Source of the DNA: Comamonas terrigena NBRC 13299
GTDB lineage: Bacteria; Pseudomonadota; Gammaproteobacteria; Burkholderiales; Burkholderiaceae_C
Assembly (NCBI RefSeq): GCF_006740045.1
Contig: NZ_AP019749.1
Span: 3,925,001 to 3,989,000, forward strand
Length of the DNA: 64,000 nt
Direction of reading: 5' to 3'
The position numbers and the translations under genes are program-made. Below are positions 1 to 64,000 of this stretch, piece by piece; the first letter of the stretch is position 1; every line of letters starts with the position of its first letter. The notes beneath the pieces are model-generated. The model was not told the origin of the DNA. It did no database searches and saw only the letters and a program-made list of their open reading frames with translations.

Positions 1-2
1 CC

Positions 3-89
3 GGCTTCGAGGCCGCGCACGATGGCCTGGTGCAGCAGATGCGCGACTTGGGTGTACGCTGCACCAGCAGCACTGCATTCGGTTTATAA
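3..89 (+). CDS. C-terminal fragment, probable nicotinamidase
   Basis: The window opens inside an ORF whose last 28 residues end in MRDLGVRCTSSTAFGL before a TAA. The tail resembles the end of an isochorismatase-fold nicotinamidase (PncA), and the next three genes are all NAD salvage/synthesis genes, so a pncA role (nicotinamide to nicotinate, feeding PncB) fits. No catalytic residue lies in the visible part, so the assignment is mostly from context. 5' partial. Confidence 0.4.
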   Translation, partial: GFEAAHDGLVQQMRDLGVRCTSSTAFGL

Positions 90-101
90 GAAATTAGGCT
101 C

Positions 102-139
102 AGGAGCCGCCTGCATCAACGGCAGAAGCTCCTATTTTT
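102..139 (+). terminator. possible intrinsic terminator or leader hairpin before pncB
   Basis: An interrupted stem (AGGA with TCCT outside, GCCG with CGGC inside, a 6-nt bulge on the 3' side) is followed by ATTTTT. It begins 13 nt after the preceding stop codon and ends 14 nt before the pncB ATG. It could end the upstream transcript or sit in the pncB leader. The bulge makes it a weak candidate. Confidence 0.35.
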
Positions 140-153
140 GAAGAGACAACGGC

Positions 154-1350
154 ATGACGCCCATCATCACCAGCCTGCTCGACACGGACTTGTACAAGTT
201 CACCATGTGGCAGGCCATGCTGCACCGCAACCCCCAGACCACCGCCGAGTACCGCTTTGCCTGCCGCAATGCCACGGCCTTTCCGCTGGCCGAACTGGAA
301 GCCGAGGTGCGCGCCGAAATCGACCACCTCTGCGATCTGCGCTTCACCAAGGACGAGCTGGATTACGTGGGCAGCCTGCGCTACATCAAGAGCGACTTCA
401 TCGACTACCTGCGCCTGTTCCAGTACCAGCGGGACTTCATCACCGTCAAAGGCCAGACCGACGGCAGCCTGGCCATCGAAGCCCATGGCCCCCAGGTGCA
501 TGTGATGGGCTTCGAGATTCCGGTGCTGTGCATCGTCAACGAGCTGTATTTCCGCCGCCTGCAGCAGCCCGGCACGCTGGAGGAAGGGCGCCGCCGCCTG
601 CAGGCCAAGATCGACCAGATGCGTGCCTTGAAGGGCGGCCCCACGCTGGCCCACCCGTTCGAGGTATCGGACTTCGGCCTGCGCCGGCGCTTTTCCGGCA
701 CCTGGCAGCGCGAAGTGGTCAGCACCCTGGCACGCGAGGTGCCGCAGTGGTTCAAGGGCACGTCCAGCGTGCTGCTGGCGCGCGATCTGGACATCTCGCC
801 CATCGGTACCATGGCCCATGAATACATGCAGAGCTACCAGTCGCAAGGGGTGCGCCTGCGCGATTTCCAGAAGGCCGCGCTGGAAGACTGGGTGCAGGAA
901 TACCGGGGCGACCTGGGGATTGCGCTGACCGACACCGTGGGCATGGATGCTTTCCTGGAAGACTTCGACCTGTACTTTGCCAAGCTGTTCGATGGTCTGC
1001 GCCACGACTCGGGCGATCCCTTCGAGTGGGGCGAGAAAGCCCTGCGCCACTACCGCAAGCTGCGCATCAACACCCACAGCAAGCGCCTGGTGTTCTCCGA
1101 CGGGCTGGACCTGGACAAGGCGCTGGCCCTGTGGCGTCACTTCGCCCCGCACATCCAGCTGGGCTTTGGCATCGGCACCAACCTCACCAATGACGTGGGC
1201 CTGCAGCCCCTGAACATCGTGATGAAGCTCACCCGCGCCAACGGCCAGCCGGTGGCCAAGATCTCCGACACGCCGGGCAAGACGCTGTGCGAAGACGAGA
1301 CCTACCTCGCCTACCTGCGCCAGGTGTTCCACATCCCTGCTGCGGCCTGA
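154..1350 (+). CDS. pncB: nicotinate phosphoribosyltransferase
   Basis: This is a 398-aa cytosolic enzyme that joins nicotinate to PRPP, with ATP hydrolysis, to give nicotinate mononucleotide (Preiss-Handler salvage). The N-terminus [20 protein letters not shown] is the family hallmark. [10 protein letters not shown] near residue 220 carries the histidine that is phosphorylated in this family, and [10 protein letters not shown] is the phosphate-binding segment. Length is normal. The ATG follows a GAAGAGA-like ribosome site. It probably forms an NAD operon with nadE, 55 bp downstream. Confidence 0.96.
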
Positions 1351-1405
1351 ACGCCGGCCACCGACACTGCCCCTGCACCGAATCCCAGCTTTCAAGGAGT
1401 CCTCC

Positions 1406-3115
1406 ATGCTGCGCATCACCCTGGCCCAACTGAACATGACGGTGGGCGACGTCTCCGGCAATCTGCGCAAAATGGAAACAGCCGCACGCCAAGCCCACGA
1501 GGCCCAGGCAGACCTGGTGGTGTTTTCCGAGCTGTCGCTGTGCGGCTACTACCCCGAGGACATGCTGGACGAGCCGGCCTTCCTGGCCCGCTGCGCGCGC
1601 GGCCTGCAGGAACTGCTGGCCGCCACGCGCCAGTGGCCCGGACTGTGCTGGGTGGTGGGAGCCCCCACGCCCGCCCACGGCCCGGGCAAGCGCCTGCACA
1701 ACAGCCTGCTGGTGCTGCAGGACGGCCAGGTCAAGCTGCAGTACGACAAGCAGCTGCTGCCCACCTACAACATCTTTGACGAGCGCCGCCATTTCGAGCC
1801 CGGGCGCGATGTGGCCAAGGTACTGCGCGTGGGCGATGCCCAGGTGGGCTTTCTGATCTGCGAAGACGGCTGGAACGACAGCGGCAGCGACTATGCCGTG
1901 AACCCGTTCGAACGCATGGCCGACGCCGCCCCCGACGTGGTGGTCAGCATCAATGCCAGCCCCTCCAACGTGGGCCGGCGCGAACAGCGCCACCAGGTGT
2001 TCAGTGCCGCCGCGCGCCGCCACGGCCTGCCCATCGTCTATGTCAACCAGGTGGGCGGACATGACCAGATCGTGTTCGACGGTGCCTCGTTTGCCATCGA
2101 GCCCGCCAGCGGCGTGGTGTTCGAGGCCGAGCGCTTTGCCGAGCACATCACCACGCTGCAACTGCACCGCGGCTGTTTCTCCCTGGGCAATGGCACGCCC
2201 ACCCGGCCCGTGCCCGCGCAAGGCCTGTCCACCATGGCCTTCTACCGCGCACAGACCCGGCTGGGCCTGCGTGACTATGCCCGGCGCTGCGGTTTTCGCA
2301 AGGTGGTGGTGGGCAGCAGCGGCGGCATCGACAGCGCGCTGACCCTGGCCCTGGCCGCCGAGGCGCTGGGACCGGAGAACGTGACCGCCATCACCATGCC
2401 CAGCCGGATTTCCAGCAGCGGATCGGTGGACGATTCGGTCGCCCTGTGCCGCAATCTGGGCGTGGAACTGATCCACCACCCCATTGCAGCCCAGGTCGAT
2501 GCATTTGCCCAGCAGTTCCAGGCCAGCTTTGGCGAACCGCTGGGCGGCCTGACGCTGGAGAATCTGCAGGCCCGCGTGCGCGGCACGGTGCTGATGGAGT
2601 ACTCCAACTGCTATGGCCACCTGCTGCTGACCACCGGCAACAAGTCCGAGCTGTCGGTGGGCTACTGCACGCTGTATGGCGACACCAACGGCGGCCTGGG
2701 CCTGCTGGGCGACCTGTACAAGACCGAGGTGTTTGCGCTGGCACGCCACATCAACGAAACCCATGGCCGCGAGGTGATTCCGCAGACCATCATCGACAAG
2801 CCGCCATCGGCCGAACTGGCACCGGGGCAGACCGACCAGGACAACCTTCCGCCCTACACGCTGCTGGACGCCATCCTCAAGCTGCTGATCGAAGGCAACG
2901 GCCTGTCTGCCGCCGAGCATCTGGCGGCGCAGGAGACCGTGAACATGCTGCGGGCCACCCCCGAGGGCAAGGCCATGGTCGAGAAAGTCCGCCACCTGCT
3001 GCACCGCAGCGAATACAAGCGCCACCAGACCCCCCCGGTCATCCGCCTGCGCCAGCGTGCGTTCGGCAGCGGCCGGCAGATGCCGATTGCAGCCAGCTAT
3101 GACTGGAGCGAATGA
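1406..3115 (+). CDS. nadE: glutamine-dependent NAD(+) synthetase
   Basis: A 569-aa two-domain enzyme that amidates nicotinate adenine dinucleotide to NAD using glutamine and ATP. Residues 1 to about 260 form a carbon-nitrogen hydrolase (glutaminase) domain: the Glu in VVFSELSLCGYYPED, the Lys in YDKQLLPTYN and the nucleophile Cys in FLICEDGW are all present. From about residue 285 the synthetase domain follows, with the ATP-pyrophosphatase P-loop SSGGIDSALTLALA near 303. The ATG sits behind a strong AAGGAG. The domain order matches the long bacterial NadE type that does not depend on free ammonia. Confidence 0.96.
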   Translation: MLRITLAQLNMTVGDVSGNLRKMETAARQAHEAQADLVVFSELSLCGYYPEDMLDEPAFLARCARGLQELLAATRQWPGLCWVVGAPTPAHGPGKRLHNSLLVLQDGQVKLQYDKQLLPTYNIFDERRHFEPGRDVAKVLRVGDAQVGFLICEDGWNDSGSDYAVNPFERMADAAPDVVVSINASPSNVGRREQRHQVFSAAARRHGLPIVYVNQVGGHDQIVFDGASFAIEPASGVVFEAERFAEHITTLQLHRGCFSLGNGTPTRPVPAQGLSTMAFYRAQTRLGLRDYARRCGFRKVVVGSSGGIDSALTLALAAEALGPENVTAITMPSRISSSGSVDDSVALCRNLGVELIHHPIAAQVDAFAQQFQASFGEPLGGLTLENLQARVRGTVLMEYSNCYGHLLLTTGNKSELSVGYCTLYGDTNGGLGLLGDLYKTEVFALARHINETHGREVIPQTIIDKPPSAELAPGQTDQDNLPPYTLLDAILKLLIEGNGLSAAEHLAAQETVNMLRATPEGKAMVEKVRHLLHRSEYKRHQTPPVIRLRQRAFGSGRQMPIAASYDWSE

Positions 3116-3140
3116 CGGCCGCCCTGCCCTGCCTGCCGCG

Positions 3141-3168
3141 CCGGAGTGGGGAGAAAGCCCCATTCCGG
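3141..3168. other. stable hairpin between nadE and nadM
   Basis: An 11-bp stem (CCGGAGTGGGG with CCCCATTCCGG, one G-T pair) and a 6-nt loop, 25 nt after the nadE stop. No T-tract follows, so it is not a classical terminator. It may stabilise the nadE 3' end or act as a regulator site. The remainder of the 196-bp gap shows no gene. Confidence 0.45.
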
Positions 3169-3311
3169 TCTGCGCAGGCATCTATCAAAATTGCAGCAGC
3201 CCGTGCGCCAGCAGACTGCAACTGCACCGAAAATAGCGCCCAACCGAGACCGCCTGTGCGGCCACCCCCCGTTGTGGTGGGCGTGACCGCACCGCCCCTG
3301 GAGACCCTGCC

Positions 3312-4406
3312 ATGACGACCGCACCAAAAGCTGCTCCCCACACCGCCGTGCTGATCGGGCGCTTCCAGCCTTTTCACAACGGCCACCTGGCCTTGCTGCA
3401 ACAGGCACTGGCGCGCGCCGAGCAGGTGGTGGTGGTGCTGGGCAGCGCCGGCCAGGCTCGCAGCCCCAAAAACCCATTCACCTGGCAGGAGCGCGCGGCG
3501 CTGATCCTCGCGTCCCTGCCCAACGCCGACCAGGCCCGCGTGCGCTGCCTGCCCATGCGCGACTTCTACGACGAGCCCCGCTGGGTGGCCGCCGTGCGCG
3601 CCGGCGTACAGGCACTGGTGCCACCGGGGGGCCGCATTGCGCTGGTGGGCCATTTCAAGGACGTCAGCAGCGACTACCTGGCACGCTTTCCCGGTTGGGA
3701 GCTGGCCAGCCTGCCGCGCCAGGGCGACTTTGACGCCACCCCCGTGCGCGATGCCTACCTGGGCACGCCCACCGCCGAACTGGCCGCCCTGTGGCCCGCA
3801 CTGGAGACGCAGGTGCCGCCCGCCGTGCTGCGCTTTCTGCAGGAATGGGCGCGCACGCCGCAGTACGCGGAAATCCAGCAGGAATGGCAGATGATCCGGG
3901 GCTACCAGGCCGCCTGGTCCAACGCGCCCTACCCGCCGGTGTTTGTGACGGTCGACGGCTTTGTGCGCTGCAACGAACACCTGCTGCTGGTGCAGCGCGG
4001 CCATCGCCCCGGCAAAGGCCTGTGGGCCCTGCCCGGCGGTTTTGTGGAGCCGCGCGATACGCTGTGGCAATCCTGCCTGCGCGAGCTGCAGGAGGAAACC
4101 CTGTTCCCGCTGAGCGAGACCCAGCTGCGCGAGCGGCTGCAGGGTGTGGAAGTGTTCGACCACCCGGACCGCAGCCTGCGCGGGCGCACCATCACCCACG
4201 TGCATGCGCTGGACCTGGGCGACGCCCCGGGCGCCGCTCTGCCCGCCGTCACCGGCGGCGACGATGCGGCCCTGGCCCGCTGGGTGCCCATCCAGGACCT
4301 GCCGTCCATGGAGTCCCAGTTCTTCGAAGACCACTTCCATGTGGTGCGCCGCTGCATGGAGCGCTTTGCCGGCTGGGAGATGCCGGTGCAGCCGCTGCAC
4401 GCTTGA
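3312..4406 (+). CDS. nadM: bifunctional NMN adenylyltransferase / Nudix hydrolase
   Basis: A 364-aa fusion. Residues about 12-180 are a nucleotidyltransferase domain with GRFQPFHNGH, the HxGH-type adenylyl-transfer motif of the NadM family, which forms NAD from NMN and ATP. Residues about 210-350 are a Nudix domain with the box GGFVEPRDTLWQSCLRELQEET, expected to hydrolyse ADP-ribose in characterised homologues from Synechocystis and Francisella. Position after pncB and nadE supports NAD recycling. GAGACCCTGCC precedes the ATG. Confidence 0.93.
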   Translation: MTTAPKAAPHTAVLIGRFQPFHNGHLALLQQALARAEQVVVVLGSAGQARSPKNPFTWQERAALILASLPNADQARVRCLPMRDFYDEPRWVAAVRAGVQALVPPGGRIALVGHFKDVSSDYLARFPGWELASLPRQGDFDATPVRDAYLGTPTAELAALWPALETQVPPAVLRFLQEWARTPQYAEIQQEWQMIRGYQAAWSNAPYPPVFVTVDGFVRCNEHLLLVQRGHRPGKGLWALPGGFVEPRDTLWQSCLRELQEETLFPLSETQLRERLQGVEVFDHPDRSLRGRTITHVHALDLGDAPGAALPAVTGGDDAALARWVPIQDLPSMESQFFEDHFHVVRRCMERFAGWEMPVQPLHA

Positions 4407-4464
4407 AGCGCGGGCGATCCAGCCCGCCCCAGGGCCAACCGGCCCTAAAACCCCATTCAATTTC

Positions 4465-4520
4465 ATAGCTGCGTGCACAGATACCATCTGCGCACGCAGC
4501 TATTTCTTTCCTCTTTTTTT
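4465..4520 (+). terminator. perfect long hairpin with T-rich tail
   Basis: Positions 4465-4503 form an almost perfect palindrome: 12 bp (ATAGCTGCGTGC with GCACGCAGCTAT), one A-C mismatch, then 5 bp (CAGAT with ATCTG) around a 3-nt loop. It is followed by TTTCTTTCCTCTTTTTTT. By form it is an intrinsic terminator for nadM. The CATAGCTGC...GCAGCTAT ends also resemble dispersed intergenic palindromes I know from Comamonadaceae genomes. A partial look-alike lies near 52979. Confidence 0.75.
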
Positions 4521-4521
4521 C

Positions 4522-5022
4522 ATGTCACAACTGAACATCCGCCCGGCCACCATCGCTGATACCGACACCATCCTGCGCTTCATCCGCGAGCTGGCCATCT
4601 ACGAAAAAGCCGAGCACGAGGTGCAGTCCACCCCGGCACACATCCACCGCACGCTGTTTGCGGCGCAGCCTACAGCCCATGGCCTGATCTGCGAGCTGGA
4701 CGGCGCCCCCATCGGCTTTGCCATCTACTTCTTCAACTATTCCACCTGGCAGGGCCAGCATGGGCTGTATCTGGAAGACCTGTATGTCACGCCCCAGCAA
4801 CGCGGCGTGGGCGCTGGCAAGGCCTTGCTACAGCACCTGGCCCGCATCGCCCTGGACAAGGATTGCGGCCGTTTCGAGTGGAGCGTGCTGGACTGGAACG
4901 CCCCGTCCATTGCGTTCTACGACAGCCTGGGCGCCAAGCCCCAGAGCGAATGGATTCGCTACCGCATGACGGGCGAAGCCCTGCAGCAGCTGGCCCACGG
5001 CCCGCAAGCCCCGGCACTCTGA
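4522..5022 (+). CDS. GNAT family N-acetyltransferase
   Basis: A 166-aa single-domain acetyltransferase that would use acetyl-CoA on an unknown amine. The start MSQLNIRPATIADTDTILRF is the beta1 region of the fold, and LYVTPQQRGVGAGKALL (about residues 90-106) is motif A, binding the CoA pyrophosphate. DWNAPSIAFYDSLGA is motif B. It resembles diamine/YhhY-like GNATs. The ATG lies one base after a pyrimidine tract and has no Shine-Dalgarno sequence, yet a later start would cut into the domain. Confidence 0.88.
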   Translation: MSQLNIRPATIADTDTILRFIRELAIYEKAEHEVQSTPAHIHRTLFAAQPTAHGLICELDGAPIGFAIYFFNYSTWQGQHGLYLEDLYVTPQQRGVGAGKALLQHLARIALDKDCGRFEWSVLDWNAPSIAFYDSLGAKPQSEWIRYRMTGEALQQLAHGPQAPAL

Positions 5023-5059
5023 TCCCTCCGGGGCGCCAGACAGCGGACCGGCAGGGCCG

Positions 5060-5371
5060 TCAGAACGATATGGCCATGCCCGGCACATCCACACGGATCA
5101 GCGGGCGCTGCAGCACCGCAGCGGCCGCACGGCCGAAGGTCTCGCGCCAGACGGCATCGCCCTGCAGTTGCCGCTGACCGGCACGGGCCACCACCAGCAC
5201 CTTGTCTGCCAGCAGCACCTTGCCGCTGGGACGCAGCGGTTCGCACTCCAGTGCGGTGAACTGCTCGTCCAGCCAGCGGCGGCCGTCTTCGTTCGCCATC
5301 GCTGGCACATGGGTCAGGTCGATACGGAGCTCCTGCCCCGCAGCCAGGTTGATGATGACTTCGTGCTGCAT
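5060..5371 (-). CDS. hypothetical protein, 103 aa
   Basis: I do not recognise a family. The start MQHEVIINLAAGQELRI is chosen because GAAAGG lies at the right distance upstream, and earlier in-frame starts run through non-coding-looking sequence. The protein is soluble-looking with no signal peptide or membrane segment. It lies alone between the GNAT gene (convergent) and the aroG terminator, so it probably has its own promoter. Confidence 0.65.
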   Translation of the reverse strand: MQHEVIINLAAGQELRIDLTHVPAMANEDGRRWLDEQFTALECEPLRPSGKVLLADKVLVVARAGQRQLQGDAVWRETFGRAAAAVLQRPLIRVDVPGMAISF

Positions 5372-5502
5372 AGTGCGCCTTTCGTTCTCACAAATCGGGG
5401 ATGATGGACGCTGCTGCGCCCGCCATGGCCTCAGCCCGGTACCGGCCCGAACCAGCGCCAGACGGTCGGAACACGGCCCGGAGGGCATCTGCGCAGTGTC
5501 CA

Positions 5503-5541
5503 TGAAAAAAGGAGCCGCCTGGATGGGCAACTCCTTGTTTT
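5503..5541 (-). terminator. intrinsic terminator of aroG
   Basis: Read on the minus strand, AAGGAG and CTCCTT pair around an inner GCC/GGC stem, and the 3' arm runs straight into TTTTTT. It lies about 80 nt after the aroG stop. A second small hairpin (GCTCTG/CAGAGC, 5586-5602) lies between it and the stop and lacks a T-run. Confidence 0.6.
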
Positions 5542-5622
5542 CAGGGCAATCACTGATGGAAATCAGCGTAGCACAGGCGGTTGAAGCTCTGTTTTTCAGA
5601 GCAAAAGTCGCCCCCGCTACAT

Positions 5623-6786
5623 TCAGGCGGCCACCAGGGCCTGCTCGGCTTCCGCCAGCACGCTGCGGCGGGCTTGCACGGCGTCGGCCAGCACCTGCAG
5701 CGTGGACAGGGTGTCGTCCCAACCGATGCAGGCATCGGTGATGCTCTGGCCGTAGGCCAGGCCGCAGGCGTCGTCCTTGCCCGGGGTGAACTTCTGGGCG
5801 CCGGCCACCAGATGGCTTTCCAGCATCACGCCGAAGATCTGGTTCGAACCGCCACGCATCTGGTCGGCAATGTCGGCGGCCACATCCTTCTGGCGCTCGT
5901 GCTGCTTGGAACTGTTGGCATGGCTACAGTCCACCATCAGCGTGGCCGGCAGGCCGGCCTTTTCCAGGTCGGCACAGGCGGCGGACACATGGGCAGCATC
6001 GTAGTTCGGGGTCTTGCCGCCGCGCAGGATGACGTGGCAGTCCGGGTTGCCCGAGGTGTTGACGATAGCCACCTGGCCGTTCTTGTGCACCGACAGGAAG
6101 TGGTGGCCACGGCTGGCGGACTGGATGGCGTCGGTGGCAATGCGGATATTGCCGTCGGTGCCGTTCTTGAAGCCGATGGGCGCCGAGATGCCCGAGGCCA
6201 GCTCCCGGTGCACCTGGCTTTCGGTGGTGCGGGCTCCGATGGCGCCCCAGCTGATCAGGTCGCCGATGTACTGGGGCGAGATCACGTCCAGGAACTCGCT
6301 GGCCGCCGGCACGCCCAGGCGGTTGATGTCGATCAGCAGCTGGCGCGCAATGCGCAGGCCTTCGTCGATGCGGTAGCTGCCATCCAGGTAGGGGTCGTTG
6401 ATCAGGCCCTTCCAGCCCACGGTGGTGCGGGGCTTTTCGAAGTACACGCGCATCACCACTTCCAGGCGGTCCTTGTACTGCTCGCGCACCACGGCCAGGC
6501 GGCGGGCGTATTCCAGTGCGGCGGCGGGATCGTGGATGGAACAGGGGCCCACAATGACCAGCAAGCGGTCATCCTGGTTGCGCATGATGCGCTGGATGCT
6601 GTTGCGGGTGCCACTCACCAGGGTTTCCACGGCCGTGCCGTCGATGGGGAAGAAGCGGATCAGGTGCTCGGGAGGGGGCAACACGGTAATGTCCTCAATG
6701 CGTTCGTCGTCGGTCTGGCCAGTCTTTTCAGTCTTTTGCACAGAGCGATACCAAGCGTCGCCGGAGGAGGTGTGGTGAGCGTTCAT
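5623..6786 (-). CDS. aroG: 3-deoxy-7-phosphoheptulonate (DAHP) synthase, class I
   Basis: A 387-aa enzyme that condenses phosphoenolpyruvate with erythrose 4-phosphate, the entry step of the shikimate pathway. Family signatures include LLVIVGPCSIHDP near residue 65, KPRTTVGWKGLINDP, GNPDCHVILRGG and DCSHANSSKQ. The start MNAHHTSSGDAW is chosen because GAGG lies just upstream. The ORF is open further upstream, but that region holds a leader peptide and a terminator. Expression is probably controlled by that attenuator; which aromatic amino acid inhibits the enzyme cannot be read from the sequence. Confidence 0.96.
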   Translation of the reverse strand: MNAHHTSSGDAWYRSVQKTEKTGQTDDERIEDITVLPPPEHLIRFFPIDGTAVETLVSGTRNSIQRIMRNQDDRLLVIVGPCSIHDPAAALEYARRLAVVREQYKDRLEVVMRVYFEKPRTTVGWKGLINDPYLDGSYRIDEGLRIARQLLIDINRLGVPAASEFLDVISPQYIGDLISWGAIGARTTESQVHRELASGISAPIGFKNGTDGNIRIATDAIQSASRGHHFLSVHKNGQVAIVNTSGNPDCHVILRGGKTPNYDAAHVSAACADLEKAGLPATLMVDCSHANSSKQHERQKDVAADIADQMRGGSNQIFGVMLESHLVAGAQKFTPGKDDACGLAYGQSITDACIGWDDTLSTLQVLADAVQARRSVLAEAEQALVAA

Positions 6787-6830
6787 GTCAGCCTCGTGGT
6801 CCTGTTGGATGTGTGGAAAGTGAAGGGGTG

Positions 6831-6869
6831 AAAAAAAACCGCCGGGCTTTTCAGCTTCGGCGGTTTTTT
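6831..6869 (-). terminator. attenuator terminator in the aroG leader
   Basis: On the minus strand, AACCGCCG pairs with CGGCGGTT, with an inner GCT-GAAA-AGC, and the 3' arm runs into eight Ts. The hairpin lies after the leader-peptide stop and 45 nt before the aroG ATG, so it would end transcription before the gene. The opposite strand also has a T-run, so it may work both ways. A competing fold is possible: GGCGG (6906-6910) plus GAGG with CCTC plus CCGCC (6859-6863). Confidence 0.82.
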
Positions 6870-6901
6870 GGGAGGTGTTCGTGTGTGCGAGCGCTTGCCT
6901 C

Positions 6902-6958
6902 TCATCCGCCTGGGACCGAGAACCAAAAGTAAAAATAGAAAGCGCTGCGTACTTGCAT
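6902..6958 (-). CDS. aromatic-rich leader peptide of aroG
   Basis: An 18-codon ORF on the minus strand encodes MQVRSAFYFYFWFSVPGG. Seven consecutive aromatic codons (Phe, Tyr, Phe, Tyr, Phe, Trp, Phe) fit a peptide whose ribosome stalls when aromatic aminoacyl-tRNAs are short. An in-frame GTG six codons earlier could give a 24-aa version. AGCGCTT in codons 5-7 can pair with AAGCGCT at 6890-6896 as a pause hairpin. There is no Shine-Dalgarno. This is inferred from sequence alone but is hard to explain otherwise. Confidence 0.82.
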   Translation of the reverse strand: MQVRSAFYFYFWFSVPGG

Positions 6959-6966
6959 AGCGGTTG

Positions 6967-6995
6967 AATGTAGCACCGCTCATGCGGCAGCGCAA
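6967..6995 (-). promoter_or_regulatory. candidate sigma-70 promoter for the aroG leader
   Basis: TTGCGC, a 17-nt spacer and TACATT, with TGC just before the -10 (extended -10 form). The predicted start of transcription falls within about 3 nt of the leader-peptide ATG, so the leader mRNA would be nearly leaderless. A second candidate lies about 110 nt further upstream (TTGAAA near 7100). Confidence 0.5.
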
Positions 6996-7113
6996 CACCC
7001 GCCTCATCCACCAACGCAGGAAAATTCCGAAAAACCCAATAAAAAACGCCACACCGTTTGCACAGCGCAGCGTTTTGCATGATCTACACAGGAATCCTGC
7101 AAAATTTCAATAA

Positions 7114-8574
7114 TTAAGCGGTACCACCCACCGTCAGTCCGTCAATGCGCATGGTCGGCTGGCCCACACCCACTGGCACGCTCTGGCCTTCCTTGCCGCA
7201 GGTGCCCACGCCGCTGTCCAGGCGCATGTCGTTGCCGATCAGGCTGACCTTCTTCATGCACTCGGGACCGTTGCCCACCAAGGTGGCGCCCTTGACGGGG
7301 TACTGGATCTTGCCGTTTTCCACCCAGTACGCCTGGCTGGCCGAGAACACGAACTTGCCGCTGGTGATGTCCACCTGGCCGCCCCCGAAGTTGGTGGCGT
7401 ACAGGCCCTTCTTGATGGAAGCGACGATTTCCTGCGGATCCTTGTCGCCACCCAGCATGTAGGTGTTGGTCATGCGCGGCATGGGCAGGTGGGCATAGCT
7501 TTCGCGGCGGCCGTTGCCGGTGGGCTTGACGCCCATCAGGCGGGCGTTCATGGCGTCCTGCATATAGCCCTTCAGGATGCCGTCCTCGATCAGCACATTG
7601 GCCTGTGAAGGGCAGCCTTCATCGTCCACGTTCAGCGAACCGCGGCGGTCGGTCAGCGTGCCGTCGTCCAGGATGGTGACGCCCTTGGCGGCCACGCGCT
7701 GGCCGATGCGGCCGCTGAAGGCACTGGAACCCTTGCGGTTGAAGTCGCCTTCCAGGCCATGGCCTACGGCCTCGTGCAGCAGCACACCCGGCCAGCCCGA
7801 GCCCAGCACCACGGTCATCATGCCGGCCGGTGCGGGGCGCGATTCGAGGTTGACCAGGGCCTGGTCCACGGCTTCGTCCACGTACTGGGCGATCTGTTCG
7901 TCGCTGAAGTACGCCAGGCCGAAGCGACCGCCACCGCCAGACGACCCCACCTCGCGGCGGCCGCTCTTCTCGGCAATCACCGTCACGGACAGACGCACCA
8001 GCGGGCGCACATCGGCGGCCAGCGTGCCATCGGCACGGGCCACCATGACCACGTCGTACTCGCTGGCCAGACCGGCCATCACCTGCACGATGCGCGGGTC
8101 CTTGGCACGGGCCAGTGTTTCGACCTTGCCCAGCAGCTCCACCTTGGCGGTGCTGTCCATGGATGCGATCGGGTCCAGACCGGCGTACAGCGTACGGCTG
8201 GGCGCGATCTTGGCCTTGGGAATGCGCACCTTGCGGCTTTGTGTGGCCGAGGAAATGGCGCGCACGGCCCGCGCTGCGTCCAGCAGCGAGGCTTCGGAAA
8301 TATCGTCGGAGTACGCGAAAGCGGTTTTCTCACCGCTGACCGCACGCACGCCCACGCCCTGGTCGATGGAGAAGGAGCCGGTCTTGACGATGCCCTCTTC
8401 CAGGCTCCAGCCTTCCGCGCGGGTGTACTGGAAATAGAGGTCGGCGTCGTCCACCTGGTGGGCGCGGATCTCGGCCAGCGCAGCGCCGAGGTGGCGCTCG
8501 TCCAGCCCAAAAGGTTCAAGCAGCAGTTGCCGGGCCGTGGCCAGGCGCTCGATGGTGGGTTCGCGGGAGATCAT
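7114..8574 (-). CDS. tldD: metalloprotease TldD
   Basis: A 486-aa cytosolic protease subunit of the TldD/TldE pair, which degrades unfolded peptides and matures some modified peptides in enterobacteria. The zinc motif [12 protein letters not shown] (HExxxH type) lies near residue 265, and [33 protein letters not shown] and the C-terminal [20 protein letters not shown] are family signatures. Length is close to the E. coli protein (481 aa). The ATG at 8574 is used; another lies three codons upstream, and neither has a strong ribosome site. Confidence 0.94.
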
Positions 8575-8663
8575 GGCAAGCATTGTAGGCAAGCCACCAT
8601 GCCCCCGCCCCGCAACAGGCCGCTGGGCGCCGTGCGGCACCCGGTCTGCGCGAACCAGCGCTG

Positions 8664-8999
8664 TCAGGCGGTCTGGTCGTCCAGCGCCGCTTCGGGCGCA
8701 TTGGCCTGCACCGAGGCAATGCCGGCATCGCGCGCCGACTCGCTGGAATACATCTGGCTCTGGCCGATCACCTGGCCGTTGGTGGCCTTGAGGGTGAAAT
8801 ACGGCGATCCGTCCTTGGCCTGCAGCTTGTCAAAGCGCGCCACATCGGCCGCGTTCTTGCGCACCGAGGCAATGCCGTTGCTGGCACTGGCCTTGGCCTC
8901 ATAGACCTCGCTGGTCAGGATGACCTGGCCGTTGCCGGCCAGCAGGTTGAAGCTGAACTTGCCGTTCGAGGTCTTTTTCAGGGCGAATTTGGCGGCCAT
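8664..8999 (-). CDS. YegP-like DUF1508 protein
   Basis: A 111-aa soluble protein with two copies of the roughly 50-residue DUF1508 unit: [23 protein letters not shown] followed by [20 protein letters not shown], then a matching half with [17 protein letters not shown] and [14 protein letters not shown]. The family is widespread but has no assigned biochemical role. The ATG at 8999 is preferred over the ATG two codons upstream because GAGGAG is then 8 nt away instead of 2. Confidence 0.88.
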
Positions 9000-9136
9000 G
9001 GGCATTGCTCCTCACAACTGGACATGAAAAAACCGCCGTGCGAACTTCCCACCAGAGAAATCCGACACGGCGGCCTACCAGTTGTACTCCAGCCCATCGC
9101 GGCAGGCAAGAGCCTGTCACCGGTCCTGGCAATCCT

Positions 9137-10309
9137 TCACAAACGCGAGCCGACTTCCTTGGGCACGTTGCGCTGGTGGCGGGCCACCGACATCAGCACC
9201 CCCAGCGCCAGCCCCAGCGTGACCATGGCCGTGCCGCCATAGCTGACGAACGGCAGCGGCACCCCCACCACCGGCAGGATGCCGCTGACCATGCCCATGT
9301 TCACAAAGGCGTAGGTGAAGAAGATCATGGCCACGGCCGCGCCCATCAGGCGCGCGAACAGCGTGTTGGCGTGCATGGAAATCGCCAGGCCGCGCCACAC
9401 CAGCAGCAGGAAACCGATGATCAGCAGGCTGTTGCCCAGCAGCCCGAACTCTTCGGAGAAGGCCGCAAAGATGAAGTCGGTGGTGCGTTCAGGAATGAAT
9501 TCCAGGTGGGTCTGTGTGCCGGCCATAAAGCCCTTGCCCCAGACGCCGCCGGAGCCGATGGCGATCATGCCCTGGATGATGTGGAACCCCTTGCCCAGCG
9601 GATCGCGCGTGGGATCGAGCAGCGTGCACACACGGGTGCGCTGGTAATCGTGCAGAAAGTACCAGCTCACGCCATCGGCGCACAGCGTGGGTTCGTTCCA
9701 GATGATCAGCGCAATGCCCACCACGCCCAGCACCACCGGCGGCACGATCAGCTTCCAGGACAGCCCGGCAAAAAAGATCACCGCCAGCCCTGCGGCCATC
9801 ACCAGCAGCGAGGTGCCCAGGTCCGGTTGCTTCATGATCAGGCCCACGGGCACCAGCAGCAGCACGAAGGCGATCACAAAGTCCATGGCCCGGCGCTGGC
9901 CCTCGCGCATCTGGAACCACCAGGCCAGCATCAGCGGCGTGGCGATCTTCAGCAGCTCGGAAGGCTGGATGACCACCCCCACATTCACCCAACGGGTGGC
10001 CCCCTTCTTGGTGATGCCGAACAGCAGCACGGCCACCAGCAAGGCGACGCCCAGCGTATACAGCGGCACGGCCAGCAGCATCAGCCGCTGCGGCGGCACC
10101 TGGGCCACCACGAACAGCAGGCCGGCGGCCAGCAGCATGTTGCGGCCATGGTCCACAAAGCGCGTGCCATGGTCATAGCCGGCGGAATACATGGCCAGCA
10201 GACCGATACACGCCAGCAAACCCACGCACATCAGCAACGGATAGTCGAAGTTGCGAAACAGCGGCACAAAGCGCTGCAGCAGGGAAGGTTTGTCGATTTC
10301 GGCGGCCAT
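9137..10309 (-). CDS. rodA: rod-shape SEDS peptidoglycan glycosyltransferase RodA
   Basis: A 390-aa integral membrane protein of the SEDS family that polymerises glycan strands for side-wall growth together with PBP2. About ten hydrophobic segments start at DYPLLMCVGLLACIGLLAMYSAG. RWVNVGVVIQPSELLKIATPLMLAWW, the long periplasmic region with QSQLEF-like QTHLEFIPERTTDFIFA, and the C-terminal GVPLPFVSYGGTAMVTLG are RodA signatures. No pbp2 or mreBCD lies beside it; the neighbours are yegP-like and yqiA. Confidence 0.94.
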   Translation of the reverse strand: MAAEIDKPSLLQRFVPLFRNFDYPLLMCVGLLACIGLLAMYSAGYDHGTRFVDHGRNMLLAAGLLFVVAQVPPQRLMLLAVPLYTLGVALLVAVLLFGITKKGATRWVNVGVVIQPSELLKIATPLMLAWWFQMREGQRRAMDFVIAFVLLLVPVGLIMKQPDLGTSLLVMAAGLAVIFFAGLSWKLIVPPVVLGVVGIALIIWNEPTLCADGVSWYFLHDYQRTRVCTLLDPTRDPLGKGFHIIQGMIAIGSGGVWGKGFMAGTQTHLEFIPERTTDFIFAAFSEEFGLLGNSLLIIGFLLLVWRGLAISMHANTLFARLMGAAVAMIFFTYAFVNMGMVSGILPVVGVPLPFVSYGGTAMVTLGLALGVLMSVARHQRNVPKEVGSRL

Positions 10310-10405
10310 AAGCCCGCCATTATCGCGGGGCGGCTGCGCCCTGCACCGGCCAGGGGGCACCCTGGCTGTCATCCCTCCCTGCGGCCCAGCGGCTACCATG
10401 CAGGG

Positions 10406-10993
10406 ATGGCGACCACCACCCATCTGCTGTACCTGCACGGCTTTCGCTCCTCCCCGCAATCGGCCAAGGCCCAGGCCATGGCGGCACATGTGCACCACCA
10501 CCACCCGGACGTGCACTGGTGGTGCCCGCAGCTGCCGCCGTCCCCCCGGGAGGCCATGGAACTGGTGGCCGACGGCGTGCGCGACTGGCCGGCAGACCAG
10601 ATGGCGGTGATCGGCTCCTCGCTGGGCGGCTTCTATGCCAGCTGGGTGGCTCACCTCAAGGGCTGCCCCAGCGTGCTGATCAACCCGGCCGCCTACCCCG
10701 ACCGCGACCTGGAGCGCTATATCGGCGAGCACAGCAGCTGGCACGACCCGGAGACCCGCTTTTTCTTCCGCCCCGAATACATTCCCGAGCTGCAGGCCCT
10801 GGGCCTGCACGGCAAGGCTCCGGCCGGGCGGGAGCTGGGCCTATTTGCCAAGGGCGACGAGCTGCTGGACTGGCGTGAGATGCTGGCCCGCTACCCGCTG
10901 GCCGAGCACATCCTCATCGAAGGCAGCGACCATGCGCTGAGCGGTTTCGAGGCCTATATCCCCGACATCTGCGACTTTCTGCAACTGGCCTGA
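10406..10993 (+). CDS. YqiA-like alpha/beta hydrolase (esterase)
   Basis: A 195-aa small alpha/beta hydrolase. YLHGFRSSPQSAKAQ near residue 10 is the oxyanion region, IGSSLGGFYASW around 75 holds the GxSxGG nucleophile Ser, and the Asp in FAKGDELLDW and the His in IEGSDHALSGFE complete the triad. Homologues such as E. coli YqiA hydrolyse short acyl esters; the natural substrate is unknown. It is divergent from rodA and about 70 bp before the RNase gene. Confidence 0.86.
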   Translation: MATTTHLLYLHGFRSSPQSAKAQAMAAHVHHHHPDVHWWCPQLPPSPREAMELVADGVRDWPADQMAVIGSSLGGFYASWVAHLKGCPSVLINPAAYPDRDLERYIGEHSSWHDPETRFFFRPEYIPELQALGLHGKAPAGRELGLFAKGDELLDWREMLARYPLAEHILIEGSDHALSGFEAYIPDICDFLQLA

Positions 10994-11064
10994 ACACGCA
11001 GCCCGTCATCCCCCGTGGTGCCACTGCGACGAAAGGGCAAAGCCGGCATGGGAAAATACCGGTC

Positions 11065-13140
11065 ATGCACGCATTGTTTGAAGACGCCGGCAAATTCCTG
11101 GCTGGCCGTATCCTGTCCGAGGCCGAGTCCTCCTCCCAAATCGAGCTTGGCACCGGCAAACGGGTCAAGGTCAAGGCTGCCAACATCCTGCTGAAGTTCG
11201 AAAAGCCCGAGCCGGCAGCACTGATGGCCGAGGCCGAAGCCATTGCCGTCACCGTGGAGCTGGACCTGGCCTGGGAATTCGCCCCCGAAGAAGAGTTCGG
11301 CTTTGCCGACATTGCGCGCGACTATTTCTCCGACAACGCGCCGCTGGCCCAGCAGGCCGGCATGCTGTTCGCGCTGTATGGCGCCCCCCACTACTTCCGC
11401 CGCGCCGGCAAGGGCCGCTTCAAGAAGGCGCCGGCCGAAATCCTGCAGCAGGCCCTGGCCGCCATCGAGAAGAAAAAGCTGCTCCAGGCCCAGATCGACG
11501 GCTGGGCGCAGGAACTGGTGGCTGGCACCTGCCCGCAGCCGATCCGCGAGCAGCTCTACAAGATCCTGTTCCGCCCCGACAAGAACGCCCCCGAATACAA
11601 GGCCGTGGTCGAGGCCAGCCGCAATGCCCAGAAAGCACCGCTGGACCTGCTGCAGACGGCCGGCGCCATCGACTCGGCCTACCAGTTCCACTGGCAGCGC
11701 TTTCTGTTCGACAACTTCCCCAAGGGCACGGGCTTCCCGGCCATCACCGCCCCCCAGCCGCCGGCCGATCTGCCGCTGGCCGATGTGCAGGCCTATTCCA
11801 TCGACGATTCGATGACCACCGAAATCGACGATGCCCTGTCCGTCCAGGGTCTGGGCAGCGGCAAGGTCACGCTGGGCATCCACATTGCCGCGCCGGGTCT
11901 GGCCATCCAGCCCGGCTCCGAGCTGGACAAGCTGGGCCGCAACCGCCTGTCCACGGTCTACATGCCCGGCTACAAGATCACCATGCTGCCGGACGAGGTG
12001 GTGCGCATCTACACGCTGGACGAAGGCCGTGCCAACCCCGCCGTGTCGCTGTATGTGACCTATGACGAAACCACGTTCGAGGTGCTGGCCAAGGAAACCA
12101 GGCTGGAACGCGTGCCGGTGGTGACCAATTTCCGCCACGACAAGCTGGACCACATCGTCACCGAGGAATGGCTGAGCGACAGCAGCCTCGAGGTCGAGAA
12201 CACCCCCGCCAACCTGCTGGCCGTGCGCGACCAGCTGTCCTTTCTGCACAAGCTGGCGCGCCACCTCAAGGCCGAGCGCGAAGTGGTGCGCGGCAAGCCC
12301 GAGAACTTCTCGCGCCCCGACTACACCTTCCGCCTGGAAGGCAATGGCGACGGCGAGCCCAACGGCAGCGAAAAGGTCAGCATCACCGTGCGCAAGCGCG
12401 GTGCCGCGCTGGACCTGATCGTGGCCGAGGCCGCCATCGTCGCCAACAGCAGCTGGGGCCTGATGCTGGCCGAGCACGGCGTGCCCGGCATCTACCGCAG
12501 CCAGGCCAGCCTGGCCCCGGGCGTGAAGGTGCGCATGTCCACCAAGGCCCTGCCCCACGCCGGCATCGGCGTGAAAGCCTATTCCTGGGCCACCTCGCCG
12601 CTGCGCCGCTACACCGACCTGGTGAACCAGTGGCAGATCATTGCCTGCGCCCGCCACGGCGCCACGGCCGCACTGGCTGCACCGTTCAAGCCCAAGGATG
12701 CCGAGCTGTTCGGCATCATCAGCAGCTTTGATGGCGCCTACAGTGCCTACAACGGCTACCAGGCCGGCATGGAACGCTTCTGGACGCTGAAGTACCTGGA
12801 ACAGAACGGCATCACCGAACTGGAAGCCGCAGTCATCAAGGACAACGGCCCCGCCGGGATGCTGGTGCGCGCCGACACGCTGCCCCTGGTGATCTCGGTG
12901 CTGGGCGCGCAAAACCTGCCGCGTGGCGCCCGCATCCGCGTGAAGCTGGGCGAGATCGACGAGATCACGCTGGACATCCACGGCACGGTGCTGGAGCGCC
13001 TGGACGACCCGGATGACACCAGCGACGACGCACCGGTGGACGAGGTGTCGGAAGAAGACGACAACGTGGCCGGCCCGATCGCCATTGCCGTGGATGTAAA
13101 CGACAGCGAAGGCGCCAGCGCCGATAATCCCGCTCCGTGA
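11065..13140 (+). CDS. rnb: RNase II/R family exoribonuclease (RNB domain)
   Basis: A 691-aa cytosolic 3'-to-5' exoribonuclease. The RNB catalytic centre YSIDDSMTTEIDDALSV lies around residues 240-256, with the aspartates that bind metal. An N-terminal region of about 235 residues looks unlike the classical cold-shock pair, and the C-terminal part continues through YSWATSPLRRYTDLVNQWQ to an S1-like segment and a very acidic tail after residue 640. The stop overlaps the start of the TonB-like gene. RNase II versus a divergent RNB subfamily is not settled. Confidence 0.9.
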   Translation: MHALFEDAGKFLAGRILSEAESSSQIELGTGKRVKVKAANILLKFEKPEPAALMAEAEAIAVTVELDLAWEFAPEEEFGFADIARDYFSDNAPLAQQAGMLFALYGAPHYFRRAGKGRFKKAPAEILQQALAAIEKKKLLQAQIDGWAQELVAGTCPQPIREQLYKILFRPDKNAPEYKAVVEASRNAQKAPLDLLQTAGAIDSAYQFHWQRFLFDNFPKGTGFPAITAPQPPADLPLADVQAYSIDDSMTTEIDDALSVQGLGSGKVTLGIHIAAPGLAIQPGSELDKLGRNRLSTVYMPGYKITMLPDEVVRIYTLDEGRANPAVSLYVTYDETTFEVLAKETRLERVPVVTNFRHDKLDHIVTEEWLSDSSLEVENTPANLLAVRDQLSFLHKLARHLKAEREVVRGKPENFSRPDYTFRLEGNGDGEPNGSEKVSITVRKRGAALDLIVAEAAIVANSSWGLMLAEHGVPGIYRSQASLAPGVKVRMSTKALPHAGIGVKAYSWATSPLRRYTDLVNQWQIIACARHGATAALAAPFKPKDAELFGIISSFDGAYSAYNGYQAGMERFWTLKYLEQNGITELEAAVIKDNGPAGMLVRADTLPLVISVLGAQNLPRGARIRVKLGEIDEITLDIHGTVLERLDDPDDTSDDAPVDEVSEEDDNVAGPIAIAVDVNDSEGASADNPAP

Positions 13141-13997
13141 CCCTGCCTGCCGCCCTCCGCTCCCTGTCCCCCCTGTCGATTGCACTGGGGGTCTCGGTGG
13201 CCGTCCACGCGGTGCTGCTGAGCGTACGCTTTGTGGCGCCCGAGCAGTTCAACCGCGTGTTCCAGGACACCCCGCTGGAGGTGATTCTGGTCAACGCCCA
13301 CACCCAGGAACGGCCGGAAAAAGCCCAGGCCATTGCCCAGGCGGCGCTGGCCGGAGGCGGCGATGCGGCCCAGGGCCGGGCCACCAGCCCCATGCCCTAC
13401 TCGGCCATCACGGCCATTGGCGATGATTTCGAGAACCGCCAGCGCGAGATCGACGCCATGCAGGAGCAGCAGAGCGTGCTGCTGACCCAGCTGCGCAAGC
13501 AACTGGCCACGCTGCCGCAGCAGGACCCGACCCCACAGGCGTCCAGCAAGCAGGCGGCGCAGGAACAGGAACGCCGCCAGCAGTTGGTCAAGCTGCTGGC
13601 CGAAATCGAAAAGCGGATCAACGAAGAAAACGCCCGCCCCAAGAAACGCTACATCAGCCCCGCCACGCGCGAGGAGGTCTACGCGGTCTACTACGACGCG
13701 CTGCGCCGCAAGGTGGAAGACAAGGGCACCGAGAATTTCCCCGAGCAGGCCGGCAAGAAACTCTATGGCGAGCTGACCATGATCCTGACCGTCAACCACG
13801 ACGGCAAGGTGCTGGCCACCGAAGTGGTGCAGGGCTCGGGCAACCGCCAGCTCGACACCCGTGCCGAGGCCATTGCCCGCGCCGCCGGCCCCTACGGCCA
13901 CTTTGGCCCGGCCATGCGCGCCAAGGCCGACCAGATCGCCGTGGTGTCCCGCTTCAAGTTCACCCGCGACCAGACGCTGCAGACCGATGTCCGGTGA
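13137..13997 (+). CDS. TonB-like energy-transducer family protein
   Basis: A 286-aa protein starting at GTG, overlapping the nuclease stop as GTGA. One N-terminal membrane anchor (LSIALGVSVAVHAVLLSVRF, about residues 14-33) is followed by a charged, Gln-rich coiled segment (about 95-165) and a C-terminal TonB-type domain. That domain has YYDALRRKVEDKGTENFPE and GELTMILTVNHDGKVLATEVVQGSG. No ExbB/ExbD genes are nearby. It probably spans the periplasm; a true TonB role is not shown. Confidence 0.78.
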   Translation: MTLPAALRSLSPLSIALGVSVAVHAVLLSVRFVAPEQFNRVFQDTPLEVILVNAHTQERPEKAQAIAQAALAGGGDAAQGRATSPMPYSAITAIGDDFENRQREIDAMQEQQSVLLTQLRKQLATLPQQDPTPQASSKQAAQEQERRQQLVKLLAEIEKRINEENARPKKRYISPATREEVYAVYYDALRRKVEDKGTENFPEQAGKKLYGELTMILTVNHDGKVLATEVVQGSGNRQLDTRAEAIARAAGPYGHFGPAMRAKADQIAVVSRFKFTRDQTLQTDVR

Positions 13998-14120
13998 GCG
14001 GCAGACCACCCCGCTGCGCGGCGAACCCCAGCCGTTTCGCCGCCGCCCCATGCCTGCCCGGACACTGCGGCCCTGCCCTGTTTTCCGGATTTCACGCTGC
14101 CCGTTGGCCAGCGCCCACAC

Positions 14121-14978
14121 ATGACTGCTGCTCCTGACTCCTACTGCGTAATGGGCAACCCCGTGGCCCACAGCCGCTCGCCCTGGATCCACGCCCGCTT
14201 CGCCGCGCTGACCGACCAGGCGCTGCAGTACGACCGCTGCCTGGCGCCGCTGGACGGCTTTGCCACGGCACTGGCGGGCTTCGCCGCCGCCGGCGGCCAG
14301 GGCTGCAACATCACCGTGCCTTTCAAGCTGGAAGCCGCCCAGGCGGCCGCCCGGCAGAGCCCGCGCGTGGCGCTGGCCGGCGCGGCCAACACCCTGGCCC
14401 GGCAGAGCGATGGCAGCTGGTATGCCGACAACACCGACGGCCTGGGCCTGGTGGCCGACATCACCCGCAATGCCGGCGTGGCACTGGCCGGCAAGGACAT
14501 TCTACTGATCGGCGCCGGTGGCGCCGCGGCCGGCGTGCTCGGCCCGCTGCTGGAGCAGTCGCCCCGCCGCATCGTGGTCTGCAACCGCACGGCGGCCAAG
14601 GCCGAAGCGCTGGTCGCCCAGCATGCGGAACTGGCAGCACGCCAGAACGTGGTGCTGCAGGCACAAGCGCAGCAGGCGCTGGACGGTGACTTTGACGTGG
14701 TCATCAATGGCACGGCCGCCAGCCTGCAGGGTGCGGGCGTTCCCGTGCCGGCCACGGTGCTGCGTCCCGGTAGCCTGGCCTACGACATGATGTACGGCCC
14801 CGCCGCCGCCGCGTTCCTGGACTGGGCCGCGCTGCACGGCGCCACGGGCCGCGACGGCCTGGGCATGCTGGTGGAACAGGCCGCGGAATCCTTCGCGCTG
14901 TGGCGCGGTGTGCGCCCGCCTTCGGCCCTGGTGCTGGCCGAACTGCGCGCCCTGCTGGCCACCGAAGCCGCCCACTGA
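14121..14978 (+). CDS. aroE: shikimate dehydrogenase (NADP+)
   Basis: A 285-aa enzyme reducing 3-dehydroshikimate to shikimate. The substrate-binding NPVAHSRSPWIHARF is at residues 13-27, GCNITVPFKLEA carries the catalytic Lys near 71, and DNTDGLGLV holds the paired Asp. The nucleotide site is LIGAGGAAAGVLGPLL near 135. With aroG 7 kb away, two shikimate-pathway steps are in the window. mtgA follows 23 bp later and is probably cotranscribed. Confidence 0.95.
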   Translation: MTAAPDSYCVMGNPVAHSRSPWIHARFAALTDQALQYDRCLAPLDGFATALAGFAAAGGQGCNITVPFKLEAAQAAARQSPRVALAGAANTLARQSDGSWYADNTDGLGLVADITRNAGVALAGKDILLIGAGGAAAGVLGPLLEQSPRRIVVCNRTAAKAEALVAQHAELAARQNVVLQAQAQQALDGDFDVVINGTAASLQGAGVPVPATVLRPGSLAYDMMYGPAAAAFLDWAALHGATGRDGLGMLVEQAAESFALWRGVRPPSALVLAELRALLATEAAH

Positions 14979-15001
14979 GCCAGGGCCGACGGAGTCTGCG
15001 C

Positions 15002-15718
15002 ATGAAGGCATTCGAACGTTGGCTGGGTCTGGTGCTGCTGGCGGCAGTGGGACTGCAGCTGTTCTTTGTGCTGCGCATCGGGTTGATGGTGGTGGTGGCG
15101 CCCGAATCCACCACCTTCCAGCGCTCGGAAATGTGGCAGCAGTGGAAAGATGGTGCCGAGCGTCCCTGGCAGCAGCGCTGGGTGGACTATGCCCAGATCT
15201 CGGACCACCTCAAGCGCGCCGTGCTGACCTCGGAAGACGACCAGTTCGTGGAACACGGCGGCGTGCGCTGGGACGCCATCGAACGCGCCATGGAGCGCAA
15301 TGCCAAGGAAGAACACCGCGCGGCGCGCAAGCAGTCCACCCGGCCTGCGCGCCTGTTTGGCGGCTCCACCATCACCCAGCAGCTGGCCAAGAACCTGCTG
15401 CTGTCCGGCGAGCGCAATATGCTGCGCAAAGGCCAGGAGCTGGTGCTGGCCCATCTGCTGGAACTGCTGCTGAGCAAGCAGCGCATTCTGGAGATCTACC
15501 TCAACAGCGTGGAATGGGGCAACGGCATCTTTGGCGCCGAGGCCGCAGCCCGGCATTACTTCGGCAAGAGCGCCGCCGGGCTGACCCCGGCCGAAGCCGC
15601 CCGCCTGGCGGTGATGCTGCCCAACCCGCGCCACTTCGAGGCCAACCCGCGCTCGCCCTACCTGAACCAGCGCAGCAGCGCCATCCAGCGCCGCATGGCG
15701 GCCACGCCGCTACCGTAA
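15002..15718 (+). CDS. mtgA: monofunctional peptidoglycan glycosyltransferase
   Basis: A 238-aa GT51 enzyme that polymerises lipid II in the periplasm. One N-terminal anchor (residues about 8-30) precedes the catalytic domain with VLTSEDDQFVEHGGVRWDAI (catalytic Glu) and GGSTITQQLAKNLLLSGERN. LEIYLNSVEWGNGIFGAEAAARHYFGKSA is the third conserved block. There is no transpeptidase domain. The ATG follows GGAG. Its 3' end overlaps the convergent hypothetical gene by 9 bp. Confidence 0.95.
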   Translation: MKAFERWLGLVLLAAVGLQLFFVLRIGLMVVVAPESTTFQRSEMWQQWKDGAERPWQQRWVDYAQISDHLKRAVLTSEDDQFVEHGGVRWDAIERAMERNAKEEHRAARKQSTRPARLFGGSTITQQLAKNLLLSGERNMLRKGQELVLAHLLELLLSKQRILEIYLNSVEWGNGIFGAEAAARHYFGKSAAGLTPAEAARLAVMLPNPRHFEANPRSPYLNQRSSAIQRRMAATPLP

Positions 15719-16519
15719 AGGCGCCATCCCGTCCATCTCGCCGTACAGGAACAGCAGCTGCAGCGCGGTCAGCGTTTCCTCATGCAGGCGCTTCAGCGCC
15801 GCATCGCGGGCCGGCACGATGATGGCGTGGCCGCGCGCATCCAGTGCGAACGGACTGCCCAGCAGCTCCGCCATGTCGATGGTGTAGTAGGACCGGTCGC
15901 CATAGGGGCGCTTGCCGTCGATGAAGGGCATGGGCCACAGCGGCTCGGCCTCGGTGCTTTCGGCCAGCACCGCGTCCAGGCTGGGCCCCGTCAGCTCCTG
16001 CCAGATGGCGCCGCGCAGCAGCGTCAGATGTTCTGCACGCAGCTGGAACTGGCCCTGCTGCACCCCGGGCAGCTGCGCCTGCAACTCGGCAGGCACCGCA
16101 TAGCGCCCCGGCGCCAGGCGGGCCCGCTCCACAAAGGGGTACACCCAGCGCGCCACCTCCACCAGCCTCCGCATGGCCAGCGCCGCATCGTCGGTCGCCA
16201 GCAACTGCTGCGCCAGCTGCACGCTGGACGCACTGGAATCTGCCCCCCGCAGCGGCTGCCGCGGGTCCACGCCCGGCGCCCCGGACTCCACCGGCAGCCA
16301 CCAGACCCGCAAGCCGCGTACCAGGGCCAGGTGCTCCGGCGTGAAAGGCGGCAGGGCTTCGGTGCTGAAGACCTGCTGCACGACGTCCGCTTGGCGCTCA
16401 GCGGGCGTGGTGGCCAGCACCGCGATGCGCCAGCCCAGGAACAGCAGCACGGCGGCACCCAGCCCCCACACTCCGCGCCACAAGGCGCGCAACAGACGTC
16501 GATGGACAGGCAGGGACAT
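15710..16519 (-). CDS. membrane-anchored hypothetical protein
   Basis: A 269-aa protein I cannot assign. The start [18 protein letters not shown] gives a short basic N-terminus before one membrane span ([20 protein letters not shown]), so the remaining roughly 235 residues should be periplasmic. That part has no cysteine and no motif I know; [21 protein letters not shown] and a final [15 protein letters not shown] stand out. It is convergent with mtgA (9-bp overlap) and divergent from ruvC, a gap of 111 bp. Confidence 0.7.
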
Positions 16520-16630
16520 GGGCACACACAGCGGGCAAACAGGCAGGACGCGCAGTGTATCCCGGGCATGGGGCACAATCGCCGGGCGGCGCGGTGTGCG
16601 CCGACTCCTCTTTGTTTACAGCACTTTTTC

Positions 16631-17188
16631 ATGCGCATTCTCGGTATCGACCCCGGCCTGCAAACCACCGGCTTCGGCGTGGTGGACCGCGAAGGCCAGC
16701 AACTGCGCTATGTGGCCTGCGGCACCATCCGCACCACGCGCACGCCCGGGGTGGAACTGGGCGATCTGCCGGCGCGGCTGAAAATCCTGTACGAAGGCAT
16801 TGGAGAGGTCATCACCCGCTACCAGCCGGCCACCGCGTCCGTCGAAATCGTCTTCGTCAACGTCAACCCCCAGTCCACGCTGCTGCTGGGGCAGGCCCGG
16901 GGGGCAGCCATTGCGGCACTGGTGATGCACGGGCTGCCGGTGGCCGAATACACGGCGCTGCAGATGAAGAAAGCCATCACCGGCCACGGCCGAGCAGCCA
17001 AGGACCAGGTGCAGGAGATGGTCAAACGCATGCTCCAGCTACCCGGTCTGCCCGGCCCCGATGCGGCCGATGCACTGGGCCTGGCCATCACCCATGCCCA
17101 TGCCGGCCATGTGATGGACCGGCTGGCCCAGGAGACCACCTTGCAGCGCCGCCAGCATGCGCTGTACAAAGGCGGACGCACCTACTGA
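16631..17188 (+). CDS. ruvC: Holliday junction resolvase RuvC
   Basis: A 185-aa endonuclease that cuts four-way junctions as a dimer. The acidic catalytic set is visible: Asp7 in [17 protein letters not shown], Glu in [14 protein letters not shown] (about 69), and the Asp pair in [18 protein letters not shown] near 140. Length is typical (E. coli 173 aa). ruvA and ruvB are not adjacent. The gene is followed by a strong terminator. Confidence 0.96.
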
Positions 17189-17242
17189 CTGCCGCCCCAC
17201 CTGCAGCACCTTTAGTTCCGCTGGCGGCATGCCACCATGCAA

Positions 17243-17266
17243 AAAGGCACCCCGCAGGGTGCCTTT
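17243..17266. terminator. bidirectional terminator between ruvC and rcnB-like gene
   Basis: Perfect 10-bp stem AAAGGCACCC with GGGTGCCTTT around a CGCA loop, flanked by A-run and T-run. It lies between two convergent genes and can end both transcripts. Confidence 0.85.
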
Positions 17267-17287
17267 GTTGCTGACGGGCGCCGGGAC

Positions 17288-17728
17288 TCAGTAGCGCACG
17301 CCGCTCAGGATCAGCTGGGTGATCACGCCCGTGGCAATCGCCACCAGCATGTAGTCGCCGCCGTACTGCACCCAGTGGTAGCCGCGGGGCGGCGCACTCA
17401 GGTGGTGGCCGCGCCAGTCCTGCACCACATACTGCGGTCCCCGGTACTGCGGGGGCACGCGGTAGCCCTTGACCCAGCGGTGGTCCGGGCCGGCGCCCCG
17501 GCGGAAATCGCGGTCGTCACGGCGGTCATCTCTCCGGTCGTCGCGGCGGTGGTCACGGTCCCAGTCGCGGCGGTCATTGCGGCGGTCATCGTGCTTGTAA
17601 TGGCCATTGCCCTGGGAATGCGAAGGCGGACCGCGGCGGTCGTCATTGCGGTGGGGCTGGGCTTGAGCCACAGCCGACATCCCCATGCCAAGAGCCAGGG
17701 CGGCTGCCAGTGCAGACATTTTTTTCAT
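17288..17728 (-). CDS. RcnB family periplasmic protein
   Basis: A 146-aa secreted protein. Residues 1-23 (MKKMSALAAALALGMGMSAVAQA) are a signal peptide. The middle is an extreme Asp/Arg/His stretch (about residues 25-75, many DDRRDDRR units), followed by the RcnB core GYRVPPQYRGPQYVVQDWRG and GYHWVQYGGDYMLVAIATGVI. E. coli RcnB is needed for nickel and cobalt balance; here only the fold is supported. AAGGAG precedes the ATG. The repeated codons make the charged tract likely to vary in length. Confidence 0.82.
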   Translation of the reverse strand: MKKMSALAAALALGMGMSAVAQAQPHRNDDRRGPPSHSQGNGHYKHDDRRNDRRDWDRDHRRDDRRDDRRDDRDFRRGAGPDHRWVKGYRVPPQYRGPQYVVQDWRGHHLSAPPRGYHWVQYGGDYMLVAIATGVITQLILSGVRY

Positions 17729-17951
17729 CGGACACTCCTTTCCTGGGGTGAGAAGGGCCAGCACAAGAACCGGCATGTGCACCATCATGCACCGATTGCA
17801 GCGGAGCGGGAATGCTGCAGCGCCGGTTTTACCGCAGCTTTGCGGCGAGGTGACAGTGCTTTGCAAACCGTAAATTGCGTGACAGAAAGCCTGTGGAGCG
17901 CAGCATGCACGGCCCGAACCCGCCGCTGCACGGCCCCACGGAACCACGCCG

Positions 17952-18128
17952 TCAGACGATGCGCCCGAAGATCAGCACCGCAAAAAAGGCCAGCGCAGCC
18001 ACCACGGTCCACTTCAGCACCAGCAGCCCCCAGCGCTTGTACCGCGCCTGCCCGGTTCCCAGGTAGAACACAAAGCACAGGGCCGAGCCCAGCAGCAGCA
18101 CAGAGGCCAGCCAGCGAAAGATCAGCAT
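17952..18128 (-). CDS. 58-aa two-span membrane protein downstream of lpxC
   Basis: A short ORF starting MLIFRWLASVLLLGSALCF. Two hydrophobic segments (about residues 3-23 and 35-53) flank a basic loop GQARYKRWG. It begins 21 nt after the lpxC stop on the same strand, so it is probably the last gene of the dcw/lpxC transcript. No known family comes to mind. Clean reading frame and codon use support it as real. Confidence 0.66.
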   Translation of the reverse strand: MLIFRWLASVLLLGSALCFVFYLGTGQARYKRWGLLVLKWTVVAALAFFAVLIFGRIV

Positions 18129-18149
18129 CTGCAGCCGCCCGGAACCGGC

Positions 18150-19073
18150 TTACCAGGCCTGGGCGAGCTGGGCAAAGCCCGCCGGCGCCTTGCGGTCGCT
18201 GTCAAAGCTGACCACTTCCCAGGCCGACGGGTCGGCCATCAGCGCGCGCAGCAGCTGGTTGTTCATGCCGTGGCCCGAACGGAACGCGCTGTAGGCCGCC
18301 AGCAGCGGCTTGCCCACGGCGTACAGATCGCCCATGGCGTCCAGTATCTTGTGCTTGGCGAACTCGTCGTCATAGCGCAGGCCGTCGCTGTTCAGGACCT
18401 TGTAGTCGTCCATGACGATGGCATTGTCCAGCCCGCCACCCAGCGCCAGGCCGTTGTTGCGCAGCATTTCCACATCCTTGGTGAAACCGAAGGTGCGGGC
18501 CCGGGCGATGTCGCGCGGGTAGTTGCCGGCGCCCAGGTCGAACTCCACCGACTGGCCGGTGGAATCCACGGCCGGGTGGGCGAAGTCGATGTCAAAGCGC
18601 AGCTTGAAGCCATGGTAGGGCTCGAAGCGGGCCCATTTCAGGTTGGCCCCCTCGCCTTCGCGCACTTCCACCGGCTTGGTCACCCGGATGAAGCGGCGGG
18701 GTGCATTCTGGGTTTCGATGCCCGCGCTTTGCAGCAGAAACACGAAGGACGACGAAGACCCATCCAGGATGGGCACTTCCTCGGCCGTGATGTCGATATA
18801 GAGGTTGTCTATGCCCAGGCCGCACAGGGCGGACATCAGGTGCTCGATGGTGTGCACCTTGGCACTGCCCGTGGCAATGGTGGTGGCCATGCGCGTATCG
18901 GCCACCGACATGGCATTGACGGGAATGTCCACCGGCTCTGGCAAATCCACACGCCGGAAGACGATGCCGGTATCGGGCTGCGCCGGGCGCAAGGTCATTT
19001 CGACCCGCTGGCCGCTGTGCAGACCCATGCCCACGGCACGGGTGATGGTCTTGAGGGTGCGTTGCTGAAGCAT
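18150..19073 (-). CDS. lpxC: UDP-3-O-acyl-N-acetylglucosamine deacetylase
   Basis: A 307-aa zinc amidase that commits lipid A synthesis. The start is [20 protein letters not shown]. Zinc ligands are seen in [15 protein letters not shown] (His near 78) and in the C-terminal part with [31 protein letters not shown] (His and Asp). It lies directly after ftsZ, the standard end of the dcw cluster in beta- and gammaproteobacteria, separated by a terminator, so it may have a separate promoter. Confidence 0.97.
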
Positions 19074-19165
19074 GGTGCCAATTTTACCGATCTGCGGCAT
19101 TTTCCTGCCGGGCACGGTCATGGGAAATCCCAATAGCTGCGATTGCTGCAGTGCCATTGCCGGGC

Positions 19166-19201
19166 AAAAAAATGGGCCCGAGCGCTTGCGCGCTGCGGGC
19201 C
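19166..19201 (-). terminator. intrinsic terminator after ftsZ
   Basis: On the minus strand, GGCCC-GC-AGCGC pairs with GCGCT-CGGGCC around a short loop, then ATTTTTTTG follows. It lies 25 nt after the ftsZ stop and before lpxC, so the division genes and lpxC are at least partly uncoupled. Confidence 0.75.
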
Positions 19202-19225
19202 TGCTGGTGGTTTTACGGGAAACCG

Positions 19226-20458
19226 TCAGTCAGCCTGCTTGCGCAGGAAGGCCGGGATCTCCAGATCGTCCATGCCGCCGGAGGACAGAGCATCCACACG
19301 GGCTGCGGCCTGGGTACGGTTGGTACGCCACACGCTGGGCACGTTCATGCCGCCGTAGTCGGCCTGGCCCACTGCACCGATGGAAGGAGCGGCGCCGGAG
19401 ACTGCGGCACCCATGGAGGCCGTCGGCATCGCGTACATGCCGTCGGTACCGGTGCGCAGACCGCCCTGCACCACCGACATCGGCTGGCGGCGGGCGTTCT
19501 GGCGGGCCAGACCGGTGGCCACCACGGTCACGCGGATGTCGTCACCCAGCGAGTCGTCGTAGGCCGCGCCGTAGATCACGTGCGCATCGGGCGAAGCGTA
19601 GGCGTTGATGGTGGACATGGCCAGACGCGACTCCGACAGCTTCAGGCTGCCCTTGGCGGCGGTCACCAGCACCAGCACACCGCGGGCGCCCGACAGGTCG
19701 ATGCCTTCCAGCAGCGGGCAGGCCACAGCCTGTTCGGCCGCGATGCGGGCGCGGTCCGGACCGGATGCGCGGGCCGTGCCCATCATGGCCTTGCCGGGCT
19801 CGCCCATCACGGTGCGCACGTCTTCAAAGTCGACGTTCACATGGCCGTACTCGTTGATGATTTCGGCAATGCCGCCCACCGCGTTCTTCAGCACATCGTT
19901 GGCGTGGGCGAAGGCTTCGTCCTGGGAGATATCGTCACCCAGCACTTCCAGGAGCTTTTCGTTCAGCACCACGATCAGCGAGTCGACGTTGGCTTCCAGC
20001 TCGGACAGGCCACCATCGGCGTTGGACATGCGGCGGCTGCCTTCCCAGTCGAAGGGCTTGGTCACCACGCCCACCGTCAGGATGCCCATTTCCTTGGCCA
20101 CACGGGCAATCACCGGTGCAGCGCCGGTGCCGGTGCCGCCGCCCATGCCGGCCGTGATGAACAGCATGTGGGCGCCATCGATGGCAGCGCGGATGTCTTC
20201 GACCGCCACTTCAGCGGCATCACGGCCCTTGTCGGGCTTGCTGCCGGCACCCAGACCGCTTTGGCCCAGCTGGATGGTGCGATGTGCATTGCTACGGATC
20301 AGTGCCTGGGCGTCCGTGTTGGCGCAGACAAACTCCACACCCTGCACATTGCAGGCAATCATGTGCTCCACGGCATTGCTGCCACCGCCGCCCACGCCGA
20401 TCACCTTGATTCGTGTGCCCTGGTTGAATTCTTCGGCTTCGATCATTTCGATGGTCAT
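19226..20458 (-). CDS. ftsZ: cell division GTPase FtsZ
   Basis: A 410-aa tubulin homologue that forms the Z-ring. [15 protein letters not shown] begins the nucleotide fold near residue 18, [15 protein letters not shown] near 103 is the tubulin signature loop, and [20 protein letters not shown] is the T7/T8 region. The conserved C-terminal peptide is [14 protein letters not shown], which binds FtsA and ZipA. AGGAG lies upstream of the ATG. The 124-bp gap after ftsA is long for this cluster and may hold an extra promoter. Confidence 0.98.
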
Positions 20459-20582
20459 GTTGGTGCTCCTGAAATTTCTACGTAATTGGTCACTGCTGCT
20501 GTCGTTTTGGCTGTTCTTCGGTATCGCTGATAGCGAAAATCCGTGGGAGGCCCCGTGATGCGCAAACGTCGAGAGCACATAG

Positions 20583-21812
20583 TTAGAAGTTTCCCACAAT
20601 GAAGTCTTTGAATCGCCCAAAAGCGGTCTTCACAGACCCACTCTTTTGTGCCACCTTGAAACCGCGCATACGCGCCATGCGAGCCTCCTCTAACAATCCC
20701 ATCACCGTGGCCGAGCGCGGTTGCGCCACCATGTCGGCCAAGGCGCTGGCGTACTGAGGTACTCCGCGGCGCACGGGTTTGAGGAAAATGTCTTCGCCCA
20801 GCTCCACCATGCCGGGCATCACGGCGCTGCCGCCTGTGAGCACGATCCCGGAGGACAGGACTTCTTCGTAACCGGACTCGCGGATGACCTGGTGCACCAG
20901 CGAGAAGATTTCTTCCACACGCGGCTCGATCACGCCGGCCAGCGCCTGCTTGCTGATCATGCGGGGGCTGCGATCGCCCAGGCCCGGCACTTCGACCTGG
21001 CTGTCCGGGTCGGCCAGCATCTGCTTGGCGTAGCCGCTTTCGACCTTGATGTCTTCCGCGTCCTTGGTGGGGGTGCGCAGCGCCATGGCGATGTCGCTGG
21101 TGATCAGGTCACCGGCGATCGGGATCACGGCCGTGTGGCGGATCGCACCGCCGGTGAAGATGGCGACATCGGTGGTGCCGGCGCCGATGTCCACCAGGGC
21201 CACGCCCAGTTCGCGTTCGTCATCGGTCAGCACGGCCTGGCTGGCGGCCAGCGGGTTCAGCAGCAGCTGTTCCACTTCCAGGCCGCAGCGGCGCACGCAC
21301 TTGATGATGTTCTCGGCTGCGCTCTGCGCGCCGGTCACGATGTGCACCTTGGCTTCCAGGCGGATGCCGCTCATGCCGATCGGCTCTTTCACATCCTGGC
21401 CGTCGATCACGAATTCCTGCGGCTCCACCAGCAGCAGACGCTGGTCGGACGAGATGCTGACGGCCTTGGCAGTCTCGATCACGCGGGCCACATCGGCCTG
21501 GGTGACTTCCTTGTCCTTGATGGCCACCATGCCGCTCTGGTTCAGGCCGCGGATATGGCTGCCGGTGATGCCGGTGTGCACGCGCTGGATCTTGCAGTCG
21601 GCCATCAGCTCGGCTTCCTTCAGCGCCTGCTGGATGCTTTGCACCGTGGCGTCGATGTTCACCACCACACCGCGCTTGAGGCCGTTGCTGGGTGCCACAC
21701 CCAGCCCCGCCAGCTTGAGTTCTCCGCCAGGCATGACTTCGGCGACAACGGCCATGACCTTGGCGGTACCAATGTCCAGTCCCACGACCACGTCTTTGTA
21801 TTCTCTTGCCAT
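20583..21812 (-). CDS. ftsA: cell division protein FtsA
   Basis: A 409-aa actin-like protein that tethers FtsZ to the membrane. The phosphate 1 motif VVVGLDIGTAKVMAVVAE is at the N-terminus, VDIGAGTTDVAIF is phosphate 2, and GIVLTGGSAVMPGM is the adenosine motif. The C-terminal amphipathic helix is FGRFKDFIVGNF. It begins 1 bp after ftsQ ends, so translation is likely coupled. Confidence 0.97.
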   Translation of the reverse strand: MAREYKDVVVGLDIGTAKVMAVVAEVMPGGELKLAGLGVAPSNGLKRGVVVNIDATVQSIQQALKEAELMADCKIQRVHTGITGSHIRGLNQSGMVAIKDKEVTQADVARVIETAKAVSISSDQRLLLVEPQEFVIDGQDVKEPIGMSGIRLEAKVHIVTGAQSAAENIIKCVRRCGLEVEQLLLNPLAASQAVLTDDERELGVALVDIGAGTTDVAIFTGGAIRHTAVIPIAGDLITSDIAMALRTPTKDAEDIKVESGYAKQMLADPDSQVEVPGLGDRSPRMISKQALAGVIEPRVEEIFSLVHQVIRESGYEEVLSSGIVLTGGSAVMPGMVELGEDIFLKPVRRGVPQYASALADMVAQPRSATVMGLLEEARMARMRGFKVAQKSGSVKTAFGRFKDFIVGNF

Positions 21813-21813
21813 A

Positions 21814-22653
21814 TCAGTTCCTGCCCTCGGTTGTTCGGGTTTTCTTCTTTTCTCTCGCTGCGGCATCCCGGCTCAGCTGCAAGGCCCGTTCGCGCGACAC
21901 GGTGGTCACGCCCTTGAGGCGCAGCGCATAGCCATCGGGATAGCGCAAATCTGCATATTCCAGTGCATCGGCACGGCGTTGGTACTGGCCGGTGACCTGG
22001 CCCAGCGTGCGCACGAAACGCTGGGCACGCTGCAGCACCTGTTCGGGGGAGCCATTGCCCAGCTCGATCACGGCATCGTTGTCCAGGCGCGCCACCCAGC
22101 TGCCGCGGTCACGCAGCGTCAGGGCGTCCACTTCCACCTGCAGCGGCTCGAAGGCCGGCTCCAGTGCGTAGAACATGGCCAGCACCTGGGGCGCCGAGCC
22201 TTCCGGGCCCTGCAGACGGGGCAGGCCTTCGCGCTCCACCTCACCCACATTGGCCTCGAACACCTCGCCCATGGCATTGACCATGGAAGTGCCGTTCTCC
22301 GGCCCCCAGTACGCCTGGGCCACATGCTCCTTCAGGATCACGCGCAGGCTGTTGGGGAACTCGCGCCGCACTTCGGCGGTGCGCACCCAGGGCACCAGCT
22401 CGAACGCCTTGCGTGCGCCGGCCAGGTCCACGGTAAAGAAATTGCCGGTCAGGCTGGGGGCCACATTGGCCCGCAGCGTCACCGCGTTGTTGTGCACCAG
22501 CTCGCCTTCGACCACGATGCGCGCGATCGAGAACGCCGGATGGCGCACTGCCCACCAGCCCAGCACCGCCACCAGCAGGACGGCACAGCCCGCGAACAGG
22601 ACCGACGCGGTCGCGTTCATCAGGCGGACGTCCAGGGGCAGTGCGTGGCGCAT
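21814..22653 (-). CDS. ftsQ: cell division protein FtsQ
   Basis: A 279-aa single-pass division protein. A membrane span (about residues 17-36) follows a short cytoplasmic part; then comes the POTRA-type domain (HPAFSIARIVVEGELVHNNAV) and the beta domain. It links early and late divisome parts through FtsB/FtsL. The ATG overlaps the ddlB stop as ATGA. Its position between ddlB and ftsA is standard. Confidence 0.95.
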   Translation of the reverse strand: MRHALPLDVRLMNATASVLFAGCAVLLVAVLGWWAVRHPAFSIARIVVEGELVHNNAVTLRANVAPSLTGNFFTVDLAGARKAFELVPWVRTAEVRREFPNSLRVILKEHVAQAYWGPENGTSMVNAMGEVFEANVGEVEREGLPRLQGPEGSAPQVLAMFYALEPAFEPLQVEVDALTLRDRGSWVARLDNDAVIELGNGSPEQVLQRAQRFVRTLGQVTGQYQRRADALEYADLRYPDGYALRLKGVTTVSRERALQLSRDAAAREKKKTRTTEGRN

Positions 22654-23636
22654 CAGGCAATCCCTTCCACGGCGTGTGCGTCGCCATCCAGCGAGGCCGT
22701 CGCCAGAATGCGCAGGCACAGCGCTTCGTACGAGATGCCCTTGGCCCGTGCGGCCATGGGCACCAGCGAATGGCCGGTCATGCCCGGCGAGGTGTTGATT
22801 TCCAGCAGGAAGGGCTTGCGGTCGCTGGCGCGGATCATGATGTCGGCACGCGCCCAGCCGCGGCAGCCCAGCGTGCGGAATGCCTGCTCGACGATGCGCT
22901 GGATCTCGGCCTCTTCCTCGGCCGGCAGGCCGCTCGGGCAGTGGTACTGCGTGACGTCGGTGAAGTACTTGTTCTGGTAGTCGTAGTTGCCGTCCGGCGC
23001 GACGATGCGGATCACGGGCAGGGCCTGTGCGCCCCGGCCTTCACCCAGCACGGCGCAGGTGGTTTCGTCCCCGGAGATGAACTGCTCGCACAGCACTTCT
23101 TCGTCGTACTTGGCAGCCAGGGCATAGGCCGCTTCGCACTGGCTGGCGTCCTCCACCTTGGTCAGCCCCATGCTGGAGCCGTCGCGTGCCGGCTTGACGA
23201 TCATGGGCGCACCCAGCGCCGCGAATGCCGCGCGGGTCTGGTCCGCGCTGGCCACCATGCGCCAATCCGGTGTGGGCAGGCCTTCGAAGCGCCAGATGCG
23301 CTTGGTCATGACCTTGTCCATGGCCATGCTGGAGGCCATCACGCCCGGGCCGGTATAGGGAATGCGCAGCAATTCCAGCGCACCCTGCACCGTGCCGTCC
23401 TCGCCGTGGCGGCCATGCAAGGCGATGAAGCAGCGGGCAAAACCCTCTTTCTTCAGCTCACCGATATCGCGTTCCGCAGGGTCAAACGCATGGGCATCCA
23501 CCCCCTGCGAACGCAGGGCCTGCAGCACACCGCTGCCGGACATCAGCGAGACTTCGCGCTCGGACGAGCTGCCGCCCATCAAGACGGCGACCTTGCCCAG
23601 TGCCTGGACATCCATATCTTGTGCGTGCGTACTCAC
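22653..23636 (-). CDS. ddlB: D-alanine--D-alanine ligase
   Basis: A 327-aa ATP-grasp enzyme making the D-Ala-D-Ala end of the peptidoglycan stem. [17 protein letters not shown] is the first substrate loop, [20 protein letters not shown] carries ATP-binding residues, and [34 protein letters not shown] is the metal/substrate block. The GTG start at 23636 gives GTGA overlap with murC. An internal ATG eight codons on is an alternative. Confidence 0.96.
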
Positions 23637-25066
23637 TGCGCACCTCCCGTTTGCCCAGACCGCTCACTCTTCGATAGCATTTCGACCAATTTCCCCGGGA
23701 CGGCGCCAATCGAGCCCGCCCCCATGCACAGCACCACATCGCCAGACCGAGCATTGTCCGCAATTGCCTGGGGCATATCAGCGATTTGCTCAACAAAAAT
23801 TGGTTCCACCCGGCCTGCCACGCGCAATGCACGGGTCAGGGAACGGCCATCGGCCGCCACGATGGGCGCTTCACCGGCGGCATACACCTCGGACAGCAGC
23901 ACGCTGTCGGCATGGCCGATGACCTGCACGAAATCTTCAAAGCAGTCGCGCGTGCGGGTGTAGCGGTGCGGCTGGAAGGCCAGCACCAGGCGCTGGCCCG
24001 GGAAGGCGCCACGGGCGGCGGCCAGCGTGGCCGCCATTTCCACCGGATGGTGGCCGTAGTCGTCGATCACCGTGAACACGCCGCCCTGGGCTGCAGGCAA
24101 TTCGCCGTAGCGCTGGAAGCGACGGCCCACGCCCTTGAAACCTTCCAGAGCGCGCAGCAATGCGGCGTCGGGAATTTCCAGTTCCATGGCCACAGCCACG
24201 GCAGACAGCGCGTTGAGCACGTTGTGCTCGCCCGGCAGGCTCAGCACCACCTCCAGGTCCGGCATGGGCTGGCCATTGCTGCGGCGCACGGTGAAATGCA
24301 TCTGACCGGCCACGGCGCGCACATTGACGGCCCGCACCTGGGCATCCTCGGCAAAGCCGTAGGTGGTCACCGGACGGGCCAGCTGCGGCAGGATCTCGCG
24401 CACGGCCGGGCTGTCCACGCACAGGATGGCGCGGCCATAGAAAGGCATGCGGTGCAGGAAATCCACAAACGCCTGCTTGAGCTTGCCGAAGTCATGGCCG
24501 TAGGTTTCCATGTGGTCGGCATCGATGTTCGTGACCACGGCCATCACCGGCAGCAGGTTCAGGAACGACGCATCGGACTCGTCGGCCTCCACCACGATGT
24601 AGTCGCCATGGCCCAGCTTGGCATTGGCGCCGGCGCTGTTGAGCTTGCCGCCGATCACGAACGTGGGATCCAGGCCGGCTTCGGCCAGCACGCTGGTCAC
24701 CAGGCTGGTGGTGGTGGTCTTGCCATGGGCTCCGGCAATGGCGATGCCCTGCTTGAAGCGCATCAGCTCCGCCAGCATCAGCGCACGCGGCACGACGGGA
24801 ATCTTCTTCTCGCGGGCCGCCACCACCTCGGGGTTGCTGCCCTGCACCGCCGTGGAGGTGACCACCACATCGGCGTGACCGATATGTTCGGCCGCATGGC
24901 CCACAAAGGTGTGGATGCCCAGCGACTGCAGGCGCTGCAGCACGGCCGAGCTGGACAGGTCCGAGCCCGAGACGCGGTAGCCCAGGTTGTGCAGCACCTC
25001 GGCGATGCCGCTCATGCCGGCACCGCCGATGCCGACGAAATGGATGTTCTGGATGGCGTGCTTCAT
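23633..25066 (-). CDS. murC: UDP-N-acetylmuramate--L-alanine ligase
   Basis: A 477-aa cytosolic Mur ligase adding L-Ala to UDP-MurNAc. The N-terminal Rossmann part has [21 protein letters not shown], the ATP loop is [13 protein letters not shown] near residue 117, and [14 protein letters not shown] is the C-terminal signature. GAGGAG precedes the ATG. The start overlaps the murG stop by 4 bp. Confidence 0.97.
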
Positions 25067-26127
25067 GCGGACAACTCCTCGCATGCCGCCACGACCTCGT
25101 GGGTAGCCTGAATCTTTTGCATTTTCTTAGCGTCTCTCGCCCGTTCAAGCAGCGTAGAACGCTCCGTATTCTGTAGCATTTCTGCCAATTTTTCAGCCGT
25201 CAGCGCCTTTTGCGGAATCAGCCAGCCACCGCCCTGCTCCACCAGGAAGCGGGCATTGGCGGTCTGGTGGTCATCCACCGCATGGGGGAAAGGCACGAAC
25301 ACCGCTGCCGCACCGACAGCGGCGATTTCGGTCACGGTGCTGGCACCGGCACGGCAGACAATCACATCGGCATCGGCAAAGGCCTGGGCCGTGTCATCAA
25401 TGAAGGGGGTCAGCTCCGCCTGCACGCCGGCGGCGGCATAGTTGGCCCGCAGTTCGTCGATCTGCTTGGCGCCGCTCTGGTGCAGCACGCTGGGGCGCTG
25501 CGCCGCCGGAATCAACGCCAGCGCCTGGGGCACGATGTCGTTCAGCGCCTTGGCGCCCAGGCTGCCGCCGACCACCAGCAGTTTGAGCGGGCCGCTGCGC
25601 CCGGCAAAGCGGGCCTCGGGCTCGGGCTGGCGCACAAAGGCTTCGCGCAGTGGATTGCCCACCCAGCGGCCCTTGGCAAACACGTTCGGGAACGCCGTGA
25701 ACACCCGGTCGGCCACGCTGGCCAGCACCTTGTTGGCGGTCCCTGCCACCGAGTTCTGTTCGTGCAGTACCAGCTTCTTGCCGGCCAGCACGCCCATCAT
25801 CCCGCCGGGGAAGGTGATGTAGCCGCCAAAGCCCACCAGCACATCGGGCTGGACGCGGCGCACCACGCGCCATGCCTGCCAGAAGGCCTTGAGCAGGCGC
25901 AGCGGCAGCAGGGCCAGCGTCACCAGCCCCTTGCCACGCACGCCGCCGAATTCAATCGTTTCCAGGGCAAAGCCCTGGGGCGGAACCAGACGGGATTCCA
26001 TGCTGCCGGGCGCACCCAGCCAGTGCACGCGCCAGCCGCGCTCCCGCAAAGCCTGCGCCACGGCCAGACCCGGGAAGATATGTCCTCCCGTTCCGCCCGC
26101 CATGACCAGTGCCACTTTCTCTGTCAT
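25063..26127 (-). CDS. murG: UDP-GlcNAc transferase MurG (lipid II synthase)
   Basis: A 354-aa GT28 enzyme on the inner face of the membrane that adds GlcNAc to lipid [20 protein letters not shown] is the N-terminal G-loop, [32 protein letters not shown] is the acceptor-binding region, and [36 protein letters not shown] binds UDP-GlcNAc. ATGA overlap with ftsW supports coupled translation. Confidence 0.97.
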
Positions 26128-27398
26128 TTCACTGCTCCCCTGCCCGATGGCATGAGGACCTTGTTCTCGTAATCAATGCGCAGCACCACCGCGATGGCAA
26201 TCAGGTTCATCAGCACAGCCGATCCGCCGAAGCTCATCAGCGGCAGCGTCAGCCCCTTGGTGGGCAGCGCGCCCAGGTTCACGCCCATGTTGATGAAGGC
26301 CTGGAAGCCAATCCAGATGGCCACACCCTGCGCCACCAGACCGGAAAACACCCGGTCCAGCGCAATCGCCTGGCGGCCGATTTCCATGATCCGGCGCGTC
26401 AGCCAGACAAAGGCCACAATCAGCACCAGCAGGCCGACCAGACCGAACTCTTCGCCGATCACCGACAGCAGAAAGTCGGTGTGCGCTTCCGGCAGCCAGT
26501 GCAGCTTTTCCACGCTGCGGCCCAGACCCACGCCGAACAGCTCGCCCCGGCCGATGGCGATCAGCGCATGCGACAGCTGGTAGCCCTTGCCCAGCGCGTG
26601 CTTCATGTCCCAGGGGTCGAGGTAGGCAAAGATGCGCTCGCGCCGCCAGTCGGAGAAGGCGATCATGATGACGAAGGCACCGATGACCAGCGCCGCCATC
26701 AGGAAGAACATGCGCGCGTTCACACCGCCCAGGAACAGGATGCCCATGGAGATCACCACGATCACCATGAACGCCCCCATGTCCGGCTCGGCCAGCAGCA
26801 GCACGCCGCAGACGAACACGGCCGCCGCCATGGGCAGCACCGCGCGGAAGAAGCGCTCCTTCATCTCCATGCGGCGCACCATGTAGTCGGCCGCATAGAC
26901 CAGCACCGCAAACTTGGCCAGCTCGGAAGGCTGGAAGTTCATGATGCCCAGCGAAATCCAGCGCCGCGCCCCGTTCACCACCACGCCCACATGCGGCACC
27001 AGCACGGCCACCAGCAGCAGGATGGAGAGGATGAACAGCTTGCGCGCCATGCGCTCCCAGGTCTTCATCGAGATCTGGAAGGCCAGCAGCGCACCGACAA
27101 AACCGACGCCCAGCGCAATCACATGGCGCAGCACGAAGTGGTAGGGCTCGATCTTGCCGAAACGGGGGTTGTCCGGCATGGCGATCGAGGCCGAATACAC
27201 CATCACCACGCCCCAGGTCAGCAAGGCGATGACCACCCACACCAGCGCCTGGTCCAGACCCAGCATCTGCACCGGCCGTGCCGGCGTGGCACGGTATTCC
27301 GTGCCGCCCACGCGCACCGGCAGCACATCCACCGGCTTGTCGGACGTACCGCCAAACCAGTTGGATACGCGTTGGAGCACGCTGGACATGTCCATCAT
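26124..27398 (-). CDS. ftsW: septal SEDS glycosyltransferase FtsW
   Basis: A 424-aa polytopic membrane protein that polymerises septal glycan with FtsI. An N-terminal tail of about 45 residues precedes the first span [54 protein letters not shown] and [21 protein letters not shown] are FtsW hallmarks. The ATG at 27398 overlaps the murD stop as ATGA. It is the paralogue of the rodA found at 9-10 kb. Confidence 0.96.
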
Positions 27399-29341
27399 TC
27401 GGCTCCTTCCAGCTCGTGGCCGGCATCGCGGGCCAGCTGGCGCACGGACTCGACGAACACCTCGGCACGGTGGGCATAGTCACGGAACATGTCCATGCTG
27501 GCGCACGCGGGCGACATCAGCACGGCATCGCCGGCCTGCGCCTGGGCCGTGGCCTGGCGCACGGCGGCCTCCATGCTGTCGGCATCCGACAGCGGCACCC
27601 CTTCGCCGGCCAGCGCCGCACGGATCTGCGGCGCATCGCGGCCGATCAGCACCACGGCACGCACATAGCGCGACACCGGCGCTGCCAGCGGCGAAAAATC
27701 CTGGCCTTTGCCCAGACCGCCCAGAATCAGCACGATGCGGCGGTCGGCCCCCAGGCCGGTCAGCGCTGCCACCGTGGCACCCACATTGGTGCCCTTGCTG
27801 TCGTCGAAATACTCGATACCGCCCACCATGCCGATGGGCTGGACGCGGTGGGGCTCTCCCCGGTATTCCCGCAGGCCATAGAGCATCGGGGCCAGCGCGC
27901 AGCCTGCGCCCTGGGCCAAGGCCAGCGCAGCCAGCGCGTTGGTGGCGTTGTGGCGGCCACGGATACGCAGCGCATCGGCCGGCAGCAGGCGCTGGATAAA
28001 CAAATCATCCTGCAGATCGCGCGAGCGGCGACCGACTTCGTCGGATTCCATGGCCCGCACCAGCCAGGCCATGCCGCCCACCACTTCGATACCGAAGTCC
28101 CCGGGGCTGCGCGGCATGTCGGCGCCGAACGTGACATGGGCGCGCAGCTGCGGCTTTTGCAGCTTGACCTTGACCGGTGGCGGCAGCATGTCCATCACCG
28201 TGCGGTCTTCGCGGTTGAGCACCATCAGTGCCTTGTCGCCGAAGATGCGCGCCTTGGCAGCTGCATAGGCAGGCATGCCACCATGCCAGTCCAGATGGTC
28301 CTGGGTGATGTTCAGCACCGTGGCCGCCGTGGGCTCGAAGCCCTGCACCCCGTCGAGCTGGAAGCTGGACAACTCCAGCACCCAGGCCTGCGGCAGGTCC
28401 TGCGCATCGATACGTGCCGACAGCGTGTCCAGCAGCGAAGGGCCGATGTTGCCGGCCACACCCACCGTCAGGCCGGCATGCTCCAGCAACTGGCCGGTCA
28501 ACGAGGTGACGGTGGTCTTGCCGTTGGTGCCGGTGATGGCCAGCACCTTGGGCGCATAGCCATGGGCCTGGGCCAGGCCCTTCAGCGCCATGGCAAACAG
28601 ATCCAGCTCGCCGCCCACCGGCAGACCGATGGCGCGCGCAGCGTCAAAGACTGCGGCCACGGTCTCGGGGCTCAGGCCCGGGGAACGGTAGACCGCGGTC
28701 AGGTTCTGGCCGTCCACCAAAGCGGCCGTGAAGTCACCGGCCACAAAGCGCACGCCGGGCAGCTCGGTCTGCAGGGTGGGCAGATGGGGCGGGGCTGCAC
28801 GCGTGTCGGCCACCGTCACCTCGGCACCGGCACGTATGCACCAGCGCGCCATGGCGATGCCCGAAATCCCCAGCCCCAGCACCAGCACGCGCTGGCCCTG
28901 CAGGTGCTGCGTCTGGCCCTGCGGCCACAGCGCCGGCACCGGGGGCAGCTCCACCACGGGCTCCTGCTCGGCGGCGGCCTGCACTGCCGTGACCTCGCTG
29001 TCGGCCGCATCGGAGATGCTCGGGTCGGCAAAGATCTGGGCCACGAAGGCCGCCGCATCCTTGGCGGCGCTCAGCGTGGAAATATCCGGCACCGGCTCCA
29101 CCGCGGGCGGCGCAGCGGGCACTTCGACCGTATCCAGCGCGGGGGCAATGTCCTCCGCAGCACTGGTGTCGGCATCGGCGGCAGCGCGCTCTGACACGGC
29201 TTCGGAGCCTGCCACATCAACTACAGCGTCAACGCCCAATGTATCTGTGTCCGCCGGATTCACCGGCACGGGCAGGCGCTCCCCTTCCAGCGCCTCGGGC
29301 GTGGGAGGGGTGACGGGTGGCTGGAGGTCGTGGTCTGCCAT
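27395..29341 (-). CDS. murD: UDP-MurNAc-L-Ala--D-glutamate ligase with long N-terminal extension
   Basis: The catalytic Mur ligase occupies residues from about 145 on: [17 protein letters not shown] (Rossmann), [22 protein letters not shown] (ATP loop) and [17 protein letters not shown]. The protein adds D-Glu to UDP-MurNAc-L-Ala. At 648 aa it is roughly 150-200 aa longer than usual MurD. The extra N-terminus is Ala/Pro/Asp/Glu/Val-rich, low in complexity and probably disordered. The start is supported by GAGGTG 6 nt upstream, inside the end of mraY. An unrecognised later start is possible but none has a good site. Confidence 0.93.
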
Positions 29342-29346
29342 GGCTG

Positions 29347-30525
29347 TCACCTCAGCTTCAGCGTGGACAGGCCGATCAGGCACAGCAGCATGGTGATGAT
29401 CCAGAAACGGATCACCACCTGCGTCTCTTTCCAGCCACTCTTTTCGAAGTGGTGGTGCAAGGGGGCCATCTTCAGCAGACGGCGGCCTTCGCCATAGCGC
29501 TTCTTGGTGTACTTGAAGTACGTCACCTGCAGCATCACCGACACGGCCTCGGCCACGAAGATGCCGCCCATGATGGCCAGCACGATTTCCTGGCGCACGA
29601 TCACCGCAATGGTGCCCAGGGCTGCGCCCAGGGCCAGCGCCCCCACATCGCCCATGAAGATCTGGGCCGGGTGGGCGTTGAACCACAGAAAGGCCAGACC
29701 CGCACCCGCCATGGCGCCGCAGAAGATCATCAGCTCGCCGGTACCGGGAATGCTGGGGAAATGCAGGTACTTGGCATAGCTGGCATTGCCGGTCACATAG
29801 GCAAAAATGCCCAGCGCCGTGCCCACCATGATCACCGGCATGATGGCTAGGCCATCCAGGCCGTCGGTGAGGTTGACCGCATTGCTGGCGCCCACGATGA
29901 CCAGATAGGTCATCACCACAAAGCCCAGCACGCCCAGCGGATAGCTGATTTCCTTGAAGAAAGGCACTTGCAGACCGGCCTTGGGCGGCAGGTCCAGCGA
30001 GAAGCCGGACTGCACCCAGGTGATGAACAGCTCCAGCACGCGGCCGTTGGAATTCTCGGAAATGCTGAACACCAGGTACAGCGCGGCCACCAGACCGATG
30101 ACCGACTGCCAGAAGTACTTTTCGCCCGAACGCATGCCTTCGGGATCCTTGTTGACCACCTTGCGCCAGTCATCCACCCAGCCGATGGCACCAAAGCCCA
30201 AGGTCACCAGCAGCACGATCCAGACAAAGCGGTTCGACAGATCGAACCACAGCAGGGTGGAGACCGAAATCGCAAACAGGATCAGCACACCCCCCATGGT
30301 GGGCGTGCCGTTCTTGACCAGATGGGTCTGCATGGCATAGCCACGCACCGGCTGGCCCACCTTCAGGGCCGTGAGCATGCGGATGGCCTTGGGGCCGATC
30401 CACAGGCCGATCAGCAGCGCCGTCAGCGCCGCCATCACCGCACGGAACGTGATGTACTGCACCACGCGCAAAAACGTCAGGTCCGGAAACAGATCCTGCA
30501 ACCACTGGGCGAGTATCAGCAGCAT
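29347..30525 (-). CDS. mraY: phospho-MurNAc-pentapeptide transferase
   Basis: A 392-aa integral membrane enzyme that makes lipid I from UDP-MurNAc-pentapeptide and undecaprenyl phosphate. [16 protein letters not shown] is the substrate loop near residue 70, [17 protein letters not shown] holds catalytic aspartates, and [14 protein letters not shown] and [21 protein letters not shown] are later signatures. Ten spans are expected. The start lies inside the end of murF (10-bp overlap). Confidence 0.97.
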
Positions 30526-31913
30526 GCTGCGCCCCCTTCCTGGGCAGACTCCAGCGCCTGCACCACCTCTTCCATCTTCATGCTTCGCGAACCCTTGACC
30601 AGCACGCTGCCCGCCTGGGGCAGCAATGCCAGGACTGCTTCATTCAATGCAGCCTTGTCTGAAAAATGACGGCCCGTGTCACCACAGGCCTGCACGGCGT
30701 GCTGCATCAGCGCACCGTATGCCAACACATGCTCGATCCCGGCCGCATGCGCAGCCGCACCGATCTCGGCATGGAACTGCGGGCCTTGCGTACCCACTTC
30801 GCCCATGTCACCCAGCACCAGCACACGCGGCGCCGGCAATTCGGCCAGTACCGCAATCGCGGCCTGCATCGAATCGGGGTTGGCATTGTAGGTATCGTCC
30901 ACCAAAGCCACGCTGCGGCCATGGACCTGCAAGGCGGCCGAACGCGAGCGTCCCTTCACCGGGCGGAAGGCATTCAGCCCTTCCCCGATGGCCTGTAGAG
31001 GCACCCCCGCAGCCAGTGCACAGGCCGCAGCGGCCTGGGCATTGCGCACGTTGTGGCGCCCGGCAATGTGCAGCTGGCAAGCCACGGCACCTGCCGGCGT
31101 CTGCAACTGGACCTGCCATGCGCCACCTTGCCACTGCGCGGTGGTGCAGCGCACATCGGCGCCTTCGCCACCGAAGGTCAGCTGACGGCGGTTCCCCGCC
31201 AGCGCGCGCCACAGCGCGGTGAATTCTTCGTCCGCAGGGAACACCGCCACGCCATCAGCCGGCAGGAAGGCAAACACGCTGCCGTTCTCTTCGGCCACCG
31301 CCTGCACGGTGTGCATGAATTCCTGGTGCTCGCGCTGGGCGTTGTTCACCAAGGCCACGGTGGGCTGGGCAATGCGCGCCAGCTCGGCAATCTCGCCGGG
31401 GTGGTTCATGCCCAGCTCCACCACGCCCAGGCGGTGCTGCGCCTGCAGACGCAGCAGGGTCAGCGGCACGCCGATGGCGTTGTTGAAGTTGCCCTGCGTG
31501 GCAAAAGCCGCCTCACCGGCGGCGGCACGCAGGATGCTGGCCACCATCTGGGTGACCGTGGTCTTGCCGTTGCTGCCCGTGATGGCCACCAGCGGCAGAC
31601 CGAACTGCGCCCGCCAGCCGGCCGCAATGTCGCCCAGCGCCAGGGTGCTGTCGGCCACTTCGATACCGGCCAGCCCGGCGGCCTCCAGACCACGGTGGGC
31701 CACGGCGGCCACGGTGCCGGCAGCCCGGGCCTGTGGCAGAAAATCGTTGGCGTCCATGCGCTCGCCTTTGAGCGCCACAAACAGGTCACCGGCCTGCAGC
31801 TGGCGCGTGTCGGTGCACACGCGCTGCAGGGGCGTGGCGCCATCGCCCACCAGCCGCGCTGCGGGCTGGGAGCGCTGGATCCACACCAGTGCCTGTTGCA
31901 ATGTCATCATCAC
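30516..31913 (-). CDS. murF: UDP-MurNAc-tripeptide--D-Ala-D-Ala ligase
   Basis: A 465-aa Mur ligase adding the dipeptide made by Ddl[27 protein letters not shown] is the N-terminal uracil-binding part, [18 protein letters not shown] is the ATP loop near 114, and [19 protein letters not shown] is the MurF-specific block. Three ATGs in tandem start the gene; the first overlaps the murE stop. Confidence 0.97.
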
Positions 31914-33406
31914 TTTGCTTGTCCTTCGCGGGCCGCCAGCGCACGCTGCGCCTCGGCCATGTCCGAGAACGGGCGCTTGACGCCCATCACTTCCTGGTAA
32001 TCCTCATGGCCCTTGCCGGCCAGCAGCACCACGTCCTGGGGCGCCGCCTGGGCAATGGCCTGGGCAATGGCCGCGGCCCGGTCCACCTGGATCAGGGCAC
32101 CGGGCTGCATGCCCGCCACAATCTGCTGCACGATGGCCTCGGGCACTTCGCCGCGCGGGTTGTCGCTGGTCACCAGCACCTGGTCGGCCCGGCGCTGGGC
32201 GGCCTGCCCCATCAACGGGCGCTTGCTGGCATCCCGGTTGCCGCCGCAGCCGAACACGCACCACAGCCGGCCACCACGCTCCTGCGCCACCGGCTGCAAG
32301 GCCGTCAAGGCCTGCTCCAGTGCATCGGGGGTGTGGGCATAGTCCACCGCCACCAGCGGCTGACCAGGCTGGGCAATCTGCTGCATGCGGCCGGGCACCG
32401 GCTCCAGGTGCGCACAGGCCTGCACGGCCTGCGCCAGCGGCATGCCCAGGCTGCGCAAGGTGGCGATCACGCCCAGCAGGTTGCTGATGTTGTAGTGGCC
32501 CACCACCCGGGTCTGCAGCGGCACTGCGGCATCGCCTTCGACCACGGTGAAGCGCAGCCCTTCGCGGCCGTGGCCTATGTCCCGCGCCCACAGGCGTGCG
32601 GGCTGGCGGATGGACAGCGTCCAGACCTCCAGGCCCTCTTGTGTCTGCAGCTGCTGCGCCAGGGTGGCGCCATGGGCATCGTCGATATTGACCACGGCGG
32701 TCTGCAAGCCGTTCCAGCGGAACAGGCGGGTCTTGGCAGCCCAGTAGGCCTCCATGCTGCCGTGGTAGTCCAGGTGGTCCTGGGTGAAATTGGTGAAGAC
32801 CGCGCAGCGGATGCGTGTGCCATCCAAGCGGTGCTCTTCGATGCCGATGGATGACGCCTCGATCGCACAGGCGGCCAGCCCCTGGTCCACATAACCGCGG
32901 AACGCCTCTTGCAGGCAGACCGGGTCGGGGGTGGTCATGCCGGTGCTGACCAGCGCCGGCGGCACGCCAATGCCCAGCGTGCCGACCAGGGCGCAGCCGG
33001 TGCGCTGGTGCATCGGCCAGGCCGAGAGTGCATGGGCCAGCCACCAGGCGGTGGAAGTCTTGCCATTGGTGCCGGTCACGGCCAGCACGGTCAGCGCGTC
33101 CGAGGGACGGTCAAACCACAGGTCGGCGATGTCACCCGTGGCCGCCTTCAGACCGGAAAAGGCCGCGACCGCATCTCCTCGCAGGTCAAAGGCGTCGGCG
33201 CCCTCCAGCTCCACCAGGCAGGCTGCAGCGCCGCGTTCCAGGGCCGATGCCACATAGGCCCGACCATCGGTCACGCCGCCGGGCCAGGCGATGAACCCGT
33301 CACCGGGCTGCACCTGGCGGCTGTCGGTGCGCAAGGCCCCGGTCACGCGGCTGCGCAGCCAGCGCACGGCATCCTGCGGTGTGGCGAGTGTGTGCAGCGT
33401 GCTCAC
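31910..33406 (-). CDS. murE: UDP-MurNAc-tripeptide synthetase, meso-DAP adding
   Basis: A 498-aa Mur ligase. VTGTNGKTSTAWWLAHAL is the ATP loop, NFTQDHLDYHGSMEAYWAAK is the carbamylated-Lys region, and VTSDNPRGEVPEAIV contains DNPR, the motif that selects meso-diaminopimelate over lysine. That agrees with a Gram-negative wall and with dapF in the window. The start is GTG, overlapping the ftsI stop as GTGA. Confidence 0.97.
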   Translation of the reverse strand: MSTLHTLATPQDAVRWLRSRVTGALRTDSRQVQPGDGFIAWPGGVTDGRAYVASALERGAAACLVELEGADAFDLRGDAVAAFSGLKAATGDIADLWFDRPSDALTVLAVTGTNGKTSTAWWLAHALSAWPMHQRTGCALVGTLGIGVPPALVSTGMTTPDPVCLQEAFRGYVDQGLAACAIEASSIGIEEHRLDGTRIRCAVFTNFTQDHLDYHGSMEAYWAAKTRLFRWNGLQTAVVNIDDAHGATLAQQLQTQEGLEVWTLSIRQPARLWARDIGHGREGLRFTVVEGDAAVPLQTRVVGHYNISNLLGVIATLRSLGMPLAQAVQACAHLEPVPGRMQQIAQPGQPLVAVDYAHTPDALEQALTALQPVAQERGGRLWCVFGCGGNRDASKRPLMGQAAQRRADQVLVTSDNPRGEVPEAIVQQIVAGMQPGALIQVDRAAAIAQAIAQAAPQDVVLLAGKGHEDYQEVMGVKRPFSDMAEAQRALAAREGQAK

Positions 33407-35151
33407 AGCGACTCCTCCACCGGGTTGGCCACAATCTGGGGCTGCACGGCCATATCGGGGTGCACGCCCATCAAACGCAGCGTCTGCTGCACCACATCGC
33501 TGAATACCGGGGCCGCCACCGTGCCACCGTAGTAGGTGCCATTCATGGGCTCGTCCACCATCACGGAAACAATCACACGCGGGCTCTCGATCGGCGCCAT
33601 ACCGGCAAACCAGGCGCGGTACTTGCCCGCGGCATAGCCCTTGCCTTCCTGCTTGCGCGCCGTACCCGACTTGCCGCCCACCGAATAGCCCACGGTCTGG
33701 GCACGCTGACCGGTGCCCCCGGGACCGGCGGCCAGCGCCAGCATCTTGCGCACGGAACTGGCCGTGCGCTCCGAAAAAATAGGAACGCCCACAGGGGGGC
33801 GATCGATCTTGAGCATGCTGGCCGGTATCACCTTGCCGTCATTCGAGAACACCGTATAGGCCCGGGTGATCTGCAGCAGACTGGCCGAAAGCCCGTAGCC
33901 GTAGGACATGGTGGCCTGCTCCACAGGCCGCCAGGTCTTGTACGGTCGCAAGCGCCCGCTCTGGGCGCCCGGGAAGGAAATCTGGGGCTTCTGGCCGAAG
34001 CCCAGGGCCGAATAGGTTTCCCACATTTCCTGCGCCGTGAGCTGCTGGGAAATCTTGGTCGTGCCCACGTTGCTGGACTTCTGGATCACCCCCTCCACCG
34101 TCAGCACCCCATAGTTGTGGGTGTCGGAGATGGTCGAGCCGGTCACGTTGATGCGACCGGGCGTGGTGTCCACGATGGTGCTGGGCTTGAACTTGCCGCT
34201 CTGCAGCGCCACGCCCACGGTGATGGGCTTCATGGTCGAGCCCGGCTCGAACACGTCGGTGATGGCGCGGTTGCGCAGCTGCTCGCCAGTCAGGCGCTTG
34301 CGGTTGCCCGGGTCGTAGCTGGGGTAGTTGGCCAGCGCCAGCAGCTCACCGGTCTTGGCATCCATCACCACCACCGTGCCGGCCTTGGCCTTGTGGGCGA
34401 TGACCTGGTCACGCAGCTTCTGGTAGGCGTAGAACTGGATCTTGCTGTCGATGGACAGCTGGATCTCCCGACCGTCCATGGGCGGAATTTCCTCTCCCAG
34501 GCCTTCGACCACGCGGCCGAAACGGTCCTTGATCACCCGGCGCGAACCCGGCTTGCCCGCCAGATCCTTGTCGAAAGCCAGCTCCATGCCTTCCTGGCCA
34601 TGGTCTTCCACATTGGTAAAGCCCACGATGTGGGCTGCCGACTCGCCTTCGGGGTATTCGCGCTTGTATTCCTTGGTCTGGTAGATGCCCTTGATCCCCA
34701 GTGCCTTGATCTGCTGGCCGACTTCCCAGTCCAGCTGGCGCTTGAGCCAGACAAAGCTCTTGTCGTTGTCCAGCTTGCTCTTGATGGCCGCCAGCGGCAT
34801 GTCCATCAGCCGGGCCAGCTGGGGCAGCTTGGCGCGCACTTCGGCGCTGTCCAGCTCTATATCTTCGGGAATGGCCCAGATGCTGGCCGCCGGCACGCTG
34901 GACGCCAAGATCAGACCATTGCGGTCCAGAATGCGGCCGCGGTTGGCCGGCAACTCCAGCGTGCGCGCGTAACGCACCTCACCCTGGCGCTGGAAAAATT
35001 CGTTGCCGAACACCTGCACATAGGCAGCACGCACGCCCAGGCCGGTGAAGCCCAGCACCATCAAGCCCATGATGAACTTGCTGCGCCACTTGGGCGTCTT
35101 GCTCGCCAGCAGCGGGCTGGAGGTGTAGGTGACGCTGCGGTGCACGCTCAT
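33403..35151 (-). CDS. ftsI: septal peptidoglycan transpeptidase FtsI (PBP3)
   Basis: A 582-aa class B penicillin-binding protein. One N-terminal span (about residues 24-45), then the non-catalytic module with RGRILDRNGLILASSVPA, then the transpeptidase domain with all three motifs: EPGSTMKPI (SxxK, near 310), SSNVGT (SxN) and GGKSGTARK (KSG). It crosslinks septal wall together with FtsW. It overlaps ftsL by 4 bp. Confidence 0.97.
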   Translation of the reverse strand: MSVHRSVTYTSSPLLASKTPKWRSKFIMGLMVLGFTGLGVRAAYVQVFGNEFFQRQGEVRYARTLELPANRGRILDRNGLILASSVPAASIWAIPEDIELDSAEVRAKLPQLARLMDMPLAAIKSKLDNDKSFVWLKRQLDWEVGQQIKALGIKGIYQTKEYKREYPEGESAAHIVGFTNVEDHGQEGMELAFDKDLAGKPGSRRVIKDRFGRVVEGLGEEIPPMDGREIQLSIDSKIQFYAYQKLRDQVIAHKAKAGTVVVMDAKTGELLALANYPSYDPGNRKRLTGEQLRNRAITDVFEPGSTMKPITVGVALQSGKFKPSTIVDTTPGRINVTGSTISDTHNYGVLTVEGVIQKSSNVGTTKISQQLTAQEMWETYSALGFGQKPQISFPGAQSGRLRPYKTWRPVEQATMSYGYGLSASLLQITRAYTVFSNDGKVIPASMLKIDRPPVGVPIFSERTASSVRKMLALAAGPGGTGQRAQTVGYSVGGKSGTARKQEGKGYAAGKYRAWFAGMAPIESPRVIVSVMVDEPMNGTYYGGTVAAPVFSDVVQQTLRLMGVHPDMAVQPQIVANPVEESL

Positions 35152-35429
35152 TGCGCACCTCCGGCAGCCGCCTTGTCTTCCACATACTGGGTGATGGCCG
35201 GTGTGGCACTCTGCATGCTCTGCGCCACCGCCAGGCGCTCGATGCGCAGCGGCGTGGCCTGGGCACGCTTTTCCACCTGCAGGCGCTGGTACTCGGTCAT
35301 CAGCTCGCGCGCGTCATGCTGCGCCCGTTCACGCTCGGTGAACAGGCGGCGCGCCTCGTACTGCGTGTGCACCAGAAACAGTGCACTCGCCACCACGGCC
35401 GCCAGCAGGAGGATATTCAGGCGCAGCAT
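35148..35429 (-). CDS. ftsL: cell division protein FtsL
   Basis: A 93-aa bitopic protein: a membrane span at residues 3-21 (RLNILLLAAVVASALFLVHT) and a periplasmic coiled coil (about 25-65, ERERAQHDARELMTEYQRLQVEK). It forms the FtsQLB complex. Position between rsmH and ftsI is diagnostic because the sequence itself is weakly conserved. Confidence 0.92.
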   Translation of the reverse strand: MLRLNILLLAAVVASALFLVHTQYEARRLFTERERAQHDARELMTEYQRLQVEKRAQATPLRIERLAVAQSMQSATPAITQYVEDKAAAGGAQ

Positions 35430-35484
35430 GCTTCCTCCCGCTGCCAGGCAGCCAGGTGGATGGAAGCAGTGCGCAGCGGCCAGA

Positions 35485-36414
35485 TCATGCAGGCACCTCG
35501 GTGCGCTCGGCCACGCGCATCACGGCGCTGCGTGAACGCGGATTGCCCTCGATTTCCTGTGCGCTGGGCTTGATGCGTTCCAGCGCCTTCAGGCGCATGG
35601 GCTGGGGCGCGGCAAACGGCGCCCTGCGGTCATACACCTCTTTGGAATGCTGGGCGATGAACTGCTTGACGATGCGGTCTTCCAGCGAGTGGAAGCTGAT
35701 CACAGCCAGGCGACCGCCCGGCTGCAGCACCTTCAACGCGGCGGCCAGCGCCTGCTGCAGCTCTTCGAGCTCGGCATTGATGAAAATCCGAAAAGCCTGA
35801 AAGGTCCGCGTGGCAGGGTTCTGGCCTGCCTCCCGTGTGCGGACCGCACCAGCCACGATGCTGGCCAGCTCGGCAGTGGTGGTGAGAGGGCCTTTTTCTG
35901 TGCGCCGAGCAACAATCGCCTTTGCAATGGGCCCAGCAAACCGTTCTTCGCCATAGTCACGTATCACCTCCGCGATCTGGTGCACCTCCGCATCGGCCAG
36001 CCAGTCGGCCACGCTCTGGCCACGGGTGGTGTCCATGCGCATGTCCAGAGGGCCGTCGAAACGGAAGCTGAAACCCCGCTCGGGGCTGTCGATCTGGGGC
36101 GAACTCACGCCCAGGTCCATCAGCACGCCGGCACAGCTGCCTGCGGGCAATTCGTCCAGATGGCGGAAGCCTTCGTGGCGGATGGAAAAACGCGGGTCCG
36201 TGATGCGTGCCGCCTCGGCAATCGCTTCCGGGTCTTTATCGAAAGCGACCAGGCGGCCATCCGGCCCCAGTCGCTGCAAAATCTTGCGGGAATGGCCGCC
36301 ACGGCCAAAAGTCGCATCCACCCACTGACCGGCGGGCGAAGGCCCGGCCGCACCCAGCAGGGCGTCCACGGCTTCGTCCAACAGGACGGTGATGTGTTGG
36401 AGGGGCTGGTTCAA
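35485..36414 (-). CDS. rsmH: 16S rRNA (cytosine1402-N4)-methyltransferase
   Basis: A 309-aa SAM-dependent methyltransferase, formerly Mra[15 protein letters not shown] starts the domain, [16 protein letters not shown] is the SAM loop near residue 33, and [32 protein letters not shown] and [14 protein letters not shown] are strong signatures. It modifies C1402 of 16S rRNA. It begins 12 nt after mraZ. Confidence 0.97.
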
Positions 36415-36426
36415 CGCTCGCCCTTT

Positions 36427-36855
36427 TCAAAAAGCAAAATCCTGGAAAACGTTCGGCATGTCGGCCTGCATGGCCTCTGCCTCCTGTGCTTCGTAAGTGG
36501 CGCGGTCCCACAGCTCGAAGTGGTTGCCCATGCCCAGCAACACCACCTCTTTGCTCAGGCCCACGGCCTGGCGCAGCTCGGGTGCCACCAGCACGCGGCC
36601 GGTGCCATCCATGTCCACATCCTGGGCATTGCCCAGAAAGATGCGCTTCCACCACTGCGCGGACATGGGCAGCTCTGCGATGCGTTCGCGGAACTTCAGC
36701 CATTCAGGACGGGGAAACAACATGAGGCAGCCGTGGGGATGCTTGGTGATGGTGATCTGGCCTTCGGCCATGGCCAGGAGGGCGTCACGATGCCGGGTCG
36801 GCACTGAAAGCCGCCCCTTCGCATCCAGACTCAGCGAAGACGCCCCTTGAAACAC
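36427..36855 (-). CDS. mraZ: transcriptional regulator MraZ
   Basis: A 142-aa AbrB-fold protein with two SpoVT/AbrB-like halves: [19 protein letters not shown] at residues 9-27 and [20 protein letters not shown] around 80-98. In E. coli MraZ represses its own dcw promoter through tandem repeats. Likely repeats lie about 60 nt upstream here. This is the first gene of the dcw operon. Confidence 0.95.
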
Positions 36856-36911
36856 GGTTGTTGACCCCGGCTAGGTTGAACCTTGCGACCTCTGCGCCTG
36901 GGCTGCAGAGG

Positions 36912-36945
36912 CAACTTTCACCACTTAATTGCACTTTTTTGCACT
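36912..36945 (-). promoter_or_regulatory. candidate MraZ operator (tandem decamer repeats)
   Basis: Read on the minus strand: AGTGCAAAAA, AGTGCAATTA, AGTGGTGAA, then AGTTG, that is AGTG repeated with about 10-bp steps. Published MraZ sites are tandem AAAGTG- or TGGG-type repeats at the same spacing upstream of mraZ. TTGCTG just upstream could be a weak -35 element whose -10 lies inside the repeats. Confidence 0.55.
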
Positions 36946-37111
36946 GTAGCAGCAAATCCGGTTCTTGCCTCGACGCCTGTCACAAACATTTGCAATGAAA
37001 TCAACAACTTAGGGTGAAGATTTCTATAGCAGATACACAAAAGTCCTTTGTCTACAAGAACTTAGGCGGTAGTGCACAGACAAAGCTTGAGCTCGGGAAT
37101 TAATTGCATTT

Positions 37112-37155
37112 CGCAAACAAAACGCCCCTGCCGTCGCGAGGACCGCAGGGGGCGT
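37112..37155 (-). terminator. intrinsic terminator of hslVU
   Basis: On the minus strand, ACGCCCCCTGC pairs with GCAGGGGCGT, followed by TTTTGTTT, about 20 nt after the hslU stop. It separates the hslVU transcript from the mraZ promoter region. The rest of the 320-bp gap upstream of mraZ (36856-37111) is AT-richer than its surroundings and contains no gene I can support. Confidence 0.8.
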
Positions 37156-37175
37156 GGCGTGCAATCGGGGTCAGA

Positions 37176-38495
37176 TCACAAGATGAAGCGCGACAAATCC
37201 TCGTCCTGGCTGAGCATCTGGAGCCGCTCATCGACGTAGGCGGCGTCGATGGTGATGGTCTGGCCCGCCAGCTTGGCGGCGTCAAAGCTCACCTCGTCCA
37301 GCAGACGTTCCATGACCGTGGACAGGCGGCGGGCCCCGATGTTCTCGGTGCGCTCGTTCACCTGGAAGGCCGTGTGGGCCAGGCGGGTGATGCCTTCGGG
37401 GGTGAACGTCAGTGTCACCCCCTCAGTGGCCAGCAGCGCCTGGTACTGCTTGACCAGCGAGGCATGGGTCTGCGTGAGGATGGCTTCGAAGTCCTGCACC
37501 GACAGCGACGCCAGCTCCACCCGGATGGGAAAGCGCCCCTGCAGCTCCGGAATCAGATCGCTGGGTTTGGACAGGTGGAAGGCGCCCGAGGCGATGAACA
37601 GAATATGGTCGGTCTTGACCATGCCGTACTTGGTAGACACCGTAGTGCCTTCCACCAGCGGCAGCAGATCGCGCTGCACGCCCTGGCGCGACACGTCGGA
37701 GCCGCTGGTTTCCTGGCGCGTGGCCACCTTGTCGATCTCGTCGATGAAGACAATGCCGTTCTGTTCGGCGTTGGCAATGGCGCGGGTCTTGATGTCGTCC
37801 TCATTGACCAGCTTGGCCGCTTCCTCGTCGGTCAGCAGCTTCAAGGCCTCCTGGATGGGCAGCTTGCGCGTCTTGCGTTTTTCCTGGCCCATCTGGCTGA
37901 ACATGCCGCGCAGCTGCTCGGTCATCTCCTCCATGCCCTGGGGGCCCATGATTTCCAGCGCCGGACGGGCTTCGGCCAGATCGATCTCGATCTCCTTGTC
38001 GTCCAGCTCGCCCTGGCGCAGCTTCTTGCGGAACACCTGGCGCGTGGCATTGTCGGCCGGCACGGCATCGTGCGTGCGGGCCTGGGGCAGCAGCACATCC
38101 AGGATGCGTTCTTCGGCAGCATCTTCGGCGCGCACGCGCAACTTCTTGATCTCGGCTTCGCGCGTCTGCTTGACGGCGATTTCAGCCAGATCGCGGATGA
38201 TGGCATCCACGTCCTTGCCCACATAGCCGACTTCGGTGAACTTGGTGGCTTCCACCTTGATGAAAGGCGCATCGGCCAGCTTGGCCAGGCGGCGCGCGAT
38301 CTCGGTCTTGCCCACGCCGGTGGGGCCGATCATCAGGATGTTCTTGGGCGTGATTTCCTGGCGCAGCCCATCGGGCACCTGCTGGCGGCGCCAGCGGTTG
38401 CGCAGCGCAATGGCCACGGCGCGCTTGGCGCCGGGCTGGCCGACGATGTGGTGGTCCAGCTCGGAGACGATTTCCTGCGGGGTCATGGACGACAT
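37176..38495 (-). CDS. hslU: ATP-dependent protease ATPase subunit HslU
   Basis: A 439-aa AAA+ unfoldase that feeds substrates to Hsl[26 protein letters not shown] is the N-terminal signature, [15 protein letters not shown] near residue 56 is Walker [13 protein letters not shown] is Walker B, and [21 protein letters not shown] is sensor 2. The C-terminus DEDLSRFIL fits the tail that docks into HslV. The start MSSMTPQE matches the E. coli MSEMTPRE. Confidence 0.97.
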
Positions 38496-38571
38496 GGCTT
38501 TAAGACTCAAATGGGCGTCCTGTGCGGCGAGCGCGAGCACAGGGCGCTATCAAAACAATGGAGAAACCGGT

Positions 38572-39117
38572 TTACAGCGTCTCGATGGTGTGGTGCATAT
38601 TGGTGTAGATGCACAGCTCGCCGGCGATCTCCAGCGACTTCTTGACCACCTCTTCGGCCGACAGCTCGGTGTGGTTCAACAGCGCCTTGGCGGCCGAATG
38701 GGCATAGGCCCCGCCGGAACCGATGGCCACGATGCCCTGCTCGGGCTCCAGCACATCGCCGTTGCCGGTGATGATCAGGGACGCCGAGGCATCGGCCACG
38801 GCCAGCATGGCCTCCAGGCGACGCAGCACACGGTCGGTGCGCCAGTCCTTGGTCAGCTCGATGGCCGCGCGCGTCAGGTGGCCCTGGTGCTTTTCCAGCT
38901 TGGCCTCGAACCGCTCGAACAGCGTGAAGGCATCGGCCGTGGCGCCGGCAAAGCCGGCCAGCACCTTGCCGTGGTAGAGCTTGCGCACCTTGCGGGCCGT
39001 GCCCTTGACAACGATGTTGCCCAGCGTGACCTGGCCGTCGCCGCCGATGGCGACCTGGATGCCGTCCGGCGTTTCGCGCCGCACGCTGAGGATGGTGGTG
39101 CCGTGATACTGTTCCAT
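38572..39117 (-). CDS. hslV: ATP-dependent protease peptidase subunit HslV
   Basis: A 181-aa Thr-protease of proteasome type. The sequence [14 protein letters not shown] places the catalytic Thr at residue 7, so a six-residue propeptide must be removed; E. coli lacks most of it, while a longer propeptide is common in betaproteobacteria. [23 protein letters not shown] and [16 protein letters not shown] are family signatures. An in-frame ATG lies three codons earlier. Confidence 0.95.
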
Positions 39118-39126
39118 AGCTTCCAT

Positions 39127-39154
39127 ATATCGAGGCGATTGAGCCGCTTGCAAG
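39127..39154 (-). promoter_or_regulatory. possible heat-shock (RpoH-type) promoter of hslV
   Basis: CTTGCAA, 13 nt, CTCGATAT on the minus strand resembles the sigma-32 consensus CTTGAAA / CCCCATnT. The start of transcription would fall almost on the hslV ATG, which is suspicious, so the call is weak. Confidence 0.3.
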
Positions 39155-39229
39155 AGGCCGGAGCACAGTTTTTTTGGCCTGGGCAAGGCACGCGTTCCAG
39201 CCTCCCGCCACCGGCGACACGCCGCCCCC

Positions 39230-40345
39230 TCAGGGCGCGCGCAGCTGCAGCTTGGCGTGGGCCTCGATGCCGATCACCTGCAGGAACACCGCCACCAGAT
39301 GGTGCAGCTGGGTGAAGCGCAGCTGGTGACCCAGGACCTGCATCTCGGCCGCCCAGTTCAGCACCATGCCGGCAGCCACAAAGTCCAGGCGGATCAGGCG
39401 CTCGCAGGAAATCTCCAGCGGCGTGCCCAAGCGCGCACGGGCCTGCAAGGCCTGCAGCCAGGGGGTGGCATCCCCTTCGATCACTCCTGCCAGCCCGTCC
39501 CGCGCGGTGGGCTGAAGCCCTGCCGCCATGTCCAGGGACGCCATGCCCAGCTGCTGCGGCATGGAGAACCACACCGGCGCCGCATGGCCGAAATAGCTCG
39601 CCCAGTCCAGCGCCAGCGGCTCGAACCCTTCTTCATCGCCAATGGCACGGTACAGGTCCAGCACCACCTGCCAGATGCCTGCCACCGCCCGGCGGTCCAC
39701 CGGCGCATGGTCCAGGCCCTGCACCAGCAGCTCCAGCAGGCGCGCATTGGCACCATCCAGATCGCCATGGGCAAACAGGATGGCGGCTTCTTCAATATCG
39801 GGCGTGATGGCAAAGCCCGCACCGTCCGCGGTGCCGACCGGCACGGGGGGCACCCGGCTTTCCTCGCCCAGCGTGGGAATCGCCTGCCACTGGGCCGCCG
39901 TCATGCCGGGCGGCCGGCCCGGTGCCGGGCTGGACGCCGCAGCGCGGGCGTCTGCAACCGGAGGCACGGCGTCGGTCACCGGCGCGGAGCCATCGGCAGT
40001 GCGCAGCCATTGCTGCGCCATCTGCGCTTCGATGGCATCGATTTTTCGCAAGGTGGTGGTGCCGTGGTCTTCGGCGTCCAGCGCCGAAGGCAAAAACGCC
40101 GAAGCCGGCATGCGTGCCGGGGGGCCGCCGCGGCCGCTTTGGCTGCGCAGCTGCCGCAGCTCGGCAAATTCCTGGGCACGGATGGCGTCGTCGCGGCGCT
40201 TGCGCTCCACCATCTGGTGCAGGGCCTCTTTGCCAGACCCTTCATCGCTGGCAGCCAGGTCGGCAGGCTCCTGCGCGGAGGAGCCCGTGACCTTCTGCAG
40301 CATCTTGGAGAGAAAACCGCCTGTCTTGCCTGATTCCTGGTTCAT
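39230..40345 (-). CDS. hypothetical protein with STAS-like C-terminus
   Basis: A 371-aa soluble protein. Residues 1-150 are polar and low in structure ([29 protein letters not shown], then Pro/Ala-rich). The middle (about 165-270) is a helical repeat-like region, and the last roughly 85 residues ([30 protein letters not shown]...) resemble a STAS fold. It lies between dksA and hslV on the same strand. No reaction can be proposed. Confidence 0.7.
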
Positions 40346-40382
40346 GGTGTCCTGCAACGGTGGGCGGTGGATCCGGGGAGGA

Positions 40383-41108
40383 TCAGTCTCCAAACATCTT
40401 TTGCTTCAGCTCGCGGCGCTGCTGGGCTTCCAGCGACAGCGTGGCCGTGGGACGGGCCAGCAGACGGCCAACGCCGATGGGCTCGCCGGTTTCGTCGCAG
40501 TAACCGTAGTCGCCGGCGTCGATGCGGGCGATGGACTGTTCGATCTTCTTCAGCAGCTTGCGCTCGCGGTCGCGGGTGCGCAGTTCCAGGGCGTGTTCTT
40601 CCTCAATGGTGGCACGATCGGCGGGATCGGGCACCACCACGGTGTCTTCGCGCAGGTTTTCAGCCGTCTCGCCCGCGTTGTTGTGCATGTCCTGCTTGAG
40701 TTGCACCAGCTTGTGGCGGAAGAACGCCATCTGCTTGTCGTTCATGTACTCCTCGTCGGGCATGGCAATAACTTCGGCATCGCTCAGCTCTTCGGCAGAC
40801 TTGGTCTTCCAGTTGTTGGCCAGCTTGGGGTCACGCTTGAGCACGGCGGCTGTGGGGGCAGAGATAGTGGAAGGCATGGCTTTCGTGCTTGTGGGCTTGG
40901 CAGCCGTAGAAGCGGCTGCCAGAGGCTGGGTTGAGGCGCTGCGCGCAGGGCTGCGCGCAGGGGAAACGGCGGGGGCTGCCGCAGCCTTGGGCTGTGCGGC
41001 CACCTTCTTGGCAGCGGCCTTGACAGGCGTCTTCACGGCTGCGGCTTTGGGGGCCGCAGGTGCAGCCACTTTGGGTGTGGCTTTCTTCTTGCTGGTCTCG
41101 GCTGTCAC
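40383..41108 (-). CDS. dksA: DksA family RNA polymerase-binding factor, long N-terminus, degraded zinc finger
   Basis: A 241-aa protein. The last 140 residues are DksA: DPKLANNWKTKSAEELSDAEVIAMPDEEYMN, a coiled coil with DPADRATIEEEHALELRTRDRERKLL (acidic tip), and GYCDETGEPIGVGRLLARPTA. Only one Cys of the usual four zinc ligands remains. The first roughly 85 residues are Ala/Lys/Pro-rich, like histone H1 tails. The GTG start at 41108 is chosen because GGAG lies 7 nt upstream and no ATG fits. It acts with ppGpp on rRNA and amino-acid promoters in E. coli. Confidence 0.93.
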   Translation of the reverse strand: MTAETSKKKATPKVAAPAAPKAAAVKTPVKAAAKKVAAQPKAAAAPAVSPARSPARSASTQPLAAASTAAKPTSTKAMPSTISAPTAAVLKRDPKLANNWKTKSAEELSDAEVIAMPDEEYMNDKQMAFFRHKLVQLKQDMHNNAGETAENLREDTVVVPDPADRATIEEEHALELRTRDRERKLLKKIEQSIARIDAGDYGYCDETGEPIGVGRLLARPTATLSLEAQQRRELKQKMFGD

Positions 41109-41260
41109 GTCCTGTCTCCTCACAGTATGACCGTCCCAGTCTGTCTTCCCCGTGGGCAGACCGACCGGGTTCTCTTTAGGGGCGGGATTGTAGCCATCTC
41201 CAACAATACCTAACGCAAAGTTGCGGATATCACACAACCAGCTTTGGTAAGACCATGTAA

Positions 41261-41304
41261 ATCGCCCGCCCTCTCCCGCATGGCTGCGAGAGGTGGCGGG
41301 CGAT
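41261..41304. terminator. strong hairpin between cobW-like gene and dksA
   Basis: A 10-bp stem ATCGCCCGCC with GGCGGGCGAT, plus inner CTC/GAG pairs. On the minus strand it follows the GTPase gene by 77 nt and is trailed by TTTAC only, so as a terminator it is moderate. The rest of the 272-bp gap should contain the dksA promoter. Confidence 0.5.
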
Positions 41305-41380
41305 TCTGCGCCGGTGCGGCAGCAGCCCCGCGGCCGGCCAGAGGCCCGGCCGCGACCGGCGGCAAACCACAAAGCAGGGT

Positions 41381-42490
41381 TTATGCCAGGCTTTGTTCCA
41401 GGCCTTGCTTGAAGATATCCTGCGGCAGGTCAATGCCGATGAACACCATGCGGCTTTCACGCGCCTCACCGGCTTCCCACTCCGGACCCAGGTCACTGCC
41501 CATCAGCTGGTGCACACCCTGGAAGATCACCTTGCGCTCGGTGCCCTTCATGTTCAGCACCCCTTTGTAGCGCAGCATGCGCGGGCCGTAGATGTTGACG
41601 ATGGCGCCCAGGAAGTCCTCCAGCTTGGCCGGGTCGAACGGACGGCTGGCACGGTAGACGAAGCTCTTCACATCGTCGTCATGGTGGTGGTGGTGCGGGT
41701 GCTTGCACTCCGCGCCATGGGCATGGTCATGGTCGCAGTGCTTGCCGTGTTCGTGGTGGTGGGCATGGCCGTGATCGTGGTCATGTTCGCACTTGCCGTG
41801 ATCGTGGTCGCAGTGGCTGTGGTCGTGCTCGTCGGCCTTGAGGAAATCGGGATCGATGTCCAGCTTGGCGTTCAGATTGAAGCCGCGCAGGTCAAACACT
41901 TCGGACAGCGGCACGTCGCCGAAATGCACGGCCTGGATGGGCGCGCGCGGGTTCATGTGCTTGAGGCGGTGGACCAGTGCCTCCTTGTCGGCGGCGCTGA
42001 CCAGGTCGGTCTTGGTCAGGAAGATCTGGTCGGCAAAGCCCACCTGGCGGCGTGCTTCCTGGCGGTCGTCCAGCTGCTGGTTGGCGTGCTTGGCATCCAC
42101 CAGGGTGATGATGGAGTCGATCAGATAGCTTTCGGCGATCTCGTCGTCCATGAAGAAGGTCTGCGCCACCGGGCCGGGGTCGGCCAGGCCGGTGGTCTCG
42201 ATCACGATGCGGTCGAACTCCACCAGCCCCTTGCGGCGCTTGGCGGCCAGCAGTTGCAGGGCTTCGCGCAGGTCTTCGCGGATGGTGCAGCAGATGCAGC
42301 CATTGCTCATCTGCAGGATCTGTTCCTTGGATTCGGTCTTCAGAATGTCGGTGTCGATGTTCTCTTCGCCGAATTCGTTTTCGATCACGGCGATCTTCAT
42401 GCCGTGGGATTCGCTGAGCACGCGCTTGAGCAAGGTGGTCTTGCCCGAGCCCAGGAAGCCGGTGAGGATGCTGACGGGAATCAGTGCCAT
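41381..42490 (-). CDS. COG0523 (CobW/ZNG-type) metal-binding GTPase
   Basis: A 369-aa G3E GTPase. ILTGFLGSGKTTLLKRVL is the P-loop at residues 8-25, MSNGCICCTIREDL contains the metal-binding CxCC, TKTDLV is the guanine site, and a long His/Asp/Glu stretch (about 228-285, DHDHGHAHHHEHGKH type) should bind zinc or other metals. The C-terminal CobW_C domain ends the protein. Members deliver metal to client enzymes or help under zinc shortage; the client is unknown here. Confidence 0.93.
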   Translation of the reverse strand: MALIPVSILTGFLGSGKTTLLKRVLSESHGMKIAVIENEFGEENIDTDILKTESKEQILQMSNGCICCTIREDLREALQLLAAKRRKGLVEFDRIVIETTGLADPGPVAQTFFMDDEIAESYLIDSIITLVDAKHANQQLDDRQEARRQVGFADQIFLTKTDLVSAADKEALVHRLKHMNPRAPIQAVHFGDVPLSEVFDLRGFNLNAKLDIDPDFLKADEHDHSHCDHDHGKCEHDHDHGHAHHHEHGKHCDHDHAHGAECKHPHHHHHDDDVKSFVYRASRPFDPAKLEDFLGAIVNIYGPRMLRYKGVLNMKGTERKVIFQGVHQLMGSDLGPEWEAGEARESRMVFIGIDLPQDIFKQGLEQSLA

Positions 42491-42755
42491 GGTGGTATGC
42501 CTTGTAATCTGGCGCGGCAGCCGCACCGGGCCGCCGCGAAACGGAGAAAAACAGCAATCAGCTGGAGGCGCTGCCCGAAAATTCCAGGGCGCGCAACAAC
42601 AGTCAGTGTAGCCAGCCGGTCAAGTGCCCTGCGCCCATGGGGGCGTCCACCTTGCGGGTGCTATCGCTCGCCCCACAGCGCTGCGCCGCCACAGGCAGCT
42701 ATCAAATCAGGAAGCCACGGCGACGGTGGGCAGGGGCCATCGTCCTCTGCCACAC

Positions 42756-43751
42756 TCACTCCTTGCGCTTGGCGCGTGGGTGGGCCAGCTCGTAGGCCTG
42801 GGCCAGGTGCTGGAAATCCAGCCGGGTATAAACCTGGGTGGTGGCGATGTTGGCATGGCCCAGCAGCTCCTGCACGGCCCGCAGGTCGCCGCTGCTTTGC
42901 AGCATGTGGCTGGCAAAGGAATGGCGCAGCACATGCGGGTGCACCGGCTGCGCCAGGCCCGCCTGCTGGCCGCGCTGGCGCAGCCGCGCCCAGGCGGTCT
43001 GGGCCGACATGCGCCCACCCCGTGCGCCCACGAACAGCGCGGGCTCTGCCCAATCGGGCTCGAAGGGCTCGGCACGGCGGCGCAGCCAGCGCTGCAAGGC
43101 CGCCAGCGCATGCTTGCCCACCGGCACGGTGCGGCGCTTGCCGCCCTTGCCCAGCACGTGGGCTTCGGCCGCCTCCCAGTCGATCCAGCCGCTTTGCGCC
43201 GCATCGCCGGGCTGCAGATTCAGACCCACCAGCTCGCCCACGCGCAGGCCGCTGCTGTAAAGCAGCTCGGTCATGGCAGCGTCGCGCGCCTCGGTCCAGG
43301 GATCGGCATCGTCGTTGCGGAAACCGGCCAGCTGCACCGCATCGTCCACCCCCAGAGCCTTGGGCAGGGGCTTGGCCTGTTTGGGCGCCCGCACGCCCTG
43401 CACCGGGTTGTGCGGCACCAGCCCCTGCTGCGCCGCCCAGTGAAAGAAGCCGCGCCAGCCCGAGAGAATCAGCGCAATCCCCCGCCCGCTGCGCCCCTGG
43501 CCGTGCATCTGGGCCACAAAGCGGCGTATCTGCACCGGCTGCAGCTGCAGCAGCGGGGTCTGTACGGTCTGAGCCAGCGTGCTCAGGCGCTCCAGATCCA
43601 AGGTGTACAGGGCCAGCGTGCGGGCCGACAGGCGCTTTTCCACCCGCACATGCTCCAGGTACTGGCCCGCCACGGCGTCCAGCACCGGGTGCGCCATGGC
43701 AGGCTGGCCGGCGCGGGGACGCCCTGCGGTAAGCCGACCGGTGGCCGCCAT
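42756..43751 (-). CDS. xerC: tyrosine recombinase XerC
   Basis: A 331-aa recombinase that resolves chromosome dimers at dif with XerD. The N-terminal SAM-like core-binding domain (about residues 20-110) is followed by the catalytic domain: Arg in LLYSSGLRVGELVGL, Lys in LGKGGKRRTVPVG, HPHVLRHSFASHML (HxxR), the His in LLGHANIATTQVY and its Tyr nucleophile. dapF-DUF484-xerC is the standard order. The ATG lies 11 nt after the DUF484 stop. Confidence 0.95.
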   Translation of the reverse strand: MAATGRLTAGRPRAGQPAMAHPVLDAVAGQYLEHVRVEKRLSARTLALYTLDLERLSTLAQTVQTPLLQLQPVQIRRFVAQMHGQGRSGRGIALILSGWRGFFHWAAQQGLVPHNPVQGVRAPKQAKPLPKALGVDDAVQLAGFRNDDADPWTEARDAAMTELLYSSGLRVGELVGLNLQPGDAAQSGWIDWEAAEAHVLGKGGKRRTVPVGKHALAALQRWLRRRAEPFEPDWAEPALFVGARGGRMSAQTAWARLRQRGQQAGLAQPVHPHVLRHSFASHMLQSSGDLRAVQELLGHANIATTQVYTRLDFQHLAQAYELAHPRAKRKE

Positions 43752-43762
43752 GGTGGTGCCCG

Positions 43763-44461
43763 TCAGTTGCCGGGGGTGATGCGCAGGCGGCCCAGGGCCG
43801 CGCTGGCATGTTCGGCAATGCGCGCCAGAAACTCGGTACCCATGGTGGCATCGAAACGCAGCGGATCGGGCGAGCCCAGCACCAGCAGGCCGAAGGCCGG
43901 GGCCGCACTGTCGTTCGGGCCTTCGCGCAGCGTCAGCAGCGCCAGCGACTGCACTTCGCTGGGCTTGGACAGCCAGCTGGTGGGCTCGAAGCCCAGGTTG
44001 GGACCGCAGAACGGCATGGTCAGCGAGGTGGCGAAGGACTTGGCATCGTCGCTCACGCCCATGGTGTACATGCCGCCCTGGTAGGGGCCGGCCACATCCC
44101 ACACGCGCACCGCCACCTGGGGCACCTCGAATTCGCGCTGGATGCCTTCGCTGACCGTGTGCGGCAGCTGGCGTGGGTCCTGGACCTTGGCCAGTGCACA
44201 GCTCCAGCGGTGGATCTTGTGGGCAATGCTGGCGTTGTCGCTGCTGTTGCGCACCATTTCCATGATGCGCTGCTCCATGCCCTTGATCTTGTCGCGCAGC
44301 ATCTCGGCCTGGCGTTCCTGCAGGCTGACGGCACGTCCGCCGTGGCCGCTGCTCAGCTGCACGGTCGACAACAGCTCGGCGTGGCGTTCAAAGAATTCGG
44401 GGTGCTGCCGCAGGTAGTCGGCAATGCTGTCGTCATTCATGGTGGAGACGTTGGAAGTCAT
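43763..44461 (-). CDS. DUF484 family (GAF-like) protein
   Basis: A 232-aa cytosolic protein. [20 protein letters not shown] is the N-terminal signature, a coiled coil ([21 protein letters not shown]) follows, and the rest is GAF-like. It is conserved between dapF and xerC in many proteobacteria, but its function is not established. ATGA overlap with dapF. Confidence 0.9.
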
Positions 44462-45333
44462 AAAGCGTCAGGAATCTCGATCTGGCCTTCGAACACCGTG
44501 GTGGCCGGGCCGGTCATGAACACATGGTCTTGCGCGCCGCCCTCCCAGGCGATCGTCAGCAAGCCCCCCCGGGTTTGTACATCGACACGCGCATCCAGCA
44601 AACCCTGCTGAATGCCGGCGACCACGGCCGCGCAGGCGCCGGTGCCGCAGGCCAGGGTCTCGCCCGAGCCACGTTCATAGACGCGCAGCTTGGTCTGCGC
44701 GCGGTTTTGCACCTGCAGAAAGCCCGCGTTCACGCGTTGCGGAAAACGCACATGGCGCTCCACCTGCGGGCCCACCACCGCCACGGGGAACTGGTCGACA
44801 TCGTCCACCAGCTGCACCGCGTGCGGATTGCCCATGGAGACCACCACCACCTCGACCTGGGCGGGCGCCGGTGCCGCCAGCGCCAGCGGCCAGACCTGGG
44901 CCCGGTGGCGCGTGGCCGCCGCCAGCCCGCTGGCGTCGAAGGGCACGCGCGGGGCATCCAGCACCGGCAGGCCCATGTCCACGGTGACGCGGCCATCCGG
45001 TGTGAGCTGGGGCGCGATCACCCCGCTGAGCGTCTGCACGCGGATGGTGGTCTTGTCGGTCAGGCCCTTGTCATACACAAAGCGGGCAAAGCAGCGCGAG
45101 CCGTTGCCGCACTGCTCCACCTCACCGCCGTCGGCGTTGTGGATCACGTATTCAAAATCCACGCCGTCGGCGGGCGAAGGGCGCACCGTCAGGATCTGGT
45201 CGGCGCCCACGCCGAAATGGCGGTCCGCCAGAAAGCGGTACTGCGCCGCCGTCAGGCCCAGGCGGCCTTGCGTCTCGTCGAGCACGACAAAGTCGTTGCC
45301 CGCGCCCTGCATCTTGGTGAAGCGAATGTGCAT
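44458..45333 (-). CDS. dapF: diaminopimelate epimerase
   Basis: A 291-aa cofactor-free enzyme that converts LL- to meso-diaminopimelate for lysine and for the peptidoglycan step done by MurE. The two catalytic cysteines are in [14 protein letters not shown] (near residue 76) and in [12 protein letters not shown] (near 223). [16 protein letters not shown] starts the protein. It lies 28 bp after the isomerase gene and is probably cotranscribed. Confidence 0.96.
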
Positions 45334-45361
45334 GGTGTGGCAGAGGGTGGATCAGGCCCTG

Positions 45362-45994
45362 TCAGGCCTTGGCAGCGGCCAGCTTGGCCAGTGCGCGGTC
45401 GACGAACGGCAGGCGGTCCTGGCCCCAGAAACGCTCGCCGTTCAGGATGAAGGTGGGGGCGCCAAACACGCCCAGGGCCACGGCTTCCTCGCTGTTGGCC
45501 TGGTACTGGGCCTGCACCTCGGCCGAGGTTTCCAGCGCATGCAGGGCAGCACCGTCATAGCCGGCTTCGTTGGCCACGGCAATGCGCACCGCCGCGTCGG
45601 AGGTCTTGCGCTCTTCGGCCCACAGGGCACGCAGCAGCGCATGCGACAACGGGAAGGCATCCAGGCCCTGCAGCTGGGCGGCAATCACCATCCAGCCCGG
45701 GGTCTTGTTCCAGTTCACGTCGTCGGCCACACCCTGGGGATAGTGGGCAGGCACCAGGTTCAGCGGCAGGCCCAGGTAGTCGCTCCAGCGTGCCAGCTCC
45801 AGCGCGTGGTAGGTCTTGCGGGGCTCGGGACGGGTCTTGAGCGGAATGCCGCCGGTCTGCGGCACCACCAGCTGGAAGTCATAAGGCTTGAGCACCAGCT
45901 TGACGCCGTGGCGGCGCACGATGTCCTGCAGTTGGGGGCCTCCGAGATAGGCCCAGGGAGAAGAAAGGCTATAGAAACAGTCAAGTTGGGTCAT
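45362..45994 (-). CDS. DsbA-fold 2-hydroxychromene-2-carboxylate isomerase family protein
   Basis: A 210-aa thioredoxin-fold protein of the HCCA isomerase / kappa GST group. FYSLSSPWAYLGGPQL at residues 6-21 holds the Ser that replaces the DsbA Cys, and GVFGAPTFILNGERFWGQDRL carries the cis-Pro. Known members isomerise naphthalene-pathway intermediates with glutathione, but no aromatic degradation genes are nearby, so the substrate is unknown. Confidence 0.87.
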   Translation of the reverse strand: MTQLDCFYSLSSPWAYLGGPQLQDIVRRHGVKLVLKPYDFQLVVPQTGGIPLKTRPEPRKTYHALELARWSDYLGLPLNLVPAHYPQGVADDVNWNKTPGWMVIAAQLQGLDAFPLSHALLRALWAEERKTSDAAVRIAVANEAGYDGAALHALETSAEVQAQYQANSEEAVALGVFGAPTFILNGERFWGQDRLPFVDRALAKLAAAKA

Positions 45995-46015
45995 CCTTGG
46001 ATTATCTTCCTACCT

Positions 46016-47584
46016 GTGACGAACGAAAGCCTTTCCCCCTCCTCTTCCGCCGAACTTCCTGCGGTTCCCCTCCAAACCCTGTCCAGTCCCCGCAACCAGC
46101 CCGCGCTCGAGGCCCTCGCCGCCGAGGCCCGCCGCGACCTGGAGCGCCTGAACTACCCTGCCCCCAACTGGGTGCAGGGCACGGCCGCCGCCGATGACCC
46201 CACCCTGGACGTGCTGGTGGTGGGCGCCGGCATGTGCGGCCAGACCGCGGGCTTTGCCCTGTTGCGCGAAGGCGTGCGCAAAATCCGCGTGATCGATGCC
46301 GCCGCCCGGGGCGACGAAGGCCCCTGGGCCACCTACGCCCGCATGCTGACGCTACGCAGCCCCAAGCAGCTGATCGGCCCCGACCTGGGCGTGCCCAGCC
46401 TCACCTTCCGCGCCTGGTACGAAGCCCAGCACGGCACCGGTGACATCTCGCCTTTCGATGCCGCCACCCCCGGATGGGCAGGGCTGCACAAGATCGGCCG
46501 CGTGGACTGGCGTGACTACCTGCTGTGGGTGCGCGACACCGCCGGGGTACAGGTGGAAAACGGCGTGCGCCTGCTGGAAGTCGGCGATGCCGACGGTGTG
46601 CTGACCGCCCGCCTGCAAGGCCCCCAGGGCGTGGAGACGGTGCGCACCCGCAAGATCATCCTGGCGCTGGGCCGCGATGGCAGCGGCGCCCCGCGCTGGC
46701 CGGATTTCCCCTCGCTGTCCATGCAGGACCCGCTGGCCGCCGGCCGCGTGTTCCACACCATGGATGCCATCGACTTCGACGCCCTGCGCGGCCGGCACAT
46801 CGCCGTGCTGGGCGCCGGTGCCTCGGCTTTTGACAATGCCGCCTGCGCGCTGGAAGCCGGCGCCGCCGTCAGCCAGTTCGCCCGCCGCGCCGTGCTGCCG
46901 CAGATCAACAAGAGCAAGGCTGCCTCCTTTCCCGGCTTTTTGCGCGGTTACTCGGCACTGGACGATGCGCGCAAATGGCGCTTTTACACCTACATCTTCG
47001 ACGAACAGGTGCCTCCGCCCTGGGAAACCGTGCGCCGCTGCGACGCCCACGACAGCTTCACGCTGCGCCTGGGCTGCGGCTGGAAGGATGTGCAGCCCCT
47101 GGCCGACGGCGTGGCCGTGACGCTGGCCGATGGCAGCGTGCAGCGCTTTGACGCCGTCATCCTGGGCACCGGCTTTGATGTGGACCTGCTGGACCGCCCC
47201 GAGCTGGCCCGCTACACCCCGCACATCGACACCTGGGGCCGCCATGTGTCCCCCGCCATGGCCGCCGCCCAGCCTGAACCGGCCCGCTTCCCCTATCTGG
47301 CGGCCAACTTCGCGCTCCAGAGCGCCGACGGCGACAAGGCCGAGGCCCTGTCGCGCCTGCACCTGTTCAACTGGGGCGCCACCATGAGCCATGCGGCCCT
47401 AGGCAGCGACATTCCCGGCCTGGGCATCGGCGCCACCCGCCTGGCGCAGGCCCTGGTGAGTGATCTGTTCGTGCAGGACGCCGATCTGCACTGGCAGAAG
47501 CTGCTGGAACACGACGAACCCGAGCTGATCGCCACCCGCTGGTACCAGCCCGCGCCCGGCGCCAGCACCGACTCGCCCACCTGA
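46016..47584 (+). CDS. FAD/NAD(P)-binding oxidoreductase (flavin monooxygenase-like)
   Basis: A 522-aa flavoprotein. The FAD-binding motif VLVVGAGMCGQTAGFALL lies near residue 62, and a second dinucleotide motif IAVLGAGASAFDNAACAL near 262 should bind NADPH. AVILGTGFDVDLLDRP matches the late ATG-type motif of flavin monooxygenases. Substrate unknown. The GTG start at 46016 has no clear ribosome site and stands only 21 bp from the divergent isomerase start, so the start is uncertain. Confidence 0.83.
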   Translation: MTNESLSPSSSAELPAVPLQTLSSPRNQPALEALAAEARRDLERLNYPAPNWVQGTAAADDPTLDVLVVGAGMCGQTAGFALLREGVRKIRVIDAAARGDEGPWATYARMLTLRSPKQLIGPDLGVPSLTFRAWYEAQHGTGDISPFDAATPGWAGLHKIGRVDWRDYLLWVRDTAGVQVENGVRLLEVGDADGVLTARLQGPQGVETVRTRKIILALGRDGSGAPRWPDFPSLSMQDPLAAGRVFHTMDAIDFDALRGRHIAVLGAGASAFDNAACALEAGAAVSQFARRAVLPQINKSKAASFPGFLRGYSALDDARKWRFYTYIFDEQVPPPWETVRRCDAHDSFTLRLGCGWKDVQPLADGVAVTLADGSVQRFDAVILGTGFDVDLLDRPELARYTPHIDTWGRHVSPAMAAAQPEPARFPYLAANFALQSADGDKAEALSRLHLFNWGATMSHAALGSDIPGLGIGATRLAQALVSDLFVQDADLHWQKLLEHDEPELIATRWYQPAPGASTDSPT

Positions 47585-47603
47585 ACGGCGGCGCATCCGA
47601 TGG

Positions 47604-47636
47604 AACAAAAAAAGACCGGCCCAGGCCGGTCTTTTT
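47604..47636. terminator. bidirectional terminator
   Basis: Perfect 10-bp stem AAAGACCGGC with GCCGGTCTTT around CCAG, flanked by seven As and five Ts. It lies between the flavoprotein gene and the convergent lipoprotein gene. Confidence 0.88.
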
Positions 47637-47673
47637 GCATGTTGCACCACACGATGGCGGCGCAGCTGCGCCG

Positions 47674-48261
47674 TCACATGCTGATCTTGCTGATCTTGCT
47701 GCCGTTGACGGACACGCCGGCTTCCAGACCGGTGTTGTTCAGCACATAGCTGCTGACCGGCGCGTTGGCCGTGGTGGTGTCGATGCCGCCATTGGCACCG
47801 GCCTTGCCCACGGCCACATTGGCATCGGCCCCCACGGACCAGCCATCGCTGTTCAGGAACTTGTTGTAGGCATCCTGCGAGCTGAAGACGTAGATGACCG
47901 CCTTGGATGCCCCGCCCGCCTGCCAGCCGATCGACGCTGCCGTCGTGCTGTAGTAGCCGCGCGTGGTGCCGTTGGCACGCAGCACGCACTTGCCGTGCTC
48001 GGCACCGATCACAAAGCTGCCGCCGATCACCGCCGGGCACACCAGCACGCCGCGCGACTTGGCCACCAGCTCGCGGGTGCCGGGCATGGCCTCATACAGC
48101 CGGTTCAGTGCGGCGGTGGACTGGGATTCCAGCTGTTCCTTGGTCTGTGGCGCGCTGCCCTTGCCCTGGGTCTGACCGGTGGAACTGCAACCTGCGATGC
48201 CCAGCGCAGCGGCAACCGCTGCGGCAGCCAGCCAGGTGGAACGGTGGGAAATTGCGACCAT
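47674..48261 (-). CDS. YSC84-related lipoprotein
   Basis: A 195-aa probable lipoprotein. Signal peptide with lipobox LGIAGC (Cys near 25). The mature part is of the Ysc84/SH3YL1 lipid-binding type: SRGVLVCPAVIGGSFVIGAEHGKCVL, GYYSTTAASIGWQAGGASKAVIYVF and GADANVAVGKAGANG. Function in bacteria is not defined. GAGGAGG precedes the ATG. The upstream 313-bp gap contains two perfect palindromes. Confidence 0.87.
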   Translation of the reverse strand: MVAISHRSTWLAAAAVAAALGIAGCSSTGQTQGKGSAPQTKEQLESQSTAALNRLYEAMPGTRELVAKSRGVLVCPAVIGGSFVIGAEHGKCVLRANGTTRGYYSTTAASIGWQAGGASKAVIYVFSSQDAYNKFLNSDGWSVGADANVAVGKAGANGGIDTTTANAPVSSYVLNNTGLEAGVSVNGSKISKISM

Positions 48262-48419
48262 GTGGTACCTCCTCAGTAAGAAACGTCCGAAGAAAAAAGG
48301 GGCTGGAGCCCATCCTGCAACCCTGCGGGTGACAGGACGATGACTGTGCCCTTCCGCGTACACGAAAGCGCTGTGGTCCGTGTCGGTGCTGTCCATGCTA
48401 GGCGTGCCGCGCCGGTTTG

Positions 48420-48431
48420 TGCAACGTTGCA
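48420..48431. promoter_or_regulatory. perfect 12-bp palindrome
   Basis: TGCAACGTTGCA in the gap between the lipoprotein gene (minus) and the doxX gene (plus). It is a possible operator for a dimeric regulator. Confidence 0.4.
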
Positions 48432-48456
48432 TACGCTTTGCGAAAACAGCCTACAC

Positions 48457-48473
48457 GGCAGATGGCATCTGCC
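48457..48473. promoter_or_regulatory. perfect 17-bp palindrome
   Basis: GGCAGATG and CATCTGCC flank one central base; TACA/TGTA outside extend the symmetry. It lies 26 bp from the first palindrome, between divergent genes. A protein-binding site is more likely than an RNA hairpin because the loop would be too short. Confidence 0.45.
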
Positions 48474-48574
48474 TGTACACCGTAGCCGCTTTGCGCCGAC
48501 AGCACCAGCGTGTTGCCCCGCAGCGCCGCCGGGCTGCATTACCATTCCCCCAGCTTTTTTGACGACAGGTGCCC

Positions 48575-48967
48575 ATGAACAATCTGCTGCGTGTTTTCCA
48601 CCACCCCCAGGCGGCCATGGTGCTGCTGCGTATCACCCTGGCTGTGCTGATGCTGTTCCACGGCTGGGCCAAGATCAGCAAGGGGGTGGGCGGCATCGAA
48701 TCGCTGGTGATGAAGGCCGGCCTGCCTGGCTGGGTGGCGTACGGCGTCTACCTGGGCGAAGTGGTGGCGCCGCTGCTGATGCTGGTGGGCCTGTGGGTGG
48801 TACCCGCCGCCATCGTGATGGCCATCAGCATGCTGTTTGCGCTGTTTCTGGTGCACACCGGGCAGTTCCTGGGGCTGCACCCCACGGGCGGCTGGGCGCT
48901 GGAGCTGCAGGCCTTCTATCTGGTCTGCGCCATCGTGGTGGCCATGGGCTACAGCAAGGGCAAATAG
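48575..48967 (+). CDS. DoxX family membrane protein
   Basis: A 130-aa protein with four predicted membrane spans. RITLAVLMLFHGWAKISKGVGGIESLVMKAGLPGWVAYGVYLGEVVAPLLMLVG is the DoxX signature, and LVHTGQFLGLHPTGGWALELQ is the conserved loop. DoxX proteins are linked to quinone or sulfur oxidation and oxidative stress in some bacteria; no partner is nearby. ATG at 48575 is used rather than a GTG two codons upstream. Confidence 0.88.
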   Translation: MNNLLRVFHHPQAAMVLLRITLAVLMLFHGWAKISKGVGGIESLVMKAGLPGWVAYGVYLGEVVAPLLMLVGLWVVPAAIVMAISMLFALFLVHTGQFLGLHPTGGWALELQAFYLVCAIVVAMGYSKGK

Positions 48968-49020
48968 GCGTCTGGCGCTTTGACACCTGGGCGCCCGCCC
49001 CGGCGCCTGCAAAGGGCAAC

Positions 49021-49049
49021 AAAAAAGCGACAGGCCTGCCTGTCGCTTT
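49021..49049. terminator. bidirectional terminator
   Basis: A long GC stem (AAAGCGACAGGC with GCCTGTCGCTTT) flanked by six As on the left and TTTG on the right. On the minus strand it is a clear terminator for the receptor gene 20 nt away, and it may also end the doxX transcript. Confidence 0.8.
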
Positions 49050-49069
49050 GTGCAGGGCGGCGGCGCCGC

Positions 49070-50071
49070 TTACTGGATGGTGATCTTGGCCGCCTTCACG
49101 ATCTCGGCCGACTTCAGGCGGTTTTCGTGCACGGTCTTGCGGAACTGCTCGGGCGTCTCGAAGCGCAGGCTGTTGCCGCTGTCTTCCAGGCGCTTCTTGA
49201 TCTCGGGCTGGTGCAGCACCTGCTGGATGGCCGCGTTCAGCTTGTTGACGATGGGCGCCGGCGTGCCCTTGGGGGCCCACAGGCCGAACCAGATGGCACT
49301 GTCAAAACCCTTGGTGCCGGGCAGACCGCTGGCGGCCACGGGCGGCACTTCCGGCACGGCCGCAATCGGCTTGGCGGTGGTGGCGGCCAGCAGCTTGAGC
49401 TTGCCGCTCTTGTAGTGCGGCAGCACGGTCTGCACCTGGTTCATGATGCAGCAGGTCTCGCCGCGCAGCACCGAGGTGATGGCTTCCGGACCGCCCTTGT
49501 AGGGCACATGCACCATGTCCAGGCCCAGGCGCCAGTTCAGCTCGGCAAACGCCATGTGCGTGCCGGTGCCATTGCCCGTCGAGGCAAAGTTGTACTTGCC
49601 GGGGTTGGCTTTGACTTCCTTGACGAACTCGGCCAGCGAATTCACCTTGATCACATCCGGGTTGATGGTCAGCACATTCGACACATCGACCACCGGGGCC
49701 ACGGCCTCGAAGTCCTTCTCCACGTCAAACGGCAGCTTGGGGTAGAGGGCGGCATTGGTGCCGTGGGTGGCCGCCGTGCCGAACACCAGGGTGTAACCGT
49801 CCGGCTTGGCGCGGGCCACATACTCGCTGGCGATGTTGCCGGCCGCCCCGGGCTTGTAGTCGATGATCACGGTCTGGCCGATCAGCTTGGACAGCGGCTC
49901 CTGGATCAGGCGCGCCACCACATCCACGCCGGAGCCGGCGTTGAAGGTCATGATGATGGTCACCGGCTGGTGGCTGGGCCAGTCACCCTGCGCCAGCACG
50001 GCGGGGGCGGAAGTGGTCAGGGCAGCGGCGGCAAAGGCGCCCAGCAGGGTGCGGCGGTGAAAAACGGTCAT
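49070..50071 (-). CDS. Bug/TctC-type tripartite tricarboxylate receptor protein
   Basis: A 333-aa periplasmic solute-binding protein. Residues 1-28 are a signal peptide with twin Arg (HRRTLLGAFAAAALTTS). The family motif is PVTIIMTFNAGSGVDVVARLIQEPLSKLIGQTVIIDYKPGAAGN, and GTGTHMAFAELN and PYKGGPEAITSVLRGE follow. Bug receptors are very numerous in Comamonadaceae and Bordetella, and most have unknown organic-acid ligands. No TctAB membrane genes are nearby. Confidence 0.92.
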   Translation of the reverse strand: MTVFHRRTLLGAFAAAALTTSAPAVLAQGDWPSHQPVTIIMTFNAGSGVDVVARLIQEPLSKLIGQTVIIDYKPGAAGNIASEYVARAKPDGYTLVFGTAATHGTNAALYPKLPFDVEKDFEAVAPVVDVSNVLTINPDVIKVNSLAEFVKEVKANPGKYNFASTGNGTGTHMAFAELNWRLGLDMVHVPYKGGPEAITSVLRGETCCIMNQVQTVLPHYKSGKLKLLAATTAKPIAAVPEVPPVAASGLPGTKGFDSAIWFGLWAPKGTPAPIVNKLNAAIQQVLHQPEIKKRLEDSGNSLRFETPEQFRKTVHENRLKSAEIVKAAKITIQ

Positions 50072-50100
50072 GGGTGATGGCCTCAGCAAGCGGATCGGGT

Positions 50101-50114
50101 CTGATCTGGATCAA
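50101..50114. promoter_or_regulatory. FNR/ANR-like box (one mismatch)
   Basis: CTGATCTGGATCAA matches the anaerobic regulator consensus TTGATnnnnATCAA except at its first base. It lies 30 bp before the receptor gene start, too close for classical activation. Rest of the 145-bp gap: AT-rich patch near 50150, likely promoters for both divergent genes. Confidence 0.35.
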
Positions 50115-50216
50115 TGACAGCCATGGTAGCCGTCCTTTCATAAGATTCCGGCATGTGTTTATATGCATGGCTGCAGGTGACAGACGTGCACGCCGCACCG
50201 CCCCAATAATGTGGCC

Positions 50217-51893
50217 ATGCCCCGCGACCACCTGCTCCTCCACCCCCAGCGCGTCCCCGTCACGCCGCTGGACGCGTCCACCCTGCTGCTGCTGCGCGAC
50301 CTGCCGGACGGCGGCTGTGAAGTGCTGATGACCCGCCGCTCCGAGCGCGCCAGCTTCGCGCCGGGCATGTATGTCTTTCCCGGCGGCGGTATCGAGGCCC
50401 AGGACGCACAGGCCGGCGACGATGTAGTGCGCAGCCGCGACGGGCTGGACGCCACCGGCCGCACGGCCGCCACCGCGGCATTGCGCGAAACCTTCGAGGA
50501 AATGGGCCTGCTGCTGGCCGTGCATGCCGATGGCAGCCCCGCCACCCAGGCCGATGTGGATGCGCTGGACCGCCATGCCCCGCTGTGGCCCCAGTTGCGC
50601 GCGCGCGGCCTGCGGCTGGACGTGGCCCAGCTGTGGCAGATCGGCCACTTCACCGCCGACCGCAACCTGCCCAAGCGCTTTGCCGTGCCCTTTTTTGTGG
50701 CCCGCATGCCGTCCGGCCAGACACCGGAGCCCGACAACCGCGAGCAGTTCGAGCCCGTCTGGGTGCAGCCGGCCCGGGCGCTGGAGCGCTTCCAGGCCCG
50801 GCAGATGCCCATGATCTTCCCCACCATCCGCACCCTGACGCGGCTGGCCCAGCTGGGCAGCACCGAAGGCGTGCTGGCGGCCGTGGTCAACGGTCCGCTG
50901 TGGAAGCATTCGCCCCGCACCGGCCTGCAAAGCGGCAAGGAAGCGCGTTTTACCGAGGACGAAGCCCCCTACGGCGAGCTGGCCATGGTCTGCCCCGACG
51001 GCCAATGCCTGCACCCGCTCGACTGGCAGAGCGAACACCCCGTACCGCTGCGCAAGAACCTGCTGCGTCTGACGGCCCCCAACGCCAGCGTGATGACCGG
51101 TCCCGGCACCAACAGCTATCTGGTGGGGGAGGCGGCCACGGGCTTCATCGCCATCGACCCCGGTCCGGCCGATGCCGCCCACATCCAGCGCCTGTACGAC
51201 GCCGCGGGCGGCGATATCCGCGCCATCGTCTGCACCCATTCCCATGCCGACCATGCCCCCGGGGCCTTTGTGCTGCAGCAGCTGTGCCAGGACCGGGGCG
51301 TCCCCCGCCCCCAGATCCACGGCCTGCCGTCCGCCCCCACGGCCTCGGCATCTGCCCGGTTCACCCCGGATCTGGCACTGCAGGATGGAGAGCGTCTGGT
51401 GCTGTCTGCCCCGCCGCCGCCAGGCCAGGACCTCCCCGTCACCCACACCCTGCGCGCCGTGTTCACGCCCGGCCACGCCGCCAACCATGTCTGCCTGGTG
51501 CTGGAAGAGGACGAGCTGCTGTTCAGCGGCGACCACATCCTGAACGGCAGCACGCCCATCGTGAACCCGCCGGACGGCAATATGGACGCCTACCTGCGCT
51601 CGCTGGACACGCTGGATGCCATCTGTGCGCAGGAAGAGATCGACTTCATCCTGCCCGCCCACGGCTATGTGCTGGGCGCCGCGCGCGCGGTGATCGCCCG
51701 CCTGAGAAACCACCGCCTGGCACGCGAGGCCAAGGTGCTGGCCGCCATGCAGGCCCTGCCCGGCGGCAGCATACAGGACTGGGTGCAGCACGCCTACGCC
51801 GACACCCCCCAGCCGCTGTGGAAGCTCGCAGAACGCAGCCTGCTGGCCCATGTGGAGCGCATCCAGGCGCTGGGGCTGGCACCGGCTGCCTGA
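50217..51893 (+). CDS. Nudix hydrolase / metallo-beta-lactamase fusion protein
   Basis: A 558-aa two-domain protein. Residues about 10-215 are a Nudix domain, seen in APGMYVFPGGGIEAQ and the box part ALRETFEEMGLLL. From about 280 a metallo-beta-lactamase domain follows: TGPGTNSYLV, THSHADHAPGA (HxHxDH zinc motif), TPGHAANHVCL, FSGDHILNGST and PAHGYVLG, then a LACTB2-like winged-helix end. The substrates are unknown. ATG at 50217 is preferred over GTG two codons earlier; neither has a ribosome site. Confidence 0.88.
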   Translation: MPRDHLLLHPQRVPVTPLDASTLLLLRDLPDGGCEVLMTRRSERASFAPGMYVFPGGGIEAQDAQAGDDVVRSRDGLDATGRTAATAALRETFEEMGLLLAVHADGSPATQADVDALDRHAPLWPQLRARGLRLDVAQLWQIGHFTADRNLPKRFAVPFFVARMPSGQTPEPDNREQFEPVWVQPARALERFQARQMPMIFPTIRTLTRLAQLGSTEGVLAAVVNGPLWKHSPRTGLQSGKEARFTEDEAPYGELAMVCPDGQCLHPLDWQSEHPVPLRKNLLRLTAPNASVMTGPGTNSYLVGEAATGFIAIDPGPADAAHIQRLYDAAGGDIRAIVCTHSHADHAPGAFVLQQLCQDRGVPRPQIHGLPSAPTASASARFTPDLALQDGERLVLSAPPPPGQDLPVTHTLRAVFTPGHAANHVCLVLEEDELLFSGDHILNGSTPIVNPPDGNMDAYLRSLDTLDAICAQEEIDFILPAHGYVLGAARAVIARLRNHRLAREAKVLAAMQALPGGSIQDWVQHAYADTPQPLWKLAERSLLAHVERIQALGLAPAA

Positions 51894-51995
51894 CGCTGGC
51901 ACCTCACCGGATCCGCACACAGCAACCCCGCTTTTTGGCCGTCGCAGATACCGCGAGGCCCACAGGCCATCGCGGGCCTCGTAGACTGCGCGCTT

Positions 51996-52781
51996 ATGTC
52001 ACCGACTGAACACCCCGAAGCACAGGACGAAGGCGTCCGCCTGTCCAAACGCCTGGCCGCCCAGCTGGGCTGCTCGCGCGCCGAAGCCGAGCTTTACATT
52101 GAAAGCGGCGCCGTGCAGGTGGACGGCATCACCGTCCAGACCCCTGCCACCCGCGTGCGGCCGCAGCAAGCCGTCAGCGTCAAGGAAGGCGCCAAACCCG
52201 AAGGCGCGCCCCCCGTCACCTTGCTGCTGCACAAGCCCGCCGGCTACACCGTGCGCAACCCCCAGGGCGCACGCGGCCACACCCGTGGCAAGGTGGGCAA
52301 TGCCTACGATCTGCTGGTGCCCGAGAACCTGGCCGATGTGGACACGCCAGCGCCCATCCTGGTGCTACAAAAGCATTTCAAGAACCTGGAATGCCTGCTG
52401 CCCATTCCGGTGCCCGCCAGCGGCCTGATGGTGTTCACCCAGGACCACCGCGTGGCGCGCAAGCTGCAGGAAGAAGCGCTGTACCTGGAGCAGGAATGCA
52501 TTGTCGAAGTGCGCGGCACCATCGATGAAGGCGGCCTGGAGCGCCTGTGCGACGGCACCTCCATCGACGGCAAGCGCCTGCCCCGCATCAAGGTCAGCTG
52601 GCAGAACGAAACCCATCTGCGCTTTGCGCTCAAAGGCATCTTTCCCGAAGAGATTGCCGAGATGTGCGAATGCGTGGGCCTGGAAGTGATCGGCATGAAG
52701 CGCCAGCGCATCGGCCGCATCTCGGTGGCCAAGCTGCCCGAGGGACAGTGGCGCTACGCCATGCCCTGGGAGCGGTTCTAA
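51996..52781 (+). CDS. S4-domain RluF/RluB-like protein, catalytic Asp missing
   Basis: A 261-aa protein. An S4 RNA-binding domain (residues about 14-65, LSKRLAAQLGCSRAEAELYIESGAVQVDG) precedes a pseudouridine-synthase-type domain with LLLHKPAGYTVRNPQG and LRFALKGIFPEEIAEMCECVGLEVIGMKRQRIGRI. The normal active-site motif GRLDxxSxGLL is replaced by PIPVPASGLMVFTQD (about 134-148), where Pro stands at the Asp position. It is likely to bind rRNA without making pseudouridine, or to act otherwise. Frame and codon use look intact. Confidence 0.84.
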   Translation: MSPTEHPEAQDEGVRLSKRLAAQLGCSRAEAELYIESGAVQVDGITVQTPATRVRPQQAVSVKEGAKPEGAPPVTLLLHKPAGYTVRNPQGARGHTRGKVGNAYDLLVPENLADVDTPAPILVLQKHFKNLECLLPIPVPASGLMVFTQDHRVARKLQEEALYLEQECIVEVRGTIDEGGLERLCDGTSIDGKRLPRIKVSWQNETHLRFALKGIFPEEIAEMCECVGLEVIGMKRQRIGRISVAKLPEGQWRYAMPWERF

Positions 52782-52938
52782 CCCCCCGTTGCGGCGCGGC
52801 GTCCCGCCGGGCGAGGCCCCCGCCCGCACCACCGGCGCGCCCCCAGCCTGCGGCGGCGGCCGCACCCGCCGCCCGGCCATGGCGCAGTGCGGTGAATCGC
52901 CCACCGGCGGGCCCCTGCGCCGCGGCCCGCCATCTGGC

Positions 52939-53083
52939 AAATTCTTTTCAGCACCGCCACGGCCCGCACGTGCAAATGCATAGCTGCGGATGCACGCACA
53001 GCCTTCCCTCCAATGAGAAACACCTGGAAGCTAGGATGGCTGGTGTGCGTATCGATCCGGAAAGTTGAAAAATTCTTTTCAGC
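52939..53083. repeat. 14-bp direct repeat pair upstream of rnpB terminator
   Basis: AAATTCTTTTCAGC occurs at 52939-52952 and 53070-53083. The second copy also forms an imperfect hairpin (AAGTTGAAAA with TTTTCAGCTT). Between them lies CATAGCTGCGGATGCACGCAC, similar to the ends of the palindrome at 4465. The 396-bp stretch 52782-53177 holds no ORF I can support. Confidence 0.5.
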
Positions 53084-53117
53084 TTGCGCGCCACCCTCGG
53101 CACCTACGGCATCCACG

Positions 53118-53159
53118 GAAACAAAAACCGCGCTCCCAGTGGCTGGAAGCGCGGTTTTT
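53118..53159 (-). terminator. intrinsic terminator of rnpB
   Basis: A 12-bp stem (AAAAACCGCGCT with AGCGCGGTTTTT) with an inner CCAG/CTGG stem, followed on the minus strand by TTTTTGTTT. It lies about 20 nt after the RNase P RNA 3' end. Confidence 0.88.
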
Positions 53160-53177
53160 GTGTGGAATCTAAAAGTG

Positions 53178-53515
53178 TGAAGTTCGCCTGTAAGCCGGAT
53201 TCTGTGCACAACGGTTGCCCGCTGCGTGACCGCCATTACTCTGGGCTGGGGGTCGCCCCACCAGCTCGATGCTACCTACCCGCACACTCCGGGGGCCCCG
53301 TCAACGTGTGCCTACTTGGTATTGCTGCGCGTAGAGATTGCCCGTTTCACCCTGGATGGTCTGCCTTGCGGCACTCCTGCCAGACTCGTCTCTGTTGCTC
53401 TGATCCTCACCTCACGGTGGACAGCCGTTAGCTGCTACGCCGCCCTATGCAGTCCGGACGTTCCTCCAGTGCGGCCTTTCGGCACCAGCACCAGCGGCGG
53501 TCCAGCGAACTTCAC
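53178..53515 (-). ncRNA. rnpB: RNase P RNA (class A)
   Basis: About 338 nt on the minus strand. The ends pair as GAAGTTCGC with GCGAACTTC (P1). Hallmarks of the ribozyme are present: GGAGGAACGTCCGGACTGCA near the 5' end (the conserved GGAGGAAnGTCC block), and AGAATCCGGCTTACAGGCG near the 3' end. It is the catalytic RNA that cuts tRNA 5' leaders, together with the RnpA protein. Exact ends are estimated from the P1 helix and a -10 box. Confidence 0.94.
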
Positions 53516-53522
53516 AGCGCGC

Positions 53523-53528
53523 ATTATC
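53523..53528 (-). promoter_or_regulatory. -10 box of rnpB
   Basis: GATAAT on the minus strand, 7-8 nt before the inferred RNA 5' end. No good -35 is seen at 17 nt. Confidence 0.5.
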
Positions 53529-53574
53529 GCCGGTCTGGCGCCCGTCTGCCGGCAGGCCCGGGCACAACCCTGCG

Positions 53575-53739
53575 CTACAACAGGTTCAGGATGCTGTAGC
53601 CCATCAGCAGCAGCAGGCAGATCACGGCCACCAGCATGGTCCAGGGGCCCCAACGCTGATCACGGTAGGAAAAGCCGACCATCAACAGCACGCAGCATGC
53701 GCCCAGCAGCAGCATGGTGTGATTGAACGTGAGCAACAA
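53575..53739 (-). CDS. 54-aa two-span membrane protein with TTG start
   Basis: Two hydrophobic segments (TMLLLGACCVLLMVGFSY and GPWTMLVAVICLLLLMGYSI) around a short RDQRWG turn. The longest reading starts at ATG 53757, but AAAGGAGG lies inside its codons 2-4, so the ribosome site points to the TTG at 53739, 6 nt downstream. Family unknown. It lies just upstream of rnpB on the same strand, and a perfect FNR-type box stands about 80 bp before it. Confidence 0.6.
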   Translation of the reverse strand: MLLTFNHTMLLLGACCVLLMVGFSYRDQRWGPWTMLVAVICLLLLMGYSILNLL

Positions 53740-53817
53740 GGGGAACCTCCTTTGCATGAAGACACCGGCCCATTGTTTCGCGCCACAGGCGTTTGCGGGC
53801 CACCGATCACCCGGCGC

Positions 53818-53831
53818 TTGATGTGCATCAA
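53818..53831. promoter_or_regulatory. perfect FNR/ANR-type box
   Basis: TTGATGTGCATCAA fits TTGATnnnnATCAA at all ten fixed positions, and C/G on each side extend the palindrome to 16 bp. It lies in the 269-bp gap between the small membrane protein (minus) and cysK (plus). No obvious -10 lies at the activating distance for either gene. Nothing else is recognised in the gap. Confidence 0.5.
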
Positions 53832-54008
53832 GTGCAAGCTGCAGTTTCTGCGCGGCGCACGGCTTTGGCAGCCCGGACAAGCCCGTAGCCAGGGGAGCAC
53901 CACAGGCTGCCGCCGACCCCTTCTGCAGGGCATATTCATATTCCGTCCAGGCGGAACAAGTGCGCCACAATGGCCGTTCCCGAATTCCACCCACCTGCTG
54001 GAGAGACC

Positions 54009-54929
54009 ATGAAATTCGACAACGTTCTGCAAACCATCGGCAACACGCCTGCCATCCGCATCAACCGCCTCTACGGTGCAGGCGCCAATGTCTGGATCAA
54101 GTCCGAGCGTGGCAACCCGGGTGGCTCCATCAAGGACCGCATTGCGCTGTCCATGGTGGAGGATGCGGAGAAGTCCGGCGCGCTGAAGCCCGGCGGCGTG
54201 ATCATCGAGCCGACCAGCGGCAACACCGGCGTGGGCCTGGCCCTGGTGGCCGCCGTCAAGGGCTACAAGCTGGTCCTGGTGATGCCCGAGAGCATGTCCA
54301 TCGAACGCCGCCGCCTGATGCTGGCCTATGGCGCCACGTTCGACCTGACACCCAAGGAAAAGGGCATGAAGGGCGCCATCGCCCGCGCGCAGGAACTGGC
54401 CGCACAGACGCCCGGTGCCTGGATTCCCCAGCAGTTCGAAAACCCCGCCAACGTGGCGGTGCACGAAGCCACCACCGCCCAGGAAGTGCTCAAGGACTTC
54501 CCCGAAGGCATTGACGTGCTGATCACCGGCGTGGGCACGGGCGGTCACCTGACCGGCGTGGCCCGGGTGCTCAAGGCCAAGTTCCCCAATCTGAAGGTGT
54601 TTGCCGTCGAGCCTGCGGCTTCGCCCGTGATCTCCGGCGGCCAGCCTGCGCCCCACCCCATCCAGGGCATCGGCGCCGGCTTTGTGCCCAAGAACCTGGA
54701 CACCAGCCTGCTGGACGGTGTGATCCAGGTGGATGCCGAACCCGCCCGCGAATACGCCCGCCGCGTGGCGCGCGAAGAAGGTCTGCTGGTCGGCATCTCC
54801 TCGGGTGCCACGCTGGCCGCGATCGCACAGAAGCTGCCTGAGCTGCCCGCAGGCGCCAAGGTGCTGGGCTTTGCCTACGACACCGGCGAGCGCTATCTGT
54901 CGGTGGAAGGCTTCCTGCCCACCGCCTGA
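54009..54929 (+). CDS. cysK: cysteine synthase A (O-acetylserine sulfhydrylase)
   Basis: A 306-aa PLP enzyme making cysteine from O-acetylserine and sulfide. The Schiff-base Lys is in [14 protein letters not shown] (near residue 42), [11 protein letters not shown] binds the substrate carboxylate, and [10 protein letters not shown] binds the PLP phosphate. [12 protein letters not shown] and [12 protein letters not shown] favour CysK over CysM. GGAG lies upstream of the ATG. The gene stands alone, ending at a terminator. Confidence 0.94.
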
Positions 54930-54953
54930 GCGCCGGCCACGCCGCCCCAGACA

Positions 54954-54986
54954 ACCGCCTGAGCGCTTCCGCCAGGCGGTTTTTTG
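54954..54986 (+). terminator. intrinsic terminator of cysK
   Basis: Stem AACCGCCT with AGGCGGTT, followed by TTTTTTG, 24 nt after the stop. Confidence 0.85.
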
Positions 54987-55087
54987 TTGCCACCCCATGG
55001 GCACCACCGGTGCAGCACCCCGCCTGCGCGCGCAACTAGGGTTCCCGCCAAGCCGGTGCCTGCCATCCGCGCCCAGAATCGGGCGCC

Positions 55088-56230
55088 ATGCTCTCACCCA
55101 GCCAAATCATTGTTCTGGCCCTCCCGGTGTTCCTCGCATTGATGGCCCTGGAATGGGCCATCGGCCGCCGGCGCGGACGCAACACCTACGCACTGGCCGA
55201 TGCCATCACCTCGCTGAACCTGGGCGTGCTGAGCCAGACCAGCGCGGTCTTCACCAAGCTGCTGACGCTGGGCATCTACACCGCCGTGGCCCACCACGCG
55301 GCCCTGTGGCGCCATGACGCCTTCTGGTTCAGCCTGCCCGGCTGGCTGCTGGCCCTGCTGCTCTACGACTTCTGCTATTACTGGCTGCACCGCATGGGGC
55401 ACGAAGTTGCCGTGCTGTGGGCGGCCCATGTGGTGCACCACCAGAGCCAGGACTACAACCTGTCCACCGCGCTGCGCCAGACCAGCTCCGGCGCGCTGCT
55501 GGCCTGGATCTTCTACCTGCCGATGGCGCTGCTGGGCGTGCCGCCGCTGGTCTTTGCCGTGGTCGGCCTGATCGATCTGCTCTACCAGTTCTGGGTCCAC
55601 ACCGAGCAGGTGCGCCGCCTGGGCTGGTTTGACCGCTGGTTCTGCTCCCCCAGCAACCACCGCGTGCACCACGCCGTCAACGACGCCTATGTGGACAAGA
55701 ACTACGGCGGCATCCTGATCGTGTGGGACCGGCTGTTCGGCACATTCAAGGAAGAAGACCCACACGACCCCTGCGTCTACGGCACCCGCGGCCTGCTCAA
55801 CAGCTGGGACCCGCTGTGGGCCAATGCCGCCGTCTACCGCCAGCTGGTGCACGACAGCTGGCAGGCACGCCGCTGGAGCGACAAGGCCAGGGTCTGGCTG
55901 ATGCCCCCCGGCTGGCAGCCGGCCGATGTGGCACAGCGCTTCCCCAAACCGGCGTTCGACCTGGCGGCACACCGCCAGCGGTTCGCCCCGCCCATGGGCC
56001 GCGCGCTGCGCCTGTTTGCGGTGCTGGACTTTGCGGCCCTGGTGGGGGGCGCCGTCGCTTTTCTCTGGCAGGCCGACCAGGCCCCGCTGTCACGCAACCT
56101 CTGGGGCTTTGGCGTGCTGCTGGCCGGGCAGTGGACACTGGGCGCCGCCATGCAAAGCCGCATGCACTGGGGCCTGGCGCTGGCCCTGCAGGCAGCGGCA
56201 GCGGGTCTGGCCGCCCTGGCACTGGGCTAG
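55088..56230 (+). CDS. sterol desaturase / fatty acid hydroxylase family membrane protein
   Basis: A 380-aa integral membrane di-iron enzyme. Three His clusters are seen: WLHRMGHEVAVLW (near residue 102), HVVHHQSQDYN (near 117) and NHRVHHAVND (near 195). Hydrophobic spans lie at the N-terminus, at 75-95 and at 135-165, and two more after 310. Bacterial members hydroxylate or desaturate lipids, sterols or alkylglycerols; the substrate is unknown here. Its 3' end lies 21 bp from the convergent carbamoylase gene. Confidence 0.88.
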   Translation: MLSPSQIIVLALPVFLALMALEWAIGRRRGRNTYALADAITSLNLGVLSQTSAVFTKLLTLGIYTAVAHHAALWRHDAFWFSLPGWLLALLLYDFCYYWLHRMGHEVAVLWAAHVVHHQSQDYNLSTALRQTSSGALLAWIFYLPMALLGVPPLVFAVVGLIDLLYQFWVHTEQVRRLGWFDRWFCSPSNHRVHHAVNDAYVDKNYGGILIVWDRLFGTFKEEDPHDPCVYGTRGLLNSWDPLWANAAVYRQLVHDSWQARRWSDKARVWLMPPGWQPADVAQRFPKPAFDLAAHRQRFAPPMGRALRLFAVLDFAALVGGAVAFLWQADQAPLSRNLWGFGVLLAGQWTLGAAMQSRMHWGLALALQAAAAGLAALALG

Positions 56231-56251
56231 CGCCATGCCAGGGCCGTGGGT

Positions 56252-57208
56252 TCAGGCCGTGGTCCAGGGCGAGCCATCCGCCGCCAGCTTCTCGCCCTTG
56301 CGGGCTGTGACCAGGCCATAGCATTCCGGATGGCGGTGCAGATCGAAGTCGAACGTGGTGCGCTTGTACACGGCGCAGAAATCCAGGTCGGCGCGGCCCA
56401 GCACCACTTCGTCGTCCTTGGTCGTGCAGCGCGCCACCACCTCGCCGCTGGGCGCCACCAGCAGGCTGCCGGCAATGCTGTCCACGCCCTCCTCCACGCC
56501 GCCCTTGGCCACGCTGGCCACCCAGCAACCGTTCTGGTAGGCCCCGGCCTGCACCGCCAGCTGGTTGTGGAACAGCGAGAGGTCATCATGCTGCGGCGCC
56601 GGCGCGTTGTGCACGGGCGTGTTGTAGCCGATGAAGATCATCTCCGCGCCCTGCAGCGCCATCACGCGGTAGCTCTCGGCCCAGCGGCGGTCGTTGCACA
56701 GCGCCATGCCCATGGTGCCGCCAAAGGCCTGGTACACATCGAAGGACTTGCCCGGCGTGAAATAGCGTTTTTCCAAATGTTGGAACTGGCGCCAGGGTTC
56801 GTGCTCGAAGTGACCCGGCACATGGATCTTGCGGTACTTGCCGACGATGCTGCCGGTCTTGTCCACCAGAATGGCCGTGTTGTACTGCATCAGCCGGCCG
56901 GCTTCCTCGGCCAGCTCGGCGTAGCCCAGGTAAAAGCCGATGCCCAGCGCCTTGGACAGCTCGAACAGCGGCAGCACCTCGGCATTGGGCATGCTGCGCT
57001 CGTAGTAGCTGTGCAGCTCGGCCTGGTCCTCGATGTACCAGCGCGGGAAGAAGGTGGTCAGCGCCAGCTCGGGGTAGACGATCACATCGGCCCCCAGGCT
57101 TTTGGCCTCGTGCATCATGGCGCACAGGCGCTGCACCACGCTGGCGCGGGAGTCGGCTTTCTGCACCGGGCCCAGCTGGCCCAGGGCAACGTTGACGATA
57201 CGGGTCAT
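56252..57208 (-). CDS. N-carbamoyl-D-amino-acid hydrolase
   Basis: A 318-aa nitrilase-superfamily amidase. The catalytic triad is complete at the positions known for the Agrobacterium D-carbamoylase: Glu47 (VIVYPELALTTFFPRW), Lys127 (KYRKIHVPGH) and Cys171 (GMALCNDRRWAE). HNQLAVQAGAYQNGCWV is also close to that enzyme. It should release ammonia, CO2 and a D-amino acid from the carbamoyl derivative. It is the last gene of the rpiR-dpaL-M20 row, 69 bp after the M20 gene. Confidence 0.88.
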   Translation of the reverse strand: MTRIVNVALGQLGPVQKADSRASVVQRLCAMMHEAKSLGADVIVYPELALTTFFPRWYIEDQAELHSYYERSMPNAEVLPLFELSKALGIGFYLGYAELAEEAGRLMQYNTAILVDKTGSIVGKYRKIHVPGHFEHEPWRQFQHLEKRYFTPGKSFDVYQAFGGTMGMALCNDRRWAESYRVMALQGAEMIFIGYNTPVHNAPAPQHDDLSLFHNQLAVQAGAYQNGCWVASVAKGGVEEGVDSIAGSLLVAPSGEVVARCTTKDDEVVLGRADLDFCAVYKRTTFDFDLHRHPECYGLVTARKGEKLAADGSPWTTA

Positions 57209-57277
57209 TTCACATTCGCTTTCTATGGGGTGGACACGGCCCGGGCCGCTGCACGGCGCCCAGGCGGTCCGTTGCAT

Positions 57278-58522
57278 TCACATGCGGTTCGCGCGCTCCA
57301 GCAGCACCTGCAGCAGCACATTCGCGCCCTGCTCCAGCTGCACGGCATCGGTGTGCTCGCGCACGTTGTGCGACAGGCCTGCGGCCGAAGGCACAAACAC
57401 CATGGCCGTGGGGCAGACGCGGGCCAGCATCTGCGCGTCATGGCCCGCACCGCTGGGCATGCGCAAGGTGCTCAGACCCAGTGCGCCGGCGTGCTGCTCC
57501 ACGCTGCGCACCAGCGCGGCATCGAAGGCCACGGGGGCAAAGTCCGCCAGCTGCCGGTGTGCAAAGCGCACCCCGTTCTCGGCCGCGATCTGCCGTGCAA
57601 AGGCCAGCACCTCGGCCTGGGCCTGCAGCAGCTTCGCGCCATCGGTGTTGCGCAGATCGACCGTCATCACCGCCTGCGCTGCAATCACATTGATCAGATT
57701 GGGTTTGAGCTGCAGGGCCCCCACGGTGCCCAGCTGCCGTCCGCCGTAGCGCGCCACCAGTTCGGCCACGCAGGCGGCGGTGCGCATGGCACACATGCCT
57801 GCGTCATGGCGCAAGGCCATGGGCGTGGTGCCGGCATGGTTGCTGGTGCCGTCAAAGGTGAACTCCATCCAGCAGATGCCTTGCACGCCTTCGACCACGC
57901 CGATCTCCACCCCTTGCTGCTCCAGCACGGGGCCTTGCTCGATGTGCAGCTCCACAAAGCTGTCCACCTGCGGCGCTCCCACAGGCGCCCCACCGGCATA
58001 GCCGATGCGCTGCAGCTCGGCGCCCACGGTGGCGCCGTTGTCCACGGCCCGGACTGCCAGCGCCTCCTCCAGCGGCATGCCGCCCACCATCACCAGACTG
58101 CCCATCATGTCGGGCTGAAAGCGTGCGCCTTCCTCGTTGGTGAAAAACGCCACCTGCAGGGGCCTGCGCGTGCGCAGCCCTGCGTCACATAAGGTGGCCA
58201 CCACCTCCAGCCCCGCCATCACGCCGTAGTTGCCGTCATACAGGCCGCCGGTGCGCACGGTGTCGATATGGCTGCCAGTCATCACCGGCGGCAGGTCTTC
58301 GGTGCCGGCATAGGTTGCGACCACATTGCCGATGGCATCGACCTGCACCCGCATGCCCAGTGCCTGCATCTGTGCCACGGTCCAGTCACGGCCGGCCCGG
58401 TCGGCGTCCCCCAGGGCCAGGCGGTTGGTCCCGCCGCCCTCTAGCGCACCGAACTGGCCCAGCGCCTTCAGCCGCTGCAGCAGCCGCGCGCCATTGATGC
58501 GCAGGGTGTCCATCGCACTCAT
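57278..58522 (-). CDS. M20-family Zn amidohydrolase (N-carbamoyl-L-amino-acid hydrolase / allantoate type)
   Basis: A 414-aa enzyme of the hydantoinase/carbamoylase group. Metal ligands are in GSHIDTVRTGGLYDGNYGV (His, Asp near 84-95), FFTNEEGARF (Glu pair), ELHIEQGPVLE (His) and GAGHDAQML (last His). SNHAGTTPMALRHDA is the dimer-domain motif. It hydrolyses a carbamoyl or similar amide bond on an L-amino acid. It overlaps the dpaL stop by 4 bp, so the two are translated together. Confidence 0.87.
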   Translation of the reverse strand: MSAMDTLRINGARLLQRLKALGQFGALEGGGTNRLALGDADRAGRDWTVAQMQALGMRVQVDAIGNVVATYAGTEDLPPVMTGSHIDTVRTGGLYDGNYGVMAGLEVVATLCDAGLRTRRPLQVAFFTNEEGARFQPDMMGSLVMVGGMPLEEALAVRAVDNGATVGAELQRIGYAGGAPVGAPQVDSFVELHIEQGPVLEQQGVEIGVVEGVQGICWMEFTFDGTSNHAGTTPMALRHDAGMCAMRTAACVAELVARYGGRQLGTVGALQLKPNLINVIAAQAVMTVDLRNTDGAKLLQAQAEVLAFARQIAAENGVRFAHRQLADFAPVAFDAALVRSVEQHAGALGLSTLRMPSGAGHDAQMLARVCPTAMVFVPSAAGLSHNVREHTDAVQLEQGANVLLQVLLERANRM

Positions 58523-59760
58523 ACGACCACCTTGTCGGCACGCTCAGCCACGGCTTGCGCAGTTTCGCCCACCAGCTCGGCATACAGCACCGGATCGGTC
58601 GCCGCCTCGCTGCCGAAGAACAGGATGCGGCTGCCTGCGTTCAGGCCCAGCAGGGCGCGTGCGGTGTCGCTCTGGCTGGCCGCCAGGGCCGCCGCCACAC
58701 CGGCCACGGCCGACTCGCCGGCGACGATCACCGGATCGGCCTCCAGCGGATGGGCCAGCAGGCGCATGGCCTGCACCGCCGCGCTGTCGGAAATCACGCA
58801 GAACGCATCCGTGCCCTTTTCCAGGATTTCCCAGGCCAGGTGCGAAACCTCGCCGCAGGCCAAGCCCGCCATCAGCGTGTCGATATCGCCCGTCACCGCA
58901 GTCAGTGCGCCCGCCTTGGCGCTCTGCGCCAGGCAGTCGGCCTTGTCGGGCTCCACCACCACATAAAAAGGGCGGTCGCCCCCATCGCGTTCCCAGAAAT
59001 AGCCGCAGACTGCTGCCGCCAGACCGCCCACCCCCGCCTGCACAAATATGTGCGTGGGGCGCTCCTGCAATTGCGCAGCGGCCTCTTCCACCATCAGCTG
59101 GTAGCCCTGCATCACATCGCGCGGCACATCCATATAGCCGGGGTAGGAGGTGTCGGAGATCACGAACCGGCCGTGCATCTGCGCATCGGCATCGGCCTGG
59201 CGCACGGCATCGTCGTAATTGCCGCTGGTGCGCACCACCTGCGCACCGTACTGTGCAATGGCCTCCTTGCGGCCTTCGCTCACCGTGGCGTGGATGTAGA
59301 TCACGCACTGGCAGCCGAAGCGCTGCGCGCCCCAGGCCACGGAACGGCCATGGTTGCCATCGGTGGCACAGGTCACGGTGATGTTCTGGCACAGCGCACG
59401 CATTTCCGGGCGCAGCAGATCCTGGGTGCCAAGCGCACGGCCGAGCTTGCGCCCCAGCTCGCGGCACAGCAGACGGGCCACCGCATAGGCGCCGCCCAGC
59501 GCCTTGAAACTGCCCAGGCCAAAGCGGCCGCCTTCATCCTTGTAGTGCACGCTGGCCACGCCCAGTGCGCGGGCCAGCGCAGGCAGGCTGTGCAGGGGCG
59601 TGGGGGCATAGCCTTGCCATTGCGACAGCTCGCGCTGCGCCAGGGCCAGCGCATCGGCCCCCAGGATGTCGGTGCGACGCGCACCATACGGCGTCATGCG
59701 GTTGGCGGCAGGGTTGGCAAAGCAATCCACGGTCAGGGCCGGGAGGGAAGCAGAAGTCAT
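58519..59760 (-). CDS. dpaL: diaminopropionate ammonia-lyase
   Basis: A 413-aa fold-type II PLP enzyme turning 2,3-diaminopropionate into pyruvate and two ammonia. The PLP Lys is in GRFGLGSFKALGGAYAV (near residue 78), TCATDGNHGRSVAWGAQRFGC follows, and QAGVGGLAAAVCGYFW is the phosphate loop. The E. coli and Salmonella enzymes accept both L and D forms. The ATG at 59760 is preferred; another in-frame ATG lies five codons upstream. Confidence 0.92.
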   Translation of the reverse strand: MTSASLPALTVDCFANPAANRMTPYGARRTDILGADALALAQRELSQWQGYAPTPLHSLPALARALGVASVHYKDEGGRFGLGSFKALGGAYAVARLLCRELGRKLGRALGTQDLLRPEMRALCQNITVTCATDGNHGRSVAWGAQRFGCQCVIYIHATVSEGRKEAIAQYGAQVVRTSGNYDDAVRQADADAQMHGRFVISDTSYPGYMDVPRDVMQGYQLMVEEAAAQLQERPTHIFVQAGVGGLAAAVCGYFWERDGGDRPFYVVVEPDKADCLAQSAKAGALTAVTGDIDTLMAGLACGEVSHLAWEILEKGTDAFCVISDSAAVQAMRLLAHPLEADPVIVAGESAVAGVAAALAASQSDTARALLGLNAGSRILFFGSEAATDPVLYAELVGETAQAVAERADKVVV

Positions 59761-59824
59761 AGGGGCTTTCAACATCAGGGACAGAGAGAGGGGGAGAAGA
59801 CACATCACGCCCGCCAGCGGCGGG

Positions 59825-60697
59825 TCACAACTGGGGTTCCAGGTCATCCAGCGCCACATGCAGGCGCTCGATGCGTTCCAGCCGCTCCTGGGTAGGAACG
59901 CGCTGCTGCTGGGCCAGGGCGCTGGCCAGAAAGTTCACCAGGCTGACGGCACACACATAGGAATCGAACAGGCCCTGCGGGCTACTGGCGCCACAGCGCA
60001 GCACCACCTGGGCCTGCATGGCCAGGGCGGACACCGGCGCATCGGTCAGCACCAGCGTCTGGGCCCCCACGGCCTGCGCCGCAGCCAGCAGGCGCGGCAG
60101 GCGCGTGCTGCGGCGGCGAAAGTCCACGGCCAGCAGCACATCCTTTTCCGAGGCACTGGCCAGCAGATCCGCTTCGCGCCCGGCCACATCGTTGAGGCTG
60201 CCGACCTCGCCCCGCACCTGGGCCAGCAGCGACTGGGCATAGAACGCGGTCAGGTGGCTGTGGCGGTAGCCCACCACCCAGACCTTGCGCGCCCTGACCA
60301 GCATGGCAATCGCCGCTTCCAGCTGCGCCTCGGGGATGGACTCCGCCCAGGCATTCAGCAGGCTGGCATCGGCCTGCAGATGGGACTGGAACTGCTGCGC
60401 CAGGCTGCGCTTGCGGCGTGGCTGCTCCATGCGCGCCAGGGGCGACTGCTGCAGCTGCGCCGCCCGCAGGGCCTGGCGGAATTCGTCATACCCGGCATAA
60501 CCCAGGCTGCGGAAAAAGCGCGCTGCGCTGGACTTGGACGTGCCAGCCAGTCCGGCCAGTTCCGTGGCCGAATAGCCCAGCAGCTCCCGCTGTCGGGTGA
60601 GCACCATATCGGCCAGCTTGCGTTCGGCCGAGGACAGCTGGGCATAGACATGGCGGATGCGGGCATCCAGCGTGCTGGGATTGAGCGAATCGTGCAT
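59825..60697 (-). CDS. RpiR-family HTH/SIS transcriptional regulator
   Basis: A 290-aa regulator. The N-terminal HTH_6 domain (residues about 8-85) includes SSAERKLADMVL, YSATELAGLAGTSKSSAARFFRSLGYAGYDEFRQAL, and the C-terminal SIS domain spans about 125-260 (ARKVWVVGYRHSHLTAFYAQSLL). SIS domains usually sense phosphosugars, but RpiR-like proteins also control amino-acid catabolism. Divergent from the transporter, it probably controls both arms. Confidence 0.88.
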   Translation of the reverse strand: MHDSLNPSTLDARIRHVYAQLSSAERKLADMVLTRQRELLGYSATELAGLAGTSKSSAARFFRSLGYAGYDEFRQALRAAQLQQSPLARMEQPRRKRSLAQQFQSHLQADASLLNAWAESIPEAQLEAAIAMLVRARKVWVVGYRHSHLTAFYAQSLLAQVRGEVGSLNDVAGREADLLASASEKDVLLAVDFRRRSTRLPRLLAAAQAVGAQTLVLTDAPVSALAMQAQVVLRCGASSPQGLFDSYVCAVSLVNFLASALAQQQRVPTQERLERIERLHVALDDLEPQL

Positions 60698-60762
60698 GGA
60701 ATGGAACCTTGTCTCCAATTTGGGGAGCGCGCACCACCATGGGGCGCGGCTTGCACCGTGCA

Positions 60763-60808
60763 TGAAACGAACGTGCCAAAAATATGAAACAAGGGCACAA
60801 AAGTTTCA
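60763..60808. promoter_or_regulatory. candidate RpiR operator region
   Basis: TGAAAC occurs at 60763 and 60785 (22 bp apart, two helical turns), and its inverse GTTTCA at 60803. GTGCC (60773) and GGCAC (60794) add another inverted pair. The cluster sits 66-111 bp upstream of the regulator ATG, in the only intergenic region shared by the two arms. Confidence 0.45.
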
Positions 60809-60958
60809 AAAACACCGTCCCTGCTTGCAAAACCGATGCCTGCTTTGGCGCTCTGTAGAAAAAGCCATCGGCAGTCCCCCAGGTCGGCACGTACACCCGG
60901 GGTGCGGACACCGTCCGGCACCGCCCCGGCACCGCAAACAGAAACCCGCGTTTCAAGC

Positions 60959-60974
60959 TGGCACGGTAAATGCT
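60959..60974 (+). promoter_or_regulatory. candidate sigma-54 promoter of the ABC transporter operon
   Basis: TGGCACGGTAAATGCT matches TGGCACGnnnnTTGCW with one mismatch, and the required GG (-24) and GC (-12) are 10 bp apart. It lies 44 bp before the binding-protein ATG. I see no clear NtrC site upstream. Confidence 0.58.
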
Positions 60975-61017
60975 CAAGCAGTGCACCCGCAACTTTTTTG
61001 CTTCCCGGAGTGCACCC

Positions 61018-61818
61018 ATGTCCTTGAGCCGCCGCACCTTCACCGCCACCACACTGGCCGCCATCGCCCTCTCCGTTTCTGCCGGCGCCATGGCGCAAGA
61101 GGACAAGTCGCTGCAGCGCGTGCTCGACAAGAAGTCGATCGCCCTGGGCATTCCCACCGATTACCCTCCCTACGGCTTCATGGGCCCGGACTTCAAGCCC
61201 ACCGGCGTGGACGTGGCCACGGCCCAGCTGATTGCAGACAAGCTGGGCGTCAAAGCCGAATTCGTGCCCCTGAGCACCCCCAACCGCATTCCCTACCTGC
61301 AAGCCAACAAGATCGACCTGATCGTCTCGGCTCTGGGCAAGAACGAAGAGCGCGCCAAGGTGATCGACTTCACCACCTCGTACGCCCCCTTCTTCCAGGC
61401 TGTCTTCGGCCCCAAGGACATCGCCGTCAAGAGCTTTGACGACCTGGGCGGCAAGACCCTGGCCGTGACGCGCGGCACCATCCAGGACGAGGCCCTGCTG
61501 CACCTCGCCCCCAAGACGCTGAAGATCCAGCGCTTTGAAGACGACAACGCCACCATGGCCGCTTTCATGACGCAGCAAACCCAGTTCGTGGCCGTGGGCG
61601 CGGCCGTCGCCGGCGCCGCACTGGCCAAGAACCCCAAGGTCCAGGCCGAATACAAGCTGCTGATCAAGGACTCGCCCAACTACATCGGCGTGCGCAAGGG
61701 CGAGACCGCGCTGCTGAACAAGGTCAATGACATCCTGCGCACCGCCAAGCAGGACGGCACGCTGAACTCCTACTCCAAGAAGTGGCTGGGCCGCGACATG
61801 GGCAATCTGCCGGACTGA
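61018..61818 (+). CDS. amino-acid ABC transporter substrate-binding protein (family 3)
   Basis: A 266-aa periplasmic protein. Residues 1-26 are a signal peptide (MSLSRRTFTATTLAAIALS...GAMAQ). IALGIPTDYPPYGFMGPDFKPTGVDVATAQLIADKLG is the family 3 signature, and DLIVSALGKNEERAKVIDFTTSYAP follows. The ligand is probably a polar amino acid related to the catabolic genes opposite. GGAG precedes the ATG. Confidence 0.93.
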   Translation: MSLSRRTFTATTLAAIALSVSAGAMAQEDKSLQRVLDKKSIALGIPTDYPPYGFMGPDFKPTGVDVATAQLIADKLGVKAEFVPLSTPNRIPYLQANKIDLIVSALGKNEERAKVIDFTTSYAPFFQAVFGPKDIAVKSFDDLGGKTLAVTRGTIQDEALLHLAPKTLKIQRFEDDNATMAAFMTQQTQFVAVGAAVAGAALAKNPKVQAEYKLLIKDSPNYIGVRKGETALLNKVNDILRTAKQDGTLNSYSKKWLGRDMGNLPD

Positions 61819-61834
61819 CCACCGGTGGACCTTC

Positions 61835-61858
61835 GGGACGGACCCACGGGTCCCTCCC
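61835..61858 (+). other. intercistronic hairpin after the binding-protein gene
   Basis: GGGA-c-GGACC pairs with GGTCC-c-TCCC around a 4-nt loop, 16 nt after the stop. No T-run follows. Such hairpins often protect the binding-protein mRNA, giving more binding protein than permease. Confidence 0.45.
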
Positions 61859-61927
61859 GCCTGGTGCGCCCGCGCCGCCAGGACCTGACTTTGGATATTG
61901 CACAGAATCGAGAACGGGGCCACGCCC

Positions 61928-62590
61928 ATGGAAATGAACTTCGCAACGGTGCTGGGCCAATGGCCCATGCTCCTTCAGGGCCTGTGGCTCACCGTGCTGC
62001 TGACGGCCTTTGCCGTGCCACTGGGTGTGCTGCTGGGCATCGCCTGCGCCTGGATGCGCCTGCACGCCGGCCTGGCGGTACGCAACCTGGTCGCCTCCTA
62101 TGTGGAGGTGTTCCGCAACACCCCTTTCATCATCCAGCTGTTCTTCCTGTTCTTCGGCCTGCCCTCGCTGGGCCTGCGCATGTCGCCCGAGGTGGCCAGC
62201 GTGCTGGCCATGACGCTGAACCTGGGAGCCTACGCCTGTGAGCAGATCCGTGCCGGCATCGAAGCCACGCCGCGCGGCCAGATCGAAGCCGCCCAGTGCC
62301 TGGCGCTGAACCGCATGCAGATCTTCACCCGCGTGGTGCTGCCTCCCGCACTGAGCCGTGTCTGGCCGGCCCTGACCGGGCAGATCATCATCGTGATGCT
62401 GGGATCGGCAGTGTGCAGCCAGATCTCGACCGAGGAAATCTCCTACGCCGCCAACCTGATCTCCAGCCGCACCTTCCGCAGCCTGGAGTCGTACATCGTG
62501 GTCACCCTGGTCTACCTGGGCCTGGCCGTGCTGCTGCGCCAGTTCCTGAACTGGTTCGGCCCCCGTTGTGTCTTTGGCCGCCATCGCTGA
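61928..62590 (+). CDS. amino-acid ABC transporter permease (1)
   Basis: A 220-aa inner-membrane permease of the HisM/GlnP type. About five spans; the ATPase-docking EAA loop is EAAQCLALNRMQIFTRVVLPPAL near residues 123-145. VEVFRNTPFIIQLFFLFFGLP is the family motif. The second permease follows 17 bp later. Confidence 0.93.
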   Translation: MEMNFATVLGQWPMLLQGLWLTVLLTAFAVPLGVLLGIACAWMRLHAGLAVRNLVASYVEVFRNTPFIIQLFFLFFGLPSLGLRMSPEVASVLAMTLNLGAYACEQIRAGIEATPRGQIEAAQCLALNRMQIFTRVVLPPALSRVWPALTGQIIIVMLGSAVCSQISTEEISYAANLISSRTFRSLESYIVVTLVYLGLAVLLRQFLNWFGPRCVFGRHR

Positions 62591-62607
62591 TTTCGGAGTG
62601 TTTCCCC

Positions 62608-63258
62608 ATGGTTGAATTCACGTACTGGGACATTGCCCGCCAGTTGCTGCTGGCTCTGCGCTGGACAGTGGGCCTGTCTCTCATCGCTTTTGTCTGCGGC
62701 GGCCTGCTGGGCCTGGGCCTGCTGGTGCTGCGCCTGTCCAAGCTGCCCGGTGCCGTGCGCGCCGTGTCGCTCTATGTGCAGCTGTTCCAGGGCACGCCCC
62801 TGCTGATGCAGCTGTTTCTCACCTACTTCGGCATGGCGCTGATCGGCATCGAGACCTCGGCGCTGATGGCGGCCGCCGTGTGCCTGACGCTGTATTCCGC
62901 CGCCTATCTGTGCGACATCTGGCGCGGCTGCGTGGAGGCCGTGCCCCACGGCCAATGGGAGGCTTCGTCCTGCCTGGCCATGAGCTTCACCGAACAACTG
63001 CGCCACGTGATCCTGCCCCAGGCCATGCGCCTGGGCATTGCCCCCACCGCCGGCTTTGGCGTGCAGATCATCAAGGCCACCGCGCTGACCAGCGTGATCG
63101 GCTTTGTGGAAGTGACCAAGGCCGGGCAGCTGATTGCCAACGCAACGTTCGAGCCCTTCCTGGTCTACGGCTGCGTGGCCGCGCTGTACTTCGTGCTGTG
63201 CTTCCCGCTGTCGCTGTGGAGCCAGCGCATGGAAAAACGCCTGCGTCCCCGCACCTGA
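62608..63258 (+). CDS. amino-acid ABC transporter permease (2)
   Basis: A 216-aa permease pairing with the previous one. [25 protein letters not shown] is the family motif, and [23 protein letters not shown] is the EAA loop. [28 protein letters not shown] follows. GGAG lies upstream of the ATG. Translational order matches the polar amino-acid uptake (PAAT) family. Confidence 0.93.
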
Positions 63259-63304
63259 TGGCACGCCTCCCCCTGTTTCCCCTGACGACTTCTGGATTGC
63301 GCAC

Positions 63305-64000
<696 letters not shown>

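Follow-up and report, generated by a model that had tools for sequence, protein, structure and literature searches.

The window, meaning the whole stretch of 64,000 nucleotides of Comamonas terrigena DNA that was analysed, carries on its minus strand a gene for a class I DAHP synthase, whose product scored 530.2 bits against TIGR00034 (cut-off 173.2) and 554.9 bits against the AroG equivalog NF006723, just below the cut-off of 568 for that model. Ahead of this gene lie a short ORF with a run of aromatic codons and an intrinsic terminator, and farther upstream, in the same direction, lies tldD, which ends at 7114 and is followed by a terminator-like hairpin of its own (7068-7046). This order of a minus-strand aromatic leader ORF, a terminator and then aroG had been described in an initial annotation, and every feature that it claimed was found in place on the minus strand. 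The interval 6831-6995 also holds a promoter-like element, which had gone unmentioned there and which escaped a sigma-70 scan of the window that demanded more (9 of 12 consensus bases). The features referred to below are these:

5623..6786, minus strand: class I DAHP synthase (aroF/G/H family; TIGR00034), the controlled gene in our proposal
6831..6869, minus strand: intrinsic terminator, CCGCC...GGCGG and eight T, -20.2 kcal/mol when folded alone
6839..6843, minus strand: segment 4, GGCGG, within the terminator (GGCGG and the eight T together occupy 6843-6831)
6859..6875, minus strand: segment 3, CCTCCCAAAAAACCGCC, common to antiterminator and terminator
6890..6896, minus strand: AAGCGCT, arm 2 of the pause stem of the initial annotation, lineage-specific
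6898..6910, minus strand: segment 2, GGCGGATGAGAGG, the antiterminator 5' arm GGCGG-GAGG, overlapping the end of the leader ORF
6902..6958, minus strand: leader ORF, MQVRSAFYFYFWFSVPGG, 18 codons and a stop, with no Shine-Dalgarno core
6918..6922, minus strand: segment 1, TTCTC, able to pair with GAGAG in segment 2
6920..6940, minus strand: control codons TTC TAT TTT TAC TTT TGG TTC (Phe-Tyr-Phe-Tyr-Phe-Trp-Phe)
6940..6946, minus strand: AGCGCTT, arm 1 of the same pause stem, lineage-specific
6967..6975, minus strand: putative extended -10, TGCTACATT, with 8 nt between the -10 and the leader AUG
6990..6995, minus strand: putative weak -35-like hexamer TTGCGC (3 of 6 consensus bases), with a 17-nt spacer to the -10 hexamer TACATT

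Folded in isolation, the leader had an MFE of -42.3 (z -2.33), and 4 of 200 shuffles were equally stable. An Rfam search of the window returned RNase P as its sole match (bacterial class A RNA at 53175-53513, minus strand, 208.8 bits), with no leader family and no T-box. Rfam searches of 10 leader loci at E values up to 1 likewise gave no match at the leader on its own strand, and a sub-threshold sroD match (E 0.92) lay opposite the terminator of locus L051.

Occurrence of the leader upstream of DAHP synthase genes

In as much as 650 nt of sequence ahead of each DAHP synthase, we looked for a terminator preceded by an ORF of 8 to 40 codons whose aromatic run scored 3.5 or more. Such a pair was present before 61 of 80 close aroG relatives; the 80 include L027 and L079, loci that begin less than 25 nt from the enzyme and so cannot reveal a leader. 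The same scan was positive in 22 of 91 upstream regions of the order sample (counting both DAHP synthase genes of the window's genome; these are 91 of 98 listed matches, with the seven lowest-scoring left out) and in 1 of 69 regions of the class sample (69 of 81 listed matches outside the window's own genome, with the 12 lowest-scoring left out). On the reverse complements of the same 240 regions the scan found 11 ORFs, and on mononucleotide shuffles (one for each region) 5 ORFs, with a terminator behind the ORF in 0 of 240 regions in either control. The locus thus combines what is expected of an attenuator, namely a short ORF rich in codons for the products of the pathway and an intrinsic terminator between that ORF and the gene.

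We built a covariance model on the window together with 36 relatives, supplying 13 base pairs by hand; at E ≤0.01 it matched 194 of the 200 family genomes sampled, a count that is not fully independent because the sampled genomes may overlap the species in the model. The initial annotation had named retention of aroG with loss of the aromatic run in related genomes as evidence against its reading, and this is mostly not what we found: 176 of 179 good-quality family genomes had a model match, though the run is absent from some more distant relatives. Among similar enzymes, some from Polynucleobacter (L032-L034) and Cupriavidus (L035-L036) had no leader before them, and another Cupriavidus locus (L074) does carry one. 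By tblastn, the enzyme lay directly downstream at all 21 loci tested (the 20 best family loci and the window). Across the order sample the model gave 24 matches in 23 of 100 genomes, with 22 of these just before a DAHP synthase by coordinates, in exactly the 22 genomes picked up by the ORF scan; the other two resemble ordinary terminators without an aromatic leader.

The leader also extends to a family of the same class and a different order, represented by genome G111, in which 14 of 60 genomes had such an enzyme and a leader of the same plan stood before all 14, a count that is descriptive because the regular expression was composed after inspecting those sequences. This family is probably Xanthomonadaceae, judging from a named Xanthomonas relative (L081) with the same leader. 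Farther afield, in a MAG labelled Anaerolineae (L080, 1298-1387), a DAHP synthase is preceded by an aromatic ORF (MSRYFSFFSWYGYFAAGQVE...) with a hairpin of another kind, which perhaps reflects an independent origin or a mislabelled contig.

Within the window's own genome, the second class I DAHP synthase (L002, C1:4400558-4401616, minus strand, 58% identical to P0001) had no leader under the same scan, so that one of two isoenzymes is seemingly attenuated. A search of that genome with the model found no further leader targets: beyond a single match at 2.4e-21 it gave four at E 0.58-7.9 (L242 and L243 among them), and no DAHP synthase was present at any of these four loci. A pattern search of the genome for aromatic codons gave 9 matches, the leader included, and the backward control pattern gave 26. 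In the family, 13 of 200 genomes had two model matches. Twelve of the second matches were weak (E 9e-4 to 9e-3), and the nine inspected by eye, which are those other than L295-L297, looked like ordinary terminators and were rejected as leaders. The remaining second match (L288, in a 70% complete genome) was a complete leader, and the ORF behind it has a DAHP synthase-like beginning.

Conserved RNA cores and alternative pairings

Across the 84 leaders compared, the window included, the antiterminator core GGCGG started 0-17 nt past the aromatic run in 80, compared with a mean of 5.2 and a maximum of 14 in 1000 trials with shuffles of the same 45 nt, and the GGCGG, CCGCC and GGCGG cores were all present in 80 of 84. 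The first of these cores was read in frame 0 in 30 leaders, frame 1 in 3 and frame 2 in 47, with at least 6 changes of frame on the enzyme tree (149 enzymes, 84 rows scored), and the peptide tail after the run differed correspondingly (GG, AD, AA, AV). That GGCGG is kept even though it is read in three frames points to a constraint on the RNA and not on the peptide. The aromatic run itself stays in frame while the order of its residues varies (FYFYFWF, FYFWFYF, FWFGFYF, FFAFYFWF), and the presence of Trp in it changes at least 8 times on the same tree. Variation in both residue order and tail frame fits a sensor of tRNA charge, and is hardly allowed to a specific arrest peptide.

Evaluating how the ribosome would affect pairing, we modelled a nascent RNA that ends just before segment 4 for the 80 of 84 leaders with all three cores. 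The mean probability of pairing between segments 2 and 3 was 0.91 when the first aromatic codon occupied the ribosomal A site. It fell to 0.66 for the last such codon and 0.22 one codon later, and it was 0.00 with the ribosome at the stop codon (n=80). For the window it was 1.00 with the A site at each of F7-W12 under all six footprints, footprint-dependent at F13 and S14, and 0.00 from V15 onward. In this folding model, a ribosome stalled on the control codons frees the antiterminator and a ribosome at the stop codon blocks it. With no ribosome the mean was 0.53 across leaders (0.20 in the window), and the state without translation is thus not clearly a terminating one. In full-length RNA at equilibrium, every state favours the terminator (mean probability 0.93-1.0, and 0.93 with a stalled ribosome), which means that the switch must be kinetic.

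The initial annotation had proposed three alternative states, built on a pause stem, an antiterminator and a terminator. The cores of the latter two are conserved, and by these cores the antiterminator, with its 5' arm lying where the leader ORF ends, excludes the terminator. The wider helix is weakly supported, the outer half of helix 2:3 showing a slight advantage over shuffles (mean z -0.81, with z negative in 68 of 80 leaders and p<0.05 in 7 of 80). The 7-bp pause stem is present in the window but beat shuffles in 9 of 80 leaders (mean score 13.84 vs 12.39), and we regard it as lineage-specific and not as a general feature. Stem 1:2 (TTCTC:GAGAG) was also rejected as a conserved helix, with a mean score of 11.88 vs 12.32 for shuffles and 29 of 80 leaders exceeding the shuffle mean; its register is constant in part of the lineages, and we keep it as a possible stem.

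Comparison across relatives had been suggested as a check on both the run and the hairpins, and it bore out the former, the aromatic run being widely kept, but covariation in the hairpins carries no weight. The base beside the cores forms the triples C-G-C in 33, T-A-T in 21 and A-T-A in 2 of 80 leaders, and it pairs between segments 2 and 3 in 63 of 80, compared with a shuffle mean of 49.9. As a case of three-way covariation this was rejected: there were 3 changes in segment 3, segment 2 followed in 0.3 of 2 independent pairs, and with so few independent changes on the tree the pattern counts for nothing. RNAalifold found no covariation in alignment A1 and little in A2, a scarcity that follows from the invariance of the cores.

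Promoter geometry and codon content of the leader

We scored the extended -10 over the 60 nt before the leader AUG, and 54 of 84 leaders reached the cut of 7.5, with 43 of those elements ending 6, 7 or 8 nt before the AUG; shuffles had an extended -10 at 5-9 nt in 1.2% of cases. The same spacing of 6-8 nt was seen in 28 of 30 further leaders, drawn from 32 loci of which 2 gave no leader within the search bounds, and whose genomes may overlap those of the 84. The predicted leaderless layout was likewise present in all 14 leaders of the G111 family. None of the leaders in these three sets (0 of 84, 0 of 30 and 0 of 14) had a four-base Shine-Dalgarno core between -18 and -4, compared with 8.3% of shuffles. 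Between the terminator and the enzyme, such a core preceded some ATG or GTG in 72 of 84 regions.

Transcription is expected to start at the seventh base after the -10, and a spacing of 6-8 nt therefore places the expected start 0-2 nt before the AUG. Judged by this geometry, the leader ORF is probably leaderless in the window and in much of the range, which is new here. Leaderlessness is not universal, since the best -10 of Burkholderia-type and Massilia-type leaders (e.g. L055, L062) lies farther away, about 22-47 nt upstream of the AUG, still with no Shine-Dalgarno core; in the Burkholderia type this best -10 is mostly below the 7.5 cut.

By residue content, the 84 runs comprised 60 with Phe, Tyr and Trp, 21 with Phe and Tyr, 2 with Phe and Trp and 1 with Phe only, and all three residues occurred together in 28 of the 30 further leader peptides. 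The 570 aromatic residues of the 84 runs were 348 Phe, 158 Tyr and 64 Trp, and from codon number Phe would be sensed most and Trp least.

Codon choice within the runs was also distinct. The 84 leaders used TTT 233, TTC 115, TAT 73 and TAC 85 times, and the aroG genes of the leader-bearing relatives among L003-L082 used TTT 63, TTC 387, TAT 103 and TAC 348 times, so that the Phe and Tyr codons of the leaders lean to TTT and TAT, unlike those of these aroG genes. Less structure or slower wobble decoding may be the cause of this bias.

Proposed mechanism, competing explanations and precedents

The element is very probably a ribosome-mediated transcription attenuator for DAHP synthase. This reading, which was that of the initial annotation, is strongly supported by the comparative evidence, namely an element seen in almost all sampled family genomes, with its parts in constant order, its cores conserved and its ORF kept aromatic, together with the ribosome-dependent pairing of the folding model; from these we infer both attenuation in the cell and the start site. 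Transcription would begin at the leader AUG or within about two bases of it, and the leader would be read as a leaderless mRNA. With charged Phe-, Tyr- and Trp-tRNA plentiful, the ribosome would reach the stop codon and cover segment 2, leaving segments 3 and 4 to pair as the terminator, and RNA polymerase would halt before aroG. With charged aromatic tRNA scarce, the ribosome would wait on the aromatic run, GGCGG-GAGG of segment 2 would pair with CCTC-CCGCC of segment 3, the terminator would not form in time and aroG would be transcribed.

A terminator that merely serves the upstream gene, with an incidental ORF and no regulation, could be imagined because tldD lies upstream in the same direction, but a terminator-like hairpin already follows tldD itself, the promoter-like element sits between that gene and the leader, and the pairing of ORF and terminator accompanies DAHP synthase across families and is absent in controls; we give this explanation almost no credence. 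Another way to stall a ribosome is that of an arrest peptide such as TnaC, and here the nascent aromatic peptide would bind a free amino acid or the exit tunnel. The strong conservation of the run as a run would suit such a peptide, but arrest peptides of the TnaC kind need a conserved residue order for stalling, whereas here the order varies, Trp comes and goes on the tree and the tail is read in three frames, making this a very improbable account. It is also improbable, if a little less strikingly so, that the leader peptide or the short terminated RNA acts in trans as well, like peTrpL and rnTrpL of Sinorhizobium meliloti. The accessible text on that system reports that the rnTrpL transcript starts at the trpL ATG (PMC7298713), which is the same layout as the leaderless one predicted here; its leader is a Trp leader with a reported start, whereas ours is predicted, and the order and tail of the peptide vary in our leaders.

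The harder question is which amino acids the attenuator would sense. Judged by codons, effective sensing of all three, as the initial annotation had proposed, stands at about an even chance. The same attenuator might instead respond effectively to one amino acid, most likely Phe, with the Tyr and Trp codons passive or nearly so, an alternative that we find doubtful and yet worth serious weight. Phe makes up most of the aromatic residues (348 of 570), 22 of the 84 runs have no Trp, and the Phe-Tyr-Phe leader AroR of Corynebacterium glutamicum is described, in accessible parts of the source, as unaffected by Tyr availability (PMC11802643). Yet a ribosome on any of F7-W12 frees segment 2 in the window model, which leaves the Tyr and Trp codons well placed, and Phe, Tyr and Trp occur together in most runs and further leaders, though Trp is rare. 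The response of AroR to Phe and not to Tyr nonetheless cautions against assuming that every codon present is sensed.

The nearest precedent, likened by its described features, is this AroR-aroF attenuator of C. glutamicum, reportedly the work of Neshat et al. in 2014. Accessible portions of two sources describe a Phe-Tyr-Phe leader before aroF with ribosome-mediated attenuation that responds to Phe and not to Tyr (PMC11802643, PMC4046766). As there, a DAHP synthase lies downstream and the leader holds Phe and Tyr codons; the described system differs in being actinobacterial and in its Phe-Tyr-Phe run, with no Trp codon mentioned in those portions, whereas the run here is proteobacterial, has up to about seven aromatic codons and mostly covers all three amino acids.

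The trpL, pheL and pheST leaders of E. coli combine alternative segments with an intrinsic terminator, and the ilvGMEDA and thr leaders read several amino acids of a shared pathway. The latter resemble the present leader in reading more than one amino acid but concern branched-chain amino acids or Thr and Ile, not aromatic ones. For trpL, pheL and pheST, the accessible text of one source describes a leader ORF and control by the availability of charged tRNA (PMC11802643), and unlike the present element each is tuned to a single amino acid and regulates either a terminal branch or a tRNA synthetase. A leader peptide formed without a ribosome binding site is indicated for C. glutamicum ilvBNC by a title cited in PMC4046766. 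Attenuators at DAHP synthase genes appear in partly accessible tables, as aroA-I-alpha-Y > tyrA of Vibrio in Table 7 of PMC1173090, from Merino's predictions, and as an 'attenuator sensing tyr-tRNA' at Shewanella aroF in a table citing E. coli work (PMC2659441); these concern other genes and lineages, and the accessible portions mention no mixed aromatic leader peptide. The accessible text of PMC5343134, on TyrR and TrpR in gamma-proteobacteria, likewise makes no mention of the present element. A literature search made mostly without subscription papers found no description of the leader in Burkholderiales or xanthomonads, and an earlier prediction is quite possible. The logic is ordinary and the combination new, with probable attenuation at DAHP synthase through a run that mixes Phe, Tyr and Trp codons, in a leader ORF that is probably leaderless in much of its range.

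Taken further, the element may act as a leaderless OR gate, in which running low on charged tRNA for Phe, for Tyr or for Trp would alone suffice to open the entry to the whole shikimate pathway, a 70S ribosome would load as the RNA emerges, and one RNA element would replace the isoenzyme-by-isoenzyme repression of E. coli, being either ancestral to, or spread between, Burkholderiales and the second family of the class; we hold this fuller reading tentatively, at a little under even chances.

DAHP synthase, the first enzyme of aromatic amino acid synthesis, governs entry to the pathway. E. coli regulates this step with TyrR, TrpR and three isoenzymes, and one small RNA element appears to do here what these regulators and isoenzymes do there. 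It offers a natural test of how a single run that stalls ribosomes weighs the charging of three tRNAs, and of whether attenuation is well served by leaderless translation, and it is a possible handle for higher yields of aromatic products in these bacteria.
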